From IMG/VR virus record IMGVR_UViG_3300013093_000186, positions 1 to 30,290 of that record: a DNA stretch of 30,290 bases; one strand, written 5' to 3'. The notes beneath the pieces were generated by a model. It saw only the letters and a list, made by a program, of their open reading frames with translations, searched no databases and was not told the origin of the DNA. Below are positions 1-30,290 of the stretch, one piece after another; the first letter of the stretch is position 1; each line of letters begins with the position of its first letter. Position numbers and translations under genes: made by a program. The DNA is from a virus.

Positions 1-335
1 CAAAAATCAACTTCACCTTCTAAATTTCTAAATTTTACTGGTTCTCTTTTTGCTTTTCTTTCGTTATATGTTGATGTCGTTTCGAATAATTGTTTAAATT
101 CTTTTTCATCATAGTGAAACCATTCACCTTCTTTTCTGAGGTGATGAAATTTTCTATGCAAGTCTTTTTCCAATTCAAAAGCTTGTTTAGGTGAATTACA
201 TTTTAAATAATGAATAACTCTAAGCGGATTAGGATTACCAGTCTGTAATTCTTTAAGTCGTGTAAAAATATTGTTTGCTTTGCCGATTTTAACAGCAACA
301 GAAACAGCATCTTCTATAAAATAAACATCACTCAT
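1..335 (-). CDS. GIY-YIG-like (MUG113/T5orf172-type) protein, C-terminus off the window
   Basis: Reading leftwards from ATG at 335, an open frame runs off the left edge (111 codons seen). It starts MSDVYFIEDAVSVAVKIGKA and has Y5, a KIGKA strand at residues 16-20, then R26, LKELQTGNP (28-36) and a downstream FELEKDLHRKF helix. This is the layout of the MUG113/T5orf172 branch of the GIY-YIG superfamily: short Y/IGK hairpin, R-L-x-x-L-Q-T-G-N-P, then a helix with conserved H and F. Members occur in many phages and may be nucleases, but the function of most is unknown. The start follows the stop of the upstream gene by 6 bases, with AAGGAAAT lying 7-8 bases before ATG. The family call is from motif memory; nuclease activity is inference. 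Confidence 0.7.
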   Translation of the reverse strand, partial: MSDVYFIEDAVSVAVKIGKANNIFTRLKELQTGNPNPLRVIHYLKCNSPKQAFELEKDLHRKFHHLRKEGEWFHYDEKEFKQLFETTSTYNERKAKREPVKFRNLEGEVDF

Positions 336-341
336 ACCACT

Positions 342-629
342 TTATTTCCTTCTTCTCGCATCTTCGAAAGCATCTTTGACACATGCTTTGATTGTTTCGT
401 TGTCCCACTCTTTTACATTCCACAGAGTCGGTACAATAATCTTCCAGTACGTATCAAAGTCTTTATATCGGTATGACGGTGCTTCACTCGGTTCTCCTTC
501 TACATTACCAGAGAGTAACAGTTCAGCAAATTTATCTTCAAAGAAATCTAGTAGTTGTTGAAAACCATCAATGTCTTGTTGGTTGGCATACTTCCAGGCT
601 TCGTCTCTAGCTTGTTTAACATCAATCAC
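342..629 (-). CDS. hypothetical acidic protein, GTG start
   Basis: The frame encodes 95 residues, mostly helical and charged, with W13, W62, W70 and W75 and a basic RRRK end. No family is recognised. The start is GTG at 629. It overlaps the stop of the upstream 56-aa gene in a GTGA junction (626-629), and AGGAG sits 7 bases before it, so translational coupling is likely. It sits between a small gene and the GIY-YIG-like gene in an accessory operon, probably cotranscribed. The tight junctions and ribosome binding site make it a real gene; nothing supports a specific role. Confidence 0.7.
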   Translation of the reverse strand: MIDVKQARDEAWKYANQQDIDGFQQLLDFFEDKFAELLLSGNVEGEPSEAPSYRYKDFDTYWKIIVPTLWNVKEWDNETIKACVKDAFEDARRRK

Positions 630-796
630 CGTCTTACTCCTGCATACATATCGGATTGTACATTGGCGTGGTCGGACCTGAGTTGCTCGATCTCTATTAT
701 GGCACGTTCGATTATGTTAGCAAGGTAAGAATTCTTGAACATATCTCGAACATCACTCAATTCAGTTATAATATCAGTTTTGGTCGGAGTGTTCAT
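626..796 (-). CDS. small hypothetical protein (56 aa)
   Basis: ATG at 796 begins MNTPTKTDIITELSDVRDMF and the frame ends with TGA at 626-628. It encodes 56 residues that look like one long amphipathic helix (IIERAIIEIEQLRSDH). The start overlaps the stop of the upstream membrane-protein gene by ATGA (793-796), and its own stop overlaps the next GTG start by GTGA. No clear Shine-Dalgarno sequence precedes the ATG, so translation probably depends on coupling. No family is recognised. The double 4-base overlap is the main reason to call it. Confidence 0.6.
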   Translation of the reverse strand: MNTPTKTDIITELSDVRDMFKNSYLANIIERAIIEIEQLRSDHANVQSDMYAGVRR

Positions 797-1017
797 GTGT
801 TGGCTCTAGGTGAGTCTGTAGTTACTGGTGCTGTATTGCTGGTGAATAGGTACTCACCTTGAGGCATATCGTAGCTCCATATACGGAACAACTCGACAGT
901 TTTCCAGTATCGTACATAGAGATGGTTAATTAGTAAAGCCGCCATCGCCAAGACAATAAGTCCAAGAGATACCAAAATCGATCCAATTAAAAACAATGCA
1001 AAATTATCTAAGTCCAT
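793..1017 (-). CDS. small single-pass membrane protein
   Basis: The 74-residue product starts MDLDNFALFLIGSILVSLGL. One strongly hydrophobic segment covers about residues 6-32, followed by a soluble tail with aromatic residues (YVRYWKTVELFRIW). An in-frame GTG at 1023 overlaps the upstream stop, but AAGGAG abuts that GTG with no spacer. The same AAGGAG lies 5 bases before ATG 1017, so ATG 1017 is the better start. It is a phage inner-membrane protein of unknown role in a string of small overlapping genes. Confidence 0.65.
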   Translation of the reverse strand: MDLDNFALFLIGSILVSLGLIVLAMAALLINHLYVRYWKTVELFRIWSYDMPQGEYLFTSNTAPVTTDSPRANT

Positions 1018-1019
1018 AT

Positions 1020-1172
1020 TCACTCCTTCGGTTGGTTTGTTTTTTCCACATGATATTTGTATAGGTCAATCAGGTACTGAAATTGTATTGGCTGGTGTTC
1101 AGGATGTGGTAGTTCTGGTCCGTAGAACTCTACCAATTTGTTATAATACTCTAATATTTGTTCGTTTGTCAT
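1020..1172 (-). CDS. small hypothetical protein (50 aa)
   Basis: ATG at 1172 starts MTNEQILEYYNKLVEFYGPE and TGA at 1020-1022 ends a 50-residue frame, acidic and rich in Tyr and Pro (PELPHPEHQP), probably two short helices. It is the first minus-strand gene after the divergent spacer 1173-1243. Its 3' end holds the AAGGAG ribosome binding site of the next gene. There is no strong Shine-Dalgarno of its own. No family is recognised. The call rests on position, overlap and plausible protein composition. Confidence 0.55.
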   Translation of the reverse strand: MTNEQILEYYNKLVEFYGPELPHPEHQPIQFQYLIDLYKYHVEKTNQPKE

Positions 1173-1243
1173 AAAAGTTTAAAGTGAAAGTAGTATATAT
1201 ATTAGTATAAACACTCATAACGTTAATACTAAAAGGACAATTC
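1173..1243. promoter_or_regulatory. divergent intergenic spacer, possible promoters
   Basis: This 71-base AT-rich spacer separates the only plus-strand gene (start 1244) from the minus-strand gene starting at 1172. On plus it contains TATAAACA at 1206-1213, one base from the T4 late box TATAAATA and about 30 bases before the ATG. On minus it contains TATACTAATATATATACT, which offers several sigma70-like -10 hexamers, but I see no convincing -35 partner on either strand. It must hold at least one promoter for the plus gene; which element is used is not resolved. Confidence 0.35.
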
Positions 1244-1411
1244 ATGGAACTCATCAAATCAATTATATCATTCTTTCAATACATCGGCAAGCGTCTAAAT
1301 CAATCGGACTTGGAAATTTATATTGAAACTCACAAACCTAAATCTGAAGCCGATATTGAAAGACTGATTCGCCAATTCAATCAAAAACACCTGTTTCGTA
1401 CCTTTTCTTAA
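1244..1411 (+). CDS. small plus-strand hypothetical protein (55 aa)
   Basis: This is the only plus-strand gene I support. ATG 1244 is preceded by AAAAGGA with a 6-base spacer, a strong Shine-Dalgarno. The product starts MELIKSIISFFQYIGKRLNQ and continues with a helical, charged part (DLEIYIETHKPKSEADIERL), ending TAA at 1409-1411. The K-P-K-S-E-A-D-I-E-R layout resembles small proteins I recall from proteobacteria and phages (N/K-P-x-S/N-x-A-E/D-V/I-E), but this is a weak memory. It converges on the MazG-like gene, and the two stops share the palindrome TTAA at 1408-1411. Confidence 0.6.
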   Translation: MELIKSIISFFQYIGKRLNQSDLEIYIETHKPKSEADIERLIRQFNQKHLFRTFS

Positions 1412-1683
1412 AGGCCACGGATAGTTGACCAGGTTTTCAACTTCTCTCTTTTGGCCTTTCTGGCACCGTTGACATTTGTATCCGAGATTATACATTTCTC
1501 AATCATAATGTCTATCATTGCCAAAAGGTCTCCTGTTTCTTCCTCTAGTCTTTCTTTGTTAGTTCGGTTGTTATGTACCGAATCCATACCAAATCGAAAG
1601 ACTTTGGAAATAGCCTGTGTTACTTCAGCACATTCTTCCTGAGCAATACAGAAAATCTCTTTTGTTTCATTATCTAAACTCAT
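1408..1683 (-). CDS. MazG-like nucleotide pyrophosphohydrolase
   Basis: The product is predicted to hydrolyse (d)NTPs to monophosphate and pyrophosphate. With the start at ATG 1683 it has 91 residues: EExxE at E16, E17 and E20 (QEECAEVTQAISKVFRFG), then ExxD at E49-D52 (EEETGDLLAMIDIM), and a basic C-terminal KAKREKLKTW. These are the Mg-binding acidic pairs of the all-alpha NTP-PPase (MazG/MazG-like) fold, and the length suits single-domain phage members. A TTG at 1689 lies in frame, but GAGA is correctly spaced only for ATG 1683. In phages such enzymes are thought to trim dNTP pools or ppGpp signalling. Substrate cannot be read from sequence. Confidence 0.85.
   Translation of the reverse strand: MSLDNETKEIFCIAQEECAEVTQAISKVFRFGMDSVHNNRTNKERLEEETGDLLAMIDIMIEKCIISDTNVNGARKAKREKLKTWSTIRGL
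1410..1459. repeat. long imperfect hairpin at convergent gene ends
   Basis: The outer arms AAAGGCCA (1410-1417) and TGGCCTTT (1452-1459) are perfect 8-base inverted repeats. Inside them lie GTTGA and TCAAC arms. The structure starts on the shared stop codons of the convergent pair and runs into the 3' end of the MazG-like gene. It could act as a weak two-way terminator, but there is no U-tract, so this is low confidence. Confidence 0.3.
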
Positions 1684-1685
1684 AG

Positions 1686-1862
1686 TCAATCTCGTAATAG
1701 TTGGGGTTTCTCTGTATTTTCGGCAAGGAACTTTTCAGCCACGGAAGTAGCTTCTTCATGTGTTCCCATTACAATTGTGGTAACTTGAACTTTACCACTT
1801 TCTTCTATTGTAATAATCCAGCCGTTACTGGTTTTGTTAGGTTCAATCTTAGCTGTTCTCAT
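1686..1862 (-). CDS. small hypothetical protein (58 aa)
   Basis: ATG 1862 is preceded by AAGGAG with a 5-base spacer. The frame gives 58 residues starting MRTAKIEPNKTSNGWIITIE and ending at TGA 1686-1688. Alternating beta-like segments (GWIITIEE, KVQVTTIVMG) precede a helix (HEEATSVAEKFLAEN), a small alpha/beta fold. No family is recognised. It lies just downstream of the HExxH/VWA gene and just upstream of the MazG-like gene, whose likely ATG follows its stop by 2 bases, so it is probably cotranscribed with both. Confidence 0.7.
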   Translation of the reverse strand: MRTAKIEPNKTSNGWIITIEESGKVQVTTIVMGTHEEATSVAEKFLAENTEKPQLLRD

Positions 1863-1871
1863 AATTTCTCC

Positions 1872-4049
1872 TTATGCAATCATTTTGATAAAACGGTTTA
1901 ACACGACACGGTTATTTAACTTATTTCCCGTATACTTACTGAAGGCAGAAACGATACCACGAGTGGTTGCATTTTCTTTTACTTCAAATTCGGCATCATC
2001 ATCAATAGCCATGCCTTGTGATCTGAGCAAATAGTACTCATCAAATCCTGCGGAAGTCACCACAGAGTAATTGTCTTTCCTGAATTGTATGGCTAATGTA
2101 TCATATCTCTTTTGATTTCCTCCGAAATCATAGAATCTATGTATCTTACGGTTAAACTCTGATCCAGCGAGGACATAGAAACCAATGATATTACAGTCGG
2201 TTAATTTTTTCAATAACTTAATCAAACCTGTTGTAACATTAGCACCGTATTGACAATCTCTAATAGTTTCTTGATTTTTAGTCTTAGGATCTCTGATAAC
2301 TAATACATCTAGACCATATAGAGGTTTATTATATTTTCCATCTTCTTGGTATACACCATCAATAGAATCGGATTCACCATCAGTAAGGAAAATAGTATTT
2401 ACAATTTGTAATTTGTTTTTCTTTTGAAATTCTGGTACTATTTTTGCAGCCGATATAATTGCCTGATTCAATGGTGTACTTGAAAGACTTGTCCACCAAG
2501 GAAATCTTTCACCTTCAGAACTACCGATAAGTCCGATAGCACACAGTACAGATCCAGCATACATGAAATCGGATGCCGACATTCTATGTGATAAAATATT
2601 CATCAGCGAAAACTTGTTGAATGCCAAGTTTCCATTTTTAGGTGTAACCTCATATGTATATTCAGGTAAAGACTCACATGTGAAAGCATATACCTCATAA
2701 GGAATATTAACCTTTTTACAAAACAACACCAAATTAAATAACTGTCTCATTGTGTTGGCTATGTGATTACCCATAGAACCGGACCAATCTAAGAACATTA
2801 CAAGTCCGTGAGATTTACCATCAGGCATAACCGAGATTTTCTTGAAGATATCTTCATTGAATTGGTAAGAGAATATTTTGCTCATATTCAAATCACCAGT
2901 TTTTGATACTGAAGTCTTCTTCATCTGGTCGGCATTTTTGCGTAATTCAAATTCTTTGACAAGATAGGATACTACTTTTTCAGATTCAATACGAATTTTA
3001 CTGAAATGTTCTTTTCCTGTACGATATGATTGGCCGTCAGGACCGCCTTTTTTGTATTTTTTGTAAAAATCCTTGTAATCAAAGATGGCTTTGTTTATAT
3101 CCAAGTCAGGAAGATCAGCATATACATAATCTCTTGATTTTTTATCAAATAATTTTGACTCATTTTTACGGAAAGCCTCATCAGTATGGGATTTCAATTG
3201 ATTTTGAGCAATTTTGGCGTCATTTTCTTCAGTAATGCCATCGGTAGACTCATTTTTTTCGTCTTTGTCGCTTTTTTTGTCTTTAGTATCAGAATTTTTA
3301 GAATTTTGTTGTGAATTTTCTTTCTGGTCTTCGTCTTTGTCGCTTTCCTTAGACTTAGATTTGCCGGAATTTTCAGATTCGTCTTTTTCTTGCTCATTTT
3401 TATCGCCGAGATTCATATTTTGAAAAGAATTTTCATCTTTTTCAGGATTTTCTCGATTTTTTACTTTGAACTTGCCTTTTTTAATTTTTTCTTTCTGCTC
3501 TAATTTCATATATTCGACAATTTCTTTAGAGACACGGATTACATCATCAAAGGTTTGAGTATTTTCAACTTTATCTAGCAATTCACGTTCTATTTCATCA
3601 AATTTTATGCCTTGAGCCGGACCACCTTTGCAATGGATATTAACTCTGTCTATAAAATTCATGTCGCTGAGATCTTGACCATTAGTTCCGAAAAAATCAC
3701 GTTCAACTAATTCAGTATATCCTTTGACAAACGATTTAGATAGACCAGGATATCTGTACTTGATTTTTCTCTCAATACGGGAATCTTCAACTACATTAAT
3801 AATAGTTTGGTCAACACCAGCAATTAAATTCTCTTTTAACTCAATAGCAGGTGTATAGAGAGCATGGCCAACCTCATGTCCCATAAAAAGGTCATATAGT
3901 TGGCTGGAAATTTTATTATCTAATATTGGAACCGTCAAAATACGATTTTCAACATCAAAGAAAGCTGTAGGTACTGACCTCTGCTCTACCGAGAGGTTCT
4001 CAGTTGCCATTAACTTGGCCAGTATTGATTTGGAATTAATCAGTTCCAT
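1872..4049 (-). CDS. HExxH metallopeptidase-like and VWA-domain protein (CobT-like)
   Basis: This 725-residue protein has three parts. The N-terminus has a zinc-protease-like signature: HEVGH at 58-62 and, downstream, NVVEDSRIE (85-93), which could supply the third metal ligand. A highly charged Lys/Glu/Asp/Ser linker covers about 185-290. The C-terminus is a von Willebrand A domain with MIDAS residues DWSGSM (421-426), T525 in SSTPLNQA, and LTDGESD (555-561). Related proteins in T4-like marine phages are annotated CobT-like or peptidase, and cellular relatives work with MoxR/CobS AAA+ ATPases as metal-chelatase or remodelling systems. No such ATPase is in this window. AAGGA lies 6 bases before ATG. 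Function in phage is unknown; chelatase activity should not be assumed. Confidence 0.85.
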   Translation of the reverse strand: MELINSKSILAKLMATENLSVEQRSVPTAFFDVENRILTVPILDNKISSQLYDLFMGHEVGHALYTPAIELKENLIAGVDQTIINVVEDSRIERKIKYRYPGLSKSFVKGYTELVERDFFGTNGQDLSDMNFIDRVNIHCKGGPAQGIKFDEIERELLDKVENTQTFDDVIRVSKEIVEYMKLEQKEKIKKGKFKVKNRENPEKDENSFQNMNLGDKNEQEKDESENSGKSKSKESDKDEDQKENSQQNSKNSDTKDKKSDKDEKNESTDGITEENDAKIAQNQLKSHTDEAFRKNESKLFDKKSRDYVYADLPDLDINKAIFDYKDFYKKYKKGGPDGQSYRTGKEHFSKIRIESEKVVSYLVKEFELRKNADQMKKTSVSKTGDLNMSKIFSYQFNEDIFKKISVMPDGKSHGLVMFLDWSGSMGNHIANTMRQLFNLVLFCKKVNIPYEVYAFTCESLPEYTYEVTPKNGNLAFNKFSLMNILSHRMSASDFMYAGSVLCAIGLIGSSEGERFPWWTSLSSTPLNQAIISAAKIVPEFQKKNKLQIVNTIFLTDGESDSIDGVYQEDGKYNKPLYGLDVLVIRDPKTKNQETIRDCQYGANVTTGLIKLLKKLTDCNIIGFYVLAGSEFNRKIHRFYDFGGNQKRYDTLAIQFRKDNYSVVTSAGFDEYYLLRSQGMAIDDDAEFEVKENATTRGIVSAFSKYTGNKLNNRVVLNRFIKMIA

Positions 4050-4212
4050 CTTTTTTCCTTAGGTGTAATGCACCGTCAATTAGTTCAATTTTAATCGTAT
4101 CACCTTCTTTCCAACCAGTTTCTTCAAGCATCTCTGGAGGAATATTGAATATTACATTAGCAGAATCGCCAGGAATATCCTGAAATACATCTTCATAATT
4201 ATAGACTGTCAT
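4036..4212 (-). CDS. AbrB/MazE-type (SpoVT-AbrB fold) small protein
   Basis: The 58-residue product begins MTVYNYEDVFQDIPGDSANV. It then shows a typical swapped-hairpin pattern: NVIFNIPPEML, GWKEGDTIKIEL and GALHLRKK. This matches the AbrB/MazE/SpoVT DNA-binding fold, used by antitoxins and transition-state regulators. No toxin partner (MazF, PemK or VapC type) is visible next to it. Its 3' end overlaps the start of the HExxH/VWA gene by 14 bases, so the two are tightly coupled. It could be an autoregulator of this operon or a solo anti-toxin. The fold call is good; the role is inference. Confidence 0.75.
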   Translation of the reverse strand: MTVYNYEDVFQDIPGDSANVIFNIPPEMLEETGWKEGDTIKIELIDGALHLRKKDGTD

Positions 4213-4357
4213 TCTTTTCTTTCAACTCATGGTAAGCTTCTAGGTCTTTCTCATACAAGGACATGATAGCCCATTGCTTGGTTACATCATCAATCATATT
4301 TAACTCGGTCTGGTACTCTGTTGGTTTACGTTGAAGTTGGTTTGTGTACTCACTCAT
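4199..4357 (-). CDS. small hypothetical protein (52 aa)
   Basis: ATG 4357 opens a 52-residue frame, MSEYTNQLQRKPTEYQTELN, ending TAA at 4199-4201. It is strongly helical and acidic (DDVTKQWAIMSLYEKDLEAY). Its end overlaps the AbrB-like start by 14 bases, and its start lies inside the end of the upstream basic gene (8-base overlap), so all three are probably translated in series. The Shine-Dalgarno is weak (GTGAG). No family is recognised. Confidence 0.6.
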   Translation of the reverse strand: MSEYTNQLQRKPTEYQTELNMIDDVTKQWAIMSLYEKDLEAYHELKEKNDSL

Positions 4358-4490
4358 ATATTCTCACTTTGTTTGGATGTTTTGGCTTACGGTTGTATTG
4401 TACACTACTTTTATGCTTTTGTAAAGGTTTAATTGGTGTACGACAATGCGGTCGTTGTATTTTGACAACAAGTGTAACTTTAGTACTCAT
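4350..4490 (-). CDS. small basic hypothetical protein (46 aa)
   Basis: AGGAG with a 6-base spacer precedes ATG 4490. The 46-residue product, MSTKVTLVVKIQRPHCRTPI and onward, is very basic (many Lys, Arg and His) with almost no acidic residues, ending VRIYE. That composition suits a nucleic-acid or ribosome-associated peptide, but no family is recognised. It overlaps the next gene by 8 bases and follows the 110-aa gene by one base, within an operon driven by the promoter at 4854-4882. Confidence 0.6.
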   Translation of the reverse strand: MSTKVTLVVKIQRPHCRTPIKPLQKHKSSVQYNRKPKHPNKVRIYE

Positions 4491-4491
4491 T

Positions 4492-4824
4492 TTATCTCCT
4501 CATTCTTGAAATGTCCACAGCCTGCTCATCCGTGAAAACCGGCACAGCATTGGACTTGTGCATTGTTGCAATACCTTTGACCATGGAACCGGTGTAGACT
4601 TTAGGTGCGGGTTTTGTTGCCACACCTAGGCCAGTATCCTTTGACGGATGACGAACGGTTTCACGACCAGGTGGTGTACTTAGATTGTACGACCAACCGG
4701 AGGTTTTTATTGGTTTAATTGTTTTTGCTGGGGAATGTTTAAGCAACCACTGGTCATACTGCTCACGAACAGCTTTCGGTGGTTTCTTTTTCTTGGACTT
4801 TGGCAATGTACCATAAAATAGCAT
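4492..4824 (-). CDS. conserved hypothetical phage protein
   Basis: The product is 110 residues. The N-terminus is basic (KSKKKKPPKAV), the middle is Pro/Thr-rich, and the C-terminus ends in GIATMHKSNAVPVFTDEQ then ISRMRR. I recall this C-terminal motif as conserved in many T4-like and other tailed phages of marine bacteria, with unknown function. AAGGAG lies 9 bases before ATG 4824, and a near-consensus sigma70 promoter lies just upstream (4854-4882). It heads an operon running to about position 1000 or beyond. Confidence 0.75.
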   Translation of the reverse strand: MLFYGTLPKSKKKKPPKAVREQYDQWLLKHSPAKTIKPIKTSGWSYNLSTPPGRETVRHPSKDTGLGVATKPAPKVYTGSMVKGIATMHKSNAVPVFTDEQAVDISRMRR

Positions 4825-4853
4825 TTAGACACTCCTTTTGCAATGAAGTATCT

Positions 4854-4882
4854 ATTATACTACAATATGGGCTTTAAGTCAA
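4854..4882 (-). promoter_or_regulatory. sigma70-type promoter P1
   Basis: On the minus strand TTGACT (4877-4882) and TATAAT (4854-4859) are separated by exactly 17 bases, and the -10 continues as TATAATAGATA. The expected RNA start is near 4847, about 23 bases before ATG 4824. The region upstream of the 110-aa gene is otherwise non-coding. It is one of three sites in the window with the same -10 extension. Confidence 0.85.
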
Positions 4883-4889
4883 GCTCAGT

Positions 4890-4905
4890 GTTGTATTAAT
4901 ACAAC
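4890..4905. repeat. perfect 16-bp palindrome upstream of P1
   Basis: GTTGTATTAATACAAC reads the same on both strands. It spans the stop codon of the 54-aa gene and lies 7 bases upstream of the P1 -35 box. The half-site GTTGTAT recurs in the palindrome at 27020-27037. It may be an operator or a hairpin; no U-run follows it on the minus strand, which argues against a classic terminator. Confidence 0.5.
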
Positions 4906-5060
4906 GGTTTTCGGTTTCGTGGTTGGCGGAAGGTTTCTTCCACATCCTCAAAATGTTTCAAATTTTTATTTTGTTTGAATTTCTTTGGTTTCTTTTGAGA
5001 TTGATTATAGTCCTCAAAAGTATCCCTATCTTTACGAAACTTACCTACAAATTTAGACAC
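4896..5060 (-). CDS. small basic phage protein, GTG start (54 aa)
   Basis: GTG 5060 is preceded by GGAGGAAAAAATTC, a strong Shine-Dalgarno about 9 bases away. The product MSKFVGKFRKDRDTFEDYNQ and onward is 54 residues, rich in Lys, Arg, Phe and Tyr and probably disordered. Small proteins with the same opening (SKF-V/I-GKFRK-x-RDY/F) occur, as I recall, in T4-like cyanophages and relatives; function unknown. It lies 15 bases downstream of the 141-aa gene and is probably the last gene of the operon containing RNase H. Confidence 0.7.
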   Translation of the reverse strand: MSKFVGKFRKDRDTFEDYNQSQKKPKKFKQNKNLKHFEDVEETFRQPRNRKPLY

Positions 5061-5075
5061 GAATTTTTTCCTCCG

Positions 5076-5501
5076 TTATGGTAACATATCTTTAAAGGCT
5101 TCTTTTACAAATTTGTAATCTAAGCCTTTCACGCCTTGGTCTTTTCGTAAAATGCCGGCTATAATTTCAGCTTCACGAGGCTCCAATGATTCCAACATTT
5201 GAATCACTAATTCATTTCTTCTTTTCGTAGTTAATTTTTCGGCAGTAGGATGTCCTTTTTGAACAATATAAATTCTACGCAATTGATTATTAAGTGTATC
5301 ATGTGTGATACCTGGTAGAACATCTTGGGGTATTTTATAGTTATCTGGTATTTCATCTATCATCCATTGATAATTTGGATGAAAGGTTAATTTTAAGACC
5401 TCAACCAAGACAGGGCTCAAATTCTTACCAATTATGTCCATTCGCTCTTTTTTATTTTTTGCTAATTCAAATTCATCAAATATTTGATATATGTGTTTCA
5501 T
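5076..5501 (-). CDS. conserved T4-like phage protein (DUF6433-like)
   Basis: The product is 141 residues, with N-terminal MKHIYQIFDEFELAKNKKER, FHPNYQWMIDEIPDNY in the middle, then RRNELVIQMLESLEPREAEI and a KFVKEAFKDMLP end. This arrangement (short helical N-terminus, F-H/D-P-x-x-x-W, LExLxPxEAxI, L/F-V-K-E-A-F) matches a family I know from T4-like cyanophages and pelagiphages, which I believe is DUF6433. Its function is unknown. The start overlaps the RNase H stop by one base (TAATG), with GAGGA 7 bases upstream. A TATAAATA box lies 98 bases upstream inside rnh. A role in replication is suggested only by the neighbour. Confidence 0.75.
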   Translation of the reverse strand: MKHIYQIFDEFELAKNKKERMDIIGKNLSPVLVEVLKLTFHPNYQWMIDEIPDNYKIPQDVLPGITHDTLNNQLRRIYIVQKGHPTAEKLTTKRRNELVIQMLESLEPREAEIIAGILRKDQGVKGLDYKFVKEAFKDMLP

Positions 5502-6349
5502 TAAAATTCCTCAATCACTTCCATTAAATTGGTTAGCTTGTTCTCTACAAAGTAATTAAACATCTTTCCTCTAGATGGTGGTTTAATATCATCATAAGTA
5601 TTTATAATTTTTGCTTTTATCTCATCTGGTATCATTGTCAAGTCGATAAGCATCTTATTACGTGACCAACCAACCAAAGTCTCAGCATCTTCCCATTGAT
5701 CTAACGGTGTCTTCATTAACTTTTCAAGTATGCTTTTAGTAATTGGCTTTTGACGTAATTCATTTACAAAACAATCCGCTGGTGATAATACATTAGGAAT
5801 GCCATCACCTTTATCTCCACGGATAATCTTTTCTTTTAAATCATCTATTGGATTTTCTGAAACAACATACTTCTTTAATGAAGGATTATATTGCTTCACA
5901 TTTTTGTATTGTTGTAACTGTAGAAAGTCACCATCACTCGATAGTATCAAGATCTTTTCATGTGCTGAATGCCGGGGTACTAATGTACCAATGATATCAT
6001 CAGCCTCAGCACCTTCAACATCTATACATTTGTAAGGAAAGTATTCTTTTAATTCCTGTTTAAACTTAGCCAACATATCAAAAATTAAGTGCCAATCTAA
6101 ATCGGACTTATCTCTGGCTTTTTTACGACCTGCTTTGTAATGTGGAAACCATTCCTTGCGCCAGTACTTACGGTTGTCACAACATAGTACTACTTCTCCG
6201 TATTCATCACGGAAGTTCTTTAGGTGAGTCCTGATGATGTTCAGGATCATGTGGCGTATTAAGTCTTCTTCTAACTTAACACCTTTAGAATTGTTTATCT
6301 GTGCCATTAGGCCAGATAGCAGGACCTGATTCAAATCAACTAATATCAT
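5501..6349 (-). CDS. rnh: T4-type RNase H (FEN-like 5'-3' exonuclease)
   Basis: The 282-residue protein (T4 Rnh is 305) should remove RNA primers from lagging-strand fragments. Acidic metal ligands are visible in order: D5 (LVDLN), D58 (CCDNRKYW), the cluster E112/E115/D117/D118 (VEGAEADDIIG), D139/D141 (SSDGDF), and D179/D182 in the H3TH turn RGDKGDGIPNV. The basic arch WRKEWFPHYKAGRKK (63-77) fits substrate threading. It has its own promoter (P2) inside the end of the upstream gene, with a leader of about 20 bases. It pairs functionally with the primase at 12395-13417. Confidence 0.93.
   Translation of the reverse strand: MILVDLNQVLLSGLMAQINNSKGVKLEEDLIRHMILNIIRTHLKNFRDEYGEVVLCCDNRKYWRKEWFPHYKAGRKKARDKSDLDWHLIFDMLAKFKQELKEYFPYKCIDVEGAEADDIIGTLVPRHSAHEKILILSSDGDFLQLQQYKNVKQYNPSLKKYVVSENPIDDLKEKIIRGDKGDGIPNVLSPADCFVNELRQKPITKSILEKLMKTPLDQWEDAETLVGWSRNKMLIDLTMIPDEIKAKIINTYDDIKPPSRGKMFNYFVENKLTNLMEVIEEF
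5599..5606 (-). promoter_or_regulatory. possible late-promoter box inside rnh
   Basis: The minus strand reads TATAAATA, an exact match to the T4 late-promoter -10 box, 98 bases upstream of the 141-aa gene start. It lies inside the rnh coding sequence, where AT-rich codons can make it by chance. Support is only the 8-base identity. Confidence 0.25.
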
Positions 6350-6374
6350 TTTAATCTTTCAATAACGAATATCT

Positions 6375-6403
6375 ATTATATCATTCTTCTTTCAAATTGG
6401 CAA
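6375..6403 (-). promoter_or_regulatory. sigma70-type promoter P2 for rnh
   Basis: TTGCCA (6398-6403) and TATAAT (6375-6380) are 17 bases apart on the minus strand, with the same AGATA extension as P1 and P3. The -35 lies in the last codons of the upstream 114-aa gene, and the -10 starts just after its stop. The predicted RNA start is near 6368, upstream of ATG 6349. Confidence 0.8.
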
Positions 6404-6725
6404 TCATTTTTTCAAATAAAGGTCCTGATTTTGTGGTTTTTTTCATAACTAAACCAAACCAGTCTTGTGGTATTAATCCTGAGATATATTCTCTCACATC
6501 AGAAAATATGGCATCAAAATAATCCTCATGGATAATTTCATCTTCTTCATCCACCTTAAATAAAATAACGTGGTATGCAGGACCTACAGAGCTACCACCA
6601 ACAGGATCGCCTTTAATTTCTTCATTGAAATATTGAGAAAGTACTTCAACGGCATTTTCATTTTCTTCATGTGGCAAAAAAGAAATATAATCTGCGTTTT
6701 CTATTTCTTTCATAAAATCTAACAT
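6381..6725 (-). CDS. hypothetical acidic protein (114 aa)
   Basis: The product is 114 residues and very acidic, with alternating strands and helices: ADYISFLPHEENENAVEVLS, then VGPAYHVILFKVDEEDEI, then a C-terminal helix FEKMIANLKEE. No family is recognised. AAGG lies 6 bases before ATG 6725, and the start overlaps the end of the SegE-like gene by 7 bases. The last codons contain the -35 of promoter P2. Length and signals support a real gene; its role is unknown. Confidence 0.75.
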   Translation of the reverse strand: MLDFMKEIENADYISFLPHEENENAVEVLSQYFNEEIKGDPVGGSSVGPAYHVILFKVDEEDEIIHEDYFDAIFSDVREYISGLIPQDWFGLVMKKTTKSGPLFEKMIANLKEE

Positions 6726-7135
6726 TGTAAACCTTTAATATGTGATTTGCGAACTCTTACCATAATCCATGTATTATAATAATCGTCACTTTCAAGTGCG
6801 CCTTTTATAAACTGTTCCTTAGCTTCAAGATATCCACATTCACCTTTTGATTTGCAAAGGTAGATAATCTCTCGGATAAAGTTCTCTTGGCCCAATTGTA
6901 ACACATCTTTGGTCACCTCGGCACTACTCCCGTAGTAATTTTTCCAATCCGAGGATACCTTAAACTTTTTCTTCTTTCCTTTTAATACTTTTGTTTTAGA
7001 AGAATAGAAGAATTTCTTTCCGATGTATTTTTTGCCGGTTATTATGTTGGTTATTAGATACACAAATCCATAATTATCACCGATCATTTCCTCGGTAAAG
7101 TCACTACCATTGTAAGTCCAGGTTAAGAGTCCCAT
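6719..7135 (-). CDS. SegE-like GIY-YIG endonuclease
   Basis: The 138-residue protein has GFVYLITN (23-30) and KYIGKKFF (36-43), forming the GIY-YIG hairpin. A basic KGKKKKFKVSSDW stretch, NYYGSS and an E-containing helix ENFIREII follow. This matches the T4 SegE-type 'putative endonuclease' branch, small free-standing nucleases that can act as homing endonucleases. It has only the catalytic part and no obvious NUMOD DNA-binding repeats. It sits close to the nrd genes, common neighbours of phage homing enzymes. The start overlaps the zinc-ribbon gene by 13 bases; GAGGA is 9 bases upstream. Activity and mobility are inference. Confidence 0.85.
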   Translation of the reverse strand: MGLLTWTYNGSDFTEEMIGDNYGFVYLITNIITGKKYIGKKFFYSSKTKVLKGKKKKFKVSSDWKNYYGSSAEVTKDVLQLGQENFIREIIYLCKSKGECGYLEAKEQFIKGALESDDYYNTWIMVRVRKSHIKGLQC

Positions 7136-7308
7136 CCTTCTGCATCCTCATTGAATTCATCATCCTCTATATAGTCGGTGATTTCTTCAATGGTTTCTCC
7201 GCAAAACGGACAAAACTCAGGCAGTTCGGCTGACACTAATTCTTCAACATAAACAATATCGTAACTAGATTCACAATTATGGCACTCAGCTGTCATTGTT
7301 TTTTCCAT
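7123..7308 (-). CDS. small zinc-ribbon protein
   Basis: The 61-residue protein has two CxxC knuckles, C9/C12 (CHNC) and C33/C36 (CPFC), followed by an extremely acidic tail (EEITDYIEDDEFNEDAEGWD). This is a minimal zinc ribbon as in many phage and rubredoxin-like proteins. AAGGA lies 6 bases before ATG 7308. It follows nrdB by 9 bases and overlaps the SegE-like gene. The acidic tail could contact a basic partner or RNA polymerase, but this is speculation. Confidence 0.75.
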   Translation of the reverse strand: MEKTMTAECHNCESSYDIVYVEELVSAELPEFCPFCGETIEEITDYIEDDEFNEDAEGWDS

Positions 7309-7317
7309 TATAGTTCC

Positions 7318-8304
7318 TTAATGTGCCCAAACATCTCCCCAATCTCCAGATAAAGCACCCTTTGCATAGTCAGTAGCTCTATTCTCGAAAAAGTTAGTAT
7401 GAGTTGGTGCGTTAATCATTTCCTCAACCCACGGCAGAGGATTACGTTTTACTTTGAATATGCCTTTGAGGCCTAATGATATTAATCTTCTGTCAGCAAT
7501 GTAACGAATATACTTCTTCACATCTTCAGACGTTAAATTTTCCATAGGTCCCATTTCAAAAGCCAAGTCAATAAACTTTTCTTCCAATTTAACCATATTC
7601 TCAGCTATCGTATATAGGCGACTCTTTAAATCATCATTCCATATTTCATTATTTTCTTGAATATAGGTTCTGAATAACTTAACCATGTTTTCACAATGCT
7701 GAGTTTCATCAACAATAGACCATGTAACGATTTGACCCATACCTTTCATTTTACCATGTCTTGGAAAGTTTAATAACATGATGAATGAACTAAACAACTG
7801 CATACCTTCTGTAAATGCGGAGAATGTAGCAATATGAGTTGCTGTATTTTCTTTCGTTGTATTTTGTCCTGATATGTTTAAAATATAATCATGTTTTTCT
7901 CTCATTGCTGCATATTCCATAAAATCGTTATAAGTGGTTTCTGGCAAACCAAGTGTCTCGATCAAATGTGAATAGGCTGCAATATGTAATGCTTCTCTAG
8001 CTGCAAAGCCAAGTAACATCATTCTTACTTCAGGCTGAGGAAAATAGGGAAGGTAATTAGTAACATAACCGCCAGCTACATCAATATCGCCTTGAGTAAA
8101 AAACCGAAAGATATGTGTAAGAAATTTCTTTTCAGTTTCATTTAGTTTTTTCTTCCAATCTTTTTCATCTTCAAGCATTGGCACTTCTGTATGCAACCAA
8201 TGAGATTGTTCATGCTTTAACCAGGCCTCATATGCCCATGGATAGTTAAAAGGTTTAAATGAAGTTCTTCCTTCTGTTATATTATTATTTGTTTTCTTAA
8301 TCAT
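7318..8304 (-). CDS. nrdB: ribonucleotide reductase class I beta subunit
   Basis: The 328-residue protein makes the diferric-tyrosyl radical used by NrdA to form deoxyribonucleotides. Metal ligands fit the R2 pattern: D73 (QGDID), E104 and H107 (AAREALHIAAY), E166 (FTEGMQLF), E200 and H203 (VDETQHCEN). Radical tyrosine is Y111, four residues after H107 as in E. coli (H118/Y122). The length is short for E. coli NrdB (about 375) and typical for phage or NrdF-like forms. The start overlaps the thioredoxin-like gene by 8 bases. With NrdA, ThyX and thioredoxin it forms a complete dNTP supply route. Confidence 0.95.
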   Translation of the reverse strand: MIKKTNNNITEGRTSFKPFNYPWAYEAWLKHEQSHWLHTEVPMLEDEKDWKKKLNETEKKFLTHIFRFFTQGDIDVAGGYVTNYLPYFPQPEVRMMLLGFAAREALHIAAYSHLIETLGLPETTYNDFMEYAAMREKHDYILNISGQNTTKENTATHIATFSAFTEGMQLFSSFIMLLNFPRHGKMKGMGQIVTWSIVDETQHCENMVKLFRTYIQENNEIWNDDLKSRLYTIAENMVKLEEKFIDLAFEMGPMENLTSEDVKKYIRYIADRRLISLGLKGIFKVKRNPLPWVEEMINAPTHTNFFENRATDYAKGALSGDWGDVWAH

Positions 8305-8542
8305 TTAACCAAGCCTCTAGTGTTTTTTGTTGTACCATACCTACTAAACGTTTTACTTCTACATTCTCATCTAGCATAACGAGAGTTGGCACGCCACGAA
8401 CACCGTATTCAATTGCTGTATCTTGTGCGTTATCAATATCAATAACTTCAATTGGAATATTTGTTTCAATTTCTTCTAAAGTTTTTGCTAACATTTTACA
8501 TGGTCCACACCATGATGCTGAAAATCTTAATACTCTTTTCAT
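8297..8542 (-). CDS. thioredoxin-like protein
   Basis: The 81-residue protein has the redox site WCGPC (C12, C15), a cis-proline in RGVPTLV (P52) and the usual alternation of strands and helices. It is shorter than bacterial thioredoxin (about 108) because the first strand-helix unit is missing, as in phage thioredoxin/glutaredoxin-like proteins. Position directly upstream of nrdB, overlapping by 8 bases, suggests it is the electron donor for this phage's ribonucleotide reductase. Its start overlaps the 41-aa membrane gene in an ATGA junction. Confidence 0.9.
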   Translation of the reverse strand: MKRVLRFSASWCGPCKMLAKTLEEIETNIPIEVIDIDNAQDTAIEYGVRGVPTLVMLDENVEVKRLVGMVQQKTLEAWLND

Positions 8543-8664
8543 TTTCTTTTATTCTCCGTTTGTTCTTGACTTGGTGGAAAATACGGCTCTATCACATAGT
8601 GCTCTGCTCCCCACCATCCTATAGCAGTTATAAATCCTGCAAATAATAAATCTATAACTATCAT
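8539..8664 (-). CDS. small membrane protein (41 aa)
   Basis: ATG 8664 starts MIVIDLLFAGFITAIGWWGA and TGA ends it at 8539. A single hydrophobic segment (about residues 2-19) precedes EHYVIEPYFPPSQE and a basic NKRK end. GGAGA lies 5 bases before the start, and there is no gap after the stop of the amidotransferase-like gene. The stop overlaps the thioredoxin ATG (ATGA). Small TM peptides like this are common in T4-like phages of marine hosts. Role unknown. Confidence 0.7.
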   Translation of the reverse strand: MIVIDLLFAGFITAIGWWGAEHYVIEPYFPPSQEQTENKRK

Positions 8665-9312
8665 TCATCTCTCCATCAATTCATTCACAAAATCTAATAA
8701 TATCTCATGTTGTAAACCACCATGATATTTACCCTTCATCCAACTATAACCATCATACCAGAATTCTTCACTCTCAGGATGACAACCAATTAGACCAATA
8801 TTGTTTTGAACAATAGCCATTGGCATACCTGTATTGGCATACTTAGCATGAGTCTCGTATTTACCTTCGCCAACAAAAGTTGGTCCATCATAAAAGAACA
8901 TATTTTGGTGATGACCATCATACCATACAGTCGGCATATTCTTTGCATGAGGTCTTCTAGTACAAGTACCAGGCTGAGTTATATATTGAACCGCATCCAC
9001 ATCTTTTAAAATATCAAAGTAGTAACTACCAGCCCAAAAGGCACCCATACAAATACCAAGATACTTGCCGCCATTAGAAACAAAATCTCTAACATACTCA
9101 CCATTTTGTTTTAATGAATTATCAAAAGAATCTGAATCACCAAATCCACCAGGAAAAGCCACCATGTCTACGTTATCAAAGAACCCGTCTTCCATTTCAT
9201 TCTTTGAAAATAGTTTGAAATGGTATTTTCTATCCAGTGCCTTCAATAATCCATTACCAGATTGAACTGAACATTTCGGATCATTAATAAACATAGCAAT
9301 TGTGGGTTTCAT
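8665..9312 (-). CDS. class-I glutamine amidotransferase-like (BPL_N-like) protein
   Basis: The 215-residue protein has a Rossmann-like order with AFPGGFGDSDSF (52-63), the nucleophile elbow GICMGAFWAG with C88, and GLIGCHPESEEF carrying H178 and E180. Together these give the Cys-His-Glu triad of the class-I glutamine amidotransferase-like superfamily. The PGG and wide C-terminal part suggest the BPL_N branch (the N-terminal domain of some biotin-protein ligases) rather than a synthetase. No synthetase domain is fused, so the acceptor is unknown. It lies in the nrd operon, which hints at nucleotide or DNA-base metabolism but does not show it. The start lacks a clear ribosome binding site and follows the upstream stop by one base. 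Confidence 0.75.
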   Translation of the reverse strand: MKPTIAMFINDPKCSVQSGNGLLKALDRKYHFKLFSKNEMEDGFFDNVDMVAFPGGFGDSDSFDNSLKQNGEYVRDFVSNGGKYLGICMGAFWAGSYYFDILKDVDAVQYITQPGTCTRRPHAKNMPTVWYDGHHQNMFFYDGPTFVGEGKYETHAKYANTGMPMAIVQNNIGLIGCHPESEEFWYDGYSWMKGKYHGGLQHEILLDFVNELMER

Positions 9313-9313
9313 T

Positions 9314-9925
9314 TTATTCGTAGTCTTGTCTCAAATCAGGATCAATTAATTGACCTCTCATCAAATATAAAGGAGCTTTCCTGTAAATTAGAAAATCGTG
9401 GAATGGATCTGTTAATATTTTAATACACCAGACATATGCCGTTTTAAAGCTTTGTTTAATTGTCAATTGTATCATACGAAAGGTTACTGCGGCAACTCCT
9501 AACCATAACCAACCAATACCAACTCTATTTAAATATGTTTCGGTATCTTGGTGTGGTACCAAATAATTCATAAATGCCAAATCAAAGTATGCTAAAATCG
9601 GTATAGCCACAAAACAAGCCATTAGCACTCTCTTGCGGTTTAGATTATAACCAATCTTAATTTCTTCTTTGTATTCTTGTGTTGCTTGATTATATGTGTC
9701 ATAATCTTTAGGTTCAAAGAAAAAGTGGCCACATTGTCTGGTTGTCATAGCAACTAACCATGCCACATAAGCTGAAACAACCGGATCAATAAACAAAAAG
9801 ATATAAGCAATCATAAAACTAATTGCTGATACAAAATGTAATGACTGGTTGATCCTACTGTGGTGATAATATCTATGGTCATCCCATCTCTGTTCTTTTA
9901 ATGTAGCCAATATTTCTTTAAACAT
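9314..9925 (-). CDS. multi-pass membrane protein resembling Mpo1/DUF962
   Basis: Starting at ATG 9925 (AAGG 8 bases upstream, 4 bases after the nrdA stop) the product has 203 residues. Near the N-terminus is DHRYYHHSRINQSLHFVSA, then two close TM segments, RQCGHFFFEPKDYD, a soluble loop KEEIKIGYNLNRKR, and two more TM segments. The H-H-x3-N-x3-H-F and R/Q-x2-G-H-x2-F-E pattern with paired TMs resembles the Mpo1-like (DUF962) family. Yeast Mpo1 is an Fe-dependent dioxygenase acting on 2-hydroxy fatty acids. The similarity is remembered and diverged. A TTG 14 codons upstream is possible but lies inside nrdA. It is unexpected in a nucleotide operon. Confidence 0.6.
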   Translation of the reverse strand: MFKEILATLKEQRWDDHRYYHHSRINQSLHFVSAISFMIAYIFLFIDPVVSAYVAWLVAMTTRQCGHFFFEPKDYDTYNQATQEYKEEIKIGYNLNRKRVLMACFVAIPILAYFDLAFMNYLVPHQDTETYLNRVGIGWLWLGVAAVTFRMIQLTIKQSFKTAYVWCIKILTDPFHDFLIYRKAPLYLMRGQLIDPDLRQDYE

Positions 9926-9929
9926 TTTT

Positions 9930-11717
9930 TTAACCTTCACAAGCAATACAATCGTTACCTTGAGCAATTTGTGTCATATCCAATTCTTTGATAATCTCTC
10001 TCTGAATCTTCTTAGATACTTTATCAGCCTTACCAATCTTCTCAGAACGGCAATAGTATAATGTCTTTAGTCCTTTTTTCCATGCCATAAAATGAATAGC
10101 ATGAATGTACTTTATATGTGCATCTGGTCTAAAGAATAAATTAAGTGATTGTGCTTGATCGATAAACTCTTGTCTATCAGCAGCTAAATCAATTACCCAT
10201 CGCTGGTCAATTTCCATAGATGTTTTGAATATATCTTTTTCCAAATCAGATAACATGTCTAAGTGTTGTACAGAACCATCATTAGCAATAATACTGGACC
10301 AAGTATCATTATAATCATTTTCGTCTTTTGCTTTTTCTCTAACGATTTTATCTAACCATTTGTTTTTGTTCAAAAATGAGCCAGATAACGTATCCTGACG
10401 ATAAGCATTAGCACGAAAAGGTTCGATGCTAGGAGAAGTATTTCCCATAATGATAGACGAAGAAGCATTTGGAGCAACAGCCATAGTATGACTGAAGCGT
10501 TTACCAGTGCCACTAGCGTCAGGGGCCTCACCTCTCTCTTTACCCAATTCCAGATTTGCATGATCTAAACCTTTCTTAATATGTTTAAAGATTTGGTTAT
10601 TAGTGACTTTCGCCATTACACCCTCAAAAGGGATACCCAACTTCTGTAAATAAGCATGAAAGCCGAGAGCACCCACACCAATGCTACGCTCTCTAGTAGC
10701 AGAGAATTTAGCTCTAGCGATAGTATCAGGAGCATTATCAATAAAGTATTGAAGTACGTTATCCAACATCTCCGCAACGTCCCGTAGAAAATGTTTATTA
10801 TTCTTCCATTCATCATAAGTCTCCAAGTTCAAAGAAGATAAACAACATACGGCTGTTCGCTGTTCATTAGTTGGCAAAATAATTTCAGAGCACAAATTTG
10901 ATTGATGTACTTTAAGTCCTAAATCTTTTAAGTGTTTTGGTAACATTCTGTTACTCGTATCAATATAATGAATGTATGGTTCACCTGTGTGCATACGTAA
11001 TTCTAAAATTTGTTGCCACAAGTGTCTAGCCGATACCACTTCTCTCACTTCTCCGCTATGTGGATCTTTCAATTGCCATTCATCACTAGCATTTGGATCT
11101 AACATACATCTTTCAATAATTTCCATGAAAGAATCTGGTATATTAATACCGTGATGAAGATTCAAACATCTTGAATTAGGATCACCTGTTGATTTTCTTA
11201 ATTCTATAAAAGAAGTAATATCGGGATGGCTAATATCAAGATAGGCAGCATAACTACCACGGCGAGTACGACCTTGCCGATAAGCCAAAGAACTAGCATC
11301 ATACATTTTAAGATGTGGCATAACACCAGTAGACTTATCATCGGCAGAGCGAATACCAAAACCGATACCGACACCACCGCCCAACATAGATAACCAATTA
11401 GTTTCTGATAAGTTTTCAACTAAACCCTCCGCAGTATCTTCAATATAATTTAAAAAACATGATATGGGAAGACCACGCTTAGATCTACCGAAAGATAGTA
11501 TCGGTGTAGAATACGAGAGCCAATGTTTACTAGAGTAATCGTAGAGTCTCTGAGCATGTTCTTTATTACTTCCAAATGTCTTTGATACGTATGCAAATCT
11601 GTGTTGTGGTGATTCTTCATCTTCTCTCATGTAAGATTCTTTAAGTCTCTTAACTCCCAATTCGTCAAACAGTTTATCCCTATCCAAATCTATCTTAATG
11701 CCTAGATACTCTGTCAT
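9930..11717 (-). CDS. nrdA: ribonucleotide reductase class I alpha subunit, no ATP cone
   Basis: This 595-residue catalytic subunit has C87 (GLPISCFLN) and C291 (AVCCLSSLN) as the reducible pair, and N274-C276-E278 (QSNLCSEI) as the active-site radical triad. The TLYYCRS tyrosine pair serves radical transfer, and the C-terminal CIACEG pair is reduced by thioredoxin. The first active Cys is at 87 instead of about 225 in E. coli (761 residues), so the N-terminal ATP cone that senses dATP is absent and the enzyme should escape dATP shut-off. GAAGG lies about 8 bases before ATG. It is separated from nrdB by four genes in one operon. Confidence 0.95.
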   Translation of the reverse strand: MTEYLGIKIDLDRDKLFDELGVKRLKESYMREDEESPQHRFAYVSKTFGSNKEHAQRLYDYSSKHWLSYSTPILSFGRSKRGLPISCFLNYIEDTAEGLVENLSETNWLSMLGGGVGIGFGIRSADDKSTGVMPHLKMYDASSLAYRQGRTRRGSYAAYLDISHPDITSFIELRKSTGDPNSRCLNLHHGINIPDSFMEIIERCMLDPNASDEWQLKDPHSGEVREVVSARHLWQQILELRMHTGEPYIHYIDTSNRMLPKHLKDLGLKVHQSNLCSEIILPTNEQRTAVCCLSSLNLETYDEWKNNKHFLRDVAEMLDNVLQYFIDNAPDTIARAKFSATRERSIGVGALGFHAYLQKLGIPFEGVMAKVTNNQIFKHIKKGLDHANLELGKERGEAPDASGTGKRFSHTMAVAPNASSSIIMGNTSPSIEPFRANAYRQDTLSGSFLNKNKWLDKIVREKAKDENDYNDTWSSIIANDGSVQHLDMLSDLEKDIFKTSMEIDQRWVIDLAADRQEFIDQAQSLNLFFRPDAHIKYIHAIHFMAWKKGLKTLYYCRSEKIGKADKVSKKIQREIIKELDMTQIAQGNDCIACEG

Positions 11718-11733
11718 ATGCTCTACCTTCTTG

Positions 11734-12381
11734 TTATTGTGTTATAAATTCGCTAATCATTGGAAATATCGGTTCTATTACTCTAGCACATTCTATCGCT
11801 ACCTCTCTATGTTCTTTTTGTGTCGATTTATCGCTTCGGATCTGTATGTAGTGTAACCAGGAACGAAGCGTTCCGTGCATATACATTCTACTCTTTGTCA
11901 TGCCTTCTGGCAATACAGCCCTCGCTTGTTCTTTTGCTATTCCTTTATCTAATGCAAACTGGTAAGCATCTTTAGCTACATCTAATACCTTGTTTTGGTA
12001 ATTTTCCCACCATGTTTGTAATGCTAGATTATCCGTTTCAATACTATTTTGTCTATTCTTTGTGTCTTGTAATCTTGATTCTTTTAGTTCAAATCCTAAT
12101 TGAGAAGCGTCGGCATACCGTTGACTAAACTCTTGAAAAGAGAATGATCTGTGTCTCAAGATTTGTCTTGCTATGTCCCTAGTTGTATTAATTTCTAAAC
12201 AGATACTGGCCATCTCCAATGGAGACCAGTGTTGATTTTTGATAAGATATCTAACCAGTTTTTCAGATGTTGCATCATTATTTTGATTTGCTGGGTTTGA
12301 TACTCTAGCCGCATAAGCTACTTGTTCTAACAAGTTCTTCCCATCGGCACCTTGTGTGTATGATATTAATTTCACTTCCAT
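11734..12381 (-). CDS. thyX: flavin-dependent thymidylate synthase
   Basis: The 215-residue protein makes dTMP from dUMP using FAD and methylene-tetrahydrofolate. The ThyX signature RHRx7S is present (R76, H77, R78 and S86 in RHRSFSFQEFSQRY), as are HWSPLEMAS (51-59) and the C-terminal LHYIQIRSDKSTQKEHREVA segment. Length is normal for ThyX. It sits between primase and nrdA, with 16 bases to nrdA, and together they supply dNTPs. Start ATG 12381 has AAGAG upstream. No dihydrofolate reductase is seen in the window, consistent with ThyX not needing one. Confidence 0.95.
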   Translation of the reverse strand: MEVKLISYTQGADGKNLLEQVAYAARVSNPANQNNDATSEKLVRYLIKNQHWSPLEMASICLEINTTRDIARQILRHRSFSFQEFSQRYADASQLGFELKESRLQDTKNRQNSIETDNLALQTWWENYQNKVLDVAKDAYQFALDKGIAKEQARAVLPEGMTKSRMYMHGTLRSWLHYIQIRSDKSTQKEHREVAIECARVIEPIFPMISEFITQ

Positions 12382-12394
12382 TATATAGTCTCTT

Positions 12395-13417
12395 TTAAGT
12401 CTTTTTCCAATTAGTAAATTGTAATTTCGCCATTAAATTTTGATATGTGTGGTTAGTTATAATATCTTCAATTTCGTCTGGTGAAAACCCATCTAAAACC
12501 ATGTCATTAATGTCTTTACACTCCATCATTTCTGGCCAAATTACTACCTTGTAATGTTCTTCTATCGCCTTTCCCATTTGTTTTACAATTTCTTTGTTTC
12601 TAGGTTCATTATCATAGATTAATACCACATTTTCTTTTGGTAATATCTTGGTAATGGATGTGAGATTAGAATCAGCAGTAGCCACAGCATTTTTAATGAA
12701 TAAAGAGTCAATAGGACCTTCCGTCACATAGATTGGTTGTTCCATGTCAATCCTATCAAGTCCAAACACCTTGTGATTATCTATGTCAAGTTTCATGGTG
12801 ATATATCTCAATTTAGATTCACCAAGAGCACGACCTTGAAACGCAATTAGGTTTTTATCTTTATCGTAGAATGGTATCACTAATCTTTTATCACCATCAA
12901 TCAAACGTTCTTGGCCAAGTTGATTAAAGCCAAGACCGTCTACAAAGGCTTTGAAGTCTTCTGCATAGTATAAAGAATCAAAAGCTCCGTCCGGGATTTT
13001 TCTATGTTCAACATAATCTCTTGCAAAATGTCCTCGTGGTAAGGAAGCAATTGAAGGGATTCCGAGTGATTTTTTAAATGTCGGTGTTTCTGTTTTGAAC
13101 GCTGAAAAATCTGGTTTAGTATTACTAATGTTTTTCGCTGGATCATGTTTGTATCTCTCTAGTGTATATTCTTTCAATAAACTAGGCTCTACTCTCTCTA
13201 AGAAATTATAGAAAGAAATGGACGCAGAACAATTGTGACACATAAAGAAGTAATTGTTCTTCTTTTTGTATATGTACCCACGAGTTTTGGTTTTATTTTT
13301 TTGTGAATCGCCACAAAGAGGACACCTGAAGTTATACAGGTCTTCTTTCTTTTGTGTGAATAGGTGAAGCTTAGAGGATGCCCTAAGCAAAAAGGCTCTA
13401 TCAATAAAAACGCTCAT
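12395..13417 (-). CDS. phage DNA primase (zinc finger plus TOPRIM)
   Basis: The 340-residue protein synthesises RNA primers, like T4 gp61. The zinc-binding domain uses C32/C35 (CPLCGD) and C60/C63 (CHNC). The middle has VIPFYDKDKNLIAFQGRAL (180-198), typical of the primase RNA-polymerase domain. The TOPRIM part has E233 (VTEGPIDSLF), D269/E271 (IYDNE) and CKDINDMV. The size equals T4 gp61 (342). It has its own promoter P3 with a short leader. No Shine-Dalgarno is visible before ATG 13417; a T-tract (TATTTTTTTATT) lies there instead. Helicase and polymerase must lie outside the window. Confidence 0.9.
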   Translation of the reverse strand: MSVFIDRAFLLRASSKLHLFTQKKEDLYNFRCPLCGDSQKNKTKTRGYIYKKKNNYFFMCHNCSASISFYNFLERVEPSLLKEYTLERYKHDPAKNISNTKPDFSAFKTETPTFKKSLGIPSIASLPRGHFARDYVEHRKIPDGAFDSLYYAEDFKAFVDGLGFNQLGQERLIDGDKRLVIPFYDKDKNLIAFQGRALGESKLRYITMKLDIDNHKVFGLDRIDMEQPIYVTEGPIDSLFIKNAVATADSNLTSITKILPKENVVLIYDNEPRNKEIVKQMGKAIEEHYKVVIWPEMMECKDINDMVLDGFSPDEIEDIITNHTYQNLMAKLQFTNWKKT

Positions 13418-13434
13418 AATAAAAAAATAGTAGA

Positions 13435-13851
13435 TTAACGAATAATTCTATCTATTATATCAAAATTTATGTGTGAAAGCAACCATGATAGGACAATAAC
13501 GCCACCGGTAATCATCCACTTCCATTGCAGGATTATATCCAACTGTTTCTTTTCTTGTACTTGGTGGTTTTGAATAAAAACCCTTAATGATTTTATTTCA
13601 TCCATAATACGTAATTCTGATGCTTGCATTTTATCCAATACCGTATCAATACGGTCGTGAATTTCTTTAACATCGCTGTCGGTTTCCCGTCTTCTAGCTT
13701 CCATATCAACGTAAACCTTCGCTATATGGCGGTCATGTTGATCCACCAATTTGTCTATGATTGTATCCATTTTTCCGCAAAGTAAGGTAAGGGTGGCGAC
13801 TTGGGATTTTAAAACCCCAACGTCTACTTTTATATCGTCATCAATAGGCAT
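13435..13851 (-). CDS. coiled-coil protein with C-terminal TM anchor (XhlA-like)
   Basis: The product is 138 residues. A long helical, charged region (about 10-105) with heptad-like pattern (KMDTIIDKLVDQHDRHIAKV, DRIDTVLDKMQASEL) precedes one TM segment at about 111-128 (WMITGGVIVLSWLLSH). This is the layout of the hemolysin XhlA-like family found near phage lysis genes. The location at the edge of the lysis block agrees with a role at the inner membrane. AAGGGAAG lies about 9 bases before ATG. Lysis function is inference. Its 3' end contains promoter P3. Confidence 0.65.
   Translation of the reverse strand: MPIDDDIKVDVGVLKSQVATLTLLCGKMDTIIDKLVDQHDRHIAKVYVDMEARRRETDSDVKEIHDRIDTVLDKMQASELRIMDEIKSLRVFIQNHQVQEKKQLDIILQWKWMITGGVIVLSWLLSHINFDIIDRIIR
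13454..13482 (-). promoter_or_regulatory. sigma70-type promoter P3 for primase
   Basis: TTGCTT (13477-13482) and TATAAT (13454-13459) are 17 bases apart on the minus strand, and the -10 continues AGATA. It lies in the last codons of the coiled-coil gene. The predicted start is near 13447, giving a leader of about 30 bases before ATG 13417. It would let replication genes be expressed apart from the lysis block. Confidence 0.75.
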
Positions 13852-13893
13852 TTCTTGACACTTCCCTTTTACTAAGCAAAAATTATGACAGCT

Positions 13894-14076
13894 TTATTTC
13901 TTTTCAGGCAATTTCTCGCCATCAAGTTTTTTATGGATTTTTATTTGCTTACAAACTTCTTTCTCTTTGCCTTTGGCATCTTTTGTTGTATTACAAACTC
14001 TCTTAGTTTTAGACTCGGCATGAACTAAACTAATAGAAACAAGTGTTAATACAAAAGCTAAAATAATTTTTTTCAT
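13894..14076 (-). CDS. small exported protein (60 aa)
   Basis: The product begins MKKIILAFVLTLVSISLVHA, a textbook Sec signal peptide with cleavage likely after HA (residue 20). The mature 40 residues are highly basic and contain two Cys (VCNTTKD, VCKQIKI) that could form a disulfide in the periplasm. No family is recognised. GGAGA lies about 10 bases upstream. It is probably part of the envelope/lysis operon. Confidence 0.7.
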   Translation of the reverse strand: MKKIILAFVLTLVSISLVHAESKTKRVCNTTKDAKGKEKEVCKQIKIHKKLDGEKLPEKK

Positions 14077-14080
14077 ATAT

Positions 14081-14560
14081 TTAAATCTCCGGTTGTGGTG
14101 CTTGTACAGGCGCTAGTTTACCACCATATCCAACAACTGGATCGGCTTGTACTGTTGTTGGTACAATAACTGGCACGATTGGCTTTGATATTGTTGGAGA
14201 TACTGTAGGTGCTGGAGGCACATAAGTTGGTGTAGTTGGTGCTGGTGTAACTGGTGCCGGTGAAACGGATACTGGTCTTGTAGCTGCATTTATTGCCTGT
14301 GCCTTTAAGTCTTTGTCGTTACCCGCCAACATAATACCTGATAATGTACCAGTTAAAAATGTGGCAATTGGAATAATCATTTCAAAAAACTTTTGGTCAA
14401 TAGGACTAATAGCATTTAATGGCTGAGTAATAAAGATAATTGAATATAACACAACAAAAACAATACCTGTTAATGTAAGTGCTAAACAAATACCAATGAA
14501 GAATTTAAGACGAGCCATGAGCTGGTCTTCTGAGTACATGAATGGTTGATTATTTTCCAC
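14081..14560 (-). CDS. two-TM membrane protein with Pro/Thr/Val-rich tail (holin candidate)
   Basis: I choose GTG 14560 because CGGAG lies 6 bases before it; ATG 14692 lies deep in the upstream gene and lacks a ribosome binding site. From GTG the product is 159 residues: two hydrophobic segments at about 19-45 and 59-80, then NDKDLKAQ and a long Pro/Thr/Val-rich tail (97-159). Two TMs next to an endolysin make it a holin candidate, though the long tail is unusual and would suit a cell-wall-spanning or virion role. The start overlaps the Cys-rich gene by 11 bases. ATG 14539 is an alternative. Confidence 0.6.
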   Translation of the reverse strand: MENNQPFMYSEDQLMARLKFFIGICLALTLTGIVFVVLYSIIFITQPLNAISPIDQKFFEMIIPIATFLTGTLSGIMLAGNDKDLKAQAINAATRPVSVSPAPVTPAPTTPTYVPPAPTVSPTISKPIVPVIVPTTVQADPVVGYGGKLAPVQAPQPEI

Positions 14561-14837
14561 AGCTTGCTCCGTTTGGTTTACATGAAGGAAGAACAGTTTG
14601 ATTTTGCGCTGAAGTAGGTTCAGGCGCTGGCGGACCCAAACGAGGATCTCTTTGGCCTTTGAATATGTGTTCTGGACAAGTTCTTGTAACATCGCATATA
14701 GGTGGTTTACAGTCGAGGGAATCCCAGTTTTTGGGGTCTTGGCATGGATAACGAAACTGGTCGTGGCCGAAAAAGGCTAACGTCAAAGGCAAAAGGAGTA
14801 ATACTGCTGCCCAAGCAAATAGTTTTTGGTCGTGCAT
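14550..14837 (-). CDS. exported Cys-rich phage protein
   Basis: The 95-residue product has an N-terminal hydrophobic segment (about 7-22, FAWAAVLLLLPLTLAFFG) that looks like a signal peptide or anchor. A Cys-rich part follows (YPCQDPKNW, DCKPPICDVTRTCPEHIF). I recall similar proteins, with YPCQDPxNW and PPxCxVxxTC, in cyanophages and other marine myoviruses; their role is unknown. The start overlaps the endolysin stop by one base (TAATG). Location and export signal suggest an envelope or lysis-related role. Confidence 0.7.
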   Translation of the reverse strand: MHDQKLFAWAAVLLLLPLTLAFFGHDQFRYPCQDPKNWDSLDCKPPICDVTRTCPEHIFKGQRDPRLGPPAPEPTSAQNQTVLPSCKPNGASCGK

Positions 14838-15460
14838 TAAGATCCTAAAATTTGTTTAATGTGGTTAAATTTTTCTGTCCTATCAGCCAAACCAATATCA
14901 CCGCCATTAATAACTTTAGTCATCTTAACAATATCACCTGCATCAGCAATTGCATTTAGGTTGTTTGTTTCCCAAAACCAACAAGCAGATTGTAATGCAC
15001 CTTCAAAAGTTTGCATATATTCTGATGCTTCTTCGGGAGTAATTTCAATACTAGAAGCGAACCAAGTATAGTTCTCTTTGCCAGTAATTTGAATGGCACC
15101 ACGGCCACAATATTTGTAACCATCACCAGATGCTTCATCACCGTTACCCATACGATTAGCATAAACCTTATTGGCGATTGCTTCTTGTTTGTTTGGTTTA
15201 GCACAATATTCATTGGCTAATTCAATGGTCGGAAAATACTTACGAAATATTTTAGTCAAAGATTCTGGTCTATAATTCAGATTTTCTTTGAGTGATGTGA
15301 ACCCATTAGATTCGTGTACACATTGTGCTAAGAATCCTGCAATTCTTGCTGGTGTGTTAATCTCGTAGTCAGGTAGTAATTTAGATAATACTTGGTACCA
15401 ATGATCCAAATAAGGATTTTTTGGTATAATTTGTTTCAGCTGGTCTTTTGTGAGTTGCAT
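14837..15460 (-). CDS. GH19 (chitinase-like) endolysin
   Basis: The 207-residue protein should cleave peptidoglycan glycan strands at lysis. The glycosyl hydrolase 19 pattern is clear: catalytic E50 in AQCVHESNGF, second acid E59 in LKENLNYRPE, then GYKYCGRGAIQITGKENY (114-131) and KVINGGDIGLADR. GH19 lysozymes of this size are common phage endolysins. No signal peptide is present, so a holin or pore is needed for release. GAGGA lies before ATG 15460. It is followed by the membrane genes and preceded by spanins, forming a full lysis cassette. Confidence 0.9.
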   Translation of the reverse strand: MQLTKDQLKQIIPKNPYLDHWYQVLSKLLPDYEINTPARIAGFLAQCVHESNGFTSLKENLNYRPESLTKIFRKYFPTIELANEYCAKPNKQEAIANKVYANRMGNGDEASGDGYKYCGRGAIQITGKENYTWFASSIEITPEEASEYMQTFEGALQSACWFWETNNLNAIADAGDIVKMTKVINGGDIGLADRTEKFNHIKQILGS

Positions 15461-15467
15461 TTTATCC

Positions 15468-15677
15468 TCATACTAGTGTTTGCGCTAATTGTATCGCTCC
15501 CATCAAAATAGCATGATATTCATCGTTTTGAGCCAACTGATCTGCATTGGCACTTATTCTTGCAACAATATTCATATCGTTGACTAATTCTTTGTATTCC
15601 TCAGCTGTCAATTGTCCTTCATTATATAATTGCTGATATCCTTGAGCCTGAATAGCTAAATCTTGTATTGCGGTCAT
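15468..15677 (-). CDS. hypothetical helical protein (69 aa)
   Basis: The product is 69 residues, almost entirely helical and acidic (YNEGQLTAEEYKELVNDM, then AQNDEYHAILMGAIQLAQTL), in a helix-turn-helix hairpin style with no basic surface. GGAGGTG lies 7 bases before ATG 15677, one of the strongest ribosome binding sites in the window, and the start overlaps the lipoprotein gene (ATGA). High expression is likely. No family is recognised. It lies inside the lysis block. Confidence 0.75.
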   Translation of the reverse strand: MTAIQDLAIQAQGYQQLYNEGQLTAEEYKELVNDMNIVARISANADQLAQNDEYHAILMGAIQLAQTLV

Positions 15678-16033
15678 CTTGGTTCACCTCCAATTACTTT
15701 TTGTATTTCTTCTGCTGACTTTGTTATGGTATTTAGTTTTAATTTACAGTAAGTTTCATTAAGTGTAACTTTCTGATGAATCTCATCCACCAAAGTAAAT
15801 AGATCGGTATTCATCTTAATTGTTAAATCATTATATGGTAAATATTGACTATAATTCTTTAACTCTAGTGCTGACTCATATAATGTCTGTACACCATCTT
15901 TAGTACAATTCTTCAATTCAGCTTGAGTACGAATCTTATTAACCAAACCATATTCGTTACTATCATAATGTGCAACTAATAGAATAGAACAACCTGATAG
16001 TAATGCTACAACACTTAATATTAGTCTTTTCAT
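15674..16033 (-). CDS. lipoprotein in the lysis block
   Basis: The 119-residue product starts with a lipoprotein signal: MKRLILSVVALLSGC, where LLSGC is the lipobox and C15 the lipidated residue, followed by Ser (outer-membrane sorting likely). The mature part is mainly helical with two further Cys (C43, C96). It directly follows the i-spanin gene with an ATGA overlap and has AAAAGGA 7 bases upstream. A role as an additional envelope or superinfection-exclusion protein is possible; it is not Pro-rich, so it is not the o-spanin. Confidence 0.75.
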   Translation of the reverse strand: MKRLILSVVALLSGCSILLVAHYDSNEYGLVNKIRTQAELKNCTKDGVQTLYESALELKNYSQYLPYNDLTIKMNTDLFTLVDEIHQKVTLNETYCKLKLNTITKSAEEIQKVIGGEPR

Positions 16034-16593
16034 GGATTAATCCTTTTTTGTTCTTTCAACCACATTTGAACACCAGTCATTTTGTCTGCAAGTTCGTGGT
16101 AGAGTTCGTAGTTGTCTGCAATGGTTTTTTCAACGTCAGAGAGTGCAATTCCGGAACTGGCTCCAGCCACTCCTTCGGAAAGTCCGGAAACGGAACCTTT
16201 TGCGGAGTTGTTGTGCACCCGGACAAAAGACTCAGGTACATCACACATATGGTCATCAGCGGTAGTAATTTCTTTAACGATTTCATCATGGATTATCCTA
16301 TCTTGGATTACTTTATCGTGTATATATTTAACAACTTCTTGTGTGACAACTTTTTGTTCTACTATAGTTTTTTCTACTTCTGCTTTAGCATTTATTAAAA
16401 TATCTTGCCGGCCGTCAATATAAAATCCAGTTCCAAAAATAATAATTGCTAGCAATCTTATCGGTAGTCTGTACAAGAAAGGAATTAATTTATTAAAAAG
16501 TCCTTCTAGTACAAAGAGCACTACTCCCACTCCGACTATTGCCCATGGCACCCAAGTTGGTAATAGACCTAAAAGCCAATTCACTGAAAACAT
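16030..16593 (-). CDS. i-spanin (Rz-like)
   Basis: The 187-residue protein has two adjacent hydrophobic segments at about 15-32 and 36-58, a coiled-coil-prone helix (66-112, rich in Val, Ile, Lys, Glu and Asp), a HMCDVPESFVRVHN segment, and a charged C-terminus. Together with a lipoprotein encoded inside it in the +1 frame, this is the typical Rz architecture that bridges inner and outer membrane to fuse them at lysis. Two TMs rather than one is unusual. AAGG lies 8 bases before ATG. The DNA of the shared region (about 16100-16230) is visibly richer in GC than the rest, as expected for dual coding. Confidence 0.8.
   Translation of the reverse strand: MFSVNWLLGLLPTWVPWAIVGVGVVLFVLEGLFNKLIPFLYRLPIRLLAIIIFGTGFYIDGRQDILINAKAEVEKTIVEQKVVTQEVVKYIHDKVIQDRIIHDEIVKEITTADDHMCDVPESFVRVHNNSAKGSVSGLSEGVAGASSGIALSDVEKTIADNYELYHELADKMTGVQMWLKEQKRINP
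16077..16289 (-). CDS. o-spanin (Rz1-like lipoprotein) embedded in the i-spanin gene
   Basis: The 70-residue frame lies wholly inside the Rz-like gene in the +1 frame. It starts MMKSLKKLLPLMTICVMYLS, has lipobox LLSGC (C25 lipidated), and its mature 46 residues start Pro-rich (TTTPQKVPFPDFPKEWLEPV) and end Thr/Asn-rich. This is the hallmark of Rz1 o-spanins. AGGA lies 6 bases before ATG 16289, so the embedded frame has its own ribosome binding site. It would sit in the outer membrane and pair with the i-spanin. Confidence 0.85.
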   Translation of the reverse strand: MMKSLKKLLPLMTICVMYLSLLSGCTTTPQKVPFPDFPKEWLEPVPELHSLTLKKPLQTTTNSTTNLQTK

Positions 16594-16595
16594 TT

Positions 16596-16802
16596 TTATG
16601 CCTTCGGTGGTTTACGATTAACCATTCCCAATAGAATTGGACTTCTCTTCCGTTTTTTCATGTTGACACCAGGTTCACTTTGATTACTTTTAGGTCCTTG
16701 TGCTCCGATACCAGCAACACCTACGGTTGTGGTTGTTGGACCGGCAGAACCTACAGCTGCAGCTCCACCATCCTCTGTTACGAATTGTTTGAACGATTTC
16801 AT
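16596..16802 (-). CDS. small head-associated candidate with MKSFKQFVTE leader
   Basis: ATG 16802 overlaps the stop of the DUF6321-like gene by one base (TAATG) and gives 68 residues. A GTG at 16814 is possible but less attractive. The product begins MKSFKQFVTEDGGAAAVGSA, then a Gly/Ala/Thr/Pro-rich disordered part, and ends basic (MKKRKRSPILLGMVNRKPPK). The first ten residues follow the pattern of the T4 internal-protein targeting leader (MKTYQEFIAE) with a potential V-T-E cleavage point. A virion-internal role is inferred. Confidence 0.65.
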   Translation of the reverse strand: MKSFKQFVTEDGGAAAVGSAGPTTTTVGVAGIGAQGPKSNQSEPGVNMKKRKRSPILLGMVNRKPPKA

Positions 16803-17500
16803 TAACAGTTCCACTTTCTTAAAGCTAGTGCTTTACGTGTTGGTTTACCATTTGGTTTCTTCATCGGACCTTTTACACCACCCATACGAGCACAGAAAGA
16901 CTTTCTACGATTTGCGGCTTTAGAACCTGGTTTTAGTTTTGATGGCTTTGTTGTTACTGCCATACTCAACTTAGAACCTGGATGTTCTCTACGATAAGAA
17001 GCAATACCTTTGCGATTCAAACCACCTTCGGGATCTTTACCTGCACTTCTTTGCCATGCGGCTGATTCGTATAGTTCTTCGTCTGATACGTCATCAAGGT
17101 CTTCCCAAATAACTTCAGGATCAATCTTATTAACTTCTGCAATCTCCATGACCAGTTCTTCAACGAGGTCAAACATTACATCAGGATTGTGTTCTTCTTT
17201 GAGTTCGCTACGCATATAATTGGCAACAGTCATAATATAATCTTCTGCCAATGTAATCTTAGACTCAACCCATTCAGGCAAATCTGTTTTCTCACCAATC
17301 AAGTCCATCATTTCTTGTGCATTGTGCATGATGGTCTTTAATTGATTAACTGCCATATATGGATCAGAGTATTCTGGATCTTTAGCTTCTGTAACTTCTT
17401 CTTTTGTACAGCTACCAGGTGAGTATGGTTCTTTACCGGGTACAGGTTTGTATCCAGTCCAGCATCTACCTTTTTCTCTAATTTGTTTGAATGTTTTCAT
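16802..17500 (-). CDS. conserved phage protein with Cys/Lys-rich C-terminus (DUF6321-like)
   Basis: The 232-residue protein has an MKTFKQIREK leader, then GRCWTGYKPVPGKEPYSPGS. A helical acidic middle (about 48-140: VNQLKTIMHNAQEMMDLI, LPEWVESKITLAEDYI) follows. The basic C-terminus contains GGLNRKGIASYRREHPGSKL and SFCARMGGVKGPMKKPNGKP and ends RKALALRKWNC. That C-terminal domain is conserved in many marine phages and is, I believe, DUF6321; the middle domain also recurs among them. Function unknown. The leader ends in I-R-E, like a prohead protease site. The start overlaps the upstream gene in ATGA; the ribosome binding site is weak. Confidence 0.8.
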   Translation of the reverse strand: MKTFKQIREKGRCWTGYKPVPGKEPYSPGSCTKEEVTEAKDPEYSDPYMAVNQLKTIMHNAQEMMDLIGEKTDLPEWVESKITLAEDYIMTVANYMRSELKEEHNPDVMFDLVEELVMEIAEVNKIDPEVIWEDLDDVSDEELYESAAWQRSAGKDPEGGLNRKGIASYRREHPGSKLSMAVTTKPSKLKPGSKAANRRKSFCARMGGVKGPMKKPNGKPTRKALALRKWNC

Positions 17501-17883
17501 ATTTTGCTTAATATCTCTGCGACATTTCCATCTAGTTGTATATCTGATGATCTGATATTCTTTCCATTAATACCATATACCATCTCTGGCATCAAATTCA
17601 AATAACTTAAGAAAGTCTTAAGTATATCATAATCTCTATCATCTATTTTATAGAATAATATTCTTGCCATATTTTCTGGTCCAAAAACATTATTCAATAA
17701 TATAATGTGATTTAGAATCAGTCTTTCTTTTAGTGACTTAGTAACTTTATATCTTCTAAACAGTCTTTTCAGATACTTAGTTCTTTTTATATCACCTTCA
17801 AATTCTGATTGAATACAATGTGGTGACGTATAGCATTTAGCCGCATACATCATAAAATTTTCATCATTCAAATCATCAAACAT
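17497..17883 (-). CDS. conserved T4-like phage protein (128 aa)
   Basis: The product MFDDLNDENFMMYAAKCYTS and onward has a helical middle (YLKRLFRRYKVTKSLKERLI), NHIILLNNVFGPE, and ILKTFLSYLNLMPEMV, ending in VAEILSKI. I know this family as small conserved proteins of T4-like cyanophages and pelagiphages (perhaps DUF7207), located near structural genes, function unknown. No Shine-Dalgarno precedes ATG 17883; a UUCG hairpin ends 9 bases upstream. It overlaps the next gene by ATGA. Its translation signal is therefore odd. Confidence 0.75.
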   Translation of the reverse strand: MFDDLNDENFMMYAAKCYTSPHCIQSEFEGDIKRTKYLKRLFRRYKVTKSLKERLILNHIILLNNVFGPENMARILFYKIDDRDYDILKTFLSYLNLMPEMVYGINGKNIRSSDIQLDGNVAEILSKI

Positions 17884-17892
17884 ATTTTAAAT

Positions 17893-17910
17893 ATGGGGCC
17901 GAAGCCCCAT
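17893..17910 (-). terminator. UUCG-loop hairpin, probable terminator
   Basis: On the minus strand ATGGGGC-TTCG-GCCCCAT forms a perfect 7-bp stem with a very stable UUCG tetraloop. It begins 3 bases after the stop of the Asn-rich structural gene and is followed by ATTTAAAAT. The U-run is short, so it may be a partial terminator or an RNA-stability hairpin protecting the abundant upstream message. Confidence 0.75.
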
Positions 17911-17913
17911 TCG

Positions 17914-18585
17914 TTATACTCCAGCGTAGTATGTGTTAGCGTTACTTGTATTACCAGAAATTGTATTAGCAATCGTAATTGCTGCAGAATTTGCGAATAT
18001 AACTAAGCATTCTGTTTGTACACGACCAGCACGGCCGCCAGTAAATGTTGTAATTTTATTCCAACCAACGTGAGCAATTGATGCACCACTATTTGATAAA
18101 TTTGCTGATGTGTATTGAGCACCATTAGCAAAAACAGCATTAGCAGCACGAGTCGATGTAACCAATACAGTATCTTGGTTATAATTTGCTTCATACGGAT
18201 GATATGTATTTGCTACGATAGCTTTGTCAAATTCTACGGTAAATGTATTAGTTACTGTATTAAATAAATTATTTGATAAAGTAATTGTGTTACCGCTTGT
18301 TGAAGAAACTGTAGTGTTTGATGCAAAAAATCCAGGAACACCGTTACCTGATTGGCCGCCACTGTTCTTGTCTGTACCATTTGCCCAAAGGTAAATGTAT
18401 TGTCCTGCTGTTATACCGATATTGGCTACGTTATTAGCACCACCATCGGAATATACAACAGAAATAATATTATTACCTGCTGTGTTTCCACTAAAAACCT
18501 TTAATTGTACATTTTCTCTCACTTGTCTCAAGTAAGGGAACTTTGGTTTTGCGTTATTGTTGTCGTTATTTGACCATGCTGACAT
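17914..18585 (-). CDS. Asn-rich virion structural protein
   Basis: The 223-residue protein starts MSAWSNNDNNNAKPKFPYLR, then VRENVQLKVFSGNTAGNNII, and is dominated by Asn, Thr, Ser, Gly and Ala in short beta-like segments, with few Lys or Glu. Similar proteins with an SAWSNNDN...KPKFP opening appear, as I recall, among structural proteins of T4-like marine phages; they may decorate the head or tail. The composition contrasts strongly with the Lys/His-rich genes beside it. AGGAG lies 8 bases before ATG 18585, and a stable hairpin follows the stop, both fitting high expression. Confidence 0.7.
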   Translation of the reverse strand: MSAWSNNDNNNAKPKFPYLRQVRENVQLKVFSGNTAGNNIISVVYSDGGANNVANIGITAGQYIYLWANGTDKNSGGQSGNGVPGFFASNTTVSSTSGNTITLSNNLFNTVTNTFTVEFDKAIVANTYHPYEANYNQDTVLVTSTRAANAVFANGAQYTSANLSNSGASIAHVGWNKITTFTGGRAGRVQTECLVIFANSAAITIANTISGNTSNANTYYAGV

Positions 18586-18617
18586 ATTATTATCTCCTAT
18601 TGATAAGGTGTTATCTG

Positions 18618-20186
18618 TTATTTATTCTTTTTGTCACCCTTGGATCCGTTAGGATCTGGTTGACCGGGACGTGGATTCTTCATAATAGGGTCAATTTCAA
18701 TATCATTTCTAGGTTCACCGGTTAGTGTAGTACCACCGGTTAGAATTGCCGCAGCTTGTGGAGTTTTATTATCACCAACTTTTGGTTTCTTATCATCAAT
18801 TGATTTCAATTTAGGTATTTTTCCATAAGATGCTGATTTATCATCTTTTTCATGGTCATACATATCTTCCATCATCTTTTTCTTACGTATGGCTTTAATT
18901 TTCTGAGCCATAGATTCCGGCACTGGAACTCCTTTGATTGCAGCCATTGGATCTCCAACATCTTCTGGAATTGGTACTTGTAAATGTGGTTCGTCTTTGT
19001 GGTCATCATTCCACTTCTTCATCAATTCTTTTTGTTTATCTTGGATATCTTGATAAACTTTATGACGTTTAGTAGCATAATCAGCCATTTTTTCGGAAGA
19101 TGTTAGTTTAGGTTTTTTAGAATCTGAAAGTATTGTACCGTCTACTGCCCATCCTTCTTGTGTTACATCAGATGTGGTTTCAAGTTTAGTTTCTCTTTTA
19201 GAAGCCATACTAAGACCTTTATCACGGCGATTCAACATACGTTTAGCAATATCACCGTACTCACCTTTAGTGTGTTTCTTCAACTCTTTTGCTTGTGACT
19301 GAGCTTTTTGCTTGTAATCACCTAAAGAAATTTCATCTAAATTTTCTTCTGTAACATTTTTTCTCTTAGCTGCTCTTGTATCTAATATGTTACTTACTCT
19401 AAAAGCTTTGTTTTTAAGGTCAAATGATTTTTTAGGTTCAGCTGTTTGAGCTTTTGCTCTTATCTTACTACGATACGATTTAAGAGTTTTATCACTTAAT
19501 CCAGTTTGTGTTGGTGCATTGAAACCTTCATCAAATGTCTCACCTTCTATTTCAACTGAATCTCCCATGTAACGACCTTGGCCATACCCTTTATTTTTAC
19601 CAAAATCTACTGATTGAGAGGAAACGTGACCTGTGGATTTTGGTTTTCCTTCCGCCTCCTTTGATCTTTTTGCATCAAGTTCATCACGTTCTTTCTTCTT
19701 CTGGTCAGTAGTAACCAATCTAGCATTAGGATTTACTTTTTTAGCAAGTCCTAAAATAGCGTTAGCATCAATCTCATCAATCTGTTCAATATCTTCTTTT
19801 CTCATTGAACCAGGAGGATTAGGTACTTCATAATGTTTTTTAGCTTTAGTGAGAGTTGCCGCACGTTTCATAGTTGGTGAAACACTCAAGTCTGTTTTAT
19901 GGTCAACACCAGTACCAGTATGCTTAGTAGTCAAATCTTCATTGAAATGTTGTCTCTGCCACATTTTGAATTGATTAGATTTGGAATGTGCAACTTTAAT
20001 ATTTTTTGGTGTATGTTTTGGATCGAAACCTCTAGACAACAAATACTTGTTTAAATTAGGTGATTCTGATATTTTGTTCTGAGCAGACCACGGCTCCATA
20101 GGATCTGTACCACCAACTTTTTGTTCCGGTGCTGCAGTCTTAGGACGTTTGATAATATCTAAAAGTTTTTTTGCTTTCGGTGTCAT
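18618..20186 (-). CDS. long charged phage protein with LDE motifs, head-internal candidate
   Basis: The 522-residue protein is basic, low in hydrophobic residues and probably mostly disordered. It contains EDIEQIDEIDANAIL, VEIEGETFDEGF and ENLDEISLGDYKQKAQSQAK followed by a helical part ending KGLSMASKR. The NLDEISLGDY/KGLxMAxK unit is one I remember from many marine myoviruses. I-D-E and L-D-E fit the [LI]-x-E sites cut by T4-type prohead proteases. AAGGA is 6-7 bases before ATG 20186. A role as a processed internal or core protein is inferred. No enzyme domain is seen. Confidence 0.7.
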   Translation of the reverse strand: MTPKAKKLLDIIKRPKTAAPEQKVGGTDPMEPWSAQNKISESPNLNKYLLSRGFDPKHTPKNIKVAHSKSNQFKMWQRQHFNEDLTTKHTGTGVDHKTDLSVSPTMKRAATLTKAKKHYEVPNPPGSMRKEDIEQIDEIDANAILGLAKKVNPNARLVTTDQKKKERDELDAKRSKEAEGKPKSTGHVSSQSVDFGKNKGYGQGRYMGDSVEIEGETFDEGFNAPTQTGLSDKTLKSYRSKIRAKAQTAEPKKSFDLKNKAFRVSNILDTRAAKRKNVTEENLDEISLGDYKQKAQSQAKELKKHTKGEYGDIAKRMLNRRDKGLSMASKRETKLETTSDVTQEGWAVDGTILSDSKKPKLTSSEKMADYATKRHKVYQDIQDKQKELMKKWNDDHKDEPHLQVPIPEDVGDPMAAIKGVPVPESMAQKIKAIRKKKMMEDMYDHEKDDKSASYGKIPKLKSIDDKKPKVGDNKTPQAAAILTGGTTLTGEPRNDIEIDPIMKNPRPGQPDPNGSKGDKKNK

Positions 20187-20194
20187 ATTATTCC

Positions 20195-22093
20195 TTAATT
20201 GGAAATCTTACCCAACATCTCATTCTTTATACGGTGCATTGTTTTCTTTGCTAATTCTCTAGCGTTTTTCAATGGTTTTGCTTCTGATGTAACAAATGGA
20301 TGGTCGCCTGTTCCAGAACCTGCCTCAGGTCCTTTGAAAGCTTCATCAGTCTTTTTCAAAGCATCTTTTTTAACCATCTTTTTAACTAGAGCTTTATCTT
20401 CTTTTTCATCATCATGTTCTTCACTGACCACTTCTTCACCAACAGTCATTGCTACTTTATAGGACCTTGATTTATTGTGGTAGTCAGCAGGAACTTTTAC
20501 ACGACCACGTAAGGTGTCAACAGTTTTTGTTTTCATATCTGTTCCACCATCAACTCTAACGTGCTGTTCATGTTCTTTATCGTCTACTGCTTCATTCTTT
20601 GGTTTATCATCTTTATGTTCCATATCTTTCTTAGACCAATTTTTAGTGTACATTGTACCCTTTTCAGTCTTCTTAGCAGTATGTGATTTTGGTGCCATAA
20701 TGCTTGGCTTAGTTTTATCTTTGTATGAAGTAAATGGATTTTCTGTTTCATCTAATTCAACTTCTTCATTGGCTCTTTGCATTGCTTTCTGTACGGCAGG
20801 ATGTTTAGACAAACCAGGTTTCATTTTCTCGATTGCGTTAACAGCACCTTTTAGATTACCACCTTTGTATCTCTTATCGTTAAGAATACCCATGGCCATC
20901 TTTACGTGTTTGTCTTCTTCTGTCAATTCATATTCTTCTTTCTTCATTGGTTTTTCACCAGTCTGTGGCACACCCATGTTCTTTTGAAGTCTCTTTAATT
21001 GGTCTTTATCTGAACCGCCACCTACTTTAGATAGAATTTTCTTAGTTACATCTTTTAAGCTTTCTGTTACTTCCATTTCTTCTGGTAAATTAGGTTTACT
21101 GTGTTTACCTAGTGATGCTTTAATGCTATTCTTCAAACGAGTTGGTTGAGAATCTCTTTCACCTTGAGAGAACTTATTTTTACCATCTGGTCTATTTCCT
21201 GCTGGAATATTTCTCAAATCAGTTTGACCTTCTCTTGGTTTCTTGTTAACAATATTAGTACCAATACGGTCACGCAATTCGTCTTTCTCATCTAATTCTA
21301 CTTCTTCACCTTTCATGGCTTTGCTTAACATCTTTGTGCCCTTATCAGCCTTGTTGAATTCTTTACCAACAGATTGTGGAATACCCATTTTCTTTGCAAA
21401 TTCTGGATTGTGTGCCACACCAGCCATTGTACGAGCTTGCTTAGTAGAAACACTTCTCTCTAATAGACGATCTTTGAATGATATTGATTCTTTCTTAACC
21501 AAGTCTTTTTCTTTATCATGCATTTTATCTACGTGTTTACCAACTTCTTTATCAGCAATTTTCTTTACTTTTGCTGGAGTTACACAATTACCTTCTTCGT
21601 CCAATTCATATTCTTCAGTATGTGACTTAGCCGTAACTGGATATTTTTTACCTTGGAATTCAAATTGTGATGCACCAGATTTCTTGGCAGCATGAGCAGC
21701 CATATGAAAACCGGTTTCATCCAACTCATCATCTGCAAGCATTCTTTTCTTTGATTCTTTTGCAGATTCAATCTGTACATTTCTTTCACCATAGATTGCT
21801 TTAGTAACAGCATTAATGAATGTTGAATCTTGTTCTTTAGATACATCAGGCCTCAAAAGAATTGCATTTTTTTGTGCTATAGTTTCTTCAACACTCATAG
21901 CAACAGCAGACTTACCAAGTTCAGCCTTCTTATCATCTTTTTGTTTTAAGATTTTACCTCTAAGTGTTTCTGGACTAATGTCTTCCTTCTCACTTAACAT
22001 TGATGGTTTTTTATTTTCTTCGACCGGTTCTTCACCAAGTACAGAGTTAACTGCATCAATGATTGATTTAGATACACTTGATTTTCCGAACAT
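20195..22093 (-). CDS. long charged protein with five E-L-D/T-E repeats, head-internal candidate
   Basis: The 632-residue protein carries five copies of E-L-[DT]-E, most as EE[VY]EL[DT]E, ending at residues 126, 166, 269, 392 and 449. They are spaced 40-123 residues apart and separated by basic Lys-rich segments such as AAHAAKKSG, KVKKIADKEVGKHVDKMHD and MGILNDKRYKGGNLKGAV. The regular acidic joints between basic blocks look like protease sites in a precursor. GGGGAG lies 7 bases before ATG 22093, and the start overlaps the upstream stop (TAATG). No catalytic motif is seen. T4 core proteins gp22 and gp67 are cut into small pieces in a similar manner; homology is not claimed. Confidence 0.7.
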   Translation of the reverse strand: MFGKSSVSKSIIDAVNSVLGEEPVEENKKPSMLSEKEDISPETLRGKILKQKDDKKAELGKSAVAMSVEETIAQKNAILLRPDVSKEQDSTFINAVTKAIYGERNVQIESAKESKKRMLADDELDETGFHMAAHAAKKSGASQFEFQGKKYPVTAKSHTEEYELDEEGNCVTPAKVKKIADKEVGKHVDKMHDKEKDLVKKESISFKDRLLERSVSTKQARTMAGVAHNPEFAKKMGIPQSVGKEFNKADKGTKMLSKAMKGEEVELDEKDELRDRIGTNIVNKKPREGQTDLRNIPAGNRPDGKNKFSQGERDSQPTRLKNSIKASLGKHSKPNLPEEMEVTESLKDVTKKILSKVGGGSDKDQLKRLQKNMGVPQTGEKPMKKEEYELTEEDKHVKMAMGILNDKRYKGGNLKGAVNAIEKMKPGLSKHPAVQKAMQRANEEVELDETENPFTSYKDKTKPSIMAPKSHTAKKTEKGTMYTKNWSKKDMEHKDDKPKNEAVDDKEHEQHVRVDGGTDMKTKTVDTLRGRVKVPADYHNKSRSYKVAMTVGEEVVSEEHDDEKEDKALVKKMVKKDALKKTDEAFKGPEAGSGTGDHPFVTSEAKPLKNARELAKKTMHRIKNEMLGKISN

Positions 22094-23949
22094 TATTGTA
22101 CTCCCCTTTTTTTCTTTTTGATTTCTATTCCGGCCATTTTCATTTTTTGGTCTCGGTCATTATACATTTGCATATCTTCTTTATTAGATGCACCACTCAA
22201 AGTGCCACCAAGACCTGGATCTCCTGGTCCTGGATCATCTATCGATTCTTTCGTAACTTGCTTTCTAAAAGCACTAAATCTTTTTGATTCGCCTAATCCC
22301 ATCTGTAAACCTGAACGACTACTAAATGTTGGGCCTGGTCCATTACCCATCGTATTCTTACCACCACTTGGCGGATTACCAGAAGTCAATCTTTTACCTG
22401 TTTTCGAGATGTTGTTGTCTTTCGAGAAGTTTGTGGTTTTTGGTTGTCCGCTGATTTTGAGCGTGGGTTGCGTTTCTTCTTGAGCGGCGTAGGCACCGGC
22501 TCCTGCGCCTCCGGCGATTGTTGCACCGTTGGGGTTTTTCCTCGGGAACGTGTCGCCTTTGATGGAATCAGTTTGACCGAGTCGATTAGCACCTTGTCTA
22601 TTGTCGGCTGGGATATCTGCTGGACCGGCTGCTCTAAAATTGGGGTTGTATTTGCCAAGGGTTTTAGCCTGAATAGATTTACTATCTTTGCCAGCATGAG
22701 TATTTTCCTTAAATAGGTATTTAAACGATTCGTTTATATTTAACTTATTATGGTTTTTCAACCAATCATAAGCAATGTCATTGTAATCTTTATCAGCCAC
22801 AAAATTATTGATATAATCAAAAGTTTCACGTATTTGATCTTTAATTTCACTATATGTGTAACTATTGTCAAAACTCAACATATTTTTAAATTGCTGTGCA
22901 AAATAACTATGAAACTTTTGTGATTCTTGCCATTTATTGAACCGTAAAGATTCTGAAATCATCCTATTCAATTTTAGATTACGTTGTTCTGATACTTCAT
23001 TTGTAGTGTTAACAAATAACATCATAGTATCATAACCTAAATCTTCTAATTCTTCTTTGATGTACAATATTTTTTCAAAATCATCAGCAGGCCCATTAAT
23101 AATTAACGGCGAACGATTACGAATAGCTTCACGCCTATAGTCGGATGAATATTCAGACAATCTCATTTTATCTGTAAGATAATCAAATACTTGAACCGTA
23201 TTTAATTCAACAGAAGGTAACTCATTAAACACCTCACGTATAATAATATCTTTACCAGAACCTGGACCACCAGTTATGAATACAGCTTTGAACATACCCA
23301 AATCTTCATTAACATTGGGTTTATTTCCTGGTCTATTTACTTTAATTTTACCTGATGAAATTCCTGATTGAAATTTCTTCATGTGTTCTTTTGCTTCATC
23401 TTTACTGAATGAAGGTCCTAAATGTCTATGGAACTCTTTAATATTACCTGATTCAGCAGATTTTCTCATATTCGTACCAGACATGCCATGACTTCTATCC
23501 GAGTCTTCTGGATGGTGAATATGTATCTCATCCCACTTATTATGGCCCATCTCTTTTATTTTACCATCTTCTAAAGATTTTTTGAGACCTTGAGCAAATG
23601 ATTTTCTATCGTGACCGACTAATAGATGTAAGACTTTTTTGCCATGTTTAGGTAAGTCTTTATGTGCTCTAGCAATAGTTTCTCCAGCAGATTTAACTAC
23701 ATGAGTTTTTAAGTCCTTTTGTCCCCATTGTTTATGTAAAACATCGGCTCTTTCTTTATCGGAATATAAATCAGCTTTACTAGAAATACCAATGTGTTTT
23801 TTACCTGGTAATTTTTTCATAGCAGCACCCAGGTCTTTTGCATGTCCCATATGTGAAATGGGAGAAAAACCAGTTAAAGGAATCACAGAAGCATGATGCT
23901 CTGTTGTTTTCTCATTTTCTGATATAAAAGTATAGAAATTTTTTACCAT
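22093..23949 (-). CDS. cytidylyltransferase-like and P-loop kinase fusion, head-internal candidate
   Basis: The 618-residue protein has three parts. Residues 1-11 (MVKNFYTFISE) form a T4-like targeting leader. Residues about 20-180 resemble a nucleotidyltransferase of the cytidylyltransferase/NMNAT type: TGFSPISHMGH (26-36, H-x-G-H) and MSGTNMR (156-162, S-x-T-x-x-R). A P-loop domain follows with FITGGPGSGKD (224-234) and a zeta/AAA_33-like part (LEDLGYDTMMLFVNTTNEVS). The tail after about 410 is Gly/Pro/Asn-rich and disordered. The domain order recalls NadR, but substrate is unknown. It may be packaged in the head. It overlaps the next gene by TAATG. An alternative frame lies inside its tail (22386-22697). 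Confidence 0.75.
   Translation of the reverse strand: MVKNFYTFISENEKTTEHHASVIPLTGFSPISHMGHAKDLGAAMKKLPGKKHIGISSKADLYSDKERADVLHKQWGQKDLKTHVVKSAGETIARAHKDLPKHGKKVLHLLVGHDRKSFAQGLKKSLEDGKIKEMGHNKWDEIHIHHPEDSDRSHGMSGTNMRKSAESGNIKEFHRHLGPSFSKDEAKEHMKKFQSGISSGKIKVNRPGNKPNVNEDLGMFKAVFITGGPGSGKDIIIREVFNELPSVELNTVQVFDYLTDKMRLSEYSSDYRREAIRNRSPLIINGPADDFEKILYIKEELEDLGYDTMMLFVNTTNEVSEQRNLKLNRMISESLRFNKWQESQKFHSYFAQQFKNMLSFDNSYTYSEIKDQIRETFDYINNFVADKDYNDIAYDWLKNHNKLNINESFKYLFKENTHAGKDSKSIQAKTLGKYNPNFRAAGPADIPADNRQGANRLGQTDSIKGDTFPRKNPNGATIAGGAGAGAYAAQEETQPTLKISGQPKTTNFSKDNNISKTGKRLTSGNPPSGGKNTMGNGPGPTFSSRSGLQMGLGESKRFSAFRKQVTKESIDDPGPGDPGLGGTLSGASNKEDMQMYNDRDQKMKMAGIEIKKKKRGVQ
22386..22697 (-). CDS. candidate overprinted gene inside the kinase-fusion tail (103 aa)
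   Basis: This frame lies in the +1 frame of the 618-aa gene. It has ATG 22697 with AAGGA 8 bases upstream, and encodes a basic Pro/Ser/Thr/Lys-rich product: MLAKIVNLFRLKPLANTTPI, then KATRSRGKTPTVQQ and KKKRNPRSKSADNQKPQ. The DNA from about 22440 to 22560 is clearly richer in GC than its surroundings, as in the dual-coded spanin region. It may be chance, since the host frame encodes a Gly/Pro/Ala-rich linker that itself raises GC. No family is recognised. Confidence 0.3.
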   Translation of the reverse strand: MLAKIVNLFRLKPLANTTPILEQPVQQISQPTIDKVLIDSVKLIPSKATRSRGKTPTVQQSPEAQEPVPTPLKKKRNPRSKSADNQKPQTSRKTTTSRKQVKD

Positions 23950-23950
23950 T

Positions 23951-24832
23951 TTAATCTTTGGTGCCTAGTTCTTTTTTCAAATGGTCTAATGCTGGTTTAT
24001 TATTAATCTTTTTATTCGTTTTTTCTACATCCGACTTAAATTTGTCATATATTTTTTGGTGTTCCGCCTTAGGTATATGATTTTTAATTAAATGTGTTAC
24101 GCCATGAAAAGAATGTAAATGCTTTTCATCAGCATCTTTTCCAAATAATTTATGTGTAATCTTTTTAGTATCTTTTTCCCAATGGGGGTCTTTATCACTT
24201 CTTGAAGCTGATCCGTGTAGAATAGAAAACTTATGTTTGTCTGTTCCAGCAGCATTAATCAACTGTTTATGATGTACACCTTTTATTCCTTGTTTTGTAT
24301 CATGCCAATCAGCGGAATGTGCGAACTGGTCAAAATGTGAAGGTTCATCCTTATGGTATGTAGACCCCTCGAAATCAACTTGGTGGTTTTCACCATTATC
24401 ATGTTTCATAATAGCATGATGTTCTCCACCACCACTCTTAACACCAACAACTGTATATTTACCAAATTTGCGACCAGGAGTCAAATGCTTATGCAAGTCA
24501 TCCATATGCTCGTGTGGAACTTTAACATCAATATCACCAGATTCTTTTTTGTGTTTAGTGAACTCAGAATGACTTATATTCTTGTCCATCAAGTTTTTGG
24601 TTGAACCTGAATATGCAGAACCTGTGTGTAAGGCTTTAGCATTTTTGCCAAACAAGTGTCCTTTATGTTCATCATAAAAAGACTGATGTAAATCATGTAA
24701 CATCTCGTGAGTATCTTTTTGTATATCCGGACGGCTCTTTGATGTAACTTTAATTGGTTGAGCAGTCTCTCCAGTACTCAACTTAACATTACCGCCTTCG
24801 TTTAATTGTAGAAAGGATTTAAATCTTATCAT
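23951..24832 (-). CDS. pol-beta-type nucleotidyltransferase-like protein, head-internal candidate
   Basis: From ATG 24832 (one base after the upstream stop) the product has 293 residues; an ATG at 24865 would overlap more. The leader MIRFKSFLQLNE ends in L-N-E. The catalytic-like region has HTGSAYSGSTKNLMD (69-83), SGDIDVKVP (98-106) and HQVDFEGS (150-157), which give the G-S, D-x-D and third Asp of the DNA polymerase beta-type nucleotidyltransferase fold. The rest is Lys/His-rich. I recall relatives in other marine T4-like phages. Substrate (nucleotide, tRNA or protein) is unknown. The neighbours are a ligase-like and a kinase-like protein. Confidence 0.7.
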   Translation of the reverse strand: MIRFKSFLQLNEGGNVKLSTGETAQPIKVTSKSRPDIQKDTHEMLHDLHQSFYDEHKGHLFGKNAKALHTGSAYSGSTKNLMDKNISHSEFTKHKKESGDIDVKVPHEHMDDLHKHLTPGRKFGKYTVVGVKSGGGEHHAIMKHDNGENHQVDFEGSTYHKDEPSHFDQFAHSADWHDTKQGIKGVHHKQLINAAGTDKHKFSILHGSASRSDKDPHWEKDTKKITHKLFGKDADEKHLHSFHGVTHLIKNHIPKAEHQKIYDKFKSDVEKTNKKINNKPALDHLKKELGTKD

Positions 24833-24833
24833 G

Positions 24834-25814
24834 TTAATCTTTCTTTTTAAAGTTTTTTGCAGCATCAGAATCTCTATAGGCTCTGAATGTATCGCTCGTT
24901 ACCTTGAAACGTGGAGCATGTGGATTTTTTTCTGAGGGATGAACTACAGCACCTTCTGTCCCACTACCCCACTTAGGTTTAATATCTAAAGACTTTACAT
25001 GAGAATCAACTTTATCCGAAACTTTCTTTTTAATATGTTCAAATTTAGCATTTTCTAAATTCTTAGATTCTTTATTTGATTTTGTTGTTCTGGCTTTCAA
25101 CAAGTCATGGTCTAAATGGTCAAATTCTTTTCTCTCATGACTCACATTAACATGACCTTTTTTATGTTCAACTTTGTCATCATCAAAATTAATATTATGA
25201 TCCGATAGATGTTTTTTGAAATGTTCAATATCGTGATGTTTATTTTCTGGTAGTTTACTATGAATAACAAACTTACCCACTTTACCCATATGATGTGTGG
25301 CATAAGATGTGCCAACAAATTTAACTTCGCCTTTGTGTTCACTTGGTTTACCCCAAGGTTTATAGAAGGACTCACCCTTTACTTTAACATCTTCACCAGT
25401 TTTTTTGTGTTCATCATGTAGATGCTTGACCAATTTATGGTTTGCTTGTAAAGTTTTATGAATATGTCCAAAAGCTTTAGAAGCAGTATCATCATATTTT
25501 TTACCAGTTTCTTCGGCTCGTTTCTTAGCTCGATTTGCGTAATCTTCAGGATGTCTCATTTTTTCACCACCGGAACCAGTAGACTGTGTATAAAAACCTT
25601 CATGATCGTGTCCCATAACCATAGCTTGACCATCAGTTTTTTCTGTAGTGTGATGGATATGAACTTTACCACCATGCGTCAAGTCTTTAAATTGGTCATG
25701 ATTCATACTAGTAACATGTGGCAAACCTTGTCTAATAGACTCAGATAATACTTCCTCGTTGAGAGGTTTTAAATTAGCTCTCTGTAACCAAATTTGTCTT
25801 TGTATTGATGTCAT
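24834..25814 (-). CDS. KxDG nucleotidyltransferase/ligase-like protein (DUF6267-like)
   Basis: The 326-residue protein contains EKTDGQAMVMG with K59-T60-D61-G62, matching motif I (KxDG) of the ATP-dependent DNA/RNA ligase and capping-enzyme superfamily. Near the end are TEGAVVHP (E287) and RFKVTSD (K304), plausible motifs IV and V. I recall phage proteins with a similar K-W/T-D-G motif (perhaps DUF6267). It is very rich in His and Lys. N-terminal LKPLNEEVLSES contains two [L]-x-E sites, though the leader differs from its neighbours. There is no strong Shine-Dalgarno. Ligase activity is inference from spaced motifs; motif III was not identified. Confidence 0.6.
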   Translation of the reverse strand: MTSIQRQIWLQRANLKPLNEEVLSESIRQGLPHVTSMNHDQFKDLTHGGKVHIHHTTEKTDGQAMVMGHDHEGFYTQSTGSGGEKMRHPEDYANRAKKRAEETGKKYDDTASKAFGHIHKTLQANHKLVKHLHDEHKKTGEDVKVKGESFYKPWGKPSEHKGEVKFVGTSYATHHMGKVGKFVIHSKLPENKHHDIEHFKKHLSDHNINFDDDKVEHKKGHVNVSHERKEFDHLDHDLLKARTTKSNKESKNLENAKFEHIKKKVSDKVDSHVKSLDIKPKWGSGTEGAVVHPSEKNPHAPRFKVTSDTFRAYRDSDAAKNFKKKD

Positions 25815-25818
25815 ATTT

Positions 25819-26973
25819 TTAACTTAATTTTACGGTACCATTAGTACCTTTATGTGGACCTGAAGTACCTTTAAAACCTATAGTAGCAACAGGACTAATT
25901 TTACCTGTTTGTTTGTTTGTTCCATGAATCGTTGCTGAAATACCAGCACCTTTTTTAATATGTAGGTTGGTAAATTTATGTAAGTGGTCATGCGCAACGT
26001 CATGTGCGTCAGATACGTGACTATCAGCTGAACCGTCAGTTTTTGTTTTACTATGAGCTACAATATGATGATGGGTTGTTGCTGGTGATACCATATCAGC
26101 AATATGACTTCTTAATTCTGAATCGGTTTTCTTTTTTAATCCTTTCTCATGCTCTCTGGCCATTTTTTTTCTGGCTTCTAATGCTGATTGCTCAGCGGCA
26201 TGAGCTCTTTGAGCCTGTGGATTCTTTGGTTTAAAGTTATCCATAGTACCATGATCCTCTTTATGCTCGGATTGCTCATGGTCTAATACTTTTTTGTCTT
26301 CTTTGTATTGTTTATGTCTTGCGGCTTGAGTACCTCCATAACCAATCTTAGACATGTTATCTTCATGTTTTTTCTGGATTTTGGTATAATGACCAGGAGT
26401 GTGACCAGCATGTTTTTCTAATGATTCTAGGCCAGGATTCTTATAATTTGGTTTTTGTGAACCGTATTTTGCCGAGACTCCAATAAATTGTTTGTGTTGA
26501 GCTTTCTTGTCATTTTTGTGTCGGTGTGTAATAATCAAGTCGGCATTAGAATTTACGTCTTTAGTGCCTGTTGTTTTTTCGTGGTCTCCGGCTTTCTTTT
26601 CAGTATCACGGTTTGAAGTCCAATGAATATCGTGTATCACATGGTCTTTAGGAATATGTCCATTTTTCTTCAAATGATCCATTACAGCATTCGCTGTTTG
26701 TTTAGCATGATTGTCGATTTGACTATACTCATGTTCTGACATCTTCTTTTTTAATTTTTCATGTACTTGATTTGGAGTACCAGCATGGTCTGGATTATCA
26801 GATTCTGATCTGTGGTGAGAAGGAAGTTCATTTTTTGGATGTAAATGTTTAGCTAAAAGCAATTCGTGTAATTTACCTTTATCATCATTTTTTTCATTCT
26901 CAGACTCTTCCATCAACATCTGTTCATGTTCGATTGAGGTTATTTCTTTTAAAAAAGTTGAAAAGTTTTTCAT
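25819..26973 (-). CDS. His/Lys-rich protein with possible PD-(D/E)XK-like core, head-internal candidate
   Basis: The 384-residue protein starts MKNFSTFLKEITSIEHEQML, with the targeting-like leader ending in L-K-E. At 143-171 SNADLIITH...FIGVSAKYG offers D145 and K169 on adjacent strands, the spacing of PD-(D/E)XK nucleases, followed by KPNYKNPGLESLEKHAG. His, Lys and Asp are extremely abundant (HHHIVAHSKTKTDG, DAHDVAHDHLHKF). GGGAG lies 8 bases before ATG. It is the first gene after the TATAAATA late box and so heads this transcript. The nuclease idea is tentative; the Ser in SAK replaces the usual Glu. Confidence 0.6.
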   Translation of the reverse strand: MKNFSTFLKEITSIEHEQMLMEESENEKNDDKGKLHELLLAKHLHPKNELPSHHRSESDNPDHAGTPNQVHEKLKKKMSEHEYSQIDNHAKQTANAVMDHLKKNGHIPKDHVIHDIHWTSNRDTEKKAGDHEKTTGTKDVNSNADLIITHRHKNDKKAQHKQFIGVSAKYGSQKPNYKNPGLESLEKHAGHTPGHYTKIQKKHEDNMSKIGYGGTQAARHKQYKEDKKVLDHEQSEHKEDHGTMDNFKPKNPQAQRAHAAEQSALEARKKMAREHEKGLKKKTDSELRSHIADMVSPATTHHHIVAHSKTKTDGSADSHVSDAHDVAHDHLHKFTNLHIKKGAGISATIHGTNKQTGKISPVATIGFKGTSGPHKGTNGTVKLS

Positions 26974-27019
26974 TTATTTTGCTCCCGGAAGTATTGAATT
27001 GCAACACACTTTGGTTGCC

Positions 27020-27037
27020 GTTGTATATTTATACAAC
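27020..27037. repeat. perfect palindrome GTTGTATAAATATACAAC
   Basis: The 18-base sequence has 8-bp arms and a 2-base centre and contains the late box on the minus strand. Its half-sites GTTGTAT/ATACAAC are the same as in the 4890-4905 palindrome, with a centre of 4 instead of 2 bases. It lies in the 117-base spacer between the glycosyltransferase stop (27091) and ATG 26973, so it may be an operator on the promoter or a hairpin at the transcript end. Confidence 0.6.
27026..27033 (-). promoter_or_regulatory. T4-type late promoter box
   Basis: The minus strand reads TATAAATA, identical to the T4 late-promoter consensus recognised by gp55 with the sliding clamp. It lies in a non-coding spacer 53 bases before ATG 26973, where a late promoter for the head-associated gene block is expected. 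No other promoter element is obvious in the spacer. Confidence 0.65.
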
Positions 27038-27090
27038 TTTTTAACCGAGACTCTTAAACTTAAAATTGTACGATTTAATATATAGTGTTC

Positions 27091-27792
27091 TTAAATTAAT
27101 CGTATATTGTGTTTTTTCAGACAATAATTAACTTCCTCCTCTTTCAGGTTCATAAATTTGGGGTTATTAAATGAGGACACAGGATGTATTCTAGCACACA
27201 CCAGGGGGTCGGTTATGATGTCAGGAGGTCCTAATTTTAACTTAGCCTGATAGTAGAACTCACAATCTACCACATATAATAGACTTTCATCCATAAATAT
27301 CCTCTCGGATGACAATATGGCAAAGTTAGATGGATTACCTAAACTATTCTCACCTACGATAATATGGTCTCCGTAAAATGGTATTTTTGTATTAAAATAA
27401 CTTGAATCGTCTTGGGTGTGTGTCCATCCATTAATAACCCACTTAGCACCTTCTTGAAATTTTTTATAAATTTTACTTAGAGCCTCTACTTCCGTAAAAT
27501 AATCGTCTTGGTAAAGTATCTTGATTACTTCACCTGTTGCATATTTCATGGCTTCATTAATGTTACAAGCCGCTTTACCTCTATTGTAGAAGTACTTAAA
27601 ATACTTTATATCTATGGAAACGGAGTGTTTTTCACAGACCTCGAGCACTTTAGTATCATTACTTTGGTCTGAGATTACCACATCAAAATCTTGTAGTGTC
27701 TGAGATTTCAAACTTGTTAATAAGGTGTCTAGTAGAACATGACCGTATCCACCCATTTCATATGTCGCCATACATATAGAAATCTTTTTCAT
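27091..27792 (-). CDS. GT2-family glycosyltransferase
   Basis: The 233-residue protein has a GT-A type N-terminus: KKISICMATYEMGGYGHVLL (2-21), VISDQSNDTKVLEV (39-52), NRGKAACNINEAMKYATGE (70-88), and the metal/sugar-binding LYQDDYF (93-99). The acceptor half contains WVINGWTHTQDDSS and a DCEFYYQAKLK segment like the catalytic EDxD region. It transfers a sugar to an unknown acceptor. It forms an operon with the next glycosyltransferase (ATGA overlap) and a sugar methyltransferase. Terminal position before a spacer suggests the end of this transcript. Confidence 0.9.
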   Translation of the reverse strand: MKKISICMATYEMGGYGHVLLDTLLTSLKSQTLQDFDVVISDQSNDTKVLEVCEKHSVSIDIKYFKYFYNRGKAACNINEAMKYATGEVIKILYQDDYFTEVEALSKIYKKFQEGAKWVINGWTHTQDDSSYFNTKIPFYGDHIIVGENSLGNPSNFAILSSERIFMDESLLYVVDCEFYYQAKLKLGPPDIITDPLVCARIHPVSSFNNPKFMNLKEEEVNYCLKKHNIRLI

Positions 27793-28508
27793 ATATTAAA
27801 GTTCCTCAAGTCTTCGGATAAATCTCTAGATTTAATCAAATAATTATTGTAAGTGTTATCTAATTTTTCAGGCGTCATTATATGTTGAGTACCAAAACCA
27901 TTGGCTTTATCAATTTCTGGTATGTTTTTTTGTATTTGTAACTTACGCTTAATAATTGATTCATTGTAAGGAGACCATCCATACCAAAGAACCAGAAATT
28001 CTATGCTAGTGTATGATTCGTAATGTCTGCCTAATGGGTATGAAATATTTTTATCACAATGTATATTCCTGGCTCGCCTTAGACTAAAAGCCTGATTATA
28101 ATGAATACCATATTGTTTTTGTTTAACTAATGAAATATTTTTATCAGGATACGTATCAGGATCGTTATCTACCATAAACATTGCTGGAATTTTATAAGAA
28201 TCTCTATTTTGTTTACCAAGTTTTGATGTATCACCAAGTAGAAATTCTGTGGTATTCAAACACACTCTCCAACCTTCCACGGTTCTTTCTATATCTTCAA
28301 CTTCTGAATCAATGTCTCTGGCTTGAAAGAATCTGTTCCTAGATTTTACTATTGTCCAATTTGGACAAATACTCTTAATGATTTCCACGGAATTATCAGT
28401 AGAATCATAGTCTATCATAATACCATGTTCAAACTTATCTTTATGATGATTCAACCACCAAGGTAATAGATATTCTTCATTATAAAAATGTGAGATTATT
28501 GTACTCAT
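27789..28508 (-). CDS. glycosyltransferase (GT2/GT92-like)
   Basis: The 239-residue protein starts STIISHFYNEEYLLPWWLNH (2-21), followed by FEHGIMIDYDSTDNSVEI (26-43) with D33 and D35, typical of family-2 or family-92-like glycosyltransferases (NE-x-x-L-x-x-W-x-x-H). VEGWRVCLNTTEFLL and MFMVDNDPDTYPDK follow, with a later WYGWSPYNES segment. Start and stop both overlap neighbours by ATGA, and GAGG precedes the start. It probably builds the same glycan as its neighbours; donor and acceptor are not readable. Confidence 0.85.
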   Translation of the reverse strand: MSTIISHFYNEEYLLPWWLNHHKDKFEHGIMIDYDSTDNSVEIIKSICPNWTIVKSRNRFFQARDIDSEVEDIERTVEGWRVCLNTTEFLLGDTSKLGKQNRDSYKIPAMFMVDNDPDTYPDKNISLVKQKQYGIHYNQAFSLRRARNIHCDKNISYPLGRHYESYTSIEFLVLWYGWSPYNESIIKRKLQIQKNIPEIDKANGFGTQHIMTPEKLDNTYNNYLIKSRDLSEDLRNFNI

Positions 28509-29680
28509 ATCACCTCTACCTCAGGAAAATATTTTAAGAAAACTACACCGCTTTTTCTATTCGAAACTTTGGTTTTAATCTCATCAAAAAAGTTCCAAGC
28601 CAACGGAACAACACAGACTTTTCCCGTTTCTGAAATTATTGTATCTGGATGAACTATCGGTATCTTGCTACCAGGACTGTATAGGCCTTGCTTTAAAGGA
28701 TTATCATCAACAATATAATCTAATTGGAATTTGGAGAAGTTTAAAAATGTATTGCCTTTAGCTGCAGCACCATAACCAATTACTTTATAACCTTGTTCTT
28801 TTAATTCTTTAACTCTATCAAATGTTTCTTTAGAGATTCGAACACAATTTTGATTATATTTTTCCATTACATCTTCAGTCAATTCAAATTCTGTTGATAT
28901 AAATTTTTCCGATTGATCTGTCCGATTTGCAGATAATACAAACACAAAACTTGTGCCGTGTACTGAAGTTCTAATAACATCTATAACGTTGAGGCCTGCT
29001 CGTTTAGCTAAGGCACAGAATGATTTTACACTAAAGAATGATATATGTTCATGGTAAATTGTATCAAACTGATTGTTTTTAACCATATCAGCCTGTGAGG
29101 TTTGTATGAAAATACACCCATCAGTATTTAAAGATTGTTTACATAATTTTAAAAATTCTCTAGGATAAGTGTTATGAGCAAACACATTTTGAGCAGTAAT
29201 GATATCAAATTTGGTGTCAAGTTTCTGTAAACTATCTTCAGTTAGATAATCACAAACAACCGTATGGTTTTTAGAACTTAGTGTGTGTAAATTCTCAGCA
29301 GGATCAATACCATAGGTTTGGTACCCGTGAGCTTTATAATAATCTAATTGTGTTCCATCATTACAAGCTATGTCTAACACCTTTTTACCTTCTGTATACT
29401 GACCAGTAAAACGGACAAACCAAGCAAAGTAGTCCTGTAGTGTTGTGGTAGTTCCACTAACATATAGATAATTTTTAAACAATAAATCTGGATCTACCGC
29501 ATCAGTCAATTGTATGTGTGTACAATCAATGCAGAAGTTTACACCTAACGGAAATACATCTTCAGATTCATCAATTTCTTTTAGATAACTGTTTGCTAAA
29601 GGTTGTGAATTTAAGTCTAAAACAAATTTTAAGTTTTGGCTATCACAACACAGACAGTTAGTTAGTCTCTTGTACGTCAT
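28505..29680 (-). CDS. sugar C-methyltransferase (NovU/TylCIII-like)
   Basis: The 391-residue protein has a zinc-binding N-terminus (C9/C12, C50/C53), LDLNSQPLANSYL (21-33), and a SAM-binding motif VLDIACNDGTQLDYY (101-115). It also has TIYHEHISFFS and the C-terminal IGYGAAAKGNTFLNF. This three-part order (Methyltransf_13, central Rossmann domain, Methyltransf_14) defines SAM-dependent C-methyltransferases acting on NDP-keto-deoxysugars. Length matches the family (about 400). GGAG lies 9 bases before ATG. It suggests the phage encodes a branched or modified sugar with the adjacent glycosyltransferases, perhaps for virion decoration. Confidence 0.9.
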   Translation of the reverse strand: MTYKRLTNCLCCDSQNLKFVLDLNSQPLANSYLKEIDESEDVFPLGVNFCIDCTHIQLTDAVDPDLLFKNYLYVSGTTTTLQDYFAWFVRFTGQYTEGKKVLDIACNDGTQLDYYKAHGYQTYGIDPAENLHTLSSKNHTVVCDYLTEDSLQKLDTKFDIITAQNVFAHNTYPREFLKLCKQSLNTDGCIFIQTSQADMVKNNQFDTIYHEHISFFSVKSFCALAKRAGLNVIDVIRTSVHGTSFVFVLSANRTDQSEKFISTEFELTEDVMEKYNQNCVRISKETFDRVKELKEQGYKVIGYGAAAKGNTFLNFSKFQLDYIVDDNPLKQGLYSPGSKIPIVHPDTIISETGKVCVVPLAWNFFDEIKTKVSNRKSGVVFLKYFPEVEVI

Positions 29681-30290
29681 TATTAATCACTCCGCTAATA
29701 TAATTTTTCACTTCTTGATTCCAACGGTTTCTATTATTAGAACCAGATCCTGCACAATAATGTAATCCCATTGTTTCACCTAAATCATTCTTAAAAAAAC
29801 AGTTACCAAAATCATTAGCGTTTGTTTTCCAATGTTGAGTTTTAATACTGTTATCTAGTATATATTTACGTATTCTCCAACCAACCTCAACAAATCCAGT
29901 ACCCATATTTTGATTTACATCATGTTGAGTACAAATAAAAGTATCTGCCTTAGCTAAATTCCTATCATAAAATGCACCAAAGCAACAAGGTATATTTTCA
30001 AATGCACTAGGATTTCTTGCAACTATAGTCTTTGTATCTTTACCATCATTATATTCTGCACCAACAGCTTTATAGCCTTCTGTAAATTTTTGAACAACAT
30101 AATCGTGTATGTTGTTATGTAACATCCAAAAATCTGAATCCATTACACATATAATATCAGAATCACAATATGATACACCAGCATCTATTGCACGACCGTG
30201 TGAAACTCCGTCAAAATCAGGTTGACTAGGTATTGGAATAAATTTATGATTGATACCACCAATTTGAACATTTAATTTATTTTGGTCTGG
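29658..30290 (-). CDS. GT2-family glycosyltransferase, N-terminus off the window
   Basis: The frame is open to the right edge, so the true start lies beyond 30290; 210 codons are seen. It reads NVQIGGINHKFIPIPSQ, then DGVSHGRAIDAGVSYCDSDI and ICVMDSDFWML, where the DSD triplet is the GT-A metal-binding motif and SHGRAIDAG matches the family-2 'G-x-A-x-x-x-N/A-G' strand-helix. The C-terminal half has CCFGAFYDRN and GWRIRKYI. An internal ATG at 30143 is not the start, since the catalytic motif continues upstream of it. It overlaps the methyltransferase by 23 bases. Probably part of a glycan operon. Confidence 0.85.
   Translation of the reverse strand, partial: PDQNKLNVQIGGINHKFIPIPSQPDFDGVSHGRAIDAGVSYCDSDIICVMDSDFWMLHNNIHDYVVQKFTEGYKAVGAEYNDGKDTKTIVARNPSAFENIPCCFGAFYDRNLAKADTFICTQHDVNQNMGTGFVEVGWRIRKYILDNSIKTQHWKTNANDFGNCFFKNDLGETMGLHYCAGSGSNNRNRWNQEVKNYISGVINNDVQETN

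Follow-up and report, generated by a model that had tools for sequence, protein, structure and literature searches.

A recurrent palindromic promoter box in uncultured, T4-like freshwater phages, with a layout resembling that of class I activator sites

Transcription control in T4-like phages is, to our knowledge, known mainly from T4. Outside phages, the E. coli activator CRP recognizes the palindrome TGTGA-N6-TCACA. At class I promoters, in the account of PMC11894529, CRP is centered at -61.5, -71.5, -82.5, or -92.5 and works through the alpha C-terminal domain. The box reported here resembles such sites in being a 5-6-5 palindrome that is phased upstream of an intact -35 element, with predicted box centers near -60, -71, and -82; it differs from them in its letters (GTTGT-N6-ACAAC), in that one of its two main positions lies near -50, and in that the phages tested that carry it have no CRP-type gene. 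The MotA box of T4 middle promoters is, as described in PMC2988021, nonpalindromic, is bound by a MotA monomer, and overlaps the -35 region at -30. Like those middle promoters (MotA box, AsiA), the promoters described below form a phage-wide set with an extra element; unlike theirs, this element is palindromic and lies further upstream, and the -35 element is kept. MotA itself scored over the cutoff only in T4 among 20 records, with subthreshold matches in syn9 (E 0.013) and in one box-carrying relative, G003 (E 0.028). Finally, T4-like cyanophage genomes share with the present lineage the presence of several palindromic, putative activator sites per genome, in their case sites for host NtcA, given as GTA-N8-TAC in PMC3037559. 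Unlike these, the palindrome studied here has GTA-N4-TAC, and the cyanophages S-CAM1, syn9, and DSL-LC02 contain at most one N6 palindrome each.

The window analyzed is the entire 30,290-bp IMG/VR record IMGVR_UViG_3300013093_000186, probably a fragment of a T4-like phage genome, with its plausible genes for the most part on the minus strand. For one query, DNA similarity to phage records was confined to 2% of its length in four Melnitz-type records; another query gave none. A preliminary description had pointed to two palindromes with a common half-site, at 4890-4905 and 27020-27037 (Table 1), had called both perfect and placed each beside a promoter, and had read them as operators of one regulator that perhaps switches early and late transcription. 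Both are present at these positions, and GTTGTAT-N2-4-ATACAAC had no match in 100 shuffles. The copy at 4890 is perfect; in the one at 27020, the central pair is mismatched and the other 8 of 9 match, which makes "perfect" wrong for one of the two. Palindromes as such are not rare here, and the shared half-site is the sole unusual feature: the window holds four whose arms are 8 bp long, and 30 order-1 Markov sequences held 4.5 on average. Since such palindromes are no commoner than in shuffled sequence, the question was settled by comparison. The spacer between GTTGT and ACAAC also differs (N6 at 4890 versus N8 at 27020), which matters because relatives strongly prefer N6.

Table 1. Positions of the promoter, operon, and palindrome features of the window
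Feature	Position	Strand	Basis or remark
Predicted operator box GTTGTATTAATACAAC (GTTGT-N6-ACAAC), perfect palindrome	4890..4905		Presence, conservation, class-wide promoter linkage and phasing
P1 -35 element, TTGACT	4877..4882	-	7 bp from box
P1 -10 element, TATAAT	4854..4859	-	Promoter also in relatives
First P1-operon gene, phrog_27048, function unknown	4492..4824	-	Family match
Small ORF of P1 operon, no assigned role	4199..4357	-	ORF list
MazE/AbrB-like 58-aa protein (PF04014, phrog_661), P1 operon	4036..4212	-	Family match
Peptidase-like protein (phrog_459), P1 operon	1872..4049	-	Family match
Imperfect palindrome GTTGT-N8-ACAAC, judged outside box family	27020..27037		Spacer, relatives, 18-mer search
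TATAAATA, possible T4-type late box	27026..27033	-	Window scan

The promoter next to the 4890 palindrome, P1 (TTGACT-17-TATAAT, minus strand), is a near-consensus sigma70 promoter scoring 11/12, and the distance of 7 bases between the two had been given correctly; the box center would lie about 50.5 bp upstream of the inferred start site. The 27020 copy has no linked -35/-10 pair. Among 80 loci with relatives of the first P1-operon gene, 29 had a clear start, and upstream of these the palindrome was found exactly in 26 and with one mismatch in 2, being absent from only one (L044). Its gap to the TTGAC of the -35 element was 7 bp in 22 relatives and 6 bp in 6, these loci representing 20 distinct contexts, and the box was kept down to about 53 to 59% protein identity. 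While the letters of the spacer vary (ATTAAT, ATTAAA, AAAAAA, TTTAAT, TTTTTA), GTTGT...ACAAC and the gap are constant. Overlap of the box with the stop codon of the preceding gene is seen in the window but not in several relatives, so that the conserved distance is that from box to promoter. A terminator or RNA hairpin at 4890 was rejected because in relatives (e.g., L018) the box lies beyond that stop codon with its distance to the -35 element unchanged.

Box-carrying promoters of this kind recur well beyond the P1 locus. The combined pattern of box and promoter was found in at least 120 stretches of IMG/VR with an N6 spacer versus 14 with N7, and in 11 stretches among genomes representing 84,980 species of bacteria and archaea. 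We derived the consensus TGTTGT-WTnnAW-ACAACA from 119 distinct virus promoters (the IMG/VR stretches with L033 omitted); its 3' A is present in 116/119 sequences and its 5' T in 98/119. Three relatives of 160 to 172 kb (G003, G007, and G008; 160.0 of 160.7 kb scanned in G007) each contain about six to eight clear promoter-linked boxes with at most one mismatch, besides one to three coincidental-looking rows per genome. In these genomes, the boxes precede tRNA arrays, the P1 operon, AAA/CobS-like and further operons, and small unknown genes. Among 110 proteins encoded downstream of a box, the phrog_27048 cluster is the commonest (35/110), and a cluster that by eye resembles the phrog_459 protein, which we take to be CobT-like, directly follows the box in other phages in 14/110 cases. 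The 58-aa MazE/AbrB-like protein occupies the same place in relatives as in the window.

The preference for a 6-bp spacer was seen in each collection of loci. In 80 loci, N6 accounted for 28 sites versus 0 to 8 at other spacers, and in 78 other loci, chosen solely for a protein family that we call HTH-110 (see below), for 69 versus 1 to 11, with 46 of the 69 linked to a promoter. Eleven relative records yielded 43 matches to GTTGT-N5-9-ACAAC, 31 of them N6, one record being without any. Over all spacers, a control pattern read backwards equals GTTGT-N5-9-ACAAC in match number in G003. In several HTH-110 contigs, the whole-record number of matches to GTTGT-N5-8-ACAAC was no higher than that of such a control (7 versus 15 in G402, 4 versus 13 in G403, and 5 versus 7 in G409), a point against HTH-110 as the binder. 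For six of the eight HTH-110 contigs the places were listed, and N6 formed the majority in five (G406: 3/7). Most N6 copies in relatives whose flanks were read face a sigma70-type promoter. The isolates T4, Melnitz, Mosig, PhiW-14, ACP17, and C48C1 match the cyanophages named above in having at most one N6 palindrome each; BUCT-ZZ01 has three, one of them beside a weak (9/12) promoter-like match.

With its 6-bp spacer, strong sigma70 promoter, and preferred gap, the 4890 palindrome belongs to this class. Conservation, recurrence, and promoter linkage strongly support one part of the preliminary description, namely, that this palindrome is an operator adjoining a promoter and that other promoters carry copies as well; it is probably one site of a phage regulon. 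The box is apparently undescribed, as judged from open-access titles and the starts of abstracts. The kind of element (a palindromic box in class I layout) is known; its sequence, the phage lineage, and the candidate regulator appear to be new.

The geometry of the class was assessed on 88 nonredundant boxes whose loci had been selected without reference to promoters: loci with relatives of the P1 gene or of HTH-110 (the latter giving 60 of the 88 boxes), two complete genomes, and the surroundings of palindromes in relatives. Boxes closer than 70/90 bp to a sequence end were excluded, as were contexts with fewer than 25 differences over 96 positions. A promoter was considered linked when it scored at least 9/12 within 46 bp of the box. 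By this measure, 73 boxes had a promoter on one side, none had promoters on both sides, and 15 had no promoter, compared with promoters at 4.6% of 1,716 nearby random positions. The linked promoters are near consensus (mean score, 10.9/12), and a promoter-like match overlapped the box in only two cases. Gaps between box and -35 element fell into groups of 4 to 7 bp (32 sites: one at 4, one at 5, 8 at 6, and 22 at 7), 15 to 18 bp (29 sites: 5 at 15, 14 at 16, 9 at 17, and one at 18), 21 bp (3 sites), 26 to 31 bp (6 sites), and 38 to 39 bp (3 sites). At a period of 10.5 bp, the vector strength was 0.76, a value that none of 20,000 uniform draws attained. These draws ignore relatedness; the sequences are related, and the box counts are therefore not independent. 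The 12 sites with gaps of at least 19 bp alone are weakly phased (vector strength, 0.43). Loci picked by promoter, with a pattern that admitted gaps of 5 to 9 bp, gave 129 nonredundant boxes, of which 17 had gaps of 8 to 9 bp, 2 had gaps of 10 to 14 bp, and 9 had gaps of 15 to 18 bp, and one-mismatch boxes occur at gap 8 in G007 and G008. Since gaps of 8 to 9 bp do occur and those of 10 to 14 bp are nearly empty, the near range covers about 4 to 9 bp and is followed by a trough at 10 to 14 bp. If start sites are placed 7 bp after the -10 element, the box centers lie near -50, -60, -71, and -82. With start sites inferred in this way, and with gaps of 8 to 9 bp occurring as well, the boxes occupy helix-phased positions upstream of the -35 element, and in this they resemble class I activator sites.

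The box, its preferred 6-bp spacer, its site upstream of the -35 element, its phasing at about 10 bp, its recurrence in phage genomes, and its scarcity elsewhere are computed directly. The best explanation that we can offer, to which we assign a probability of roughly two-thirds, is class I-like activation from 4890-type boxes in a phage regulon. A presumably dimeric protein would bind TGTTGT-N6-ACAACA upstream of the -35 element of strong sigma70-type promoters and would activate them from one face of the helix, class I style, probably by way of the RNA polymerase alpha subunit; the protein itself might be the phage-encoded, approximately 110-aa winged-helix protein HTH-110. As the centers lie near CRP class I positions, we read the box as an activator site, inferring the sign of the effect from its placement. 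If correct, a conserved, phased activator box recognized in sequence alone would provide an uncultured lineage with a middle or delayed-early mechanism that can be put to the test. The box would also mark the regulated promoters of that lineage and could point the way to a compact phage regulator whose operator is defined.

The main rival, which we consider unlikely, is that the phages borrow a host transcription factor, e.g., of the CRP/FNR type, which binds the box. The box shares what we take to be the TTG-N8-CAA core of CRP/FNR-type sites, its centers match CRP class I positions, and there is a precedent in cyanophages, which carry 1 to 16 NtcA sites each and have been proposed, in the account of PMC3037559, to borrow host NtcA. 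No CRP-type HTH was recognizable in the box phages tested; a CRP-type binder encoded by the phages was thus rejected, and a factor of this type would have to be the host's. Against borrowing, the promoter-linked pattern was found in only the 11 stretches of bacterial and archaeal genomes mentioned above, which have no common setting save four similar Lactiplantibacillus matches. Likewise, TGTTGT-W-N4-W-ACAACA occurred in 24 of 369 Gammaproteobacteria, with at most three copies per genome, although this class may not be that of the host; among the 17 of 29 gammaproteobacterial places inspected, there was no shared setting, and one (L274) had a weak promoter-like match (9/12) at an allowed gap. 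These two scans do not support the box being a copy of a bacterial promoter, either.

If, as we prefer, the activator is encoded by the phages, HTH-110 is the best candidate on sequence and model evidence, at somewhat under even odds. This orphan family of about 110 aa (set A2, built from eight proteins plus L149) has no Pfam match and no significant PHROG match; six of the eight other members are 64 to 71% identical to the first, and two are 31 to 35% identical. An AlphaFold2 model shows a winged helix (pLDDT 75 to 89 over residues 11 to 90), and the nearest solved folds include Fur, SmtB, PadR, and MarR regulators among others, with weak matches (E 0.05 or worse). HTH-110 is encoded in G003, G007, G008, and fragment G005 and is absent from nine of ten isolates without the regulon, ACP17 being marginal (E 0.003). 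Its gene directly follows a box in L149 and is second behind one in G003; in the neighborhood count (54 of 80 loci kept as nonredundant), boxes near the gene lay upstream or no more than 3 kb downstream, with 3/49 farther downstream. On the other hand, only 4 of 11 contigs picked by box pattern yielded HTH-110; the 7 in which it was missed include G397 (171 kb), where one of two boxes inspected was promoter linked. Nor was it found in G011 (117 kb), in G009 (89 kb), or in fragments G002 and G004, each of which has N6 boxes, and two N7-control contigs have two N6 palindromes each without it. HTH-110 may mark no more than a clade: in a smaller comparison, 58 ORFs of G008, some of them spurious, likewise occurred in G003 and G007 but in none of four isolates. 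If it is the binder, the box promoters would be delayed-early or middle promoters of phages without MotA. The fuller picture, in which an HTH-110 class I activator replaces the MotA/AsiA middle mode in an uncultured T4-like lineage, with tRNA arrays, CobS/CobT-like genes, and small genes as its regulon, is tentative and, in our estimate, a little more likely than a host factor.

Box promoters of tRNA arrays (L089 1071-1190, L125, and L129; G003 94240 and 95380, minus strand) are followed by a leader, TGTTCTTTAAAAA..., which to our eye resembles the boxA region of bacterial rRNA operons and might recruit antitermination factors.

Another phage protein could bind the box instead, namely, the PF14090 winged-helix protein, the MazE-like protein of the P1 operon, or an unrecognized one, which we judge to be less likely than the host factor. 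The PF14090 protein (L233:13845-14114), whose gene in G008 lies near what we take to be clamp and clamp-loader-like genes, occurs in G003, G007, G008, G009, and, weakly, G011; its family is also found in isolates without the regulon, by weak matches in Melnitz and Mosig. The MazE-like protein was present in seven of eight uncultured relatives tested. Its family, too, extends to isolates without the regulon (DSL-LC02, syn9, and, weakly, S-CAM1), and the protein is acidic (13 D/E, 5 K/R) and lacks the basic N terminus that would be expected; we therefore disfavor it. A further 57 ORFs share the presence pattern of HTH-110, the one candidate that was folded.

Slightly less probable again is the idea that the bound protein represses or times the promoters rather than activating them. 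Phasing alone leaves the sign of the effect undecided, and p4 of phage phi29 is said to be able to repress or time a promoter from upstream. Moreover, promoters so near consensus have no evident need of an activator, and damping may be what they require. Simple repressors, however, as a rule cover the -35 or -10 element, and the box coincides with a promoter-like match in only those two of 88 cases and never has promoters on both sides, which argues against repression.

As for the second palindrome, the letters quoted in the preliminary description are those of the minus strand; the plus strand reads GTTGTATATTTATACAAC. The late box said to lie within it is there (TATAAATA, from 27033 to 27026 on the minus strand), and it may be a late promoter, because the RBS-like start of a gene (26973-25819, minus strand) begins 48 bp after the start of the box. 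This gene gave no PHROG or Pfam family and no relative. The palindrome itself is set apart from the class by its spacer of 8, the 4890 palindrome being the only promoter-linked box of the window in the N6 scan. N8 boxes numbered 2 in 1.08 Mb of relatives, versus 69 for N6, and the strict N8 form was absent from 1.42 Mb. No conservation was found for the 27020 palindrome: the only relative of the neighboring gene (L371, 59% identity) has no GTTGT-N2-10-ACAAC in 10.7 kb, a weak test, as its upstream DNA is not recognizably homologous. The exact 18-mer occurs seven times in IMG/VR, two copies having the same flanks and the rest no visible shared setting. Most likely, then, the 27020 palindrome stands outside the regulon and is a coincidence around a possible late box, and we rejected it as a sister site of 4890, on its spacer and for lack of support. 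That the two are operators of one regulator switching early and late transcription is very improbable, for although the half-sites are shared and a late-type box lies inside the 27020 copy, the spacer of that copy exceeds the one at 4890 by 2 bp, a rare form, no conservation was found, and the other coding-strand copy of TATAAATA is without such flanks. The preliminary description had recognized one real operator, to which it added what is probably a look-alike.

TATAAATA occurs twice on the coding strand of the window and not at all on the other strand; the second copy, at 5606 (minus strand), lies inside an exonuclease-like gene (5501-6349), with an RBS-like start 35 bp after the start of the box. 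Among the proteins of G008 is one that matches phrog_254, a late-promoter regulator family (L237:19741-19962).
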